Origin: Candidatus Omnitrophota bacterium
GTDB lineage: Bacteria > Omnitrophota > Gorgyraeia > Gygaellales > Profunditerraquicolaceae
Length of the DNA stretch: 42,333 nucleotides
Assembly (NCBI GenBank): GCA_016208765.1
Contig: JACQXK010000060.1
Span: forward strand, 1-42,333
Direction of reading: 5' to 3'
Below the pieces are notes generated by a model. The model was not told the DNA's origin. It was given only the letters and a program-made list of their open reading frames with translations, and ran no database searches. This document shows, piece after piece, positions 1-42,333 of the stretch; within the stretch, counting starts at the first letter, position 1, and each line of letters starts with the position of its first letter. Both the position numbers and the translations under genes were made by a program.

Positions 1-337
1 GATTACCTTCTTTTAAATAAACTATGCAGAAAGGACATTTTCTAAAACAGCCTCTTGTGGTAAATCCCAAGTTGATGCGTGGCTTAACTGCTTCAATCTC
101 CGACGGGAGCCTTTTTTCTATTGAATACCCGCTACCACCAATTTCTGCGCTGTTAAATTGCGCTGCTCTATGTTTATTCCAATCAAAAATACAAGAAACA
201 TACGTCTTATCTACCTGTCCATAGAGTAGTCGGTTATGCCAAATAACCTCGTCTCCGCGGTCTAAATGATATTTCTCAATCTTTTTAAGGGCGAGATTGG
301 GAATTTTGCTATCTATATCAATTAAAAGCACTTTCAT
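1..337 (-). CDS. Radical SAM protein, N-terminal part (runs off window)
   Basis: This minus-strand reading frame starts at an ATG at 337 behind a GAGAGG ribosome site and stays open to the left edge, so the 3' end is outside the window. The N-terminus (MKVLLIDIDSKIPNLALKK) resembles the cobalamin-binding-like Rossmann leader of B12-type radical SAM proteins. Near residue 100 it has CFRKCPFC, the CX3CX2C cluster that binds the 4Fe-4S centre and S-adenosylmethionine. The substrate cannot be told from this fragment. Such proteins are frequent in phages and mobile blocks, which fits the neighbours. It lies directly after a methyltransferase remnant. Confidence 0.75.
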   Translation of the reverse strand, partial: MKVLLIDIDSKIPNLALKKIEKYHLDRGDEVIWHNRLLYGQVDKTYVSCIFDWNKHRAAQFNSAEIGGSGYSIEKRLPSEIEAVKPRINLGFTTRGCFRKCPFCIVYLKEGN

Positions 338-349
338 TTTTTGACCTCT

Positions 350-475
350 CTATCTAAACATTCCAAAGACATCTTGTAATCTCTTCTCCGCTATCTCTAT
401 GTATTTGGGATTTAATTCGATACCATTCTTGAAGGGGCTGCTCTTGGGACCTGCGAATAGGAAGGTCGCGGTATC
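350..475 (-). pseudogene. Remnant of a DNA methyltransferase C-terminus
   Basis: Between the putative replication gene and the radical SAM gene an open frame with no start codon ends at TAG (350-352). It encodes FLFAG, then about eight residues, then NGIELNPKYIEIAEKRL. The last part closely matches the C-terminal signature of N6-adenine/N4-cytosine methyltransferases (GIELNPxYxxIAxxR), and FAG resembles the SAM-binding DPFAGSG motif with the normal spacer shortened. The frame continues upstream inside the neighbouring gene without an initiation codon. I infer a decayed, internally deleted remnant; a chance resemblance is less likely but possible. Confidence 0.4.
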
Positions 476-1305
476 TATAACGCATTGGTTAAACCCTCCG
501 GCATCATCCGCTTGAGAATGTCTTGCAGGTTCTCCATATCGCCACCGCGGAAGGATGCGCCGCCGGTTTTTATCTGTAAGTGCTCAGCGTCTTGTTTATT
601 TACCAACCACTCCGTAGAGGATTTTGAGATTGCGGAAAGAACCCAAGGAAAGTGCTCGCCTTTTATTCCTGACCTGTTTTTAAGATAACTTTCGCATACA
701 CGGATTAAGATTTCATCCGGTAGCTGATAGTCCTCTCCAAACATAAGTAGCTGTTTCTTTTTGGCCTGTTTTCTGAACTTACCAATGACCTGGTAAATAT
801 TGAACCCTGACTTAAAAACATCATCCAAGAGTTTTTTTAATTCGGGGGTTACAGGGACAGGCTGCTTTTTGCCTGTCTTTTCTTTAGGTGGGTTAGGTAG
901 GTCCGGTTGGTTAGGTGGACGGTCTAAAGTCTGACTAAAGTCTGACTTAGCCTTCTCGTGCTTGGCCTTGATGGCTTTAAGCCGTTCGGGATTTGAGGTT
1001 CGATACTTCACCTCTAAATACCTCCCGGCGTAGTCAAGCCAGTCGTGGATTATACGCCCATCAAGCCATTTGTGCTTTTGGAGCAGTTGGACGAACTTAT
1101 GAGGGTCGCCAGAGAAACCGGCGGAATCGGCAATAAACTCATCTGTCCAATGAGAGAGATCGCCATCTTCGGCCTGTTCAAGGGCAACGTGCCATAGTGC
1201 GTGTAAGTGTCCCAGCACATAAACGGGTTTAAGGCGTAAATCAAATGCCAGAGGCTTAAGCTTCCTGTGCCTCAACAATACTGTATGAGATTCTATCCAG
1301 GGCAT
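475..1305 (-). CDS. Putative phage-type replication initiator protein
   Basis: This 276-aa protein starts at ATG 1305 with a purine-rich ribosome site (AAGGAAG). Its first 120 residues (WIESHTVLLRH... LHALWHVAL) look like the compact N-terminal winged-helix domain of phage DnaD/helix-turn-helix replication proteins. A Lys/Pro-rich linker near residues 125-150 follows, then a C-terminal helical domain. It overlaps the upstream HAD gene by 13 bases, so both are probably cotranslated with the reverse transcriptase gene. I recognise the architecture, not a precise family. It may recruit a helicase for replication of a phage-like element. Confidence 0.5.
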   Translation of the reverse strand: MPWIESHTVLLRHRKLKPLAFDLRLKPVYVLGHLHALWHVALEQAEDGDLSHWTDEFIADSAGFSGDPHKFVQLLQKHKWLDGRIIHDWLDYAGRYLEVKYRTSNPERLKAIKAKHEKAKSDFSQTLDRPPNQPDLPNPPKEKTGKKQPVPVTPELKKLLDDVFKSGFNIYQVIGKFRKQAKKKQLLMFGEDYQLPDEILIRVCESYLKNRSGIKGEHFPWVLSAISKSSTEWLVNKQDAEHLQIKTGGASFRGGDMENLQDILKRMMPEGLTNAL

Positions 1306-1721
1306 ACCGCTTCTTCCTTTTGCGTTGCGGGCGCGACCTCTACGGGTTTATCTTCTGCAAGAATAGGCGCGCCGGTATTGATAAGATGTTCTATGGTTCG
1401 TATGAGCTTAGTTGTGTTTTGGCCGCGATACTGCACGGCTCTATCGTCTATGAAAACGTGATATATCGGCTTCTGCGATGTGTCCGGCGGATTGTGCTTA
1501 CAGGAGTTTATGCTGTCGTAGGGGACATTGTTACGGATTAGGTATGCCTTTAATGCCGGTGTAACTTTCCGGGTGGTCCAGATGATGATATGATAGCCTT
1601 TAGCCTTAAGTTGCTTCATTGCATCGATGACGTCCCAGTTAGGTTTCTCAAAAACATCTACTCCTTTCCATATTTCGTAATGCGCGATGACCCCGTCAAA
1701 ATCAAAAGCTATGACCTTCAT
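1293..1721 (-). CDS. HAD-superfamily phosphatase
   Basis: This 142-aa protein has the HAD motif I DFDGVIA at residues 7-13 (nucleophile Asp7, acid/base Asp9), motif II Thr in IIWTTRK near residue 48, and the acidic motif VFIDDRA near residue 92. It probably hydrolyses a phosphate from a nucleotide or nucleic-acid end, as the phage deoxyribonucleotidase or polynucleotide 3'-phosphatase relatives do. The start ATG at 1721 follows GGAGG and overlaps the stop of the reverse transcriptase gene as ATGA, so the two are translationally coupled. A role linked to the retroelement is only a possibility; such HAD genes are common in phages. Confidence 0.75.
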   Translation of the reverse strand: MKVIAFDFDGVIAHYEIWKGVDVFEKPNWDVIDAMKQLKAKGYHIIIWTTRKVTPALKAYLIRNNVPYDSINSCKHNPPDTSQKPIYHVFIDDRAVQYRGQNTTKLIRTIEHLINTGAPILAEDKPVEVAPATQKEEAVCPG

Positions 1722-2812
1722 GCAACCTCCATTGTTAATTTGTTGATTAGTCGGTAACTGTTGGCGTGTTTGAAATGACCCATATATGACGCGACCATAT
1801 CGTGAAATTTCCTAAAGTCCTTTTCCCGCGCCTGGCGGAACTGCCGGATCTTCTCTTTAAGGTTATTTATTACCCTCCGCCGGACCAGAACGTATGTCGG
1901 TCGGATGATGTAGCCTAAGAAGTCTATGCCGTTTGAGATAGACGCAAGTTTACGGCGTTTCGGGTGAAGGCGTAGCTTGAGCCTACTTAAGAGGAATTCT
2001 TCAATCTGAGCCTGCCAAGTGCGTAATTGCGAGGCATCTTGGGAGAGTATGACAAAATCGTCTACATAACGCAGATAGTAGTGTGCCTTAAGGACGTGCT
2101 TAACGTATTGGTCGAGTTCATTCAGGTAGATATTGGCGAAGTATTGGCTCGTTAAGTTGCCTATCGGCAGGCCGCTTCGGTTTTCTTTGCCAAAGAGGCT
2201 TTTGTTCGTGGGGATGTTAAAGAGAAGCTGCTTGTCTCCTTTGTGAACGTAGGACGTGGTGCAGTCCCAAAAAAGAACCTTCTGCGTAAGCCAGAGGATG
2301 TCCGGGTTCTTTACCTTGCGCTGAATTATTATAAACAATAATTCCTTGTTTATGCTGGTAAAGAAGTCCTTGATATCCAGTTGGAGATAGTAGGCGCGGA
2401 CGTGGCCGTTCTTGGTGATCTGCCGGGTAAATTTCTCCAAACGTTCTTTGGCCGCGTGCGTACCCTTTCCATCCCGGCTTGCGTAGGAGTCATGAATAAA
2501 GATTGGCTCATAGATTTTCTCTAAAGAGTTTACAAGGATGTGATGTACTACGCGGTCGGGAAAATCTGCGGCGAATATCTCCCGTAGTTTTGGTTTCTTG
2601 GCGGCAAAAAGAATTGAGCGCGAAGGGTGGTAAGTCCTATTTTTTAATTCATATTCGAGTTTAACTAAATTCTCTCCGTCGTTTATCTCGAATTTAAGCG
2701 CGTTAAAAGTATTGCGCTTGTTCTTCCGACAATCAAGATAAGCTTGGTATATTTTTCTAAAAGAGAATATATCGTTTTGTAAGCCATTGGCTGGCTCGGA
2801 CTGGCCGCACAT
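1718..2812 (-). CDS. Diversity-generating retroelement reverse transcriptase
   Basis: This 364-aa reverse transcriptase copies the template-repeat RNA with adenine errors. It shows the palm motif DIKDFF (near residue 145), then GLPIGNLTSQYFAN, whose IGxxxSQ form is typical of DGR enzymes rather than group II intron or retron enzymes (QGxxxSP), and the catalytic YLRYVDD box. The ATG at 2812 lies inside the template repeat, so the first codons are encoded by TR sequence; no better in-frame start follows. Upstream lie TR, Avd and two target genes. There is no maturase or endonuclease domain. The stop overlaps the HAD gene start. Confidence 0.95.
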   Translation of the reverse strand: MCGQSEPANGLQNDIFSFRKIYQAYLDCRKNKRNTFNALKFEINDGENLVKLEYELKNRTYHPSRSILFAAKKPKLREIFAADFPDRVVHHILVNSLEKIYEPIFIHDSYASRDGKGTHAAKERLEKFTRQITKNGHVRAYYLQLDIKDFFTSINKELLFIIIQRKVKNPDILWLTQKVLFWDCTTSYVHKGDKQLLFNIPTNKSLFGKENRSGLPIGNLTSQYFANIYLNELDQYVKHVLKAHYYLRYVDDFVILSQDASQLRTWQAQIEEFLLSRLKLRLHPKRRKLASISNGIDFLGYIIRPTYVLVRRRVINNLKEKIRQFRQAREKDFRKFHDMVASYMGHFKHANSYRLINKLTMEVA

Positions 2813-2896
2813 AATATTTGTTGTCCTTATTGTTGTAGTTCACGTTGCCGTTGTCATAATTCACTATCCGGACGTTGCTCCTATTCCAGGCAACCT
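2788..2896 (-). repeat. DGR template repeat (TR)
   Basis: This 109-bp segment matches VR1 and VR2 in the two target genes. Read on the minus strand it is packed with AAC/AAT codons (translating as WNRSNVRIVNYDNGN and onward), the usual design that allows adenine mutagenesis to sample many residues. It is not itself the end of a target gene: past the last shared bases it reads CAATGG where the VRs have the stop CAGTGA. Its last 25 sense bases overlap the start of the reverse transcriptase. Confidence 0.93.
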
Positions 2897-3030
2897 TTAC
2901 TTACACACTTATCGTCTCCCCGGGGAGACCCTCAGGAGCAGATCCGTTAGGTACCGCTCCTTGTGTTCTTATGCCGTTTAAGGTGGCGTAAGCGCCCAGT
3001 GAGTTACAAAATCGCACACTTCCTCAAGGT
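2897..3030 (-). ncRNA. DGR RNA leader/spacer between avd and TR
   Basis: This stretch between the avd stop and TR has no convincing ORF. On the minus strand it contains a perfect 16-bp palindrome at 2914-2929 (GTCTCCCC/GGGGAGAC), 18 bases before TR. By analogy with characterised DGRs, structured RNA flanking TR is needed for cDNA priming, so this is probably part of the functional template RNA. That role is inference from position and the hairpin. Confidence 0.5.
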
Positions 3031-3387
3031 TTACCGCTTGGGGAATTCTGACTCTTCCTTCCACCCTTCGCACTGTTTTAATACCTCAATTACTAACTTA
3101 GTTGAAACTTCAAAACTCTTAAACGAATTAAAAGCTTTGGCTTCTTTTGCGAGGTTTAAGATTATTTTGAGTTCTTCCAGTTTATCTATAGACTTACCGA
3201 GTAATTCTATCCTTAGCCGTCTGGTATTAGCCTTGGCTATGAGGACGAGAATTTCCCGTGCAAGCTTTCTAATGTCTGCTCCGAGGTTATACTTGTTATA
3301 TCTGTCGAAATGCCGGACTATTTCCTCAAAGTAGGTTGCCATGTCCTTAGCTTTTTTATAAACTTTAAGATCTTCGTAAAAACTCAT
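3031..3387 (-). CDS. avd: Avd-like DGR accessory protein (four-helix bundle)
   Basis: This 118-aa, all-helical, Lys-rich protein begins MSFYEDLKVYKKAKDMA, the typical opening of four-helix-bundle proteins of the S23/Avd family. In DGRs, Avd forms a basic pentameric barrel that binds the reverse transcriptase and template RNA. The helices carry many basic residues (RKLAREI, NTRRLRIELLGK), consistent with RNA binding. It lies between target gene 1 and TR, the normal position for avd. Start ATG 3387 has a GAGGT ribosome site. S23-type helical-bundle proteins also occur inside 23S rRNA genes, but the context here decides for Avd. Confidence 0.88.
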   Translation of the reverse strand: MSFYEDLKVYKKAKDMATYFEEIVRHFDRYNKYNLGADIRKLAREILVLIAKANTRRLRIELLGKSIDKLEELKIILNLAKEAKAFNSFKSFEVSTKLVIEVLKQCEGWKEESEFPKR

Positions 3388-3401
3388 CTTAATTACCTCG
3401 C

Positions 3402-3429
3402 TTAAAAATTGTCAAAACGTCTAATTCAC
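3402..3429 (-). repeat. 28-bp flank identical downstream of both VRs
   Basis: Bases 3402-3429 are identical to 3965-3992, just beyond the stop codons of the two target genes (core GTCAAAACGTCTAATTCA). TR lacks this flank. The copies show that the two target 3' ends arose by duplication and that the duplicated unit extends past the VR. Confidence 0.9.
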
Positions 3430-3947
3430 TGGCTGGCTCGGACTGGCCGCACATAATACTTGCTGTCCTTATTGCTGTAGTTCACGTTGCCGTTGCCATA
3501 ATACACTACCCGGACGAAGCTCCTACCCCCGGCAACCTCTTCGTTCGTCCAGTAGCCGGCTTCCTTTGTGTCCTTAAAGATGGACATATCAATCTGGGGG
3601 CCGGTGGGGTTATTCTTCACTAAAGAGAACCCTTGTACTGGTGATGGTAAAACCCAACCCTTATGACCGGCAAAGCTGAGTTCTGCGCAGGCTATCTTGA
3701 ACTCTTCCCAGGGCATACGCTCTTTGAAGTGGTTGGGCAGATCTGTGTGTGGAAGTTTAACGATGTAGATATTGTGCCAAGTGTCGAATACTGTGCCGTC
3801 TTTGTTGTCAATGTACCGCGGCTCCGGAAAATCCTTAACCCTGATAATCTTTACATTCTGCGCTGACAGCTTTGCAAAGATGTCCTTTGACGCTCCTTCC
3901 AGGTCAATACGGTCTTTTAAGATGTTTAATACTTGAGTTTGTTTCAT
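3426..3947 (-). CDS. DGR target protein 1 (DUF1566/Lcl-type variable protein)
   Basis: This 173-aa protein starts at ATG 3947 after AAGGAGGAAG. Residues about 45-125 (DNKDGTVFDT, MPWEEFKIAC, AGHKGWVLPSP) match the DUF1566/Lcl C-type-lectin-like scaffold that DGRs often use. The C-terminus from about residue 137 (VAGGRSFVRVVYYGNGNVNY onward) is VR1 and would form the variable ligand-binding face. No signal peptide is visible, so the protein may be cytoplasmic or exported or displayed in some other way, for example on a virion. It ends in RPVRASQ exactly at the TR/VR boundary. VR1 keeps an open frame with no stops. Confidence 0.88.
   Translation of the reverse strand: MKQTQVLNILKDRIDLEGASKDIFAKLSAQNVKIIRVKDFPEPRYIDNKDGTVFDTWHNIYIVKLPHTDLPNHFKERMPWEEFKIACAELSFAGHKGWVLPSPVQGFSLVKNNPTGPQIDMSIFKDTKEAGYWTNEEVAGGRSFVRVVYYGNGNVNYSNKDSKYYVRPVRASQ
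3430..3538 (-). repeat. DGR variable repeat 1 (VR1)
   Basis: Aligned base for base with TR (offset 642, no gaps), VR1 differs at 11 of 109 positions. Ten are at template adenines in the sense direction (seven A to G, three A to T) and one is a T to G near the upstream end. The changes alter codons for Asn/Ile/Asp to Gly, Phe, Val, Tyr, Gly, Ser and Ser. The last 27 sense bases are unchanged, as expected for the homing end. Confidence 0.93.
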
Positions 3948-3992
3948 GCCCCTTCCTCCTTAAATTAAAAATTGTCAAAACGTCTAATTCAC

Positions 3993-4103
3993 TGGCTGGC
4001 TCGGACTGGCCGCACATAACATTCGTCGTCCCTTATTGCCGTAGAACACGCTGCCGCCGTCATAATTCACCTCCCCGAACGCTGCCCCTAACCCCGGCAA
4101 CCT
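3993..4103 (-). repeat. DGR variable repeat 2 (VR2), two bases longer than TR
   Basis: VR2 matches TR over 111 bases with many differences, most at template adenines (for example AAC to AGC, GGC, TTC and GAC codons). Two single-base insertions sit in G-runs, one near 4068-4075 and one near 4031. A few changes are not at adenines, including a C to T and the same T to G seen in VR1. The insertions shift the frame by two. Confidence 0.88.
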
Positions 4104-4383
4104 CAGTCTTGGTTGCGTAGTAATCATCCGTTTTGGTATCGGAAAATATCGGGAATAAACATGGATCGCCTTCAAAGTTAATAATTGCTGCGGCTTCGGC
4201 AGCGGTTGGTTCTTCTCCTCCGAGCTTGGCGCAGAATTCCTTTCTTCCCTCTTCGTTTAATATCTCCTCCGAGCTTGGCCCATAGTCCTTTCCTTGAAGA
4301 TGATCCTTTATCCAGCCATCCGGAAGTTTCTTAAACCTGTTTGGATCAGTTAATACGCTTACCGCAACCGCTTGTTTCTCCAT
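4060..4383 (-). CDS. DGR target protein 2, frameshifted in its variable region
   Basis: ATG 4383 has a strong AAGGAGGAG ribosome site. The 107-aa product (MEKQAVAVSVLTDPNRF...) shares with target 1 an approach segment (DYYATKTEVAG versus YWTNEEVAG) before the variable region. It then stops early at TGA (4060-4062), because VR2 has two extra G bases relative to TR. Without them the frame would run to 3989 and end in YVRPVRASQ like target 1. The N-terminal part is otherwise unlike target 1. Either a homing accident or a sequence error is possible. The ATG at 4440 used by a longer frame lacks a ribosome site. Confidence 0.75.
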   Translation of the reverse strand: MEKQAVAVSVLTDPNRFKKLPDGWIKDHLQGKDYGPSSEEILNEEGRKEFCAKLGGEEPTAAEAAAIINFEGDPCLFPIFSDTKTDDYYATKTEVAGVRGSVRGGEL

Positions 4384-4397
4384 GTGTCTCCTCCTTG

Positions 4398-4541
4398 TTA
4401 AAAAGTTACGCAGGTGTTTGCCAAGGCGTAGGCTAACCAAAGCAACCCCCTGCGTATGTCCCCTGTGATTAAATAGACTATGCCTGCGCCTATACAGGCC
4501 ACAATTACCAGAAGCGGAAATATCCTTTCTCTTGTTATCAT
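4398..4541 (-). CDS. Small membrane protein, 47 aa
   Basis: This short frame starts at ATG 4541 and overlaps the stop of the SWIM-type gene as ATGA, which implies translational coupling. The product (MITRERIFPLLVIVACIGAG onward) has a hydrophobic segment at about residues 8-25 and a second weaker one at 31-41, so it is probably an inner-membrane protein. It lies just before target gene 2. Size, membrane segment and block context would fit a holin-like or other phage membrane peptide, but I do not recognise a family. Confidence 0.6.
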   Translation of the reverse strand: MITRERIFPLLVIVACIGAGIVYLITGDIRRGLLWLAYALANTCVTF

Positions 4542-4837
4542 GCGTATGCGAATGTCCTTTGACTTTCCGTAGTAACCGGCGTGTTGCGCGAGATAAAAAT
4601 ACGCACGGCTTCTATATGGCTACAATACTTATTTTTGTGAAACCCCTGACAGTTGCATCTGTAAGTATCATCCGGGAGCTTTTGAATTGTGTAAGTGTGG
4701 ATGTTATAACCTAAAATAGGTTTACATATCCACGCATTATCTCCGTTCTGCTCAATACAACCACGCTCTAAAAACTTATTCGCTTTATCGTTCATCCTTT
4801 GCCGTGACTCCGAAGTTAAAAAAGCCTGCTCTTTCAC
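4538..4837 (-). CDS. SWIM zinc-finger protein
   Basis: This 99-aa protein starts at GTG 4837 behind a strong AAAGGAGGT site. Residues about 58-80 read YRCNCQGFHKNKYCSHIEAV, the CXCX(n)CXH pattern of a SWIM zinc finger. SWIM domains bind DNA or proteins and occur in helicases, MULE transposases and Sws1-type recombination proteins. Here it is almost the whole protein. The role in this phage-like block is unknown. It is translationally coupled to the 47-aa membrane protein downstream. Confidence 0.7.
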   Translation of the reverse strand: MKEQAFLTSESRQRMNDKANKFLERGCIEQNGDNAWICKPILGYNIHTYTIQKLPDDTYRCNCQGFHKNKYCSHIEAVRIFISRNTPVTTESQRTFAYA

Positions 4838-4852
4838 GTCTTACCTCCTTTC

Positions 4853-5164
4853 TTAGGCTTGAGGTTGCGGCGTATACTTCTCCCACTTCCCTTTTAGGAA
4901 AAGAGCGCCTTTAGGTTGTTTATACTCTCCGAATGACTGCTTAGCTTTGCACTTCGGGCAGTAGAGTTCAACGTAGATATATTTGCCGTCCTTAGTCTGC
5001 CTGGCTTGAAGGATTACCTTGTCGTCTCCGCAAGCGCCACAGGTCCCGCTCATTTGCATAAAGGGCGTTGCCTTGAGGAGTGCCTCTTTCAGGTCGCCTT
5101 CTTCATCAAACTTGATACTGATTTGTGTGGTTGGGTTTATTTTCTTGGTTACTGTGATTTCCAT
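4853..5164 (-). CDS. Small zinc-ribbon protein, function unknown
   Basis: This 103-aa protein contains CGACGDD near residue 42 and CPKCKAK near residue 69, two CX2C knuckles that would bind one zinc ion as a ribbon. The N-terminal 35 residues are acidic and may form a beta-helix lead-in. The start ATG 5164 has an AGGAGG site. Position between the nuclease and SWIM genes suggests a role in recombination or single-strand DNA handling in a phage-like module, but this is inferred only from neighbours. Confidence 0.6.
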   Translation of the reverse strand: MEITVTKKINPTTQISIKFDEEGDLKEALLKATPFMQMSGTCGACGDDKVILQARQTKDGKYIYVELYCPKCKAKQSFGEYKQPKGALFLKGKWEKYTPQPQA

Positions 5165-5180
5165 AACTTCCTCCTTTTGC

Positions 5181-5363
5181 TTAACTAATTCCTATACAAT
5201 GAGCAAATGCGATAGCCTCGCTCACTGTTCCCTGCGCGCTTCTTCCGGCCGTCTGTGGTTCAAGGTTTGCGTCATACACAACCCAAAATCCGTTTTCACC
5301 CTTCGCAAGAAACCACCCGCGAGGCAAACTCATTCTCGCAAGTAATCTTTGTATGCTTCCCAT
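5181..5363 (-). CDS. Small hypothetical protein
   Basis: This frame gives MGSIQRLLARMSLPRGWFLA and onward, 60 aa. The ATG at 5363 is preceded by GGAGAG at a good distance; an ATG at 5375 in the same frame has a poorly placed site. The protein is compact with an aromatic-rich centre (GFWVVYDANLEPQTAG) and an Ala-rich end. No family is recognised. It sits tightly between the nuclease and zinc-ribbon genes, supporting a real gene in the same operon. Confidence 0.5.
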   Translation of the reverse strand: MGSIQRLLARMSLPRGWFLAKGENGFWVVYDANLEPQTAGRSAQGTVSEAIAFAHCIGIS

Positions 5364-5378
5364 ATCGCTCTCCATTCC

Positions 5379-6122
5379 TTAAAGACCGTAAACTTGGTAA
5401 AATATCTTTCTGTCTTTGATAAAATACTTGAAGTAGGTGTCTACATCCCTCTCCACGATCGGCTTGCTGAAACCGCATTTGTTGGTTGGGTTAAGAGGGA
5501 TAATCACTACCTGCTTTACCTCTTCATACCCTTTACATTTTGCGTATGCCGACATCTGCTTCTTGAACTTCCAGACCTTATGCTCCGGGTAATTCTTGCA
5601 GGCTTTAAAGTCTGCGATGGCAGGTTCATCTTTATATAAACACGACCAGTCAATATGACCGTGATATCGGAACTGCTCATTGAAGCAAGCTTCGTCGTTG
5701 AAATCGACTTTCCAAGGTTTGAAGTCTTTGCCGTATTTATCCAAGAACCCTACGAAATTGCAATCCGCCCAATTTAGTTTAAGTTCGCCCAAGGCGAGCG
5801 TTTTAAAATCCAAGAGCATACGCGCCATTTCCTCTCGTGTGCGGGGTATCTTGAGAAGGTTGCGCTCCCAAATTCCGGTGCGAAGAAAGTATTTACTCTG
5901 CGCGTCTACTATGGATCCGCGAGCTGCGTATTGCCTGAGCTTATGTTCCGGGAAGTTAATAGGGTATATGGCCGATAAGACGGATGTTACTGAGGGGAAT
6001 TTCTTACCTTCTTTTTCAACTACCCGCGCGTCTTTTGGCAACGGAAGATATTTCCTGGTTTCTTTGGTTAACTTCGCCTCTACAGGTTTGCGTCCGTTAA
6101 TATTATTGTTATTTGGCTTCAA
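5379..6122 (-). CDS. PD-(D/E)XK-family nuclease
   Basis: This 247-aa protein starts at TTG 6122 behind AAAAGGGG. VTSVLSAIYP near residue 43 is the conserved opening found in phage Cas4/RecB-like exonucleases. YHGHIDWSCLY near residue 154 and AIADFKACK near residue 169 supply the metal and catalytic residues (D...DXK). A Gln/Tyr element (KKQMSAYAKCKG) follows, as in RecB-type nucleases. It would digest or process DNA ends during phage-like recombination. No iron-sulphur cysteine cluster is evident. Confidence 0.78.
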   Translation of the reverse strand: MKPNNNNINGRKPVEAKLTKETRKYLPLPKDARVVEKEGKKFPSVTSVLSAIYPINFPEHKLRQYAARGSIVDAQSKYFLRTGIWERNLLKIPRTREEMARMLLDFKTLALGELKLNWADCNFVGFLDKYGKDFKPWKVDFNDEACFNEQFRYHGHIDWSCLYKDEPAIADFKACKNYPEHKVWKFKKQMSAYAKCKGYEEVKQVVIIPLNPTNKCGFSKPIVERDVDTYFKYFIKDRKIFYQVYGL

Positions 6123-6149
6123 CTGGTTTTTCCCCTTTTCAAAAAAAGT

Positions 6150-6653
6150 TTATTGCTTAAATTTAAAAAATGTATGCTTTCCTATTTTTACGGTTCTAAC
6201 CATAGAACGCGCCCACTTGGGCATACCATAAGTTTCAACCGCTTCATAGTGAGTCGCTCCGCGCGTAATATCTGGCGCACTCTGTTCAAATACTTTCTTA
6301 ACAATATCCTTTGCAATAAGCTCAGCCGACCGTCCCTCTCTTCTGACAAATTCATCCAGCCTTCTCCTTTTTAATGCCATAAGTCCTGTGTTCATTCCCA
6401 TATTAAGACGATTGCGAACACAGCAGGCCACGGCATACATACCTTGATAACCACCAGACACATCCTCTGCAATTAAACCTTTCCATAGATTAGTTGGATA
6501 AGATAATTCTGCCCGCGCAGGTTGAACATTACAGGAAAGACAAACAATACAGATGATTAATAAAACTATTGAAACTATTACAATTCCTATTAGCCTGTTC
6601 TGCTTGCGTTCTTGTGCCAAACGTTCAGCAATTCCAATGAATGTATTCTCCAC
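6150..6653 (-). CDS. SleB-like cell-wall hydrolase, membrane anchored
   Basis: I choose the GTG at 6653 because AGGAGG lies six bases before it; the longer frame from 6692 reads through a terminator-like hairpin. The 167-aa product has a membrane segment (about residues 20-41, LIGIVIVSIVLLIICIVCL), then a domain with NLWKGLIAEDVSGGYQGM, YAVACCVRNRL and, near the end, GATHYEA...PKWARSM...IGKHTFFKF. That pattern resembles the SleB/Hydrolase_2 family, which cleaves peptidoglycan glycan strands. In this block it could serve as a lysin. The conserved early Glu (IAED) is present. Confidence 0.65.
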   Translation of the reverse strand: MENTFIGIAERLAQERKQNRLIGIVIVSIVLLIICIVCLSCNVQPARAELSYPTNLWKGLIAEDVSGGYQGMYAVACCVRNRLNMGMNTGLMALKRRRLDEFVRREGRSAELIAKDIVKKVFEQSAPDITRGATHYEAVETYGMPKWARSMVRTVKIGKHTFFKFKQ

Positions 6654-6668
6654 CTTAACCCTCCTAAC

Positions 6669-6775
6669 AAAAAAGCCCCAGTTGCCCGGCAAGGCATAAA
6701 AAGTCCGCAGATCTTCGCTAAAAGAACTGCGGACTTAACTGGGGTATTGTTAGTAAATTGATTATCCTTGCCGGG
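6669..6775 (-). promoter_or_regulatory. Structured leader with overlapping terminator and anti-stem
   Basis: Read on the minus strand, three inverted pairs occur: B 6766-6775 with 6685-6694, A 6737-6744 with 6676-6683, and C 6727-6736 with 6701-6710. Stem A encloses C and ends in six T, directly before AGGAGG and the GTG start at 6653. Stem B crosses stem A, so B is either a competing antiterminator or half of a pseudoknot. A short leader frame begins at ATG 6784 with an AAGGA site and runs through it. A repeated GTAATG/CATTAC motif lies at 6798-6823. Confidence 0.55.
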
Positions 6776-6845
6776 TCTTTTCATTTATCTTATCCTTGTA
6801 ATGTAATGATCATTTTTTCATTACGTTTGTATTGGAAAGATAAAC

Positions 6846-6895
6846 AAAAAAACCGGACCGTTGTATTGACGAATCAATACTACAGTTCGGTTTTT
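6846..6895. terminator. Bidirectional intrinsic terminator
   Basis: A long imperfect hairpin starts with AAAAAAACCGGA and ends with TTCGGTTTTT; its inner stem is GTATTGA (6863-6869) with TCAATAC (6874-6880). It has T-runs for both directions. It separates the phage-like block from the UPF0251 gene. The remaining bases to 7045 hold no gene, only a short AT-rich stretch with a weak hairpin at 6919-6938. Confidence 0.75.
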
Positions 6896-7045
6896 CCGAC
6901 GATAATCGGATTATTACTTTATCCTGCTAACCCAGGATATATTATAGGAAGTTGCATAAGAGTGAATTTTCCCTCTTTTTAACCCTGTTTTTAATACCTT
7001 TGTTACTTCTGTCTTTTATTTTATAACTGATTGCTGGGCAGGTTT

Positions 7046-7354
7046 CTAATCACGTGAGCTAATTACGTACTGTCCCCCTTGAATCTTTATGGTGGCTCCA
7101 TTAATTAAAGCCGCTACCAAACTTTTTCGCGCTCTCTTAATGATCCGGCTAAAGGTCTGCTGTGATATATGCATGGATTTGGCTGCCTCTTTTTGGCCAA
7201 GGCCCATAAAATCAGCAAGACGCATAGCTTCAAACTCATCCATTCCAAGATTAACCTCATCAGGCCTACCGGGCCTGCCCCTTGGGCTAAAATGGCTTAT
7301 TTTAGGGTCATACTTGATAATCCTGTACTTTTTAGGCCTTCCGCGTAATTGCAT
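7046..7354 (-). CDS. UPF0251 (DUF134) DNA-binding protein
   Basis: This 102-aa protein opens with MQLRGRPKKYRII and contains MDEFEAMRLADFMGLGQKEA followed by MHISQQTFSRIIKRARK, the helix-turn-helix hallmark of the UPF0251/DUF134 family, related to sigma-factor region 4. Members are predicted transcription regulators, often near iron-sulphur or molybdenum-related genes; the target here is unknown. It ends with an unusual GATIKIQGGQYVI tail, which family members share as GxxLxIxGG. Length is normal. Confidence 0.88.
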   Translation of the reverse strand: MQLRGRPKKYRIIKYDPKISHFSPRGRPGRPDEVNLGMDEFEAMRLADFMGLGQKEAAKSMHISQQTFSRIIKRARKSLVAALINGATIKIQGGQYVISSRD

Positions 7355-7465
7355 ATAATATTATGTATTGAATAAGGCAACTTACCTGAACTTACCTACT
7401 TTTAACGCCATAGTTTAAATGAGTACATACTCATAAATAGTTATCTTAAAAACCCAGGAAAAACA

Positions 7466-7491
7466 GTAGCGGACGTTTAAACGTCCGCTAC
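7466..7491. repeat. 26-bp palindromic element, copy 1
   Basis: A perfect 26-bp palindrome with arms GTAGCGGACGTTT/AAACGTCCGCTAC lies in the 158-bp gap upstream of the UPF0251 gene. A related 26-bp copy with the same ends and TTTAAA centre sits at 22440-22465. The pair suggests a REP-like dispersed element. It could also act as a terminator, but no clear T-run follows. Confidence 0.7.
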
Positions 7492-7512
7492 ATCAAGGGC
7501 CTTGATTAAACT

Positions 7513-7707
7513 TTAAATTTCTGTTTCTTTTACAAGTTTGCGGTAATACTCAATGCACTTCTTACAAACCTTTGAGTCATTATTCCATTCAGGATGATCT
7601 TTGCGTATTAATTCAATTAAATATTCTTCTGCTTTTATATGTGCAATACTTACGTAATCGTCAATGTCTCTGTCGCAAATCTGGCAATGATATTTCATTT
7701 CAGGCAA
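7513..7707 (-). CDS. Small zinc-finger protein, 64 aa
   Basis: This acidic/basic mixed protein has CQICDRD near residue 8 and CKKCIEYY near residue 48, two CX2C pairs that should bind a zinc ion. No other domain fits in its length. It overlaps the next upstream gene by 13 bases and so is probably cotranscribed with the SAP-like protein. I do not recognise a named family. Confidence 0.6.
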   Translation of the reverse strand: MPEMKYHCQICDRDIDDYVSIAHIKAEEYLIELIRKDHPEWNNDSKVCKKCIEYYRKLVKETEI

Positions 7708-7877
7708 TCACTTCTCCAGCAGCAAGCCAATTGGGCGCAATTCTTGCCGGAAGTGCCAAAACAGGCAAAATTACCCTCAGCGCTCTGGATACTACGAATC
7801 AAGTCTTTTTTGGAAAACTTCCAAGTATCTTTTATCCCTACGTTCCTTGCCTTTTTTTCAATTTCTGAAAGTCTCAT
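7695..7877 (-). CDS. SAP/Rho-N-like small protein, 60 aa
   Basis: MRLSEIEKKARNVGIKDTWK and FSKKDLIRSIQSAEG form a two-helix SAP/Rho N-terminal-like motif, which usually binds nucleic acid. The C-terminal half is Cys-rich (CFGTSGKNC, CCWRSDC) and may bind a metal. I recall small proteins of this exact layout in several deep-branching anaerobes, but without a known role. It overlaps the zinc-finger gene downstream. Confidence 0.65.
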   Translation of the reverse strand: MRLSEIEKKARNVGIKDTWKFSKKDLIRSIQSAEGNFACFGTSGKNCAQLACCWRSDCLK

Positions 7878-7908
7878 TCTTTAACGCCCTCCCCTCTCTT
7901 ACTTTGGA

Positions 7909-8301
7909 TTAAATTTTATAAACCTTATCCTGCTTTCTGACCCTTGAACTAACCAAGAGCCCAATTTCTTTGCCTTTTCCCGCTGAATTTATTGTAACGT
8001 GATCCAATTGCATTGAATCAATGCTTTGAGTTAAATCAGTAGTGTGGCCCTTTATTTTTATATTGTCTCCTGAAGATAATTGTCCGCTAAGCTTAATTGC
8101 TGCTGCGCTGACCTTAGGAAAATAATGCGTAACTACCCCAACGATTTTTCCTTCAACCAAGTTAGCGTTTTCTTTCTTAACAACTTTTTTTGGTTGAGCG
8201 CGTTTCTTAGCAGGTTTCTTTTTTGCTACGACCTTCTTGACTATCTTTTTTTTAGAGACGATTTTCTTTTTGCTCTTAATTTTCTTCTTTTTTAAAACCA
8301 T
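7909..8301 (-). CDS. EF-Tu domain-2-like protein with lysine-rich tail
   Basis: I choose ATG 8301 (MVLKKKK...), preceded by a GGCGGTGGAG ribosome site, over the longer frame that runs into the upstream gene. Residues 1-46 are almost entirely Lys/Val/Ala, like a histone-H1-type or ribosomal nucleic-acid-binding tail. Residues about 50-130 (VEGKIVGVVTHYF...SSGDNIKIKGHTTDLTQ) form a translation-factor beta-barrel like EF-Tu domain 2. Free-standing proteins with this barrel are annotated as elongation-factor-like. The GTPase domain is absent. A role at the ribosome or nucleoid is inferred. Confidence 0.65.
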   Translation of the reverse strand: MVLKKKKIKSKKKIVSKKKIVKKVVAKKKPAKKRAQPKKVVKKENANLVEGKIVGVVTHYFPKVSAAAIKLSGQLSSGDNIKIKGHTTDLTQSIDSMQLDHVTINSAGKGKEIGLLVSSRVRKQDKVYKI

Positions 8302-8314
8302 GCTCCACCGCCTT

Positions 8315-8641
8315 TCAAAGGATAACTTTTTCTGCAATGCGCGAAACAAAAGGGATTTTAATACAATTTCCTTTTATCGCATTAAAAATACCCCACAAGG
8401 ACACCAGAACAAAAACCGAGAATCCCAATGTTTTAATTAAAACTTGCAAAAGCGGAATGACCGAAAGAATAAAACTAACCACCTCAATAACAAAAAGCAC
8501 CAGCCCTTGCTTGGCATGATAAAGAACAAACTTATTATCTTTCTTTAAAATTAAACTTACAACGCAGAGAAAACTGATATAAGAAATTACGGCAAAAAAC
8601 TTGCCTTCTTGAATTTCTTCATTTACTAAAGGATCCGACAT
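8315..8641 (-). CDS. DUF4870/Tic20-like membrane protein
   Basis: This 108-aa protein has an acidic N-terminus (NEEIQEGKFFAVISY) and three or four hydrophobic segments, with the LYHAKQGLVLFV motif near residue 43 that marks the DUF4870/Tic20-like family. It is an inner-membrane protein of unknown function. It lies between the EF-Tu-like gene and the ParA-CBM48 gene, with short gaps, so could be cotranscribed with both. Confidence 0.72.
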   Translation of the reverse strand: MSDPLVNEEIQEGKFFAVISYISFLCVVSLILKKDNKFVLYHAKQGLVLFVIEVVSFILSVIPLLQVLIKTLGFSVFVLVSLWGIFNAIKGNCIKIPFVSRIAEKVIL

Positions 8642-8650
8642 AAACGCCTG

Positions 8651-9760
8651 TTAAGATTTATTTAAACCCACCTCAATCAAAGAATCCATTGTGCCATAAG
8701 GGTTGACTTCTTTAGCAGGATTACCTGAATCTTCCGTCCATTTTCCATCAATCACAAAACGATAATGATATTTTCCAGGAATCAGGTTCACTTTCTTACG
8801 CCAAGTACCATTCTCAGCTTCCATGCGATTCTTGGTATCAGTAGACCAGTTATTAAAATCACCAACTAAGAAAACTTCCTTTGCCCCAGGAGCTGATACT
8901 GTAAAAAATATTTCGTTTAATTTAGGCAACTTCTCTTTTATAACTTCCTTCATCTTTTTCTCTATTGCAGCAGGGGTAATTGCAGCTGGTGCTAAATGCG
9001 GAGTTTTTTCTTCGGTAATAATCTCACGCGAAAGGCTGAAATAATCTTTCGCTCCACGGCAGTATTTATCAAAATTAAAAATATGGGTACCTTGATTCTG
9101 GGCTTCCTTAAGCTTGACGTTAACATGGATAATATTGCTGAACATTCCTGCCTTGAAACTTGATTTAATCCGTTCAAGCATTGTAAAAGAATGCCTGAGG
9201 CGAGAATCAAAATTAGTCACTAAAACCCGGAAACTTACAGAATGGTTCAACCTGTCCTTAACTAAATCCATTATGCTTAAAAGCTGCGAAAGGCCTTCCA
9301 AGGAGAAGCGGCTTGCTTCTACGGGGATGATCACCTCACTTGAAGCACGGATAGCATTGATGGTAAGAATACCTAAATTTGGCGGACAATCAATTAAAAC
9401 ATAATCATAGAAATTCTTAAGATTATTCAGAGTATCCCAGACACGGGATTCCCTGCCGATTTCCCCTGCTAATTCCTGCTCAAGCGTGCTTAAAATAATG
9501 CTTGATGGGGCAATATCAAAATTGTCATCTACTTTGCGAATAATATCATCCAGGCGTGCTTTTTTATTGGTAAGCTTTGAAAGGACATTGTAAATACTCA
9601 GTTCAGTCTTAATATTCAACCCAAGGGTTGCATGCGCCTGCGGGTCAAGGTCAATTAATAAAACTTTTCTTCCATTATTTGCCAGTGAAGCCGCTAAATT
9701 TATTGCAGTGGTCGTTTTTCCGCATCCGCCTTTCTGATTTGTAATGGAAATTATGCGCAT
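8651..9760 (-). CDS. ParA-family ATPase fused to a glycogen-binding CBM48 domain
   Basis: Residues 1-230 are a ParA/Soj ATPase: deviant Walker A KGGCGKTTTAINLAASL near residue 10, DLDPQAHATLGL near 38, and DCPPNLGILTINAIRAS near 125. Residues about 290-369 are a separate AMPK-beta/CBM48 glycogen-binding domain (FFTVSAPGAKEVFLVGDFNN and GTWRKKVNLIPGKYHYRFVI). A linker near 250-285 joins them. No ParB gene or obvious parS lies nearby. The downstream neighbours include no other partition genes, whereas upstream are a jelly-roll protein and a GH57 glycosidase. I infer a ParA-type positioning ATPase that may recognise glycogen or another alpha-glucan. Confidence 0.88.
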   Translation of the reverse strand: MRIISITNQKGGCGKTTTAINLAASLANNGRKVLLIDLDPQAHATLGLNIKTELSIYNVLSKLTNKKARLDDIIRKVDDNFDIAPSSIILSTLEQELAGEIGRESRVWDTLNNLKNFYDYVLIDCPPNLGILTINAIRASSEVIIPVEASRFSLEGLSQLLSIMDLVKDRLNHSVSFRVLVTNFDSRLRHSFTMLERIKSSFKAGMFSNIIHVNVKLKEAQNQGTHIFNFDKYCRGAKDYFSLSREIITEEKTPHLAPAAITPAAIEKKMKEVIKEKLPKLNEIFFTVSAPGAKEVFLVGDFNNWSTDTKNRMEAENGTWRKKVNLIPGKYHYRFVIDGKWTEDSGNPAKEVNPYGTMDSLIEVGLNKS

Positions 9761-9786
9761 ACTCTTGCCTCCTGAGGTTAAAAGTT

Positions 9787-10350
9787 TTATTTTAGCAACC
9801 TGATGTTATCTATATAAACAACACCCTTTTTGCTCTTCGCGTTCCACTCTTCAACGCAAAATGAAAGGGTAGCCATTTCCGACCAGTCATGGATATGCTT
9901 AAAGTCTGCCAGGTTTATCTTAAAATCTCCCCAGTTCCGCGGAATATCTTTTATATAAACCTCAGACTTTTCTTTAAAAACATTCACAAATTCAATGCGC
10001 AACGATAATTTTTCTTCAAAATTAATGTTCTTCACGGAAAAACCAAGGACATTATATCTATTAAGGTTTAATTTGTTTAAATTAAGGGAGAATATTTCTT
10101 TTTTGGCGGGATCAAAATTAAAATTAATCTTTGTCGGGCTTTCAGATAAGAAAAGCGCAATTTCCTTATGATAAGCCATCCCCTTGACAACATTTCCAAA
10201 ATAAATTGCTCCAACAGAAATAAATAAAACCAATAATAGCACAACAACTTTATGCTGTTGAAACGTAAAAGGCTTTGCCTTTTTTTTCTTTTTAGAGGAA
10301 GCGTCAAGGTAAATCTTTGCTAAATGCTCATAAATATCTTTTTTATCCAT
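9787..10350 (-). CDS. Membrane-anchored CIA30/CBM11-like jelly-roll protein
   Basis: This 187-aa protein has a cytoplasmic Lys-rich head (SSKKKKKAK), one transmembrane helix at about residues 34-54 (VVVLLLVLFISVGAIYF), then an extracytoplasmic beta-sandwich. The end (IPRNWGDFKINLADFKHIHD ... VYIDNIRLLK) matches the jelly-roll pattern of CIA30/CBM11-type carbohydrate-associated domains, in which the final strand reads YIDNIRL. It sits between the GH57 gene and the ParA-CBM48 gene. Substrate is unknown. Confidence 0.62.
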   Translation of the reverse strand: MDKKDIYEHLAKIYLDASSKKKKKAKPFTFQQHKVVVLLLVLFISVGAIYFGNVVKGMAYHKEIALFLSESPTKINFNFDPAKKEIFSLNLNKLNLNRYNVLGFSVKNINFEEKLSLRIEFVNVFKEKSEVYIKDIPRNWGDFKINLADFKHIHDWSEMATLSFCVEEWNAKSKKGVVYIDNIRLLK

Positions 10351-10421
10351 TTTCCCTCAAGTATTTTACTTTTTATAACATAAAAGCATATAGCTGTCAA
10401 TATGTTATTGCAATTCTTACA

Positions 10422-11987
10422 TTAAATAGGATAATTCAAATAATCTGGTATTTCTTTATTTAATATTCTATAAAAATTTGATAAATGCATACGAAAAAGT
10501 TTATCAAAACTTCCGTTCGGGTCTTCCCCATACCACCAAAACCAATCGCTTCCTTCTAAAACATACATTTGTTTCCATGCCAATTCCAGCTTATCGTTTA
10601 TCCCTAACCGCATATCGCTATTTAGAACTTCCTGAAATTCTTTGCGTGCTTTTGCAAGATATTCCCAGGCCTTAACCTTCTGTGGATTTCCGATCCACTT
10701 GCCAAATTCTCCATAAATCCAGGAACCGGCGGCAAGGCGCTTGATTTCAAATTTAGGCGGAAACTTTTTTAAATACTGGCTGGGAGTAATGGTTGTAATT
10801 AATTTTGATTCAGACAACCTTGCATAAAGCAAATTTAAGAAATCATGGCCGTCATTTATAAAATATTCCCAGGCATTCTCTCCGTCCATTGCAATCGCAA
10901 CAAATATGTCTTTACCGACAAATGCCTTAGCGGTTTCTTCCAAATGCTTCATAAAATCATCTACTGCATGTTCCGGCTTCCAATTGCTATACGAAAACCC
11001 GATCAAATCAGAAAGGTTCCTATCACGAAAGATAATATTCAGTTCCCCTTCTTCTCTTTTTAAAAGATGAGGTTGATACAAAAGCTCAGTATCCCTTTTC
11101 TTTCTTTTTAATGATCTAAACAGGATGGCTTCGTCAGCCACAATCCACTTAATACCTGATTTAATTATAAAAGGCAGGATATGCTCGCTGACAGATTCTT
11201 CCGACGGCCACATACCAAGCGGTTTTGACCCAAATTTATCCTGAAAATATTCTACCGCGTTATCAACCTGGGCCTTAGCATCTTCAGGATAAGAAAAATT
11301 AACCTTTGGAAGCACAGCTCGCGGGTTTGCTTCTTTAGCAGTGTTTGTATTATAAAGTAACGGCAGGATAGGATGATAAAACGGGGTAACCGTAACCTCT
11401 ACCTGTTCTGATTGTGCAGCCTCTTTATAGGCCGGGATTATTTCTTCAAGTATAACTAAATGCTTATCCAGAACCGCACGTTTGTCCTCTTCATTAAAAA
11501 ACCTTGCCTTGCTAACAACCCTTTTTAATTCCGGTAAACTCTCCCTGAAAGATGGATCAATCCATGCCAAATTGAACCAAACCTGCAAATCAAGAAAATC
11601 CTGCTCGGTGAATTCCTTACCGGCTTTCATTTTAGAATAAAGCTCGTGATATCGCGGGCTAAAAGCAATTACCTTATCAGGGTTAATTGAGAAAAAGTTA
11701 TTTAAAATAAACTCTTTCTCTTCTAAGGTCAATAGCTTTGCCTGTTTGTAAGAAAGCTCTAAGAATTTATCTTTGATTGTCCTGTGCGTATAATCTTCAA
11801 TCTGCTCCAATAATGAAGGCACAAGATTAAATGTCTGTTTGATCTTGGGGTATTTTCCTAAGATCTGCAGCATATCCAGATAATCTTTTGTACCATGCAG
11901 CCTTACCCAGGGATAATCTGTTTCCTGTGTAAGCAGATTAACATAGTAAGGCTGATGCATATGAAAAATGAAAGACAGATATAACAT
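10422..11987 (-). CDS. Glycoside hydrolase family 57 protein
   Basis: This 521-aa protein opens with LSFIFHMHQPYYVN, the GH57 N-terminal HQP signature. GMWPSEESVSEHILPF near residue 258 holds the presumed catalytic Glu, and AIAMDGENAWEYF near residue 367 the acid Asp. WFWWYGED near residue 485 is also typical of the DUF3536/GH57 group. GH57 enzymes hydrolyse or transfer alpha-1,4 or alpha-1,6 glucan bonds (amylase, amylopullulanase, branching enzyme). No signal peptide is seen, so it acts in the cytoplasm, probably on storage glucan. The nearby CBM48-ParA fusion supports this context. Confidence 0.9.
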   Translation of the reverse strand: MLYLSFIFHMHQPYYVNLLTQETDYPWVRLHGTKDYLDMLQILGKYPKIKQTFNLVPSLLEQIEDYTHRTIKDKFLELSYKQAKLLTLEEKEFILNNFFSINPDKVIAFSPRYHELYSKMKAGKEFTEQDFLDLQVWFNLAWIDPSFRESLPELKRVVSKARFFNEEDKRAVLDKHLVILEEIIPAYKEAAQSEQVEVTVTPFYHPILPLLYNTNTAKEANPRAVLPKVNFSYPEDAKAQVDNAVEYFQDKFGSKPLGMWPSEESVSEHILPFIIKSGIKWIVADEAILFRSLKRKKRDTELLYQPHLLKREEGELNIIFRDRNLSDLIGFSYSNWKPEHAVDDFMKHLEETAKAFVGKDIFVAIAMDGENAWEYFINDGHDFLNLLYARLSESKLITTITPSQYLKKFPPKFEIKRLAAGSWIYGEFGKWIGNPQKVKAWEYLAKARKEFQEVLNSDMRLGINDKLELAWKQMYVLEGSDWFWWYGEDPNGSFDKLFRMHLSNFYRILNKEIPDYLNYPI

Positions 11988-12028
11988 ATTTTAAGAAATC
12001 CGGATAGGCCTATAATAAGGGTGTTAAC

Positions 12029-12066
12029 AAAAAACCCTTGAGGGATTACTCCCCCAAGGGTTTTTT
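12029..12066 (-). terminator. Intrinsic terminator after the porin gene
   Basis: Arms AAAAAACCCTTG (12029-12040) and CAAGGGTTTTTT (12055-12066) make a strong hairpin with poly-T on both strands. It begins 17 bases past the porin stop codon. It can also serve the opposite strand. Confidence 0.88.
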
Positions 12067-12082
12067 GCATACATAAACTTGC

Positions 12083-13489
12083 TTAGAATGTAACTTTCAT
12101 TGAACCAATAACTTCACTTGCGGTGTCGCTGTTGGCTTTTGCAAAAGAAGCACCAGGTAAAAAGATGCCTCCCATTAAACCAAACTGCACATCTTCAGTG
12201 TAGTCATAGGTAGCTGTAAGATCAACTTCCTGTCCGGCAAATCTTCTGCCAGTCATATTGTAGTTATCTGTGCCGTTTCTTGCGGTGGCTGTAACTACGT
12301 TTACGCCATTTGGATAAGCCTTTGCCCACCAGAATGCATAATATTCACCTTTTAAGGTCACATCATCAACTGGTTTCATGGAAACGATACCACCGATAAT
12401 ATGAGCATTGGTTTGGTTAAACAAAGCATTGGCAATATCGCCAAACTTTTGGTTCTCAAACATTGGATCCCAGCCGCGCCATGCGCCGTTGTTGTTATCA
12501 ACAACATTATTCTCATGATCGCCGCTGAAATACGCATAGCAAAGCGAAGTAACTGGATTATACTTAACTTTCTTCCAGTTATAAGTAAGCATGGTTTCCA
12601 GTGCAAAAGCCCTGCGGTCTACTGCATGAGTAGGAGTAGCTGCTGTATAATTAGTATCTGTCGTCTGAGGTACTCTTGTTCCAAACTGAAAAGCACCTTC
12701 AACCTGAGCGGTTAAATTCTCAATCGGCTCGCTGGACACCCTTGCGCCGACGGTATTAACTGTATCAGGAGAACTCTTTCTGATCGTAGGATCAGTAGCG
12801 GCTCTTCCGGTGCGTTTCTCCCAAAAATAACCTTCAATAATAGTGTTCTTTTTCCCTAAATTGTAGTTAAGGTTTACACCATAAAGATCCATATCATCAT
12901 TTGGCTTTAAACCAGTCTCATTTATTTTTGCGGCAACTATATCTACAACCAGAGGATCATAATTCAAGGTTGCGCGAACAGCATCAAATGACTTGCGTGC
13001 TGTTAAATCACGGTCAGCACCATTAGCAGCCGTACCGAAAAACGGGCTGGCAGTTGTAACCTGGTTATTGGTATCAGGATCACCAAGGATCATATCATTT
13101 CCAAAATGCAGTTCCTGACGGCCAACGGTCAAGGTCAATGGTGAATACAAGAACTCTTTCATTGTTACATAAGCTAAATCCAGATTAATATCTGTATTTA
13201 CGCCACTAGTACCAGAATTATTGGTTTCATTACCCCAATATCTTTCATTGAGCAACCTGACTGTAGCAATAACATTATCTGTAAGGTCGGCATCAATTCT
13301 TACTCTAGCAATGCTTGCTAAAGCATTTTCTGTTGCCTGATTATTGCCACCTCTCATTGCCAAGTTACGGCTGATTCCGTAAACGGTTAAATCACCGCTT
13401 ACTTTTACATTCTGCACTTCTGCGTATGCGGCAAAAGCAATGCCGACTACGAAGGCTAATGTCAGAATTAATATTAAACGTTTACCCAT
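12083..13489 (-). CDS. Outer-membrane beta-barrel porin (alginate-export-like)
   Basis: This 468-aa protein has a Sec signal peptide of about 23 residues (KRLILILTLAFVVGIAFAAYA, cut before EVQ). The rest is beta-strand rich with alternating aromatic residues (VKVSGDLTVYGISRN, LTLTVGRQELHFGNDM, GLMGGIFLPGASF) and ends in MKVTF, the aromatic C-terminal residue recognised by the Bam machine. The arrangement resembles alginate-export (AlgE-type) porins. It is monocistronic between a promoter at 13661-13689 and a terminator. Start ATG 13489 has AAAGGAGGAAAC. Substrate is unknown. Confidence 0.82.
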   Translation of the reverse strand: MGKRLILILTLAFVVGIAFAAYAEVQNVKVSGDLTVYGISRNLAMRGGNNQATENALASIARVRIDADLTDNVIATVRLLNERYWGNETNNSGTSGVNTDINLDLAYVTMKEFLYSPLTLTVGRQELHFGNDMILGDPDTNNQVTTASPFFGTAANGADRDLTARKSFDAVRATLNYDPLVVDIVAAKINETGLKPNDDMDLYGVNLNYNLGKKNTIIEGYFWEKRTGRAATDPTIRKSSPDTVNTVGARVSSEPIENLTAQVEGAFQFGTRVPQTTDTNYTAATPTHAVDRRAFALETMLTYNWKKVKYNPVTSLCYAYFSGDHENNVVDNNNGAWRGWDPMFENQKFGDIANALFNQTNAHIIGGIVSMKPVDDVTLKGEYYAFWWAKAYPNGVNVVTATARNGTDNYNMTGRRFAGQEVDLTATYDYTEDVQFGLMGGIFLPGASFAKANSDTASEVIGSMKVTF

Positions 13490-13660
13490 TTTGAGTTTCC
13501 TCCTTTAAAAAAACTTTAATATATTCAACTAGGTTAAAAATGTCCTAGATAATTTCTATATATGTATATCGCCGGATTTTCCTGACTTCAGGCTGCTTTT
13601 ATCTTCACCTCCTTTTCACCTAAAATTAAAGCCATTTCCAGCGGTATATCCAATTGACTT

Positions 13661-13689
13661 TTTTTAACACATAACTCTTTATTTGTCAA
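13661..13689 (-). promoter_or_regulatory. Probable promoter for the porin gene
   Basis: On the minus strand TTGACA (13684-13689) is followed after 17 bases by TAAAAA (13661-13666). The predicted leader is about 160 bases long; it contains a perfect AAAGGAGGTGA sequence near 13600-13610 and a small CCTGA/TCAGG hairpin, without a recognised riboswitch. The -10 element is weak. Confidence 0.5.
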
Positions 13690-13706
13690 GAGTTTTTTGA
13701 AAATAA

Positions 13707-13859
13707 CTACTTACGGGGTTTTATTTCTACGGGGGTCAACTTAATATAATTATCCTTAATATCAATGACAAAAAGCTCATTTGGCCTCAAATTGAGCTTT
13801 TTTACGACGGAATTTGGAATTGTAAGCTGATTTTTTGCTTTAAGTTTGGCAATTGTCAT
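13707..13859 (-). CDS. AbrB/MazE-type DNA-binding protein
   Basis: From ATG 13859 the 50-aa product reads MTIAKLKAKNQLTIPNSVVK, a SpoVT-AbrB/MazE swapped-hairpin domain (the LTIPxxVxKxL motif), which binds DNA as a dimer. The ribosome site is GGAAGGGGG. An upstream extension to 13910 is excluded because it overlaps the promoter. The length fits an antitoxin or transition-state regulator, but no toxin gene follows; downstream is the porin promoter, about 20 bases away, so it might influence that gene. Confidence 0.75.
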   Translation of the reverse strand: MTIAKLKAKNQLTIPNSVVKKLNLRPNELFVIDIKDNYIKLTPVEIKPRK

Positions 13860-13882
13860 ATCCACTGCCCCCTTCCATATAA

Positions 13883-13910
13883 AGTATAACATATGTAGGA
13901 AAGTTTGCAA
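13883..13910 (-). promoter_or_regulatory. Promoter for the AbrB-type gene
   Basis: On the minus strand TTGCAA (13905-13910) is followed after 16 bases by TATACT (13883-13888), near-consensus sigma-70 elements. Start ATG is at 13859, giving a short leader. Confidence 0.65.
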
Positions 13911-13961
13911 GTTTGACTATGCCAATATGCGATTTTCTAACTTTTTGATTAAAAGAAAGGT

Positions 13962-14420
13962 TTATTTTATTGCCTTTTCGCTTCTTTTTGTTACCTGCGA
14001 TTTGGGGCCCAAAGTAATACCAAGAATTAAACTGCTACCTTTGGGGATCAACCTGACAATGCAGGTTTCAGTATCGCGGTCAAAATTCAGAAGGCTGTCG
14101 CCAAACTCAACGACATTTAACAAACGCCAATTATACATAGGCATTTGTTCTTTATAAAAATTAATGACCTGATCAGTAGAAGCCTTTCCGGTATACCTTA
14201 AGACACCTACACGAATACCAGAGCTTTCAAAAGAATATGAATCTTTATAATCCAGATTAAAACCGGCAGGTATCGGAATATCAGAGAACTTTACAATCGC
14301 CTGCGGTTCAAGAAAAGCGTTTTTCCCTGGTCCAGATGCATTATTGTTCAATCCGGAGCATCCTGATATAAAAATAACAGAACAACCTGCTAAGATAAGA
14401 GCCAAGAATTTTGATATCAT
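13962..14420 (-). CDS. Lipoprotein of unknown function
   Basis: This 152-aa protein has a type II signal peptide with lipobox FISGC (Cys21), so it is anchored as a lipoprotein. The mature part (FSDIPIPAGFNLDYKDSYSFE, GVLRYTGKASTDQVINFYKEQM, YNWRLLNV) matches a fold common in small deltaproteobacterial and Omnitrophota lipoproteins, with a pattern of 'P.P.GF...S' and 'FY...M...GW'. Role unknown. Its start touches the stop of the upstream PHP gene (ATGA-type overlap at 14420), so the two are cotranslated. Confidence 0.75.
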   Translation of the reverse strand: MISKFLALILAGCSVIFISGCSGLNNNASGPGKNAFLEPQAIVKFSDIPIPAGFNLDYKDSYSFESSGIRVGVLRYTGKASTDQVINFYKEQMPMYNWRLLNVVEFGDSLLNFDRDTETCIVRLIPKGSSLILGITLGPKSQVTKRSEKAIK

Positions 14421-15073
14421 TACCTCTGCCTCCTTTTTAAAAAAGCCGCCACTTCTTTAAAAGTAGTTTCTATCTGCTCCCGGTTTAAACCAGCCTCTAA
14501 ACCCACATTAATTAATTCGGCAGGCGTGATTATATCCTCTGGGACATGGCTGTCATGATTTAAAATTAACTTTGCCCCTGTCTTTAAAGCAATCTGCGCT
14601 ACATGAGTATTTGTATTAGAATGCCCTTTTCTACTGGTAATTTCTAAAAAGACGCCTTTCTTACTGGCAATAGCAGCATCCTCCTCACTAATAAGGCCCG
14701 GGTGAGCCAAAATATCAATATCAGCTCCTAATGCCGCATGATTAGTGCCATTGATTACCGGCTCAACCGGAGATTCACCATGGGCAACAATAATCTTAAT
14801 GCCCTTTCTTCTTGCATATTTTGCTAATGGGGAAAATTGTTCTGGAGGCAAATGAGATAATTCTACTCCGGGCAAGACTGTTATCGGGATTTTATTTTCC
14901 GGCCAACGTTTGCAAAACTTCACAATGGACTTAACTACGAATTCAATATTGCTGTAATCAACATGATCGGTAATTGCAATTATTTTGTAGCCGGCATGCA
15001 AATAGCGCATGCTGATTTCTGATGGGAGCAAAACTCCGTCACTTAGCAATGAGTGGGAATGTAAATTATACAT
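14420..15073 (-). CDS. PHP-domain phosphoesterase (histidinol-phosphatase-like)
   Basis: This 217-aa protein begins MYNLHSHSLLSDG, the PHP motif I with two metal-binding histidines, followed by IAITDHVDYS near residue 33, GVELSHL near 88, IIVAHGES near 114, DILAHPG near 138 and LNHDSH near 190. These are the metal ligands of the trinuclear PHP site. It probably hydrolyses a phosphoester, as histidinol-phosphatase or nucleotide phosphatase relatives do; the substrate cannot be told. It overlaps the lipoprotein gene. Confidence 0.85.
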   Translation of the reverse strand: MYNLHSHSLLSDGVLLPSEISMRYLHAGYKIIAITDHVDYSNIEFVVKSIVKFCKRWPENKIPITVLPGVELSHLPPEQFSPLAKYARRKGIKIIVAHGESPVEPVINGTNHAALGADIDILAHPGLISEEDAAIASKKGVFLEITSRKGHSNTNTHVAQIALKTGAKLILNHDSHVPEDIITPAELINVGLEAGLNREQIETTFKEVAAFLKRRQR

Positions 15074-15089
15074 TAATTAGCATAATCAA

Positions 15090-15163
15090 TGCCCCTGGCA
15101 GGAATCGAACCTGCCACACACGGTTTAGGAAACCGTTGCTCTATCCTTATGAGCTACAGGGGC
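15090..15163 (-). tRNA. tRNA-Arg (anticodon CCT)
   Basis: The acceptor arms GCCCCTG and CAGGGGC pair, and the D-arm GCTC/GAGC, the anticodon stem ACGGT/ACCGT with loop TTCCTAA, and the T-arm GGCAG-GTTCGAT-CTGCC are all present. The anticodon CCT reads AGG. No CCA end is encoded (the discriminator A is followed by TTG), so CCA must be added after transcription. It starts three bases past the stop of apt. Confidence 0.97.
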
Positions 15164-15165
15164 AG

Positions 15166-15691
15166 TTATTCTCCGCGAAATTTAATCAATGAATAAACTG
15201 GAAATTCTTTAAGCTTCTCTTTGCCCTTAAGATCAACAAGCTCAATCAAGAAAGCAATGCCTACAATTTTACCGCCAAGCTGCTTGACTAAATCAGCAGC
15301 AGCCCTGACCGTCCCGCCGGTAGCCAAAAGATCTCAAAACCCTATCATTTGGCTTTATGGCGTCGTGATGCATCTCTAATGTGTCTGTGCCGTATTCCAA
15401 ATCATAAGTTACAGAATTTGTCTTAAAAGGGAGTTTCTTTGGCTTACGCACAGGAACGAAACCTGCTCCGATTTTATGAGCAATGGCCCCTCCAAATATA
15501 AAACCCCTTGCTTCAACTGCCACCACCTTATCAATTTTTTTATTCTTATATTTCTCCGCCATTACATCAAGCGCATGTTTAAATGCAGTTTTATTTTGAA
15601 GCAAAGTTGTAACATCTCTGAATAAAATACCGGGCTTTGGAAAATCAGGTATACTTCTGATGTGTTTTTCAAAATCAAATTTATTTTTCAT
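15166..15691 (-). pseudogene. apt: Adenine phosphoribosyltransferase, disrupted
   Basis: The N-terminal frame ([20 protein letters not shown] ... [16 protein letters not shown] ... KPNDRVL) is a normal APRT start. It would make adenine and PRPP into AMP and PPi. After KPNDRVL the frame breaks and stops at 15293. The rest ([20 protein letters not shown], to TAA at 15166) is intact in another frame. Compared with the family's [17 protein letters not shown] loop, about eight bases (coding IVD) are missing. Either a real inactivation or an assembly error. The gene follows the sigma factor by two bases. Confidence 0.85.
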
Positions 15692-15693
15692 TG

Positions 15694-16503
15694 CTATCTC
15701 TCCTGCTGCTGAGCCAGTTTTTTCAGTTTAGCTAAAGCTGTTTCTTCTATTTGGCGCACCCTCTCGCGAGAAACCCCGAGCTTCTTGGCAACTTCTGCCA
15801 ATGTATGCGCCTTTATGCCCTTAAGGCCAAAACGCATACCCAAGATCTCTTTTTCTCTCTCCGGCATCATATCAAGCAAGCTTTTTATTCTTTCCTGATC
15901 AAAAGCATCCTCTATCCCTGCATCAGGTGAAGCTGCATTTTCGTCTTCAATTAAATCCGAGACCTGGCTGTCGCTTTCCTCTCCTATGGGGGCCTCTAAA
16001 GAAGAGGTAGAGCTGGACATCCAAAAAGTAATCTGATCAACCTTATCTTTTGATAAACGCAGGGCTTTTGCAATTTCATCATTATTAGGGATCCGGTTCA
16101 ACTTCTGGCTCATATGCTCCTTCTTTTTCCTCCACTTCGTGATCAAATCATTCATATAAACCGGCACACGAATCATCTTTCCCTGATCGGAAATTGAACG
16201 AGTAATTGCCTGCCTGATCCACCACGCAGCATACGTGGAAAAACGAAAACCTCTTTTAGGATTAAATTTATCCACAGCACGCATTAAACCAAGATTTCCC
16301 TCTTCAATTAAATCCAACAAGGGAATCCCTAAATGAATATATCTTTTGGCAATGTTAATCACCAGACGTAAATTGGAACGAATCATTTTCTTACGAGCAT
16401 GTTCGTCACCTTTTTGCACCTGCTTGCTAAGTGATATTTCTTCCTCAGCGGTCAACAATGGTATAACACGAATTTCTTTTAGATAAGTCTTTAAGGCTTC
16501 CAT
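15694..16503 (-). CDS. RNA polymerase sigma-70-family factor (group 2, RpoD/RpoS type)
   Basis: This 269-aa protein has a short region 1.2 ([12 protein letters not shown]-type opening, [14 protein letters not shown]), region 2 with [19 protein letters not shown] and [13 protein letters not shown] (core and -10 recognition), region 3, and region 4 with [20 protein letters not shown] (-35 recognition). Missing the large region 1.1 and non-conserved domain, it fits a group 2 (RpoS/SigB-like or a small primary) factor. Its ATG lacks a recognisable ribosome site; 9-bp tandem repeats sit immediately upstream. It is followed by apt. Confidence 0.92.
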
Positions 16504-16509
16504 ATTTTT

Positions 16510-16541
16510 GGGTTACTTGGGTTACTTGGGTTACTTGGGTT
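16510..16541. repeat. Tandem 9-bp repeat upstream of sigma factor start
   Basis: Three full copies of GGGTTACTT (16510-16536) and a partial copy end seven bases before the ATG (16501-16503). Complementary GGGTT/AACCC stretches at 16551-16575 could pair with them to form a hairpin at the translation start. Copy-number change would alter the leader. Confidence 0.85.
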
Positions 16542-16581
16542 TAATCTCTTAACCCAAAAACTCAAGCAACCCAATAACTTT

Positions 16582-19320
16582 TTATTTTTTAGTTTTATCT
16601 TTTAACGCTGCCTGTGCTGCTGCAAGCCTTGCAATCGGCACTCTGAACGGCGAACAGCTTACATAATTCATGCCTACGCGATGGCAAAACTCAACTGATT
16701 TTGGTTCACCGCCATGCTCACCGCAGATACCGACTTCAAGATCTTTACGGGTCTTGCGTCCACGTTCAATACCAATTTTTATCAACTCACCAATACCTTC
16801 CTGGTCAATGGATTGAAATGGGTCTTCCGGTAAAATACCTTTTTGCAAATAATCCGGAAGAAATCCTCCGATATCATCACGGGAAAAACCAAAACCCATC
16901 TGGGTCATATCATTGGTCCCGTATGAGAAAAACTCCGCTTTAACCGCAAGCTTATTTGCAATCAAACTTGCGCGAGGAATCTCAATCATGGTTCCAAACA
17001 TAGTTTTAATTTTCTTCAGATTGTATTTCTTTAATGTTTCGGCATAAACCCTGTCAACAATAGCCTGCTGGTCTTCTAATTCTTTTTCAGAACAGACAAC
17101 CGGGATCATAATCTCAGGATACGGTTTTTTGCCTTCTTTGATCAGCTCTGCGGCTGATTCAAAGATTGCCCTAACCTGCATCTGGGTAACTTCAGGATAG
17201 GTTACGCCCAAACGCACTCCTCTATGGCCCATCATCGGGTTAGATTCGTGCAAGGCATCCGCTCTTCTGGACAACTCCTGCATGGAAACATTTAAATCTT
17301 TAGCTAACTGCTCCAGCTTTGCCGGATCTCTTGGCACAAATTCATGCAAAGGTGGATCCAGTAAACGAATTACCACCGGAAAACCATCCATTGCCTCAAG
17401 AGTAGCCTTGATATCTTTTTTTACATAAGGAAACAATTCTTCAAGGGCTATCTCCCTTTCAGCCAGCGTAGAAGACATAATCATTTTACGCAACCTGAAT
17501 AGCGGCTCATCAGAACCTTTTCCATAAAACATATGCTCAGTCCTGAACAAACCAATGCCTTCAGCCCCAAACTGTAAAGCCTTCTTGGCATCTTCCGGAG
17601 TGTCAGCATTAGTGCGGATACCAAGCCTCTTGATTGAACCACAAATCTTCAGGAAATCGCTCAAGAGCATGTTTTCTTCGGTAGCATCCATCATCGGAAG
17701 CTTGCCTTCATAGACATTTCCTTTAGTTCCGTTTAATGTGATCCATTCCCCTTCTTTTATGATTTTTCCGTCAACTGCCATTGTTTTCTTATCATATTCA
17801 ATATGCAAAGAACCGCAGCCAACGATACAGCATTTCCCCCAACCGCGGGCAACTAATGCAGCGTGGCTGGTCATACCGCCTCGTGCTGTTAAAATCGCCT
17901 GAGCTGCACGCATACCTTCCACATCTTCAGGATTAGTTTCCTCGCGCACCAAAATTACTTTCTTACCCTGTTTTGCCCCTTCCACGGCATCATGCGCGCT
18001 AAAAACAATTTGCCCACAAGCTCCACCCGGCCCGGCCGGCAAACCTTTTACAAAAGGCTTAAGCGCCATCTCAGCTTTTGGATCAATAATTGGATGCAAC
18101 AACTCATCAAGCTGCGCAGGCGTAACGCGCATCACTGCTTCTTCTTTTTTAATAAGCTTTTCTTTAAGCATGTCCATGCTCATTCGTACAGCTGCCGGGC
18201 CATTACGTTTTCCGACGCGGCACTGAAGCATAAACAATCTGCCTTTTTCAATGGTAAATTCCAGATCCTGCATATCGCGATAATGTTTCTCAAGGCGATT
18301 CTGGATATCAAACAACTCCTTGTAACAAGCAGGCATGGCCTTTTCAAGAGAAACCAATTCTTTATTGTGCTCTGATTTGGAACGTTCATTAATAGGAGCA
18401 GGCGTACGGATACCTGCAACCACATCTTCACCCTGCGCATTAATTAAAAACTCTCCGTAAAAATAATCTTCACCGTTCCCGGGATTTCTGGTAAAAGCAA
18501 CACCGGTTGCAGAATCATTCCCCATATTTCCAAAAACCATGGTCTGCACGTTTACGGCTGTGCCCCATTCATCAGGAATGTTTTCAATCCTGCGGTAGCT
18601 GATTGCTCTTTTACCTTGCCAAGAAGAAAATACTGCTCCGATCCCGCCCCATAATTGCTCATATGGATCATCTGGGAATTGCTTTTTTAACACTTCTTTA
18701 ATTTTTGCTTTAAACAAAGTACAGAGCTTCTTTAAGTCTGCGACTGTGAGCTGGGTATCACTGGTATACCCATTTTCTTTCTTGATCCCAGACATAATCT
18801 TCTCAAGCTGTTTCCGGATTCCCGCCTCATCCTTTGGCTCTATTCCAGCCGCTTTTTCCATAACTACATCTGAATACATCATAATTAAACGCCGATATGC
18901 ATCATAGACAAAACGCTCATTGCCGCCGCTTTGCTTGATTAAACCGGGAATTGTTTTCTCTGTCAGGCCGACATTTAAAACCGTTTCCATCATTCCCGGC
19001 ATTGAACGCCTTGCGCCTGAGCGCACAGAAACCAAAAGCGGATTATTCTGATCGCCAAATTTACGGCCCATCAAATTTTCCACTTTAACCAAAGCCTTGT
19101 TCACTTCTTCCTTCAAAACCTTGGGATATGTCTTTCTATTTTGATAATAATAGGTGCAAACTTCAGTAGTTATAGTGAACCCGGGCGGGACGGGAAGTTT
19201 CAAATCTTTATGCCCGGCCATTTCAGCCAGATTAGCGCCCTTGCCGCCTAAAAGATTTTTCATGCTCTCATTGCCATCCGCCTTGCCGCCGCCAAAACTG
19301 TAAACATATTTCCTTGCCAT
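16582..19320 (-). CDS. ppdK: Pyruvate, phosphate dikinase
   Basis: This 912-aa enzyme interconverts pyruvate, ATP and phosphate with phosphoenolpyruvate, AMP and pyrophosphate. The nucleotide-binding N-domain (LLGGKGANLAEMA near residue 23, SVRSGARRSMPGMM near 100) is followed by the swivelling domain with the phospho-histidine motif GGMTSHAALVARGWGKCCIV near residue 480, and the PEP-binding C-domain ending with CGEHGGEP (catalytic Cys) near residue 858. The length is the usual one. It is flanked by an intergenic hairpin upstream. In anaerobes PPDK runs glycolysis with PPi or gluconeogenesis. Confidence 0.97.
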   Translation of the reverse strand: MARKYVYSFGGGKADGNESMKNLLGGKGANLAEMAGHKDLKLPVPPGFTITTEVCTYYYQNRKTYPKVLKEEVNKALVKVENLMGRKFGDQNNPLLVSVRSGARRSMPGMMETVLNVGLTEKTIPGLIKQSGGNERFVYDAYRRLIMMYSDVVMEKAAGIEPKDEAGIRKQLEKIMSGIKKENGYTSDTQLTVADLKKLCTLFKAKIKEVLKKQFPDDPYEQLWGGIGAVFSSWQGKRAISYRRIENIPDEWGTAVNVQTMVFGNMGNDSATGVAFTRNPGNGEDYFYGEFLINAQGEDVVAGIRTPAPINERSKSEHNKELVSLEKAMPACYKELFDIQNRLEKHYRDMQDLEFTIEKGRLFMLQCRVGKRNGPAAVRMSMDMLKEKLIKKEEAVMRVTPAQLDELLHPIIDPKAEMALKPFVKGLPAGPGGACGQIVFSAHDAVEGAKQGKKVILVREETNPEDVEGMRAAQAILTARGGMTSHAALVARGWGKCCIVGCGSLHIEYDKKTMAVDGKIIKEGEWITLNGTKGNVYEGKLPMMDATEENMLLSDFLKICGSIKRLGIRTNADTPEDAKKALQFGAEGIGLFRTEHMFYGKGSDEPLFRLRKMIMSSTLAEREIALEELFPYVKKDIKATLEAMDGFPVVIRLLDPPLHEFVPRDPAKLEQLAKDLNVSMQELSRRADALHESNPMMGHRGVRLGVTYPEVTQMQVRAIFESAAELIKEGKKPYPEIMIPVVCSEKELEDQQAIVDRVYAETLKKYNLKKIKTMFGTMIEIPRASLIANKLAVKAEFFSYGTNDMTQMGFGFSRDDIGGFLPDYLQKGILPEDPFQSIDQEGIGELIKIGIERGRKTRKDLEVGICGEHGGEPKSVEFCHRVGMNYVSCSPFRVPIARLAAAQAALKDKTKK

Positions 19321-19350
19321 TTGTTCAACATCCTCCCTTTAAATGAGCAG

Positions 19351-19392
19351 ATAACTTACGGAAGTCCGCCACGGGCGGACAACGTAAGTTAT
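19351..19392. repeat. Intergenic inverted repeat
   Basis: Outer arms ATAACTTACG (19351-19360) and CGTAAGTTAT (19383-19392) enclose GTCCGCC/GGCGGAC. A shorter relative with ATAACTTA lies at about 32641-32660 downstream of the LysM region, suggesting a dispersed element. The surrounding gap (19321-19483) has no gene. Confidence 0.75.
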
Positions 19393-19483
19393 AGACCGTA
19401 AGGCCGTCTGCGAATTTATCCCGAGCCTTCGCACTCCGCCAAACCCTCTACATCAGACAGGTGTTTAGGCGAGGGATCACTTA

Positions 19484-20815
19484 TTAATAAAACTTATCCT
19501 GTAAATATTCTTTCAAACTCTCAATATTAACCCTATCCTGTAACATTGTGTCACGATCACGCACTGTTACTTGCTTGTCCTCAAGCGATTGCACGTCAAC
19601 CGTAACACAGAAAAGCGTGCCCACCTCATCCTGGCGGCGATAAAGCTTGCCTATCGCCCCTGTATCATCATAAACAGTCACAAAAGATTTTTTTAAATCT
19701 GTAGAGATCTTTTTTGCAAGATCCACAATCTCAGGCCTATTCCTTAAAAGCGGCAGCACAGCCACTTTCACCGGAGCAAGATCTTTATTAAACTTCAGCA
19801 CAACACGAGTGTCCTCTCTGACTTTTTCTTCATGGTATGCATCAACTAAAAATGCAAGCACTGTCCTATCCACTCCGCCTGAAGGCTCAATGATATAAGG
19901 ATAGAATTTCTGCTTTGCCTGATCGTCAAAATATTGCAGGTCTTTCCCGCTGAACTGCGAGTGTTGTCTCAAATCAAAATCAGCCCTGTTTGCAATACCC
20001 TCTAATTCCGACCATGTCCCTTCAGATGAAGCACCTCGGGTTACAAATGGAAACCTGTATTCAACATCTACGCAAGCTTTAGCATAATGCGCTAATTCAT
20101 TTTTGTCATGCGGACGCAGCCTCAAGTTATCTTTCTTTAGCCCAAGGCTTAAGTACCAATTAAAACGAAAATCAATCCATTGTTTTAGTTGCTCTTCAGC
20201 TTCTTCCGGGCGAACAAAGTATTCAATTTCCATCTGCTCAAACTCTCGGGTACGAAAAGTAAAATTACCGGGAGTGATCTCATTACGAAACGCCTTTCCA
20301 ATTTGGGCCATGCCAAAGGGAAGTTTTGGATGCCGAGAGTCAAGGATATTTGAGAAATTTACAAACATTCCCTGCGCAGTTTCTGGACGAAGATAAACTA
20401 TGTTTGAAGCTTCTTCAACCGGGCCTTGATGTGTTTTAAACATCAGGTTAAACGGGCGGGCTTCTGTTAACTCCCCCGCACACTCAGGGCACTTATTTTT
20501 ATCTTTCAGGTCTTCTGCCTTAAAGCGTTTACGACATTGCTTACAATCACTCTTTAAATCAAAAAAATTCTCTACATGGCCGGATGCCTCCCAAACCTTA
20601 GGGTGCATCAGGATTGCCGCATCCATTCCATAAATATCATTACGCTCATAGACACACGCCTTCCACCATGCGCGTTTGACGTTGTTTTTTAATTCAACGC
20701 CGTACGGCCCGTAATCCCATGTATTTGCAAGGCCTCCGTAAATGTCGGAAGACTGGAAAATAAATCCCCTGCGTTTAGATAATGACACTATTTTATCCAT
20801 TAAATTTTCAGTCAT
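19484..20815 (-). CDS. glyS: Glycyl-tRNA synthetase (eukaryote/archaeal-type, homodimeric)
   Basis: This about 443-aa class II synthetase attaches glycine to tRNA-Gly. The start is taken at ATG 20815; an in-frame TTG is at 20821. Motifs include zinc knuckle CKQC...CPEC near residues 90-117, motif 2 FRNEITPG near residue 185, EFEQMEIEYFV, and motif 3 GGVDRTVLAFLVDAYHEE near residue 320. The C-terminal anticodon domain (VKVAVLPLLRNRPEIVDLAK onward) is present. It is the alpha2 form, not the alpha2beta2 bacterial form. Confidence 0.95.
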   Translation of the reverse strand: MTENLMDKIVSLSKRRGFIFQSSDIYGGLANTWDYGPYGVELKNNVKRAWWKACVYERNDIYGMDAAILMHPKVWEASGHVENFFDLKSDCKQCRKRFKAEDLKDKNKCPECAGELTEARPFNLMFKTHQGPVEEASNIVYLRPETAQGMFVNFSNILDSRHPKLPFGMAQIGKAFRNEITPGNFTFRTREFEQMEIEYFVRPEEAEEQLKQWIDFRFNWYLSLGLKKDNLRLRPHDKNELAHYAKACVDVEYRFPFVTRGASSEGTWSELEGIANRADFDLRQHSQFSGKDLQYFDDQAKQKFYPYIIEPSGGVDRTVLAFLVDAYHEEKVREDTRVVLKFNKDLAPVKVAVLPLLRNRPEIVDLAKKISTDLKKSFVTVYDDTGAIGKLYRRQDEVGTLFCVTVDVQSLEDKQVTVRDRDTMLQDRVNIESLKEYLQDKFY

Positions 20816-20870
20816 AGCCAATTATTTTTGCTCAAATTCATTAAAAAGTCAAGGATTAACTACCGTTGTC

Positions 20871-21599
20871 TTAATTTAAGGCGTGGATTGTTGAAGCAAT
20901 CGCAATTACCTTTTCCAGATCAAGCTGGGCCAAGGGATCTTTAATATAAATTTTAAAAAATCCTTCATTTAAACTTACTAAGCTACAATCAAAGAAATTG
21001 CCATTTTCTGAAAGGTAATAATTAATAAAAGCCCGCTTATCACCAAAATTTACCCTCACCATTTTCACGTGATTTTGGTCACTGAGATTAGGAACAAAGA
21101 TGCTTTTCATGATCACAAAAAATGCATCTGTAACATCGTTAACTGTGCCTAAATTTGCATACATTGTCCGGGTCAAAAATTCATAATCGTCCTCAACACC
21201 GCGTTTTCTGATATCAGGAAAAAGCGTGATAAAAAAATCAACTGGCTCATGCAAAAGATAAATTGTAGCTCCTTTATCCATTCGCTTATGCTTTTTATAA
21301 TAATACTTTCTGATTCGTTCAAACACCACATTGAACTGGCGTGGGATAAGGATTTTAGTATCGGGAAAACGATATTCAACCAATGTATAAATAAATTCTT
21401 TATTAACACCAACTTGCCCTAAATCTTCCTGCGGCATTTTGCAAAGTATGGGAATCCTATCGCAATTCCCAATACCAAACTGCAGGTATGCCCTTAAAAA
21501 CTGTGGCAAGCCAAACTTCCAAAGAAATAAAACACCCACGAACAGAATCACAGCTATCAGAAAATACTTAGTAATTACCTGCTTAAACCGTTTTTTCAT
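20871..21599 (-). CDS. Membrane-anchored hypothetical protein, 242 aa
   Basis: The first 40 residues (KRFKQVITKYFLIAVILFV, LFLWKFGLP) give a positively charged start and one transmembrane helix, with the rest predicted outside the cytoplasm. It contains CDRIPILCKMPQEDLG and a mixed alpha/beta body (KILIPRQFNVVFERIRKYYY, IHALN end). I recognise no domain. The start ATG 21599 overlaps the end of panB by 17 bases, so it is likely cotranslated with it. No link to pantothenate is evident. Confidence 0.7.
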   Translation of the reverse strand: MKKRFKQVITKYFLIAVILFVGVLFLWKFGLPQFLRAYLQFGIGNCDRIPILCKMPQEDLGQVGVNKEFIYTLVEYRFPDTKILIPRQFNVVFERIRKYYYKKHKRMDKGATIYLLHEPVDFFITLFPDIRKRGVEDDYEFLTRTMYANLGTVNDVTDAFFVIMKSIFVPNLSDQNHVKMVRVNFGDKRAFINYYLSENGNFFDCSLVSLNEGFFKIYIKDPLAQLDLEKVIAIASTIHALN

Positions 21600-22428
21600 T
21601 TAATATTTTTTTAAGCTCTTCTTCTTTTATGCCAAACGAATGTTTAACATCCGGGAATTCACCGCCAACCACTTCTTCTTTATATTCTTCTATTGCTTTG
21701 GAAATAAGCGGTGACAAATCAACATATTTCTTTACAAATTTAGGAGTATACCGGTCAAACAATCCCAGCATATCATGAATCACCAAGGCTTGCCCGTCGC
21801 AATATTTCCCTGCGCCTATACCAAGGGTAGGAATTGTAATTTTTTTAGTAATAAGTTCGGCCAATTTATCCGGGACACACTCTAAAACAATAGAAAAACA
21901 GCCTATCTTCTCCAGTGCCTGAGCCTGTTCAATTAAACGCAGAGCCGCCTCAGCATCTTTCCCCTGTACTTTAAATCCACCGATTTTTTCTGCAGTTTGC
22001 GGAGTCAAACCAATATGCCCCATTACCGGAATCCCTGATTTAATTACCTTTCGTGATACTTCAAGGCACTGCTCAAACCATTCTACTTTTACAGCATCGC
22101 ACCCTGCCTCTTCCATAAACCTCTTGGCATTATTTAACGCATCTTCAGGATTAAGCTGATATGCATCATAAGGCATGTCTCCGACTAAAAGAGCATGTTT
22201 GACCGCGCGCTGAACAGCCTTGGTATGATGCAGCATTTCAGGCATTCCCACCTTTTTGGTAGAATCTAATCCAAGCACAACATTTGCCAATGAATCACCA
22301 ACTAAAATAATATCAATCTCTGCATTATCCACTAACCTTGCCAAAGGATAATCATAAGCGGTAAGCATGGTAATTTTACGCTTGTTCTTTAATCCTAAAA
22401 TGTCTTTTACTGTTATCTTGCCTTCCAT
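21583..22428 (-). CDS. panB: 3-methyl-2-oxobutanoate hydroxymethyltransferase
   Basis: PanB makes ketopantoate from 2-oxoisovalerate and methylene-tetrahydrofolate, the first pantothenate step. From the ATG at 22428 (MEGKITVKDILGLKN...) the 281-aa product has LTAYDYPLARLVDNAEIDII near residue 23, VGDSLANVVLG (metal-binding Asp), GHIGLTPQ near residue 126 and VKVEWFE. A longer frame to 22458 would use codons within the palindromic element. No strong ribosome site is seen. The reductase PanE is at 28243-29175. The last bases overlap the next gene. Confidence 0.93.
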   Translation of the reverse strand: MEGKITVKDILGLKNKRKITMLTAYDYPLARLVDNAEIDIILVGDSLANVVLGLDSTKKVGMPEMLHHTKAVQRAVKHALLVGDMPYDAYQLNPEDALNNAKRFMEEAGCDAVKVEWFEQCLEVSRKVIKSGIPVMGHIGLTPQTAEKIGGFKVQGKDAEAALRLIEQAQALEKIGCFSIVLECVPDKLAELITKKITIPTLGIGAGKYCDGQALVIHDMLGLFDRYTPKFVKKYVDLSPLISKAIEEYKEEVVGGEFPDVKHSFGIKEEELKKILNEKTV

Positions 22429-22439
22429 ATCTGTATGCC

Positions 22440-22465
22440 GTAGCGAAGGTTTAAACATCCGCTAC
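22440..22465. repeat. 26-bp palindromic element, copy 2
   Basis: An imperfect 26-bp inverted repeat with arms GTAGCGAAGGTTT/AAACATCCGCTAC lies directly upstream of panB. It shares ends and TTTAAA centre with 7466-7491 and is probably the same dispersed family. Confidence 0.7.
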
Positions 22466-22515
22466 GATCCCCATCAAAGTCATTCTGGATGACGTATCTA
22501 TAAATTTTTGGAAAA

Positions 22516-23913
22516 CTACCCTTTCAAATCCTGGATTACTGCTTTTACATATTTATCCATCTCAACCGCCGCCTTCTTACCCGCGCCCATTGCCTTAATT
22601 ACCGTATCTGCTCCGGTAATAATATCTCCTCCTGCAAAAACTCCCGGGATTGAAGTCATCAAATGATCATCTACACGGATAGTCCCATTAGAATTTGTTT
22701 TTAATCCCTGAGTCAGTCTTGTTAAAAGAGGATTAGGATTTTGGCCGATAGCAATTATTACGGTATCAACATTAAGGATAAAACTTGAACCTTTAATTTC
22801 ATGGGGTTTTCTTCTGCCCGAATCATCTACCTCGCCTAATTCCATCCTGACACATTCAAGCCCATTCACAAAACCATCTTTATCGCCAAGAATCCTTACC
22901 GGTTGAGTAAGAAAATTAAATTTTACACCTTCTTCTTTTGCGTTCTCAATTTCTTCAAATCTCCCCGGCATTTCTTTTTCTGAGCGCCGATAAACCAAAG
23001 TTACCTCTTTTCCCAAACGCAAAGCAACACGGGAAGAATCCAAGGCAACATTCCCCCCGCCGATAACCGCAACCTTATCGCCAATATTTACAGGAGTTGA
23101 ATATTCAGGAAACTTGTATGCCTTCATCAGGTTTATCCGTGTTAAGAATTCATTGGCAGAATAAACCCTGTCTAAATTTTCTCCGGGAATTCCTAAAAAT
23201 TGCGGAAGGCCGGCTCCGGTTGCCACAAAAATAGCCTTAAAACCATCCTTAAACAAATCTTCAATTGAATAGGTGCTGCCAATAAGCGCGTCTGTATGTA
23301 TACTTACACCTAAGCTTGCGATATAATCAACTTCATTTTGAACAATATTTTTTGGAAGCCTGAACTCAGGTATACCGTAAACCAGGACTCCTCCTGCTAC
23401 ATGCAGAGATTCAAAGAGGGTAGCCTGATAACCCATTTTTGCAAGATCGGCTGCGCAAGTAAGCCCCGCAGGGCCGCTTCCTACAACTGCCACTTTTATT
23501 TGTCGCCTGTCGCCTGTCGCCTGTCGCCTGTTTACTGCGAGCCCTGCCAAAGAAACTCCTGTTTCAGAAGCATACCTTTCCAATGCGCCAATATTAATCG
23601 GAGCTTTCTTCTTATTCAGCACGCAAAGCGCCTCGCATTGATCTTCCTGCGGACATACTCTGCCACAAACCGCCGGCAAATTATTCTTTTCCTTGATCTT
23701 CTCCAGGGCCTCTTTCTGCTTGCCCTCATTTATTAATTTAATAAACGCAGGGATGTCAATCTCAACAGGGCACCCCTTTACACAAGCAGGATTCTTACAC
23801 TGCAGGCAACGCTGGGCTTCTTTGCGGGCTTCTTCTTCAGAAAAACCAAGACCAACCTCAAAGAAATTCTTTACCCGCTCGGAAATTAATTGTTTAGGAA
23901 GGCTTTTTGCCAT
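22516..23913 (-). CDS. nfnB: NfnB-like subunit of NADH-dependent ferredoxin:NADP+ oxidoreductase
   Basis: This 465-aa flavoprotein of the GltD family has N-terminal cysteine motifs CLQCKNPACVKGCP and CGRVCPQEDQCEALC (two 4Fe-4S clusters), then FAD-binding AVVGSGPAGLTCAADLAKMG near residue 143, and NADPH-binding AVIGGGNVALDSSR near residue 285. With the NfnA-like gene just upstream it would form the electron-bifurcating Nfn complex coupling NADH, NADPH and ferredoxin. GltD of glutamate synthase is the alternative, but no GltB gene is present. A 7-bp repeat lies in the linker at about residues 130-140. Confidence 0.85.
   Translation of the reverse strand: MAKSLPKQLISERVKNFFEVGLGFSEEEARKEAQRCLQCKNPACVKGCPVEIDIPAFIKLINEGKQKEALEKIKEKNNLPAVCGRVCPQEDQCEALCVLNKKKAPINIGALERYASETGVSLAGLAVNRRQATGDRRQIKVAVVGSGPAGLTCAADLAKMGYQATLFESLHVAGGVLVYGIPEFRLPKNIVQNEVDYIASLGVSIHTDALIGSTYSIEDLFKDGFKAIFVATGAGLPQFLGIPGENLDRVYSANEFLTRINLMKAYKFPEYSTPVNIGDKVAVIGGGNVALDSSRVALRLGKEVTLVYRRSEKEMPGRFEEIENAKEEGVKFNFLTQPVRILGDKDGFVNGLECVRMELGEVDDSGRRKPHEIKGSSFILNVDTVIIAIGQNPNPLLTRLTQGLKTNSNGTIRVDDHLMTSIPGVFAGGDIITGADTVIKAMGAGKKAAVEMDKYVKAVIQDLKG
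23501..23528 (-). repeat. Four 7-bp tandem copies inside nfnB
   Basis: TGTCGCC is repeated four times (28 bp, plus a partial copy) in the linker before the FAD domain, coding QATGDRRQ. Because the unit is not a multiple of three, gain or loss of one copy would shift the frame. The GCGACAGGCGA core also occurs at 25642-25673. Confidence 0.85.
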
Positions 23914-24727
23914 CTGCTTTCTGTTCCTGAGTTTTAAACAACTTTGTCCTTTTTAAAAGTTCATCAAAATCAAGCGTATGCGCGTCAAAATCAGGCCCGT
24001 CAACACAACCAAAAACAGTCTTTCCCTCAACCGTACAACGGCAGGACCCGCACATGCCTGTTGCATCAACCATTATCGGATTGACACTAACAATAGTCCT
24101 GATCTTATATTCTCTTGTCAAATCTGCTACTGCCTTCATCATCAAAACCGGGCCAATAGCATAAACTAACTCCGGGTATTTTGTATGCGTAGACTTTTCC
24201 ACTACATCCAACAGACCTCTTAAAACATCAACAACAAGCCCTTTTTTTCCGTATGTGCCGTCATCAGTAGTAACAAACAACTCGTCACAAACACTTTTCA
24301 TCCGGGATTCTAAAATAATAAGATCTTTTGTCCGGCTTCCGATTATGCCAAGGACACGATTACCCGCCTCTTTAAACGCGCGTGAGACCGGATAAACTTC
24401 AGCAATACCTACTCCGCCTCCGATACAAACTACTGTTCCAAAATTATCTACTTTAGTAGGGTGGCCTAATGGGCCCAAAATATGTGCAATAAAATCTCCC
24501 GGTTTAAGATCAGCTAATTTCTGCGTGGTAAAACCTACCTTTTGAAAAATAAGCGTAATTGAATCTTTGTCCCAATCTGCAATAGTTAAAGGGACTCTTT
24601 CTCCTCTTTCATCTAATACCACGGCAACAAATTGCCCAGGCTTGGCTTTTTGAGCAATTTGAGGGGCCTCAACTTTTATCTGAATAATTTCCTTGGCTAA
24701 TTCTATTCTCTCAATTATTTTATGCAT
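23894..24727 (-). CDS. nfnA: NfnA-like FAD/NAD and 2Fe-2S subunit
   Basis: From ATG 24727 this 277-aa protein has a FAD-binding beta-barrel (KPGQFVAVVLDERGERVPLT near residue 33), a NAD-binding domain with VVCIGGGVGIAEVYPV near residue 104, and a C-terminal CGSCRCTVEGKTVFGC, the 2Fe-2S cluster of dihydroorotate-dehydrogenase electron-transfer subunits. It overlaps nfnB by 20 bases and so is translationally linked to it. Together they resemble NfnAB. The TTG at 24736 is an unlikely start. Confidence 0.85.
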   Translation of the reverse strand: MHKIIERIELAKEIIQIKVEAPQIAQKAKPGQFVAVVLDERGERVPLTIADWDKDSITLIFQKVGFTTQKLADLKPGDFIAHILGPLGHPTKVDNFGTVVCIGGGVGIAEVYPVSRAFKEAGNRVLGIIGSRTKDLIILESRMKSVCDELFVTTDDGTYGKKGLVVDVLRGLLDVVEKSTHTKYPELVYAIGPVLMMKAVADLTREYKIRTIVSVNPIMVDATGMCGSCRCTVEGKTVFGCVDGPDFDAHTLDFDELLKRTKLFKTQEQKADGKKPS

Positions 24728-25679
24728 TTTTTTCAACTATTCTCACAATTACTCCTGGATACTGTTTAATAAGAGAATCTGATTTTTCTTTTCCCATAAC
24801 CATCATGGCTGTGGCCAGCGCGTCGGCAGTCAGGCCGTCAGGAGCAATCACAGTTACGCACATAACTTCGTTGTCAGCAGGATATCCTGTCCTTGGATCA
24901 AAGATATGCATGTAACGCTTTCCTGAAACCTCAAAATATGATTCGTAATCTCCAGAGGTAGCTACTGCCTGATCAATTAAATCAAAACTACCCTTACTAC
25001 CCGGGCCGCGAGGATTTTGTATAACCACTCTCCAGGGTTTTCCGAACCTCTTACCCAAACAATAAATTTGCCCCCCGGCATTAACCAAACAACTCTTAAT
25101 ACCGGCTTCTTTTAGTTTTTCCACCGCGCAATCAACTGCAAATCCTTTGGCAATTGCGCCTAAATCAACCTTCACCCCGGGAGAATTAAATTCTACCACA
25201 CTGTCAACCTCGTTCAATACAATTTTATCCGAACCAACAGACCGCAAAGCCTCTTTTATTTTAGACTTATCAGGCAACTTATAATTTTTGTCTGTAAAAC
25301 CCCAAACATCAAGAAGCGGGCCAACAGTTACATCAAAAGCTCCATTTGTCTGTTTCCAGAATAAACATGATTTGCTTAAGACAAAAAATGTTTCCGGGCT
25401 TACCTTTAATTTTCCAAACTTGTTTAACTGTGAAATCTCACTTTCCGGATCATATTTACTTAATAATTTCTCTATCCGCTTAACCTCGTTAAAAACAATT
25501 GCAGCTGCCTCTTTGTCAGGAGAAATCACTTCCACAAATGTCCCCATCATAACCTGCGTGTCTTTATAGAGAGGCTGACTGCTACAGCCAACTAATAAGA
25601 TTAGAAACAAGCAACTGGTAAATTGTAAATACAGTTTCTTTGCGACAGGCGATATGCGACAAGCGATATGCGAAGTCAT
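24720..25679 (-). CDS. apbE: ApbE-type FAD:protein FMN transferase, lipoprotein
   Basis: This 319-aa protein transfers FMN from FAD onto Thr of target proteins (e.g. Rnf/Nqr subunits). Lipobox LLVGCSS near residues 28-33 makes it a lipoprotein. The domain has MGTFVEVISPD, LLSKYDPESEISQLN, GAFDVTVGPLLDVWGF, KVDLGAIAKGFAVDCAVE, NAGGQIYCLG and FDPRTGYPADN, the usual ApbE motifs with the metal/FAD loops. The first 13 residues (MTSHIACRISPVA) derive from repeat sequence. It overlaps polX (upstream) and nfnA (downstream). Which protein it flavinylates is not in the window. Confidence 0.93.
   Translation of the reverse strand: MTSHIACRISPVAKKLYLQFTSCLFLILLVGCSSQPLYKDTQVMMGTFVEVISPDKEAAAIVFNEVKRIEKLLSKYDPESEISQLNKFGKLKVSPETFFVLSKSCLFWKQTNGAFDVTVGPLLDVWGFTDKNYKLPDKSKIKEALRSVGSDKIVLNEVDSVVEFNSPGVKVDLGAIAKGFAVDCAVEKLKEAGIKSCLVNAGGQIYCLGKRFGKPWRVVIQNPRGPGSKGSFDLIDQAVATSGDYESYFEVSGKRYMHIFDPRTGYPADNEVMCVTVIAPDGLTADALATAMMVMGKEKSDSLIKQYPGVIVRIVEKNA
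25642..25673 (-). repeat. GCGACAGGCGATATGCGA-type repeat at apbE start
   Basis: Two near-identical units (GCGACAGGCGATAT and GCGACAAGCGATAT) form the first codons of apbE. Related sequence occurs in nfnB (23501-23528) and at 36302-36335. It appears to be a dispersed microsatellite-like family that has entered coding sequence. Confidence 0.7.
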
Positions 25680-27385
25680 TTCTTTATTACCCTCATTAAT
25701 TCCTGCACCCGTAGCGTATTAACCACATCCTTAGCTTCAAGCCATGCGCGCCTTGCAACCGACACTCCAAAATGCATTGTGCCTAATTGCTCAACAGAAT
25801 GAGAATCTGTATTTATAGCGATACCCACGCCCATCTGCTTGGCTATGCGCACATTATGATCATTTAGATCAAGCCGGTTAGGAAAAGAATTAATTTCTAA
25901 ACGGGTATTGGTGCTTTTGGCCACCTTAAGAACCTCTTCCAAATCAATTTCATAGGCATCACGGGTTCCCCAAAGCCTGCCGGTAGGATGCGCAATTATA
26001 TGTACATATTTATTCTTGCATGCTTTTACAACGCGTTTTGTAAGCTGAATTCTTGACTGCTTAAATCCAGAATGAACTGCCGCAATTACAACATCAAATT
26101 CTTTTAAAATATTGTCAGGATAATCAAGATTGCCGTTTGAATCAATATCTACCTCAGTCCCATACAAAATAGAAAAATCTTTCATCCCTTTATTTAGTTT
26201 CTCAATTTCTGTTTTCTTCTTTCTTAAGTCCTGGATACTCAAACCGTTTGCGATTTTCAAACTCTTTGAATGATCAGTTACACAAATATAGGAATAACCC
26301 CTTTTCCTTGCTGCTTGGGCCATATCTTTAATTGAACTATGTCCGTCAGACCAAAGCGAATGCACGTGCAAATCGCCTTTTATATCCTTTAGCTCTAATA
26401 AATGCGGTAATTTATTTTTAAGCGCCAGCTGAATCTCACCGGTATCTTCCCTTAACTCCGGTTCAACATAAGCCATTCCGAGGACCTTTAACACTTCCTC
26501 TTCGGTCCTGCCGCAGATAAACTTCTCCTTACGAAATACCCCATATTCATTGATCTTGAGGCCTTTTCTAACAGCCATTTGGCGGATCTTGATATTAAAG
26601 TTTTTTGAGCCGGTGAAATATAAAAGTGCCGCGCCAAAAGATTTTTCTTCAACCACCCTGCAATCAACCTGAACACCGCCTGATGTGCGAATGCTGGACT
26701 TGGTTTCTCCTTTTGCCAATATTTCCTTGACCGGAGCAAGGCCTGTAAATATATTCATAACTTTCCCGGGAGAACGCGAGGTAATTAAAATATCTATGTC
26801 TCTTACAGTTTCTTTTTTCCTGCGCAAACTGCCTGCAACCGTAATCTTTTCTACCTCCGGCAGATTTTCTAACGGATTAAGAAACTCATCTGCTATCTGC
26901 ATGGCTTTTGACAAATGCATTAACTTGGTATCTTTTTTAACAAAAGCAATCCCTTTTAAGATATTTGCAATGGTTTTTTCTTTGATACCCGGAATGCCGG
27001 AAAGCTTTCCCGACTTAAGTACCTTTTCAAGCTGCCTGATATTACTTATTTTAAGTTTTTCAAATAAAAGTTTTGCGGTCTTTGGCCCGACAGAAGGGAT
27101 ATTTAAAAGTTCCAACACTCCTTCTGGCAGTGATTCCTTTAACTCTATAAAAGATTTTATTTTTCCTGTGGAAAGATATTCGCTGACCTTAGCAGATAAA
27201 TCCTCTCCAATTCCTGCTATGCCCTTAAGGCGGTTATCTTTGGCAAATACTTCAATAGGCTCTGAAAGGCTATCAATACTTTCTGCCGCGCGCAGATAAG
27301 CCCGTATACGAAAAGGATTATCGCCTTTAATTTCCAAAATACTGGCAATCTCCCGAAATATTTCCGCAATTTCGTGATTTTTCAT
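25676..27385 (-). CDS. polX: DNA polymerase X with C-terminal PHP domain
   Basis: This 569-aa enzyme fills DNA gaps in base-excision repair. The N-terminal half has helix-hairpin-helix motifs (GIAGIGEDLSAKVSEYL, NIPSVGPKTAKLLFEKL) and the nucleotidyltransferase site AGSLRRKKETVRDIDILITS near residue 184 with Asp residues and VQVDCRVV near 236. The C-terminal half is a PHP domain (DLHVHSLWSDG near residue 340, TDHSKS, HPTGRLWGT, NTDSH), the 3'-5' exonuclease or metal phosphoesterase of bacterial PolX. All three catalytic Asp of the polymerase are present. Confidence 0.95.
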   Translation of the reverse strand: MKNHEIAEIFREIASILEIKGDNPFRIRAYLRAAESIDSLSEPIEVFAKDNRLKGIAGIGEDLSAKVSEYLSTGKIKSFIELKESLPEGVLELLNIPSVGPKTAKLLFEKLKISNIRQLEKVLKSGKLSGIPGIKEKTIANILKGIAFVKKDTKLMHLSKAMQIADEFLNPLENLPEVEKITVAGSLRRKKETVRDIDILITSRSPGKVMNIFTGLAPVKEILAKGETKSSIRTSGGVQVDCRVVEEKSFGAALLYFTGSKNFNIKIRQMAVRKGLKINEYGVFRKEKFICGRTEEEVLKVLGMAYVEPELREDTGEIQLALKNKLPHLLELKDIKGDLHVHSLWSDGHSSIKDMAQAARKRGYSYICVTDHSKSLKIANGLSIQDLRKKKTEIEKLNKGMKDFSILYGTEVDIDSNGNLDYPDNILKEFDVVIAAVHSGFKQSRIQLTKRVVKACKNKYVHIIAHPTGRLWGTRDAYEIDLEEVLKVAKSTNTRLEINSFPNRLDLNDHNVRIAKQMGVGIAINTDSHSVEQLGTMHFGVSVARRAWLEAKDVVNTLRVQELMRVIKK

Positions 27386-27394
27386 TAAAGGTTT

Positions 27395-28243
27395 TTATTT
27401 ATTATTTTCCAGCTCTTTTACTACTTCATTCCCTGGGTCTAACTCTTTTGCCCGCTCAAGATAAAAATTATATTTCAATAAATCTACCTTGATCAAATAT
27501 GCCTGCGCAAGGCGCGCATTAGCAGTGGCAAAATTCGGGCAAATCTCAACAGCCAACTCAAGCTCCTTAATCGCTTTAGCAAGGTTACCTCCGGCTATTG
27601 CCGGAGCAAGAAGATAAAACGAACCTAAAGCAACATGCACCTCTGATAAACTCGGGTCTGTTTCGTATGCCCTGATAAAATACCCTTTTATTTTTGTTCC
27701 ATACTTGATCTTACTAAAAAATCCGCCTTTTTGAGAAAGCCGGCTGTTTATTGCGCCCAGCATAAGATACGCCAAAGCCTTATTCTGTTGGCTGATATTT
27801 TGAATCTTTAGCGCCTTTTCTGTGAGAGCGATTGCCTCTTTAAAAGAATCATTATTATACTCAAGGTAGGCAAGGCTTGTTAAAGCCGAGCCATGATTTG
27901 GATTTTGTTTTAGGATTTGTTTAAATATCTCCCCTGCTTTAAGAAAATCCCTTCTTCTTCTTAAAACTTCACCTTTTCCCCAAAGCGCATCAAGATTATC
28001 AGGTTCATAGCTAAGTATTTCTTCAAACATTTCCTCTGCCTTAAGATCAGACCTGTTTTGCAATAGAATCATTGCCTGATTAAGCAAGCTCCCTGTATCT
28101 ATTGCCTTTATTTCAGTTTCAATAGAAGTCTTTCTTTTCGGGGATTGTCCGTTGTGTTTTTTAAAAACAAAAAACGCCCCGGTCAGGCCCCAGCCAATTA
28201 TCAGCAAAAAAATCAGTAGTTTTCTTATTTTTAAACTATACAT
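27395..28243 (-). CDS. TPR-repeat membrane-anchored protein
   Basis: This 282-aa protein has a N-terminal signal anchor (LLIFLLIIGWGLTGAFFVF) and repeated tetratricopeptide helices (LLQNRSDLKAEEMFEEIL, LRRRRDFLKAGEIFKQIL, LEYNNDSFKEAIALTEKAL and ELELAVEICPNFATANARLA). It is probably an inner-membrane or periplasmic scaffold for protein interactions. No enzyme domain is visible. The start overlaps the end of panE (28243), so the two may be cotranslated. Confidence 0.8.
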   Translation of the reverse strand: MYSLKIRKLLIFLLIIGWGLTGAFFVFKKHNGQSPKRKTSIETEIKAIDTGSLLNQAMILLQNRSDLKAEEMFEEILSYEPDNLDALWGKGEVLRRRRDFLKAGEIFKQILKQNPNHGSALTSLAYLEYNNDSFKEAIALTEKALKIQNISQQNKALAYLMLGAINSRLSQKGGFFSKIKYGTKIKGYFIRAYETDPSLSEVHVALGSFYLLAPAIAGGNLAKAIKELELAVEICPNFATANARLAQAYLIKVDLLKYNFYLERAKELDPGNEVVKELENNK

Positions 28244-29175
28244 CAGCTTATAATATATTTATAACTTTCCTCAATTGTTTTAACCAAATTTACCAATATT
28301 GTATTTGTAAACACGGGGATCCCCATCTCCTGACCCAGCCTCACGATTACTCCGTTAATAAAATCAATCTCTGTGCGTTTTTTATTCAGGATATCCTGCA
28401 GCATAGATGACACGTTAGTTGAAGTCGCCTCGCAGACAGCCTCCACCTTTGCTAATGGATCATCATAAACCAGTTTTATACGCTTTCTTTTTGCTATCTT
28501 TGTTGCTTCAACCACTGCCTCGCGCATAATCTTGCGCGTTCCTTCGTAATCAAGCAATTTCCCGTTATTAAGCCGTGTTATTGCCGCAAGAGCATTGATG
28601 CCGGCATTGATAATTAATTTTGACCAAAGCAGGCTCTTTATATCGCGGGAAAATTTAACTTCAATTCCGGTCTTGTTAAAAAGTTCACGGATGGCGCGCA
28701 TTTCAACTGGAAGTTTAGCATCAACCCTACCAATAATGGTCTCGCCTTTTCCGGCGTGCCGGGTATGCCCTTGCTTAACCAGCGTTGCGCCTAAATTCGT
28801 TACTCCCGCGATAATATTATCATCACTTCCTAAAACTTCGCTGATAATCTCAGTATTACCTATCCCATTTTGAAGCGTCAGGATCTGCGTTTTCTCCCCG
28901 ATAAGCGGCCTTGACTGAGCAATTGCTTCTTTTGTATCATAAGATTTTGTGGCAATAATCACTAAATCGGCTTTTCCGATTTCCTTGGCATCTGTGCTGA
29001 TTTTTATTGCCGTCTTCCAGCTTCCCGATACTCCCTCAATAATTATGCCTTGTTCCTTAATTAAGGCGGCGCGTTCCTTTCTTTTATCAAGAAGCCAGAT
29101 CTCCTCTTTTGATTTAGATAGAAAAGCCGCAAATAAACAACCCATTGCTCCCGGGCCAACAATAACTATTTTCAT
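28243..29175 (-). CDS. panE: 2-dehydropantoate 2-reductase
   Basis: PanE reduces ketopantoate to pantoate with NADPH. From ATG 29175 (GGAGG ribosome site) the 310-aa product opens with MKIVIVGPGAMGCLFAAFL, the Rossmann NADPH site, and contains LTLQNGIGNTEIISEVLG near residue 96, KLIINAGINALAAITRLNNG near residue 180 (catalytic Lys) and SSMLQDILNKKRTEIDFING. A frame extension to 29220 is rejected as it precedes the ribosome site. It pairs functionally with PanB at 21583. Confidence 0.92.
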   Translation of the reverse strand: MKIVIVGPGAMGCLFAAFLSKSKEEIWLLDKRKERAALIKEQGIIIEGVSGSWKTAIKISTDAKEIGKADLVIIATKSYDTKEAIAQSRPLIGEKTQILTLQNGIGNTEIISEVLGSDDNIIAGVTNLGATLVKQGHTRHAGKGETIIGRVDAKLPVEMRAIRELFNKTGIEVKFSRDIKSLLWSKLIINAGINALAAITRLNNGKLLDYEGTRKIMREAVVEATKIAKRKRIKLVYDDPLAKVEAVCEATSTNVSSMLQDILNKKRTEIDFINGVIVRLGQEMGIPVFTNTILVNLVKTIEESYKYIIS

Positions 29176-29229
29176 AATAAAGCCTCCATTGGTGACGATA
29201 CAACTCAACCAATTAACCAATTAAATGTT

Positions 29230-29982
29230 TTATGCTATTTCTAATCTATTTAAAACTCTCTGAGACTTTAATTCCCGTTCAAGATGGAAATTAAGAAAAG
29301 CGTTTAAGATTATATCCAGTTCTTTTTTTATCTGCGGGTTCATCCCCAATTTAAGGTTAGCACGCAAATCGTTCTTTTCAATATGCAGGATCGTGGCAAT
29401 TGTCCCGCGAAAAATCAAGCGGGCAGCAGGATCTTTTACGCAACACTTCTCGCACAAAAGACCTCCGAGAACAAGGCTGAATTTAGACTGGCCCAAAATA
29501 CGGATACCGCAAGAAACACAAGAATCAAAATGCGGCTTAAAACCTGACAAAGCAAGCATCTTGATCTTAAATACTGTTAAAATTCTCTCTGGCGTAAACG
29601 TAGATTTTAATTCCTGCAGGCAACTTATAGACAAATCAAAAACTTCCTCATTCTTATCTTCCTGCGGCATTACTGCTCCGATTAATTCCATCATGTAACT
29701 TGCCATTCCGGTTTTGACAATGTCCTGCCGGATAGCTTCACAGTTATCCCGCGCATCGCACTGGCTCACTAAATGAAGTTCAGAATTGCGCTTACGGTAG
29801 AAAATTATTTCATTATGCGAAAACGGTTCAACAGTACTGGCAAATTTCCTTGGTTCAGTCCTGATACCTTTTAACAACCCGCTGACCTTTCCGTGGTCGC
29901 GTGTAAAGAAATACGCAATCAGGCTGGTTTCACGAAAATCAAAACGCCTTAAAACAATAGCTTCAGTTTTATGAATAGACAT
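29230..29982 (-). CDS. recO: DNA repair protein RecO
   Basis: This 250-aa protein has the RecO OB-fold start (IHKTEAIVLRRFDFRETSLIA), KVSGLLKGIR near residue 33, and a helical C-terminal domain with zinc cysteines CVSCG and CEKCC near 160-185. RecO anneals DNA and loads RecA with RecF/RecR. It is downstream of ybeY by 12 bases, in the PhoH-PgpH-YbeY-RecO operon order seen in many bacteria. Confidence 0.93.
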   Translation of the reverse strand: MSIHKTEAIVLRRFDFRETSLIAYFFTRDHGKVSGLLKGIRTEPRKFASTVEPFSHNEIIFYRKRNSELHLVSQCDARDNCEAIRQDIVKTGMASYMMELIGAVMPQEDKNEEVFDLSISCLQELKSTFTPERILTVFKIKMLALSGFKPHFDSCVSCGIRILGQSKFSLVLGGLLCEKCCVKDPAARLIFRGTIATILHIEKNDLRANLKLGMNPQIKKELDIILNAFLNFHLERELKSQRVLNRLEIA

Positions 29983-29994
29983 AATCTTCAGTCG

Positions 29995-30435
29995 TCATTT
30001 CAATGACGCAATTATACGCTCAGCCACTACCTGCATTTGTTCCCTCTGACGGACGGTTGCATCTTTATAACCTAAAAGATGCAAAACCCCATGCACAACA
30101 TACAGCTCAAGCTCATATCCAGGAGTTGTACCGAATTCTTTGGCATTAGATTTCGCAGTTTCAGCAGAAACCACTATATCCGCAATAATTTCTTTTCCGG
30201 GCCTCAGGCTTAGATCAAAAGCTAAAACATCTGTCGGAGAATTACGATGATGAAATTTATAATTTAACTCTTTCATCCTTTTATCATCTACAAAACAAAC
30301 TGTAATTTCAGCAGATCTTTTTAAGCAAACTTCAGATAAGGCTTTAAGGACAAGTTTTTTTATCCTTATTGCAACGACGGGAATTTTCTTTTGGGAATTT
30401 ATTATTTCTAACTTTAGATTGCCAACCCTGCTCAC
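29995..30435 (-). CDS. ybeY: rRNA maturation endoribonuclease YbeY
   Basis: This 146-aa protein carries LYVVHGVLHLLGYKDAT near residue 110, the HGxLHxxGyDH-like zinc motif of YbeY, with the final metal ligand position reading K-D rather than D-H in this copy. It is an endoribonuclease in 16S rRNA 3' maturation and ribosome quality control. The GTG start at 30435 overlaps the TGA of the upstream HD-domain gene. The Asp substituted His at the third ligand deserves note. Confidence 0.92.
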   Translation of the reverse strand: MSRVGNLKLEIINSQKKIPVVAIRIKKLVLKALSEVCLKRSAEITVCFVDDKRMKELNYKFHHRNSPTDVLAFDLSLRPGKEIIADIVVSAETAKSNAKEFGTTPGYELELYVVHGVLHLLGYKDATVRQREQMQVVAERIIASLK

Positions 30436-31187
30436 TTATTATGCTCTTCCGGGTAATTTATACGGCTGTGGTATATGCCGCCTAAAACACGCACAAACAC
30501 TTCAGAGATCTTCTCCAGATCCTTTAGCGTCAAATCACACTCATCAAGTTGTCCGTCAATAAATTTATTATTAATTACCTTGTGTACCATTTCTTCAATC
30601 TTTCCTGCGGTAGGCTCTTTTAAGGCGCGGCTTGCCGCCTCCACAGAATCAGCCAAGAGGACAATAGCGGTTTCTTTTGTGGTTGGCTTTGGGCCGGCAT
30701 AGCGGAAGCCTTCTTCCCTGACTTCTTTGTCCTCTTCTATTTTTTCCAGCGCCCGGCGGTAAAAATAATAAACCAGGCTGTTCCCATGATGCTGCTCAAT
30801 AAATTCAATTATTGACTGGCTAAGATGGGATTTTCTTGCAAGCTCCACACCCTCTTTAACATGATTCATAATAATTAATTTGCTCATCTCAGGAGAAAGT
30901 GTATCATGCTTACTTTCTCTTACTTCCTGGTTCTCGCTGAAATATTCTGCTTTATCAAGCTTGCCAATATCATGATAATATGCTCCCACCCGTGCAAGCA
31001 GCGCGTTTGCGCCTACTGCACGGCATGCGCTTTCTGAAAGATTTCCAACCACAAGGCTGTGATGGTATGTGCCTGGCGCTTCCATTACCAGGCGCTGTAA
31101 AAGCGGCTGGTTAAAATCAGCCAGTTCTAAAAGGCTGATATTTGTTACCGTGTTGAATAAATACTCAAAAATCGGCAACACTCCCAA
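30432..31187 (-). CDS. C-terminal HD domain of PgpH/YqfF-like c-di-AMP phosphodiesterase (split by frameshift)
   Basis: This part has the join segment GVLPIFEYLFNTVTNISLLEL, YHHSLVVGNLSESACRAVGA, the HD motif YYHDIGKLDK near residue 87, LIIMNHVKEG near 127 and FIEQHHGNSLVYYFYRRAL. These make the metal site of 7TMR-HD phosphodiesterases (PgpH), which hydrolyse c-di-AMP. The natural N-terminal membrane part is in the overlapping frame upstream (31145-31669); a one-base loss near 31180-31190 separates them. The apparent start here is a TTG inside the coding sequence, so it is not a true start. Confidence 0.85.
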   Translation of the reverse strand: MGVLPIFEYLFNTVTNISLLELADFNQPLLQRLVMEAPGTYHHSLVVGNLSESACRAVGANALLARVGAYYHDIGKLDKAEYFSENQEVRESKHDTLSPEMSKLIIMNHVKEGVELARKSHLSQSIIEFIEQHHGNSLVYYFYRRALEKIEEDKEVREEGFRYAGPKPTTKETAIVLLADSVEAASRALKEPTAGKIEEMVHKVINNKFIDGQLDECDLTLKDLEKISEVFVRVLGGIYHSRINYPEEHNK

Positions 31188-31669
31188 GACAATAATACTA
31201 GAGACACTACCCCGACAGCAATCCCTGCGCGTATCACCGTCGTGCGCTTACGGGTGCTTTTGGCAAAAATGCAACTTGAAACTCCTGCGGCAAAGAATAA
31301 AATCGCTACTAAAAACGAATTGTAAGAAACCAGTGCAACTGAAAATGAAATTGCCAGCGTTAAAAGCAGGGATATTTCAGGATTGTTAAATAGCAATATA
31401 CTTAACAAGGGCACTAAAGAAAAGGGGATAAGATAAACCGGAAGATTGTTCTTTAAGATAAAATAGCCAGGCACAAAAGCCAGCAAAAAGAGCAAAATCA
31501 GATACAGACGCTTGGGACATTTTAAACAAGGGTGCCTGCTCTTTGAATAAAAATGCAACAACAACAAAACAAAAGGAACGCCAATATTGATTTTTGCAAA
31601 GAATGCAAAAAGAAAACCTGCTGCGGCGAAAATGTATATTTTTAAATCTTTTTTACCGGGCTTTGTCAT
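31145..31669 (-). CDS. N-terminal membrane part of PgpH/YqfF-like protein (split by frameshift)
   Basis: From ATG 31669 (MTKPGKKDLKIYIFAAAGF onward) this frame gives about six transmembrane segments (FLFAFFAKINIGVPFVLLLL, LYLILLFLLAFVPGYFIL, ISLLLTLAISFSVALVSY) and then runs past the frameshift into unrelated codons (WECCRFLSIYSTR). In the correct frame the HD domain would follow directly. Unlike full PgpH there is no extracellular HDED domain before the membrane segments. It overlaps the end of phoH. Confidence 0.8.
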   Translation of the reverse strand: MTKPGKKDLKIYIFAAAGFLFAFFAKINIGVPFVLLLLHFYSKSRHPCLKCPKRLYLILLFLLAFVPGYFILKNNLPVYLIPFSLVPLLSILLFNNPEISLLLTLAISFSVALVSYNSFLVAILFFAAGVSSCIFAKSTRKRTTVIRAGIAVGVVSLVLLSWECCRFLSIYSTR

Positions 31670-32633
31670 AGGCTTCAATAATCCTCTGCACCAAAGCATG
31701 GCGCACAACATCAGAACCGGTAAAATAAATGAACCTTATCCCGTCAATATCTTTGAGAATATCCTGCGCCTGTAAAAGGCCTATAGGCTTTCCCTCAGGC
31801 AGGTCGCTCTGGGTCATATCTCCGGTAATCACGACCTTGGAATCAAACCCGAGGCGTGTCAAAAACATTTTCATTTGTTCGGCTGTGCAGTTTTGAGCCT
31901 CATCCAAGACAATAAAGGCATCGTTTAACGTACGGCCGCGCATATACGCCAGAGGAGCAACCTCAATAATACCGGTTTCAATATATTTCTCAATTCGTTC
32001 TGCTTCCATCATATCGTAAAGCGCGTCATAAAGCGGCCGCAGGTACGGAGATATCTTTTCATACATATCTCCGGGCAAATAACCAAGAGACTCCCCTGCC
32101 TCAATTGCAGGGCGAGTCAGAATAATCCTGCGCACCTCATGTTTCTTTAACGCCTCTACAGCACAGGCCATAGCCAAATACGTTTTTCCTGTTCCTGCTG
32201 GGCCGATGCCAAAAACAATATCAAACTTCTTGATTGCCTCAAAATATTCAATTTGCCCGTTTGTCCTCGGGCCGATTTGCCTTGCATCCGCCAAGCTCCT
32301 GTTCACACTTAAACTTGGAGGCTCAACAGGCAAGGCAGGAATACTCTGGACAGAAAGTTTTTCAGGAACTGCGCCTTTTTTAAACTTGTCAATCAACCCA
32401 GACAGGTCCATCATGCCCAAATCCGACTGCCCGGAGCGCACCGCGCTTAAAATATACTCTACTAAAGCCGATGCCTTTTTAACATTAGAAGTTACGCCGG
32501 TAATTTTGAGATGGTCGCCGCGGATACTCAGGGTAACATTAAATTCTTTCTCAATAATCTTGACGTTTTCGTCGCGCAAACCGCAAAGCACCTGCGCTTC
32601 CTGATGCGACTCTAATTTGACAATTTTATTCAT
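31653..32633 (-). CDS. phoH: PhoH-family ATPase (YbeZ-like)
   Basis: This 326-aa protein has a N-terminal KH-like RNA-binding part (SIRGDHLKITGVTSNVKKAS) and a helicase-like ATPase core with Walker A GPAGTGKTYLAMACAVEALK near residue 142, RIILTRPAIEAGESLGYLPG, Walker B FIVLDEAQNCTAEQMK near residue 240 and ITGDMTQSDLP. PhoH/YbeZ works with YbeY in rRNA maturation. It begins the PhoH-PgpH-YbeY-RecO set. Length and motifs are normal. Confidence 0.95.
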   Translation of the reverse strand: MNKIVKLESHQEAQVLCGLRDENVKIIEKEFNVTLSIRGDHLKITGVTSNVKKASALVEYILSAVRSGQSDLGMMDLSGLIDKFKKGAVPEKLSVQSIPALPVEPPSLSVNRSLADARQIGPRTNGQIEYFEAIKKFDIVFGIGPAGTGKTYLAMACAVEALKKHEVRRIILTRPAIEAGESLGYLPGDMYEKISPYLRPLYDALYDMMEAERIEKYIETGIIEVAPLAYMRGRTLNDAFIVLDEAQNCTAEQMKMFLTRLGFDSKVVITGDMTQSDLPEGKPIGLLQAQDILKDIDGIRFIYFTGSDVVRHALVQRIIEAYDKAR

Positions 32634-32663
32634 TTAATGAGCGCATAACTTATGAAATCCTGC

Positions 32664-33239
32664 TTATTTTAAATTCTCTTTTGGTTCAACCATTGCCTCA
32701 GGAGCCTTAAGATCAGAAGTAACAGGAATATTCAATACTTGCCCCGGCCTTACTCTATCCGGAGACTTCAGGAATTCCTTATTCGCTTCATATATCTTTG
32801 TCCATTTTCTGGTTGTCCCGTAAAATTTCTTGGAAATCTTCTGTAAAGTATCATTCTTCTGTACGGTATATTTTTCAAATCCTTCGGAAACAGGCGTTTC
32901 TGTTTCACTTATCTCAGGGATAGAACTCTGAGTAAGATAACCCTGATTTCCTTCGGGATAAGTTTCTTCTATTTTGGGAGAAGTTCCTGGACAGGCCGCC
33001 TTGTCTTTCTTCATTTTAAAAGGAGAGCCTATCTCAATTTCAAAAACCTGGGTAGTACGATCCGTCTTTCTCTCTTTTTCAGAACCTGCCGGAGGCTGTC
33101 CCTGTAAATACCCACGGTTACCCTCGGTCAAACCCTGGTCAATCCTGTCTCTTGTTAAAGGATATGTCCGCACAGTACAACCTGACAAAACCAAAACTGA
33201 ACCTAACCCAAGAACTGTTAAAGCGCTTGTTAACTTCAT
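32664..33239 (-). CDS. LysM-domain lipoprotein
   Basis: This 191-aa protein has a lipobox VLSGC (Cys21) for outer- or inner-membrane anchoring. A central region repeats the motif EGNRGYLQGQPP and EGNQGYLTQSSIP about 60 residues apart. Residues about 125-178 (YTVQKNDTLQKISKKFYGTT ... RVRPGQVLNIP) form one LysM domain, which binds peptidoglycan. It probably tethers the envelope to the wall. It lies between aspS and phoH as a single gene. Confidence 0.85.
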   Translation of the reverse strand: MKLTSALTVLGLGSVLVLSGCTVRTYPLTRDRIDQGLTEGNRGYLQGQPPAGSEKERKTDRTTQVFEIEIGSPFKMKKDKAACPGTSPKIEETYPEGNQGYLTQSSIPEISETETPVSEGFEKYTVQKNDTLQKISKKFYGTTRKWTKIYEANKEFLKSPDRVRPGQVLNIPVTSDLKAPEAMVEPKENLK

Positions 33240-33283
33240 TTCTTCCCTCCTCCATTAATAATGTTAATAAATTCTAACAAAAT

Positions 33284-34675
33284 CTATTTTGCCTTTTTTA
33301 TTACTGCAATTCCCAATTCTTTTAACTGTCTTTCAGCTACATCTGAAGGAGCGTTGGTTAACGGACACGCTCCGGTGCTTGTTTTAGGAAAGGTTATTAC
33401 TTCGCGAATACTTTCTTCTCCGGATAAGATCGTCAACAGGCGGTCCAGTCCATAAGCAACACCTGCATGAGGGGGTGCGCCGTATTGAAACGCCTCAAGC
33501 AAGAATCCAAACCTCTTGCGCGCCTCTTCTTCGCTAATGCCAATAATCTTGAAAATTCTCTCCTGTAAATTCTGGCTGTGAATTCTAATGGAACCGGAAC
33601 CAATCTCATTACCGTTTAATACCAAATCGTATGAACGCGACTTGACCTTGGCCGGATCAGATTCCAAAGCTGCTAAATCTTCCATTGCCGGAGAAGTAAA
33701 CGGATGGTGCTCGCTTTCCCAGCGCTTTTCCTCGTCGTTAAATTTAAAAAGCGGAAAATCCACTATCCAGACAAAAGCAAAATCAGAATTTAATTCCTTG
33801 CGCAAATCCGGCTTATCTGACTTGTACTTTTCCTGGGCCTGCGCATAGGTTAATCGCGGAAACGGTGTTTTAATTTCAATGCCTTTTAACTCTTTAAGAA
33901 TAAGCTGCATTAACTCTTCACTGAGTTTAAAAATATCCTCTTCATCCACAAACGACATCTCCATATCCAATTGCGTAAACTCCGGCTGCCGGTCAGCGCG
34001 CAGGTCCTCGTCGCGAAAACACTTGGCAATCTGATAATAACGCTCAATCCCTGATACCATCAGGATTTGTTTGAATAATTGCGGTGATTGAGGCAGGGCA
34101 TAAAACTGACCAGGGTTAAGCCGCGAAGGAACAAGATAATCACGCGCGCCTTCCGGAGTTGATTTAGTAAGAATCGGAGTTTCACATTCAATAAAATCCC
34201 TGGCTGATAAATAATTGCGGATGATCTTATAAAGGTTGCTTCTTAATTCAAGATTGTTGAAAACTTTTTTTCTGCGTAAATCAAGATAACGGTATTTTAA
34301 ACGACTCTCTTCTGAAACATTAAGCTCTTCCTGAATCTCAAACGGAGGATTAAGGCTTGGGTTTAATATCTCCACATTCTTTGCCAACACCTCAACTTCC
34401 CCTGTTGCTAATTTCGGATTAATTGTGCCTTGCGGCCGCGGGTTCACAACACCAGTGACCTTGATTACAAATTCACTGCGTAAATCCTGGGCAATTTTAT
34501 AACTTTCACCGGCATCTCTTGGGATAAAAGTAACCTGAGTCAAGCCGTATCTATCGCGGATATCAATAAAAATTAATTTGCCATGGTCTCTGCGGGTAGC
34601 AACCCATCCACAAAGCACAACTTCTTTCCCAACATCAGCTTTTGTTAACTGGCCACAAGTATGAGTTCTTAACAT
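33284..34675 (-). CDS. aspS: Aspartyl-tRNA synthetase lacking the GAD domain
   Basis: This class II enzyme is 463 aa, against about 590 for bacterial AspRS. It has the OB-fold anticodon domain (VGKEVVLCGWVATRRDHGKL), motif 2 YQIAKCFRDEDLRADRQPEF near residue 218, SDKPDLR and then, with only four residues between, FAFVWIVDFPLFKFND, motif 3 GVAYGLDRLL near residue 412. The GAD insert that normally lies between SDKPDLR and FVWxxDFP is absent. The reading frame is intact, so this looks like a real compact form rather than a truncation. It overlaps hisS by seven bases. Confidence 0.93.
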   Translation of the reverse strand: MLRTHTCGQLTKADVGKEVVLCGWVATRRDHGKLIFIDIRDRYGLTQVTFIPRDAGESYKIAQDLRSEFVIKVTGVVNPRPQGTINPKLATGEVEVLAKNVEILNPSLNPPFEIQEELNVSEESRLKYRYLDLRRKKVFNNLELRSNLYKIIRNYLSARDFIECETPILTKSTPEGARDYLVPSRLNPGQFYALPQSPQLFKQILMVSGIERYYQIAKCFRDEDLRADRQPEFTQLDMEMSFVDEEDIFKLSEELMQLILKELKGIEIKTPFPRLTYAQAQEKYKSDKPDLRKELNSDFAFVWIVDFPLFKFNDEEKRWESEHHPFTSPAMEDLAALESDPAKVKSRSYDLVLNGNEIGSGSIRIHSQNLQERIFKIIGISEEEARKRFGFLLEAFQYGAPPHAGVAYGLDRLLTILSGEESIREVITFPKTSTGACPLTNAPSDVAERQLKELGIAVIKKAK

Positions 34676-35910
34676 TTTAATTCCTTTAATAAATCACTAA
34701 AATTAACTTCTTTTTGCTCGCCCTTTTGCATATCCTTTAGCATCACTACGCCTTTTTTCAATTCATCGTCCCCAACAATCAATACAAATTTAGCGCCCAA
34801 GTCATTTGCCTTGCGCATAGCTGCTTTTAATGACTTATTCTCATAATCAATATCCGCAATAATATCATTTTTGCGCAATAAATCCAGCAATTTTATTGTT
34901 TCTTTTCTTGCTGTCTGGCCCAAAGAAATTATATAAACTAAATTACTCTTTTGCGTCTTAACCGCCGCGTTCTGCATACAAAGCAGCAGTCTTTCTACGC
35001 CAAAAGCAAAACCAATTGCACCGAGATCCGGCCCGCCTAACTCTTTAACAAGATTATTATATCTTCCTCCGGCACCCAGGGCATCCTGCGCCCCTAAATC
35101 AGGATGCGAAATCTCAAAGACTGTACCGGTATAATAATCCAAACCGCGCACTAAATAGGGCACAACCTCATAGTTAACTTTTAAAACATCAAGCCCTTCC
35201 CTGACTTTAGCAAAATGATCTTTACATTCCGGGCAAAGATATGTTTCATAAATATCCAGCCCGCGCACTATCTTCTGGCATTCTTCGTTTTTACAATCTA
35301 AAATACGTAAAGGATTCTTTTGATAACGCACCTGGCAATCCTCGCAAAGAGCATTTATCTTATCCTTGAGGGCACTTTGCAGGTTTGTGTTAAATTTAGC
35401 CTTATCTTTCTGGCAGCCTAAGCTGTTAATTTTTATTTTATAACCGGAAATACCAAAACGAGTAAGCAGGGTATTTGCTAAAGAAATTACTTCAACGTCT
35501 AAATCAGGGTCAAGTGAACCTATCACTTCGCAGCCGATATGATGAAACTGGCGCAGCCTTCCTTTTTGCGGCCGCTCAAACCTGAACATCGGCCCCACAT
35601 AATACAATTTTAAGAAACCATTTGTCTTGTCTAAATTATTTTCAATGTAACTGCGCACCACAGACGCCGTGCCTTCTGGACGCAAAGCATAAGTGTCTTC
35701 TTTATTGTGGATCAAAAACATCTGCTTCTGGACGATTTCTGCGGATTCACCGAGGCTACGGTTAAACAAGGCAGCATCTTCAATCACAGGCGGGCGAATT
35801 TCCTTGTAATTATACAAAGAAAAAACCTGACGGATAGTTTGCTCAATTTGTTGCCACAAAACTACCTCATCAGGCAGAATATCTTTTGTTCCGGCGATTC
35901 TTTTATACAT
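34669..35910 (-). CDS. hisS: Histidyl-tRNA synthetase
   Basis: This 413-aa class II synthetase contains AGTKDILPDE at its start, LRPEGTASVVRSYIENN near residue 76 (motif 2 and His-A), FRFERPQKGRLRQFHHIGCE near residue 112, LVRGLDYYTGTVFE near residue 257, GRYNNLVKELGG and GFAFGVERLLL (motif 3), then the anticodon-binding C-domain. A Cys-rich insert (CEDCQ...CKNEECQ...CPEC) near residues 190-225 may bind zinc, as in some bacterial HisRS. The pair hisS-aspS is a common arrangement. Confidence 0.95.
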   Translation of the reverse strand: MYKRIAGTKDILPDEVVLWQQIEQTIRQVFSLYNYKEIRPPVIEDAALFNRSLGESAEIVQKQMFLIHNKEDTYALRPEGTASVVRSYIENNLDKTNGFLKLYYVGPMFRFERPQKGRLRQFHHIGCEVIGSLDPDLDVEVISLANTLLTRFGISGYKIKINSLGCQKDKAKFNTNLQSALKDKINALCEDCQVRYQKNPLRILDCKNEECQKIVRGLDIYETYLCPECKDHFAKVREGLDVLKVNYEVVPYLVRGLDYYTGTVFEISHPDLGAQDALGAGGRYNNLVKELGGPDLGAIGFAFGVERLLLCMQNAAVKTQKSNLVYIISLGQTARKETIKLLDLLRKNDIIADIDYENKSLKAAMRKANDLGAKFVLIVGDDELKKGVVMLKDMQKGEQKEVNFSDLLKELKC

Positions 35911-35964
35911 AAATTTAGTTTAACTGCAAAGATATATCAATAAGATTGCGCGTTCAGAAGGGAA

Positions 35965-36237
35965 TTATCTAATTTTTTGTTTCATCTCCAAGCCAGATTT
36001 AAACACAACCACTTTTCTGGGAGGGACAGGAATTACCTGATTGGTGCGTGGATTCCTTCCGGTGCGGCTCTTTCTCTGTTTGATCTTAAAAACCCCGAAA
36101 TTCCTTAATTCAATCTTCTCGCCTCTGACTAAAGCATCTACAATAGAATCAAAGGTCATCTGCACGACTTTTTTAACATCAATCTGCTTTAGGCCACTTG
36201 CATCTGAAACCTTTAAAATTATGTCTTTTTTGGTCAT
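35965..36237 (-). CDS. HU/IHF-family DNA-bending protein
   Basis: This 90-aa protein has the HU fold: helices MTKKDIILKVSDASGLKQID, then the beta arm with RNFGVFKIKQRKSRTGRNPR and PPRKVVVFKSG, including the RNP/PRTN positions at the DNA-wrapping tip. HU and IHF shape the nucleoid; it cannot be told which one here. It has a near-consensus promoter upstream and a GGAGG ribosome site. Length is normal. Confidence 0.94.
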   Translation of the reverse strand: MTKKDIILKVSDASGLKQIDVKKVVQMTFDSIVDALVRGEKIELRNFGVFKIKQRKSRTGRNPRTNQVIPVPPRKVVVFKSGLEMKQKIR

Positions 36238-36262
36238 TTCTCTTACCTCCGATTTTATAAGT

Positions 36263-36291
36263 ATAATAAAACCAAAAGCTTACGCTGTCAA
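36263..36291 (-). promoter_or_regulatory. Sigma-70 promoter of the HU-like gene
   Basis: On the minus strand TTGACA (36286-36291) is followed after exactly 17 bases by TATTAT (36263-36268), close to the vegetative consensus. The start codon is 26 bases past the -10 element, so the leader is very short. Confidence 0.85.
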
Positions 36292-36301
36292 GGAATTTTA
36301 G

Positions 36302-36335
36302 CAGGCGATATGCAATCTTCAAGGCGATACGCAGA
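36302..36335. repeat. GGCGATATGC repeat upstream of the HU promoter
   Basis: GCAGGCGATATGCAATC and AAGGCGATACGCAG share the GGCGATA core with the repeats in nfnB and apbE. It is a third site of the same dispersed family, here in a noncoding gap. Confidence 0.6.
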
Positions 36336-36356
36336 TAACAGTTGTAATGGCCTTTC

Positions 36357-36515
36357 TTACCTAGCTCGCGATGCTTGACTCGCAGATATCTTAACAACCT
36401 TGCCATTACGCCATACTGCAAGAGGCCGGCCAGACTGCTTGTGCTCTTTGATTACCTCGCGCACCGCTTCTTTAAGCGCTTTAAAAGCTCGTATTTGTAA
36501 AGTTTTCTTATCCAT
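36357..36515 (-). CDS. Small protein (52 aa), partner of the zeta-like kinase
   Basis: From ATG 36515 (AGGTAAATTAGA leader) the product reads MDKKTLQIRAFKALKEAVRE then HKQSGRPLAVWRNGKVVKIS, with stop at 36357. The tail GRPLAVWxxGKVV recurs, in my recollection, in short proteins encoded beside zeta-type kinases, and fits a toxin-antitoxin partner. It starts seven bases after the kinase stop. Function as an antitoxin is inference; the sequence was too short for simple ORF calling. Confidence 0.65.
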   Translation of the reverse strand: MDKKTLQIRAFKALKEAVREVIKEHKQSGRPLAVWRNGKVVKISASQASRAR

Positions 36516-36521
36516 TCTAAT

Positions 36522-37094
36522 TTACCTCAATATTTCTGTAATTTTCTCAAATAAATCTTTATTAATAATCTCCACCTTCCCAAATTTACTTTGCACGATC
36601 AAACGGGGAACAGCATCTGCATTATTAAATAGCAACCACGAGTCTGATAAAGGACTGTAGTGGTGAAGAAAATTGTATATCCCTCTGTAGAATCTTCTTT
36701 TTACATCAACAGCCGGCACATCATGTCCGCCGGCAGCTACCCTGTCTTTTATGCGGCTCAATGCAAGTTCTGGATTTGGGATCCAAAGAAAAAAGATGTT
36801 GATAGAATAACCTTTCTTTTTTAATTCCTGTAAAAAAGAAATATAAGATTTACCCGATAATGTTGTTTCAAAAGCAAAATCAATATCCTTTTTTGCTAAA
36901 TCGTGAATTTGCTCAAGCACCAATCTGCCGGCTTTAATTGCCGCTGCCTGCGGAGAAAACGGCGATAGCCCCTGGGCAATGAAATCGGCATTAATAAAAT
37001 TTTGGCATTTTGCGTAGTTAGGCAGGAATTTCTTGGCAAATGTAGTTTTTCCTGAACCATTAGGCCCGGCAATAATATAAACATTACGTTTCAT
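36522..37094 (-). CDS. Zeta-toxin-like P-loop kinase
   Basis: This 190-aa protein has Walker A AGPNGSGKTTFAKKFLP near residue 8, FINADFIAQGLSP near residue 33 (zeta substrate motif NAD), FAFETTLSGKSY near residue 74 and PALSRIKDRVAAGGHDVP near residue 108. Zeta toxins phosphorylate UDP-activated sugars and block wall synthesis; relatives also act on other nucleotides. With the 52-aa downstream gene it could be a toxin-antitoxin pair. It is preceded by a noncoding gap and follows the giant gene. Confidence 0.8.
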   Translation of the reverse strand: MKRNVYIIAGPNGSGKTTFAKKFLPNYAKCQNFINADFIAQGLSPFSPQAAAIKAGRLVLEQIHDLAKKDIDFAFETTLSGKSYISFLQELKKKGYSINIFFLWIPNPELALSRIKDRVAAGGHDVPAVDVKRRFYRGIYNFLHHYSPLSDSWLLFNNADAVPRLIVQSKFGKVEIINKDLFEKITEILR

Positions 37095-37190
37095 AACTTA
37101 AATTATACCTTAAACAGAAATTCTCTGCAATGGATATATAAAGATGGCTGCATTGGTTGCAATAGTTGAATTAGTTGAATTAAAAAAATA

Positions 37191-37222
37191 GCTGTAGGGA
37201 AGATTTAAGCCTCCCCTACAGC
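37191..37222 (-). terminator. Intrinsic terminator after the giant gene
   Basis: Arms GCTGTAGGG (37191-37199) and CCCTACAGC (37214-37222) form a hairpin; on the minus strand it is followed by TATTTTTTTAA. It lies 31 bases past the giant gene stop. Confidence 0.75.
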
Positions 37223-37253
37223 CCCGTTATTATTTCGTCATTACTTGGTTTCT

Positions 37254-40200
37254 TTATCCTCTTCCCGAAAATATTTCCTTCAGCTCTTTTTCTGAAACTC
37301 CGGAATCAAGCACAACCAGCATATCTTTAAGTATAGGTGAAGAAACACAACATTCCTCTTCCTGGCTTCTTAAAGCTTCTGCTATCCACAACACTGCCTT
37401 CTGCCGCGCTTCTTCAAAATTTCCTGAATCAAGAGCTGAGGAAGCCTGCACAAATTCCTTAATTCGCTCTTCAGATGGTGTAATTCCTGCTTCAACCATC
37501 TTCTGAATCGCAAGGCATTCTTTGCTCAAACCGATATTATCCAATCTCACAATTGGCGAGCAGGCAATTACCGCTTTTAATGCACTACTTGAGTAGGTGA
37601 CAATCGGCAAAGCGCGAAAATCAATACCGCCAATATCATTTTTCTGCGTCTGAATTGCTGAGCTTGATTTGCTGCCTTTAAATTCAATAATAATGCGGTT
37701 GGCACCGTTAGAATTATCAATTTTAATTTCTTCCGCAGGTAATGAAGAAACCTGTTTAAGCCTACTATAATCGCTTCTTTTGTCAAAACTGCCATCAAAT
37801 TGCAAAAGTAAAAAATAGTCTGAATAATCAAAAGGAGCTTCTGTAAGCTCAATAACCATTCCTCTATCCAACACTATTGCCGGAATAGACACCTCGCTTT
37901 TTTTATTGACGACTATTAACAACTTCGCGCCTTCAAGTCCTGATTTTAGTTGACCTTTATCAGGAGTTAATCCTGCTTTTTGAATCAGTTTCCTTAATGT
38001 CTCAAGTGTTTCAGGATCATTTGTATCAATGGGTGCATGCCCGTAAGACATACCATTCGCAGCTGTTCCTACTTCTTGATGATTTCTTGTATTCAACCTG
38101 AGTTGAAATGTATCCAAAGATAATATCCCATCTCCGGCAGGATAATCAGCCTCAGTTTCAAAGTCAATTATTTCGTTATATGCATACCTATTGCCTATTT
38201 GTCCATATTGGCCTTCTAATTGAATTGTCCTTCCGTCATTTTCTTTAATTACACCTTCAGAATGAAAAGTACTGTATTCATCAGATGGCCCATATTCAGG
38301 AGTATATCTTCTAATAGTTAATTTGACGCGCATTCCCGGCTCAAGAGCCTCAAGTTCTTTTCTACTCACTGCCGAAGAAGCATGCAGCTTGCCTGAATAG
38401 TCGCCTTGATAATAAAATTGTATTTTCCCCAAGGCATATGTTGCCATTTCTTTGGCCTCGGCGCTTTTCTCTTCATCTGCCAAAACGCCATTTAAATATT
38501 CCACCATTGCCTCAACTTCAGTCCTGCCAACTTTTGGAGCACTTGTTACGCTGTCTTTTTTCCTTGGAACAAATATTCTCTTAAGCGCATTATCAACAAG
38601 ATCCTGCTTCCCCTTCGTTATCGCAGCTTTAAAAGTACCAAAATAACTACTAAATAATATATCCACTCCAGATGACGCAGCGCCAGCCGGCGAGGCGGCG
38701 GCAGATCCACTGATAGCCTCTGTCTCCTTTAAAAAAGCAGGATAACGCTGATAAAAAAACTTTAGGTTTCTTTGTGCGCTCGTTTTCGGGTTTCCAAAAC
38801 GATTTGACTCAATTACAGAATGGAAGGCATCCACTACCATTAAAAATTGATCTTTATCTGCTACTGGTAATTCATATAGCTCTCTTGTCAGGCTCTTTGT
38901 ATCTGGATGATTTTGTAATGAGGATATTTTTCTTAATATACCTGCAATTGAATTAGCAAGCTCTTTATTTGTAAGGGCTGACGAACCGACCCCATCCGCT
39001 TTGACGGCTGGTTTTCTTTTGCACAAATAATAGGTAAAAGATGGCTTGGTCAGAATATAATTGCTCTCTACTTTTACGAAAAACAGATTAGCTGTGGAAA
39101 AATCAGTTATTTCTTCGGGGGCATAAAGTAGTGCGGAGACTTGGTAACTTTGACCAACGGCAGGCATTCCTGTGGGATATGTTCCATGACTGTCAAAACT
39201 CCAACTTTGAAAGCTTACTATCTTATTTCCAGTTTCATCAAGAAGAGTGAGTACTGTTCTTATTCCATTTCTTGTGGTAAAATCACCGGGTATAGCAGAA
39301 GCAAATTCAATAACTTTCGCATCTGGATGTTTCGCTAATAATTTTTTGACTTCTTCCGGATAATTCGTAGGTACGGGAAGTGATTCAACAGAATAACCGT
39401 AGCCTCGCTTCCCCACTAATGCATCACTAATTATACTGCCTATGCGATCCAGAGAATTTATGTCCTTGATAACAATAAATAAATCTCCTCCTGATTTTCT
39501 TACAGATTTATAATCATAGTTATATGAAAACTTTGATAACAAAACTACTTTTGCCTTAGGACAGTTCCCTCTAACCATTCTTACAACATCTTCCAAGGAT
39601 AATGTTATTTTTTGCAAAGATACTACTACCACATCAGCATCTGGCCTCAGATCTGTGCTTACATTGGAGAACTCTTCACGTAACTCCTCGATTACCCATC
39701 TTCGTGAATTAAAATCATGGTCAACGTATACTAAATGCTTAACCGAACTAGATGCAGCTCCAGCCGGAGATGCGGTTTTACTCTGAAGTGGTCTTACTGT
39801 GCGAGCGTCGTAACGGTCTGCCTTGCCGGCTAACACATTCCGAATTATTTCTCCTAAATGTTCGTCTATATCGGGCATAATAACATAATCAGCTCCTAAT
39901 CCTCCTAATTCCCTAATCTTCTTCTGATTATGGTAAACATCGGATAATAGAATAACAGGGACATGAGGAAAATACTTCTTAACTTCAAACATACATTTAT
40001 TCAAATTTAAGGACCCACCTAAGCGTATAACTACTGCATCAGTAGTTGATAAAATATCTGTTGTTACTGTTTGAAATTCTTCTTTTAATAATGAAACTGT
40101 CCCTGACTTTGAAATACTACCCCTTTCATCAATATATAGCAGAGTATTAATTGGTCTTGACGAAACTGTTGCGCCAGCCGGCGAGGCAGCGGTGCCACTT

Positions 40201-42333
40201 GGCTGGGCGAAAGAAAGGTTTGATTCTTTTGTGAATTCAAGAAGATCTTTCCGCGTCCAGCCAGTTTCTCCTATCAATGTACCAGTTGGAGAACTTAAGA
40301 CCTTCACTCTAATCCAATTTGCAGCCTGATCTAAAGTTAATTTATCTTCAAAAGGTTCAAGAGGCAACAATTTTAATCTAGTGCCGGCTGATAGCCATTT
40401 ATTGCGCGAACTGTAGACATTATTAGCATAGACATATCCAGAAACATTAACCACAATAACATCGCCAACTTTTAAATCACTCTCTTCATCTACCTTCTCT
40501 GAGCTGCTGGAAACCTCTTCCGGAACAACCCCTGAAGAAGCAGCTGCACTTCTTAATACCTTGGCAATAGCTGCATGAATATACTCTACAGAAGCCCCTA
40601 TATGCAAAGTACAAATGTAATTACCTTTAGTAAAGAAATCTACAAAATTAGAAGTATCATCATCATTCAGACGACGAGCTTCTATTCCAGTCTTTTCTTT
40701 TGCAAGAAAGTTCCAGTTTTGCATAAAATACTGAGCATGCGTTCCCTTAATCACAGTACCATCGCTTAGCGTAACCGTAACTAATCCATTAGACTCATTT
40801 TTCTTGACACTCTTTATGGCAAGCGTGTCGTTAATCGCTGAAGAGGATTTACCTTTTTCAGTGGTTCTTGCTGGCAACATTCCTGCATTGCCAATAGTTG
40901 TTTCTTCTTCAGTAAGAAGTTCCTGAATCCTATCCATCAGAATCTTCCTAACCTCAGGTTCAGAGAGATATAATGCATTGTTTCCATTTAAATTTATACG
41001 AGAAAACAACTCAATATCTTTCTCATCTTTTAAAATAACTGAAACAACCCTTGCTTGATAAGTGATTTCCAACTTCCAACCTTCGGGAGCTTTATAAGAT
41101 ATTACTCTCTTAATAATACCTCTTTCCTCGTGCGTTGAATCATCCTCCACCATCACTTCTCTATTGCCAAAAGCATGCAATATCTTAGGAATATACATAG
41201 GAGAACTTGAAAGCTCAAATCTTATCTCTTTAGCAGACTTCTTAAGTTCAATAGATCCGCTTTTATCGGACTCACCTGAAACAATCATAGATAAAGGCAT
41301 TTTTGCTACTTCTAACGTTTTTAAGAATTCCAGGCTAACTTTTATAGTCAAGACTTTTACGCCACTTTCATTTATCTCAGAATATATTTCCCTGATATGC
41401 TGTTTTGGAACACTGATTGAGTGAGCTTCTGGATGACGGCCTGCGTCTGGAATATTTGTAACCGTAAAAGTGGTTTTATCAGGACCAAATTCAAGAGTGA
41501 AAAATCTTTGGGACGGCACATTAAAATCACTCCAAGCATCATCACGAGACAAGCTTCTCCATGCTTTGGATAAAGTGAAGCTACTCTTTTCCTCATTAAA
41601 AACAACTTTAAAAGTACCTGTAAATCCAATCTGAGGAATACGCCAATTAGGGTGTGTACGAAGAAGCTCTTGTAAAAGCGTTGGGCTAATAGTCATTTTT
41701 CCTGATGTTATCGGCGAGGCGGCTATGTTTGCTTGAAAGGAAGCAGATACAGTTTGTTCAAATAAATTTTGATTACCACTCCCGGCCAAGGGTGAACCTT
41801 TACCAAGAAAAGCAAATCCCTGGCGAGCTGTGCTCTCTGTTTGGATTATTGCACTACTGGCATCTAATTTTAATCCGCCGCTCATATAAGTTCTAATGCT
41901 TTGGCCACTTATACCATAAACCTGTTCTTTAAGATTATACTCACCTTGTGCAAATGACTTTTTGTAGGCTTGGAAATATGTATCTTTGGACCAGGATTGT
42001 TTAGAAGTTAGGTTTGTGAGATTTTTAGAGTCTATAAGTGCAGGGACAGTCCCCTTTGAAATACTCTGGGATAGCTTTGACGGGGACAGTCCCTGCTGCT
42101 TGAATCTTGACTTGAACCATTGAGCAAGTATTAGAGAGTAGTATACCTGTCTTAGCTTAGAGTATCTTTTAGAGGAGTTTACCTCTTTAGTCAGTTTAGG
42201 GATGATTAGTTCCTTGATTAGTTCTGTAGAGTAGGAGTTGAGTTCTTTAAGGCGTGGGTCAGTGAAGGAGTAGTCTGTTGAACCAGGGACAGTCCCCTTC
42301 GGGGACAGTCCCTTCAAGTAGTCTTCTTCAAGC
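37254..42333 (-). CDS. Giant modular protein, C-terminal part (5' end outside window)
   Basis: At least 1,692 codons are open to the right edge; the in-frame TTG at 42317 is not a convincing start. Numbering from it, ASPAGA/Ser linkers at about residues 711, 849 and 1208 (and a relative AASPITSG near 200) separate modules. Two consecutive receiver-like domains (residues about 722-840 and 855-975) have RR-type cores (TLLYIDERG, HLVYVDHDF, VVIRLGG, AKVVLLSKF) but lack a clear phospho-Asp set. A C-terminal tail starts at GGIDFRALPIV (about 1562). No signal peptide is in the window. Such linkers and IDFRAL tails recall Omnitrophota giant proteins. Confidence 0.75.
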   Translation of the reverse strand, partial: LEEDYLKGLSPKGTVPGSTDYSFTDPRLKELNSYSTELIKELIIPKLTKEVNSSKRYSKLRQVYYSLILAQWFKSRFKQQGLSPSKLSQSISKGTVPALIDSKNLTNLTSKQSWSKDTYFQAYKKSFAQGEYNLKEQVYGISGQSIRTYMSGGLKLDASSAIIQTESTARQGFAFLGKGSPLAGSGNQNLFEQTVSASFQANIAASPITSGKMTISPTLLQELLRTHPNWRIPQIGFTGTFKVVFNEEKSSFTLSKAWRSLSRDDAWSDFNVPSQRFFTLEFGPDKTTFTVTNIPDAGRHPEAHSISVPKQHIREIYSEINESGVKVLTIKVSLEFLKTLEVAKMPLSMIVSGESDKSGSIELKKSAKEIRFELSSSPMYIPKILHAFGNREVMVEDDSTHEERGIIKRVISYKAPEGWKLEITYQARVVSVILKDEKDIELFSRINLNGNNALYLSEPEVRKILMDRIQELLTEEETTIGNAGMLPARTTEKGKSSSAINDTLAIKSVKKNESNGLVTVTLSDGTVIKGTHAQYFMQNWNFLAKEKTGIEARRLNDDDTSNFVDFFTKGNYICTLHIGASVEYIHAAIAKVLRSAAASSGVVPEEVSSSSEKVDEESDLKVGDVIVVNVSGYVYANNVYSSRNKWLSAGTRLKLLPLEPFEDKLTLDQAANWIRVKVLSSPTGTLIGETGWTRKDLLEFTKESNLSFAQPSGTAASPAGATVSSRPINTLLYIDERGSISKSGTVSLLKEEFQTVTTDILSTTDAVVIRLGGSLNLNKCMFEVKKYFPHVPVILLSDVYHNQKKIRELGGLGADYVIMPDIDEHLGEIIRNVLAGKADRYDARTVRPLQSKTASPAGAASSSVKHLVYVDHDFNSRRWVIEELREEFSNVSTDLRPDADVVVVSLQKITLSLEDVVRMVRGNCPKAKVVLLSKFSYNYDYKSVRKSGGDLFIVIKDINSLDRIGSIISDALVGKRGYGYSVESLPVPTNYPEEVKKLLAKHPDAKVIEFASAIPGDFTTRNGIRTVLTLLDETGNKIVSFQSWSFDSHGTYPTGMPAVGQSYQVSALLYAPEEITDFSTANLFFVKVESNYILTKPSFTYYLCKRKPAVKADGVGSSALTNKELANSIAGILRKISSLQNHPDTKSLTRELYELPVADKDQFLMVVDAFHSVIESNRFGNPKTSAQRNLKFFYQRYPAFLKETEAISGSAAASPAGAASSGVDILFSSYFGTFKAAITKGKQDLVDNALKRIFVPRKKDSVTSAPKVGRTEVEAMVEYLNGVLADEEKSAEAKEMATYALGKIQFYYQGDYSGKLHASSAVSRKELEALEPGMRVKLTIRRYTPEYGPSDEYSTFHSEGVIKENDGRTIQLEGQYGQIGNRYAYNEIIDFETEADYPAGDGILSLDTFQLRLNTRNHQEVGTAANGMSYGHAPIDTNDPETLETLRKLIQKAGLTPDKGQLKSGLEGAKLLIVVNKKSEVSIPAIVLDRGMVIELTEAPFDYSDYFLLLQFDGSFDKRSDYSRLKQVSSLPAEEIKIDNSNGANRIIIEFKGSKSSSAIQTQKNDIGGIDFRALPIVTYSSSALKAVIACSPIVRLDNIGLSKECLAIQKMVEAGITPSEERIKEFVQASSALDSGNFEEARQKAVLWIAEALRSQEEECCVSSPILKDMLVVLDSGVSEKELKEIFSGRG
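38680..40187 (-). repeat. Three copies of a 17-bp ASPAGA linker repeat
   Basis: Near-identical 17-mers at 40171-40187, 39757-39773 and 38680-38696 (GCCTCGCCGGCTGGCGC on the sense strand, middle copy diverged at three positions) encode ASPAGA at domain boundaries of the giant protein. A partial match (GCCGCCTCGCCGA) lies at 41712-41724. Confidence 0.8.
42043..42312. repeat. Four copies of GGGACAGTCCC in the giant gene
   Basis: Exact copies lie at 42043-42053, 42083-42093, 42286-42296 and 42302-42312, all inside coding sequence. Near-palindromic, read on the sense strand as GGGACTGTCCC they code GTVP in one frame and GLSP in another; both readings occur here. Confidence 0.9.

Follow-up and report, generated by a model that had tools for sequence, protein, structure and literature searches.

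A diversity-generating retroelement with two small early-gene targets in an Omnitrophota prophage

What does a phage diversify when its diversity-generating retroelement (DGR) sits among early genes? The DGR of Bordetella phage BPP-1 combines a reverse transcriptase (RT), the accessory protein Avd and the logic of a template repeat (TR) and a variable repeat (VR), and its one target is a tail-fibre protein (Mtd) with a C-type-lectin fold. The cassette described here instead has two small early genes as targets, T1 and T2. It lies in a window of 42,333 nucleotides, contig C38 (JACQXK010000060.1) of a genome of 2.41 Mb that is 95% complete. The original prediction, made from the sequence by itself, placed a complete five-part DGR at 2788-4383. 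The parts are all there, but this interval omits the RT; the cassette spans 1718-4383 on the minus strand, on which its parts are collinear as proposed, in the order T2 (4383-3989), T1 (3947-3426), Avd (3387-3031), TR (2896-2780) and RT (2812-1718).

The cassette is part of a prophage fragment (prophage A) at the end of the contig. Phage genes, all on the minus strand and cut by the contig end, occupy 1-6.7 kb, and chromosomal genes begin at about 7 kb. Along the minus strand, the order is endolysin-like hydrolase, exonuclease, zinc-finger-like open reading frame, SWIM protein, T2, T1, Avd, TR, RT, phosphatase and replication initiator, and the neighbours of the cassette are early and replication genes. 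Specifically, a SWIM zinc-finger protein (4538-4837; PF04434, 9e-4; 91% identical in the related phage G098) and a HAD-like or polynucleotide-kinase-like phosphatase (1293-1721; phrog_1238, 8e-24; 95% identical in G098 and 78% in a second relative, G111) are conserved beside it. The same block encodes a phage replication initiation protein (475-1305; phrog_9474, 1.6e-27; 91% identical in G098), an exonuclease-like protein (5379-6122; phrog_298, 3e-9; 82% identical in G098) and, as the last phage gene before the chromosome, an endolysin-like membrane-anchored hydrolase with a hydrophobic segment (6150-6692; phrog_938, 4.9e-9; 71% identical in G111). These PHROG-matched genes bear out the suggestion that the block is phage-like.

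The suggested Omnitrophota origin also holds, because the host PPDK, a housekeeping protein, is 80% and 76% identical to that of two named Omnitrophota metagenome-assembled genomes (MAGs), both of which bear the same cassette with RTs 76% and 64% identical to this one. The genome that contains the window has no further DGR RT, with prophage A truncated by the contig end. An RT on contig C16 was rejected as such a candidate, its best match being the defence RT group UG21, and an extra Lcl_C gene on contig C48 was rejected as a VR of the C38 TR.

The RT gene (1718-2812) encodes 364 amino acids with both expected motifs of a DGR-type enzyme, IGNLTSQ and YVDD, and matches RVT_1 (4.5e-22) and phrog_1423 ‘Reverse transcriptase’ (1.5e-113). 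By sequence, its closest PDB entry is 8ub7 (1e-41; runner-up 9e-16), which we take to be one of the BPP-1 bRT structures. The first ATG of the open reading frame falls within the TR, and thus the true RT start may be later. Avd (3031-3387) is a four-helix bundle of 118 amino acids, in agreement with the helical bundle proposed from sequence, and matches phrog_3206 ‘Avd protein of DGR’ at 3.2e-20, with further matches to NF033474 DivGenRetAVD (7e-10, below the cut-off) and bAvd (1.2e-9, just below the cut-off). The non-coding, adenine-rich TR (2780-2896) is a 117-nt repeat of the two VRs that lies between Avd and RT and overlaps the RT 5′ end. Its reported richness in AAC and AAT codons is confirmed, with these making up 9 of its 38 codons.

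Comparison of the repeats was carried out over a core of 99 nt, 34 of them A in the TR. VR1 (core 3439-3537), which runs to the T1 stop codon, carries 11 substitutions relative to TR, 10 of them at A (Fisher p 7e-5), so that it does differ almost only at template adenines, as had been predicted. VR2 (core 4002-4102) carries 18 substitutions, 15 at A (Fisher p 3e-6), together with two single-G insertions. At the 3′ end, a conserved block is followed by CCAATGG in the TR but by CCAGTGA in both VRs (the IMH/IMH* comparison); RNA folds predicted downstream of VR1 and VR2 gave nothing to rely on. An exact pattern scan of viral contigs yielded no other VRs of the C38 TR. The same bias pervades the relatives, where 17 TR-VR pairs from nine loci were pooled: 237 of 248 substitutions fall at TR adenines, although A occupies only 550 of 1784 sites (31%). 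This pattern is strong, if indirect, evidence for the DGR reading. In a separate observation, both VRs of the Omnitrophota MAG UBA6210 are assembly gaps (NN) and its TR is intact. Gaps confined to the VRs are as expected if reads disagree there, and repeats alone could give the same gaps.

Judged by its sequence, the cassette is a genuine DGR, and we consider it very probable that it is an intact-looking element of a temperate Omnitrophota phage, acting by mutagenic retrohoming on the small early genes T1 and T2. In such a mechanism, the TR would be transcribed, and RT with Avd would copy the TR RNA to cDNA while misincorporating opposite adenines. In both T1 and T2, the cDNA would then take the place of the 3′-terminal VR, randomising residues of the C-type-lectin-fold domain and leaving the TR unchanged. 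That gene duplication without retrohoming produced the likeness between TR and VRs is extremely improbable: T1 and T2 are indeed homologous genes, but no target gene contains the TR, and changes concentrate at TR adenines in every phage tested.

T1 (3426-3947) encodes 173 amino acids with a C-terminal Lcl_C domain of C-type-lectin fold (PF07603, 1.6e-15). Its AlphaFold model has a mean pLDDT of 83.6 and finds as top PDB fold match 8q4e, the Lcl C-terminal domain from Legionella (2.7e-4). T2 (3989-4383), of about 130 amino acids, belongs to the same family. Both predicted target genes thus have their VR, but T2 is not intact in the assembly: its upstream frame stops at 4060, and the conserved C terminus ...YVRPVRASQ sits in another frame, because of the two +1 G insertions inside VR2. 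Homologues of T2 in three relatives (L017, L019 and L031) are open frames. The insertions and the three non-adenine substitutions of VR2 suggest age, error or assembly noise, and the frame defect might be replaced by a fresh round of retrohoming from the in-frame TR.

These defects could also be taken to mean that the cassette is a decaying remnant, with T2 reduced to a pseudogene and retrohoming at an end, and the related gene T3, described below, is likewise broken by a 49-nt deletion. We regard this as quite unlikely given that the frames of RT, Avd and T1 are open over their full length, that VR1 has a single non-adenine change and that intact versions exist in relatives. We infer that retrohoming may be active at present.

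The gene order SWIM-T2-T1-Avd of C38 differs from that of L017 and L031, in which T1 precedes SWIM, and in C38 the sequences that flank T1 and T2 on the 3′ side are almost the same. Recombination therefore appears to have relocated T1.

A third VR raises the question of whether the DGR reaches beyond its own prophage. Contig C62 of the same genome is chromosomal to about 29.9 kb and then enters an integrated prophage (prophage B) with integrase, repressor, capsid and tail genes; the notion that C62 and C38 represent one prophage is not supported, as the close relative G098 is without the C62 structural genes. T3 lies on C62 at 43.6-43.9 kb, and its VR3 (C62:43815-43913) shows 11 differences from the C38 TR, 10 at A, but at least seven non-A mismatches to every other TR tested. 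Neither an RT nor a TR was found on C62, and no RT match was found in nine related virus records. This pattern is consistent with a target in trans, such that the DGR of prophage A would rewrite a gene that resides in a different prophage within the cell. However, the 145 nt 5′ of VR3 are identical to T2, so that part of the pattern is explained by recent DNA-level exchange or chimeric assembly, T3 is frameshifted by its deletion, which lies between 16-nt repeats, and the contig stops before the end of prophage B. Rewriting in trans is thus somewhat unlikely in our estimation, although trans rewriting, recent recombination and chimeric assembly are all possible origins of VR3. Changes shared by VR1 and VR3 were dropped as proof of recombination, because many identical changes are also common to two VRs of one relative (L024). 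In Treponema denticola, some DGR targets likewise lie at a distance from the core cassette, and one remote VR matches the TR of another DGR type (PMC4891356); those remote targets are without phage-gene association, whereas the stray target here is in a second prophage.

The search of other genomes for the same cassette, as proposed originally, was successful. RT relatives comprise fourteen virus contigs and two Omnitrophota MAGs, mostly metagenomic sequences, with RTs that are mostly 58-85% identical (41% in L030). The two-target layout is repeated, with two VRs in 8 of the 9 loci of the pooled count. In a phylum sample of 285 genomes, 7 have an RT match at E <= 1e-60; of these, only two, one being the genome of the window, reach at least 65% identity. 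Searches of viral contigs with T1 as query confirmed no relative, and those with T2 gave two loci, both already among the relatives; neither protein matched deposited phages.

The closest relatives reveal a further feature. G111 (JAPLLY010000054.1, from an Omnitrophota MAG) and G098 (IMGVR_UViG_3300029286_003689) share T1, T2, Avd, TR, RT, phosphatase and replication genes with C38, with RTs 76% and 85% identical, respectively; their order is T1-SWIM-T2-Avd, unlike that of C38, and their T2 is intact. Both also bear a second DGR on an Mtd-like tail fibre. In G111, a genome of 38,274 bp that is apparently circular because its ends are identical over 141 nt, the second DGR is 15 kb from the early cassette. 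It targets a tail fibre in which an Mtd domain was recognised (PF21916, 2e-18), its TR and VR differ at 15 sites, all of them A, and its RT is 36% identical to the first. The second DGR of G098 has 13 of 13 changes at A. A third phage, G357 (43,607 bp, with termini that repeat over at least 100 nt), carries one early target and a second DGR homologous to those of G111 and G098, with changes at A in 14 of 14 cases in the early VR and 17 of 18 in the tail VR. G111 and G357 are apparently circular, complete phage genomes. The virion genes of G098 match those of two other relatives (G100 and G107), not those of G111, and the pair of an early and a tail-fibre DGR is common to three phages with different virion modules.

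Among 50,697 deposited phages, tblastn with either RT matched 152 and 161 records, each with exactly one place, and no record had two RT places at the sensitivity used. In 27 further records with the second RT type, many of them fragments, two RTs occur only in G357. The open-access literature searched, the coverage of which is incomplete, yielded no account of a phage with two DGRs.

Several features distinguish T1 and T2 from an Mtd-type target. They are small and lie beside replication genes, and the Mtd domain was found only in the second DGR of the relatives. Pfam and PHROG-type profile matches gave no tail domain in either protein, and hydropathy gave no hydrophobic, membrane or export signals; the target in L029 differs in having a hydrophobic segment. 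We infer that T1 and T2 are both small early products of the phage and are not exported. Their ligand is probably something other than a cell-surface receptor, because in the closest relatives an Mtd-like tail fibre has a DGR of its own, and a non-receptor role is the simplest reading where the tail fibre is already served in this way. By extension, and only tentatively, these phages may hold two independent DGRs for two jobs, one for the Mtd-like tail fibre and the other for early non-virion proteins that would bind something inside the host cell, such as a defence or regulatory factor.

It is also possible, with similarly limited confidence, that T1 and T2 are virion proteins that decorate the capsid or tail and present a variable lectin domain on the particle, in which case nothing but the position of their genes would be out of the ordinary. 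In G100 and G107, a non-variable Lcl_C paralogue of T2 is the immediate neighbour of the major capsid gene. Some members of the family may thus be virion proteins, and the case that T1 and T2 are not among them is weaker for it. (These remote Lcl_C genes were rejected as further VRs, being without TR similarity.) In clades 1, 4 and 6, the majority of viral DGR targets with an annotation are tail proteins (PMC8144416), and a Hoc-like capsid decoration is a DGR target in Faecalibacterium phages (PMC5883640). Such a role is harder to reconcile with the finding that T1 and T2 are 73-79% identical between G098 and G111, whose virion genes are unrelated (G098-Y podovirus-like, G111 siphovirus-like), and that G357, which has a third virion module, also encodes T1. 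Their position next to replication genes and the separate tail-fibre DGR likewise favour early, non-virion proteins.

The layout with two small targets is itself not new. Shewanella phage vB_Sb_QDWS (OK094664.1) has, like C38, two small targets (118 and 156 amino acids), an Avd-like gene, a TR and an RT on one strand in an early region, and both of its VRs differ from the TR at A only (11 of 11 and 15 of 15). Its DGR neighbours are a cytosine methylase, a host nuclease inhibitor and an integrase; the RT is only 40% identical, the host belongs to another phylum and the record has one RT place. Burkholderia phage Magia (MT701587.1) resembles C38 in having a short lectin-fold target, Avd and RT beside recombination genes, a likeness drawn from gene content; its RT is 39% identical, and the record shows a single RT place. 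The published description of this phage includes a potential DGR whose short targets are genes 47 and 57 (PMC7883833).

The C38 cassette is thus a DGR of known kind in a little-studied phylum, of interest for its early targets and for the relatives with two DGRs. Unusually, it targets two small early-gene proteins rather than a tail fibre, which the closest relatives diversify with a second DGR. Phage DGRs are usually explained as host-range machines. The early-gene DGR is unlikely to share this purpose, because the closest relatives already bear a tail-fibre DGR. The ligand of small lectin-fold phage DGR targets thereby becomes a testable question, for which the cultured Shewanella phage QDWS and Burkholderia phage Magia have the same kind of cassette.

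The Mtd-like tail-fibre DGR and the window-type DGR co-occur on one phage in three relatives, with the second, tail-fibre system located at L048:9677-12576 in the G111 phage (contig C43), L042:1281-5250 in G098 and L122:9329-13195 in G357. A conserved ORF of 103-104 amino acids overlaps the end of the second-DGR reverse transcriptase, and may encode an accessory protein of this system. Two records sharing G098 virion genes, G100 (L049, 15138-15617) and G107 (L053, 12199-12609), each carry a non-variable, T2-like Lcl_C gene that directly adjoins the major capsid gene. At the 15-kb DGR locus of the Omnitrophota MAG UBA6210 (L032), NN scaffold gaps interrupt both VRs (4264-4265 and 6346-6347), whereas the TR is intact; two further NN gaps lie away from the VRs.

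Within the window's own genome (G000), the second prophage carries a third VR-bearing gene, T3 (C62:43592-43929; L037/L038); neither a reverse transcriptase nor a TR was found on its contig. Relative to the window TR, 10 of 11 changes in the T3 VR fall at TR adenines. Loss of 49 nt at a 16-nt repeat has broken the gene, and its neighbour is an Imm5-like gene. Small contig C16 holds a DNA methyltransferase together with a defence-type reverse transcriptase (L039, 379-1398; best PADLOC match RT_UG21, 1e-72).

Outside the DGR, an adenine phosphoribosyltransferase-like gene (window 15293-15691) has an apparent frameshift close to its C-terminus. Giant ORFs at the ends of the window contig (37254-42332) and C62 (7-9906) share the segment GSTDYSFTDPRLKELNSYSTE, probably reflecting a large, repeated gene family at which the assembly breaks off.

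Follow-up and report, generated by a model that had tools for sequence, protein, structure and literature searches.

The window analysed here, a stretch of 42,333 nucleotides from contig JACQXK010000060.1 of a Candidatus Omnitrophota genome, carries a cassette in which the target gene of one variable repeat (VR2; gene at 4383-3984), the target gene of another (VR1; gene at 3426-3947), a gene for an Avd accessory protein (3031-3387), a template repeat (TR; 2788-2896) and a reverse transcriptase (RT) gene (1718-2812) follow one another in this 5' to 3' order on the minus strand. The 364-aa RT matched Pfam RVT_1 (4.5e-22) and PHROG 1423 (1.5e-113), and contains the motifs IGNLTSQ and YVDD, conserved in 11 aligned relatives, which conform to the [LIV]GxxxSQ and YxDD pair of RTs of the diversity-generating retroelement (DGR) clade. 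Against the group II intron RT/maturase model TIGR04416 the same protein scored 130 bits, short of the curated cut-off of 300. The 118-aa accessory protein matched PHROG 3206, 'Avd protein of DGR' (3.2e-20), and Pfam bAvd at 1.2e-9 and 39.1 bits, 0.9 below the cut-off of 40, and supplies the Avd-type accessory protein looked for in a DGR; a PDB sequence search returned no relative of either Avd or the VR1 target. Both RT and Avd have open frames, and the VR1 target gene is intact; the exception in the cassette is the VR2 target gene.

VR1 (3430-3538) had been described from the DNA letters as a gap-free, 109-base counterpart of TR with 11 differences, and an ungapped re-alignment of the minus strand reproduced this exactly, the differences comprising seven A>G, three A>T and one T>G. 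Ten of the 11 thus fall at template adenines, for which the chance is P = 2e-4 in a stretch with 38 A among its 109 bases; together with an intact RT, Avd and TR, three variable repeats and a C-type lectin target, this bears out the adenine-specific mutation that had been proposed. The repeat also ends where it had been placed: at the next base to differ TR has A and VR1 has G, but almost all VRs of the clade have this G, which belongs to the CAG-TGA with which the target genes end and is no mutation. Nine codons differ from TR, one of them silently (AAA>AAG) and eight with a change of amino acid (W>G, N>G, N>F, I>V, N>Y, D>G, N>S and N>S), and the frame stays open, as previously noted, up to the stop at 3426. 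The seven amino acid changes counted earlier are those caused by changes at A; the T>G accounts for the eighth, W>G. This single difference at a T is present as described, but is probably not an error at a template T, since VR2 has it too. Its place is the 5' edge of the repeat; because VR1 and VR2 have it while T is kept in VR3 (below) and, in a close relative (viral contig L016), in TR as well as both VRs, it is probably an inherited or exchanged edge difference, which homing would not have overwritten.

The protein whose gene ends in VR1 has 173 aa and matched Pfam Lcl_C at 1.6e-15. A Foldseek search with it gave nothing below E 0.001, the best match (1.5e-3) being Lcl, and the fold was settled by the VIA second look that followed Foldseek. 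Structure alignment of the predicted model (pLDDT 82) returned the Legionella Lcl C-terminal domain with Z 12.6, well above the level at which a likeness may be one of general arrangement only, and, nearer to that level, the known DGR targets TvpA (Z 8.5) and Mtd (Z 7.8). The protein is an Lcl_C protein with a C-type lectin fold, and VR1 occupies the 3' end of its gene, the position of a variable repeat in a DGR target of this fold. The likeness to the Legionella domain and to DUF1566 targets lies in the Lcl_C family and in this structural match; the window protein differs from Legionella Lcl in being a short, stand-alone protein, the full-length Legionella protein having a collagen-like region as well.

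Two further repeats bear differences from the same template. VR2 (3990-4103, minus strand), aligned over 112 TR bases, shows 13 A>G, three A>T, two T>G, one C>T and two insertions, one of the A>G changes being the boundary base. The two insertions, each of a single G, break the frame of the target gene inside VR2; the homologous genes in two related loci (L016 and L018) read through, and RT slippage, decay and assembly error are all possible sources of the extra bases. VR3 lies on another contig of the same genome, C62 (C62:43592-43929, corresponding to positions 4593-4930 of locus L005), and differs from TR by eight A>G, one A>C, one A>T and one T>G. It has lost the 3' end of the repeat; ahead of the repeat its gene is out of frame, in a region that lacks 49 bases found between two direct repeats in the VR2 gene. 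It lies in a prophage-like stretch with terminase, integrase, capsid and tape-measure genes, and a full-length matching RT was found in this genome in the window only, the other RT-like match being a weak one on contig C16 (33% over 63 residues); VR3 is probably an orphan target, without a matching RT nearby. The gene just upstream of it (C62:43044-43595; L005 4045-4596) encodes a 183-aa protein with a long low-complexity Ala/Ser/Tyr repeat, written in runs of GCT, TCT and TAT. In PMC8144416 a DGR is recognised by an RT with a nearby TR/VR pair in which TR adenines account for 75% or more of the mismatches; the counts here are 10/11 for VR1, 16/19 for VR2 and 10/11 for VR3.

Since VR1 forms the end of an intact Lcl_C gene whose neighbours encode Avd and a DGR RT, the element is almost certainly a phage-borne DGR of VR-Avd-TR-RT layout with VR1 as its variable repeat, in which the excess of A>G is the usual DGR spectrum rather than a peculiarity of the enzyme. 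It is a further case of a known type. The Bordetella phage BPP-1 DGR (mtd-avd-TR-brt) has the same one-strand order of target, Avd, TR and RT, adenine-specific TR/VR differences and a C-type lectin target, and the window RT is 32% identical to a BPP-1-type RT; conversely, the window cassette holds two VRs, its TR overlaps the RT start, and its Avd has no BLAST match to Bordetella Avd. By the route known from other DGRs, an RNA of TR would be copied by the RT together with Avd, with nucleotides other than dT inserted opposite template A (chiefly dC, which would be the dominant error, then dA and rarely dG), and the cDNA would replace VR1 at the 3' end of the lectin gene by mutagenic retrohoming. 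By analogy, the variable residues would bind ligands.

The bias towards G in VR1 had been called unusually strong. As a yardstick for when such a share is remarkable, 184 distinct TR-VR pairs were assembled from relatives on viral and genome contigs. Among the 2,796 A changes in these natural VRs, 51.4% were to G, 36.0% to T and 12.7% to C; the G share per VR averaged 0.52 (sd 0.16), 40 of the 184 VRs had no A>C at all, and 28 (15%) had a G share of at least 0.70. The seven of ten in VR1 lie well within this spread (P = 0.20, or 0.23 with the between-locus spread allowed for), and a special bias in VR1 was accordingly rejected. The published record is similar: A>G is the commonest change and about half of replaced adenines become G (PMC6642488), BPP-1 RT in E. 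coli misincorporates C in 59% (PMC12875486), and the DiGReF survey likewise gives A>G as commonest and A>C as rarest, and G shares that differ between loci (PMC3521204). A natural BPP-1-type VR, unlike those of the window, leans to T (4 G, 3 C, 11 T). The frequency of change also varied with the neighbouring template bases: across the 184 pairs an A followed by G was hardly ever changed (18/413, 4%), while the first A of AAC was changed in 71%; the sparing of A before G may be either a context effect of the RT or a matter of structural residues.

Pooling of the three VRs of the window genome tells somewhat more for a strongly G-directed spectrum peculiar to the RT of this lineage, that is, for dC opposite A to an extent unlike other DGRs. 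All three lean to G, with 28 of 36 changes against 51% in relatives (P 0.001 by simple binomial, 0.03 with between-locus spread; 27/35 and P 0.002 without the VR2 boundary base). The G share also varies among loci beyond chance (chi2 206, df 109, P 6e-8), and the clade mean, with the window left out, is 59% against 50.5% in other loci. This lean is weakened because the window genome is simply the highest of 110 loci, because VR1 and VR2 have part of a haplotype in common at the repeat edge and are not fully independent, and because selection, which filters VRs, is uncontrolled; the G share also differs between VRs generally. A mild G lean of the lineage is a weak possibility from the pooled counts, and an RT with a spectrum of its own is unlikely.

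It is similarly improbable that VR1 is a decayed copy in which homing has ended and an old imprint is kept. The frameshift in the VR2 gene of this assembly and the orphan state of VR3 with its missing 3' repeat end would fit such a history, and indeed at least part of the system may be decaying; moreover, of 108 genomes of the family, only that of the window itself showed the DGR repeat pattern. Copies long idle would, however, gather changes at C, G and T, and VR1 has no private non-A change over its 109 bases, in an intact gene served by open RT and Avd frames.

Very little can be said for A-to-I editing, in which adenosine deamination of the TR RNA, with inosine read as G by the RT, would cause the A>G excess. 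The dominance of A>G is what it would predict, but inosine cannot yield the A>T changes (three in VR1, three in VR2, one in VR3) or the one A>C, the ten scanned genes nearest the RT gave no match to a deaminase family, and the same spectrum occurs in unrelated hosts and with BPP-1 RT in E. coli (PMC12875486). An origin by ordinary duplication of a gene end and later divergence, to which the adjoining pair of related target genes and the sequence common downstream of the repeats might point, is refuted because the differences are restricted to A of one strand in VR1, VR2 and VR3 alike, and TR does not lie within any target gene.

In the window, TR runs 25 bases into the RT open reading frame, such that the first eight RT codons are the 3' end of TR, and both the RT start (ATG, 2812-2810) and a ribosome-binding-like AAGGA (2828-2824) lie inside the repeat on the minus strand; no other ATG, GTG or TTG was found upstream in the RT frame. 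An ATG within TR was seen in 11 clade loci including the window, with AAGGA kept in ten of them (AAGAA in L026), a count confined to the window subclade since automatic starts in the wider clade, where the frame is open upstream, are unreliable. TR may double as the translation start of RT, with a possible feedback between translation and copying. In structural group 3 of DiGReF, TR likewise overlaps an end of the RT open reading frame (PMC3521204); the window differs in having the RT start and Shine-Dalgarno-like AAGGA within TR, kept across the clade, a detail of which a search of that paper found no description.

The first 6.7 kb of the contig are phage-like, with genes for a replication initiation protein, an exonuclease-like protein and an endolysin-like hydrolase, and most of this block and the DGR are shared with the 75 kb viral contig IMGVR 3300029286_003689 (L016) at 81-95% protein identity (73% for the VR1 target and 70% for the VR2 target). 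From about 7 kb onwards come genes of chromosomal appearance (DUF134, glycoside hydrolase family 57, pyruvate phosphate dikinase, PolX) and G+C drops from about 0.45 to 0.37; gene content and composition suggest a probable phage/chromosome junction at 6.7-7.4 kb, near which ARAGORN found no tRNA. The cassette with VR1- and VR2-like targets recurs in viral contigs with RT identities of 64-85%. L016, with an RT 85% identical, and the nearest named genome, Omnitrophota MAG JAPLLY010000054.1 (L104), with one 76% identical, each have two VRs with the hexamer TTTGAC after each; L016 differs from the window in that the order of targets is swapped and its VR2-like gene reads through. A search of viral contigs for VR1 alleles, using the repeat skeleton with A positions free, found only two contigs (that of L018, a cassette already known, and L185), and no allele population.

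The hexamer stands at 3411-3416 behind VR1 and at 3974-3979 behind VR2 in the window (both minus strand). In the clade (L016-L028, L045, L048, L055, L104 and the window) it follows 20 of 22 VRs, starting 6-15 bases past the repeat end, but none of 13 TRs, and occurs at five of 128 other gene ends (Fisher P 3e-18). In the wider group TTTG[AG] follows about 69% of VRs against 45 of 801 other gene ends. The P values for the box overstate the case, the sequences sharing ancestry; the bases flanking it, however, have diverged, and one genome has it behind two different targets. TTGACA is unlikely to be the -35 promoter element of the next gene, since that gene starts, in most loci, only some 20-40 bases further on, too close for a -10 element and leader. 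A GC-rich hairpin with a 4-base GRNA loop, as BPP-1 has after its VR, is known 3' of the VR in a subset of DGRs only (PMC3521204). None was found 3' of the 22 clade VRs, loops of 3-8 bases included, whereas the same scan recovered the Bordetella phage control (L189; 8 bp stem, GAAA loop). We tentatively propose, with somewhat more doubt than conviction, that the target site in this clade is marked by a T-rich box in place of the BPP-1 hairpin, namely TTTGAC(AATTT) in the window subclade and a TTTG[AG]-like form more widely, lying no more than about 15 bases past the VR in the subclade and not present behind TR, and that it would constitute a second, hairpin-free retrohoming signal; a role of the box in homing is a guess from its position. 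No description of it was found in the literature searched, to which much subscription literature does not belong.

With the window, the known phage DGRs gain another member, probably from the poorly sampled phylum Omnitrophota. If the TTTGAC box does act in homing, it would explain how DGRs that lack the hairpin recognise their targets, and would be required when such DGRs are used as diversification tools.

Follow-up and report, generated by a model that had tools for sequence, protein, structure and literature searches.

A ParA-type ATPase carrying a C-terminal CBM48 domain is encoded in the window, a 42,333-nucleotide stretch of DNA from a Candidatus Omnitrophota bacterium (contig C38 of a 2.4 Mb MAG), and belongs to a widespread ParA subfamily that has a single origin. 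Judging from its sequence, predicted structure and gene neighbourhoods, the fusion and its partner are best read as a new system of the ParA/MinD type for positioning or tethering, in which glucan binding is built in. We assign a probability of about 0.4 to the full proposal that the ATPase of this distinct subfamily carries its own alpha-glucan-binding module and that a cycle between the nucleoid and a partner-activator moves a glucan body. A sequence-only reading had recognised both the fusion, which is borne out by a single 369-residue frame, Pfam and AlphaFold, and its membership of a ParA/MinD-type system, which sequence, structure and phylogeny now uphold. It also knew of no described system of this layout, and we likewise found no description of a ParA with a CBM48 or glycogen-binding domain in the open-access (as distinct from subscription) literature.

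Residues 1-176 of the fusion match the Pfam family AAA_31 (E 3e-56) and residues 292-365 match AMPK1_CBM (E 1.2e-13; 51.5 bits, cut-off 26.8), with an additional match to CBM_48 (E 2e-8). Matches in the PDB divide in the same manner, to Soj (8ray/1wcv) for the ParA part and to the AMPK beta CBM for the C-terminal part. The AlphaFold model (mean pLDDT 90.8) shows two folded domains with a weak stretch only at residues 255-260, and Foldseek places Soj closest to it, with BcsQ structures also among the matches. There is no MinD-type amphipathic membrane-targeting helix at the C-terminus, which is occupied by the CBM48. The sequences characteristic of the ParA/MinD family (KGGxGK[ST] with its signature Lys, the Motif 2 Asp and Walker B) are all kept in the fusion family, and K10, K15, D37, D39, H43, D124 and R187 are present in 81/81 aligned fusion proteins. 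K216 is Lys or Arg in 68/81 and aligns, together with R187, with basic residues of Soj. The basic residues expected to bind DNA are retained across the family by this alignment, and we infer that the fusion dimerises and binds the nucleoid. In the CBM48, W305, W320 and W341 are conserved in 80/80 sequences (one of the 81 being incomplete). From their motifs, we take W305 and W341 to be the equivalents of W100 and W133 in AMPK beta. The fusion is predicted on these grounds to bind alpha-glucan.

The active site has two peculiarities. Walker A contains a cysteine, Cys13 (KGGCGKT), towards which our pattern search was biased by the use of NQKGGCGK as one seed; this residue also occurs in loci L130 to L136, which came from an unseeded profile search. 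Secondly, a histidine (His43, window positions 9632-9634) stands in 81/81 fusions at the position of the ParA Motif 2 Asn, where the two Soj sequences in the alignment have Asn. Mapped by spacing, His43 would occupy the position of Asn64 in Myxococcus xanthus ParA, one of three residues that co-ordinate magnesium and the nucleophilic water (PMC12462528). The family-wide replacement of this catalytic-site Asn by His predicts an altered hydrolysis chemistry for all of the fusions.

The fusion is far from confined to one genome. In a protein search it was found at 47-76% identity in most of 58 genomes, comprising the window's own and its relatives. A profile search of 285 Omnitrophota genomes gave 234 matches at E<=1e-80, the weaker of which include ordinary ParA; at E<=1e-105 about 175 of the 285 genomes carry the fusion among the matches listed. 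These span essentially the whole profile, and the full-length architecture is present in at least 140 Omnitrophota genomes. A pattern-seeded search of named genomes retrieved 80 fusion loci from several phyla, with representatives in Desulfobacterota, Rokubacteria, Myxococcota, Planctomycetota, Eisenbacteria and one archaeal record. Since the same full-length architecture recurs across Omnitrophota and other phyla, the fusion is not a product of chance or of assembly. The binding aromatics of the CBM48, whose loss from all homologues would speak against glucan binding, are kept throughout the alignment (W305 and W341, 80/80). When the CBM was removed, the fused ParA domains formed one clade (support 100/100) apart from eleven Soj-type ParAs; only Soj-type outgroups were used in this tree, as ArsA-type outgroups had given a spurious split.

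Two further observations concern copies of these domains elsewhere. One genome (G044) has two fusion matches (C104:2492-3601 and C121:2131-3255), the second of which reads through a TAG codon and may therefore be a paralogue in decay or reflect a mixture of strains. A stand-alone CBM48 protein of 91 residues (L001:1456-1731, G000:C62), which has counterparts in almost all of the relatives, is encoded beside lpxA-like, lpxI-like and radical SAM genes.

The features of the locus are collected in the table. Genes are transcribed from the minus strand in the order porin, GH57, membrane jelly-roll protein, ParA-CBM48, DUF4870-like protein and Lys-rich protein. The 26-nt gap upstream of the fusion gene is compatible with a single transcription unit, and a consensus promoter scan around the locus genes found sites no more frequently than in shuffled sequence. 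In the clade of the window the porin lies upstream in 29 of 35 loci, the DUF4870-like gene is present in 21/41 and the Lys-rich protein cluster, two genes past the fusion, in 32/41. The start of the Lys-rich protein was set at an internal ATG (8301), and a Pfam scan gave no significant match for it. No ParB-family gene is found in the window and no ParB Pfam match among the neighbours or partners scanned. Pfam and NCBIfam scans of the neighbours found neither an McdB partner nor a carboxysome operon, and the fusion loci share no conserved gene for a glycosyltransferase or for export.

Table. Features of the ParA-CBM48 locus, in window positions
Feature	Positions	Strand	Basis or remark
ParA-CBM48 fusion, 369 aa	8651..9760	minus	One open frame; Pfam, PDB matches, AlphaFold, Foldseek
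ParA domain, residues 1-252	9005-9760	minus	Part of ParA-CBM48
Linker of ParA-CBM48	8918-9004	minus	
CBM48 domain, residues 282-365	8666-8917	minus	Part of ParA-CBM48
Single-pass membrane jelly-roll protein	9787..10350	minus	Model, fold match, conserved -1 position
Jelly-roll protein, predicted cytosolic N-tail MDKKDIYEHLAKIYLD	10300-10350	minus	Most conserved segment
Jelly-roll protein, TM helix	10183-10263	minus	
Jelly-roll protein, predicted extracytoplasmic CBM11/30-like domain	9790-10158	minus	
GH57 alpha-glucan-active enzyme, 521 aa	10422..11987	minus	Pfam Glyco_hydro_57, 1.6e-65
Outer-membrane porin, Alginate_exp family	12083..13489	minus	Pfam, 2.4e-25
Small DUF4870-like membrane protein	8315..8641	minus	Pfam DUF4870, E 0.014, below cut-off
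Protein with Lys-rich (histone H1-like) N-terminus and C-terminal domain resembling EF-Tu domain 2	7909..8301	minus	ORF list; domain read by eye

Outside the clade of the window, the gene downstream of the fusion in most relatives encodes a protein that starts with (K/R)xLGRGL(E/A/S)D(I/V)SHxFLS, for example in the form (K/R)xLGRGLEDISHLFLS. A strict version of this motif (L[GPR][RK]..DISxxFL) occurs in 15 loci, always at a distance of 27-320 nt downstream of the fusion; the fetched locus DNA has no other instance in any of the six frames. Variants bring the total to 23 of 80 loci, and some form of the box is carried by 7/7 deep Omnitrophota loci examined, giving 30 loci in all. The box, as in the L106 partner peptide MREKSLGRGLEDISQIFLSK, resembles the start of the ParB of the window's own genome, MERRSLGKGINAL. 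A ParB box of like kind has been shown to bind ParA (PMC12462528), and short, positively charged N-terminal extensions are a common design among ParA activators (PMC7993993). By its sequence, the LGRGL box is a putative ParA-activating N-terminal box of the ParB type. The sequence-only reading that the fusion has no ParB therefore holds in that no ParB CTPase is present, but a partner does exist: the LGRGL-box protein in relatives and, as the candidate in the clade of the window, the jelly-roll protein.

The remainder of the box partner is ParA-like, although most members have no recognisable Walker A; its profile (A4) weakly matches true ParAs, and the L086 partner retains a CbiA match. In Desulfobacterota (L079-L081 and L106) the box partner has a different, shorter form. 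Pfam detected neither a DNA-binding ParB domain nor a CTPase domain in the box partner. A third gene often follows it (e.g. L101:12165-12809, L103:7864-8538, L104:11940-12737 and L095:2811-3494), whose product has no Pfam match and, by eye, reads like a PD-(D/E)XK fold with its catalytic residues apparently lost. In the deep Omnitrophota loci L131, L132, L134 and L136 the fusion operon, made up of ParA-CBM48, the motif protein and the third gene, directly precedes genes for mraZ, a STAS protein, rsmH, ftsL and ftsI (names read from sequence), and several deep loci have proB-proA-nadD genes on the upstream side.

The LGRGL box is absent from the window; the tail of the neighbouring protein (MDKKDIYEHLAKIYLD) is not significantly similar to it. 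Profile A4 found no box-partner homologue in the window's genome; in relatives it gave only weak matches, of which several are true ParAs. The gene adjacent to the fusion instead encodes the membrane protein that the sequence-only reading had described as a jelly-roll neighbour, rightly so according to its AlphaFold model (pLDDT 88.5) and to Foldseek, whose best matches are CBM11 and CBM30. The model comprises an N-terminal helix (residues 3-17), a TM helix (30-56) and the jelly-roll (65-186), and a Lys-rich stretch preceding the TM helix suggests that the tail is cytosolic and the jelly-roll extracytoplasmic. The gene is found at position -1 of the fusion in 50/81 loci with a median gap of 17 nt. 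The tail (MDKKDIYEHLAKIYLDASSKKKK in the window) makes the first 17 residues of the protein its best conserved part, at 1.29 bits compared with 2.14 for the jelly-roll and 2.64 for the TM helix.

Over 88 loci the jelly-roll partner is present in 50, the motif partner in 30, both in none and neither in 8, of which 3 end at contig edges. This mutual exclusion at the same locus fits the replacement of one activator by another, and we propose that the jelly-roll protein is an activator and anchor whose tail replaces the LGRGL peptide. As the clade with the jelly-roll partner is supported at 97/82, the exchange may go back to a single event. We do not claim that the two peptides share an ancestor, since homology of the tail to the LGRGL/DISHLFLS motif was significant neither by PWM (AUC 0.77, none above the 99th percentile) nor by hhalign, where scores did not exceed the controls. 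Two positions near the ParB pocket differ between the clades, position 58 being N in the clade of the window and D/E in the motif clade, and position 96 being E and mostly K, respectively. A region-level shift at this pocket (p 0.0016) was not clearly beyond that of control clade splits (0.03-0.66).

In the mechanism that we favour, ATP-bound ParA-CBM48 dimers would bind the nucleoid through the conserved basic residues while the CBM48 grips an alpha-glucan body, be it a glycogen granule or an enzyme complex bearing glucan. The short N-terminal activator peptide of the partner would then trigger ATP hydrolysis and release, so that the glucan body is kept at intervals, retained or passed on and does not diffuse. 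In most lineages beyond the clade of the window the partner would be the soluble protein that carries the LGRGL box of ParB type on a degenerate ParA-like body, in many cases with the nuclease-fold-like protein encoded after it; in the clade of the window the cytosolic tail of the membrane partner would act at the inner membrane, with the jelly-roll facing the periplasm.

By the features tested, the fusion system belongs to neither ParABS, McdAB nor MinD, although it probably works like a ParA/MinD positioning pair. It shares with ParABS (Soj/Spo0J) the ParA fold and active site, the DNA-binding basic residues and, in most relatives beyond the clade of the window, the LGRGL N-terminal box of the partner, but differs in its C-terminal CBM48, in Cys13 and His43, in a partner without ParB CTPase and HTH, and in forming a separate clade. 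In the window's genome ParB_N matches occur only on contigs C78 and C79, and the one on C79 immediately follows a canonical ParA. McdAB and other ParA/MinD cargo systems (PMC6328274, PMC10241942) similarly combine a ParA-type ATPase with an activator, and a non-DNA cargo is proposed here too; in the fusion, by contrast, the cargo-binding module would be on the ATPase itself, and McdB and carboxysome genes are lacking. Glycogen is not mentioned in the reviews and surveys consulted. The module itself is of the same Pfam family as the glycogen-binding module of AMPK beta, with the same binding aromatics, but is joined to a ParA ATPase rather than forming part of a kinase subunit. The granule tethers PhaF (PMC13052382) and AlgP have an H1-like Lys-rich tail, and the H1-like protein encoded two genes from the fusion recalls their granule-to-nucleoid connection; no ParA features in these systems as reviewed, and the Lys-rich protein of the window is a candidate tether by likeness.

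The alpha-glucan genes bear on the identity of the cargo. The GH57 of the window is full-length (E 1.6e-65) and keeps both catalytic motifs, MWPSEES and AMDGENAWEYF, which align with solved GH57 chains (9jlq) and retain the Glu and Asp expected of this fold. The sequence-only reading was correct in naming a GH57 neighbour, but the gene lies upstream of the jelly-roll gene in just 15 of the 35 loci of this clade with 3 kb of upstream sequence. Beyond the clade, alpha-glucan neighbours occur at three loci, within what chance might give. In L088 and L104 a GH57 branching enzyme lies five genes from the fusion, and in L107 GlgB is the next gene downstream; L107 clusters tightly with a Desulfobacterales sequence, so that transfer or misbinning is possible. 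Of 20 fusion genomes, sampled mainly outside the clade of the window, 7 have no GT5 glycogen synthase; three GT5-less Rokubacteria genomes have GlgE and GH57, and three Myxococcota genomes gave no match to GT5, TIGR01515 (GlgB-type branching enzyme), GH57 or GlgE. Gaps in the MAGs may account for some of these absences. Among the matches listed for Omnitrophota, about 166/260 GT5-positive and 9/25 GT5-negative genomes carry the fusion, a co-occurrence that is weak because GT5 is nearly universal there and that is confounded by phylogeny and completeness.

Glycogen, suggested as cargo by the sequence-only reading, is plausible but not established as such: partitioning in the strict sense is unproven given the missing GT5 and the three Myxococcota without a match to any of the four families, in addition to the partial GH57 adjacency. 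We consider it doubtful that a nucleoid-based ParA partitions glycogen between daughter cells by means of a cargo module on the ATPase and a lineage-swapped activator, membrane-anchored in most Omnitrophota.

The presence of the fusion in genomes without detected glycogen synthase could also be understood if the CBM48 were a sensor, reporting glucan or soluble oligosaccharide to a ParA switch that regulates, for example, division or envelope growth. Membership of the AMPK1_CBM family accords with such a role, as do the membrane jelly-roll and porin neighbours, which point to the envelope, and the position ahead of mraZ-rsmH-ftsL-ftsI in L131, L132, L134 and L136. However, the division-cluster context is limited to one clade, neighbours differ elsewhere, and the retained DNA-binding residues and ParB-like activator suit a spatial cycle better, so that we regard sensing as rather unlikely. 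It is improbable that ParA-CBM48 organises an inner-membrane complex for an exported polysaccharide, with the CBM48 binding glycan or protein, as a counterpart of BcsQ, the ParA/MinD-family ATPase linked to cellulose secretion. The constant membrane neighbour with a CBM11/30-like jelly-roll in the clade of the window, the upstream porin (29/35 loci) and the BcsQ structures among the Foldseek matches agree with this, but the nearest ParAs are Soj, BcsQ is of another subfamily without a CBM, neither Bcs genes nor a conserved glycosyltransferase or export gene are found at the locus, and the membrane partner is absent from most lineages beyond the clade of the window. Similarly improbable is the reading that the fusion is a partition ATPase of the chromosomal or plasmid type and that its CBM48 has turned into an E-set domain that binds protein and has nothing to do with glucan: the partner bears a ParB-type N-terminal box, and in glycoside hydrolases a CBM48 fold may serve a structural purpose, yet W305 and W341 are invariant, the partner lacks a DNA-binding ParB or CTPase domain, and the genome has a separate ParA-ParB pair.

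ParA/MinD ATPases place DNA, carboxysomes, chemoreceptors and division complexes, and glucan binding is the likely novelty of the ParA-CBM48 family. If it is true, carbon storage would join the list of ParA/MinD cargoes, or carbon status would be tied to a spatial switch; if glycogen is indeed partitioned, this would be the first case of a ParA system devoted to a polysaccharide. The family also represents a natural example of what looks like a change of activator inside a single ParA family, and it provides a concrete candidate function for a gene that most of the sampled genomes carry in a phylum with hardly any cultured members.
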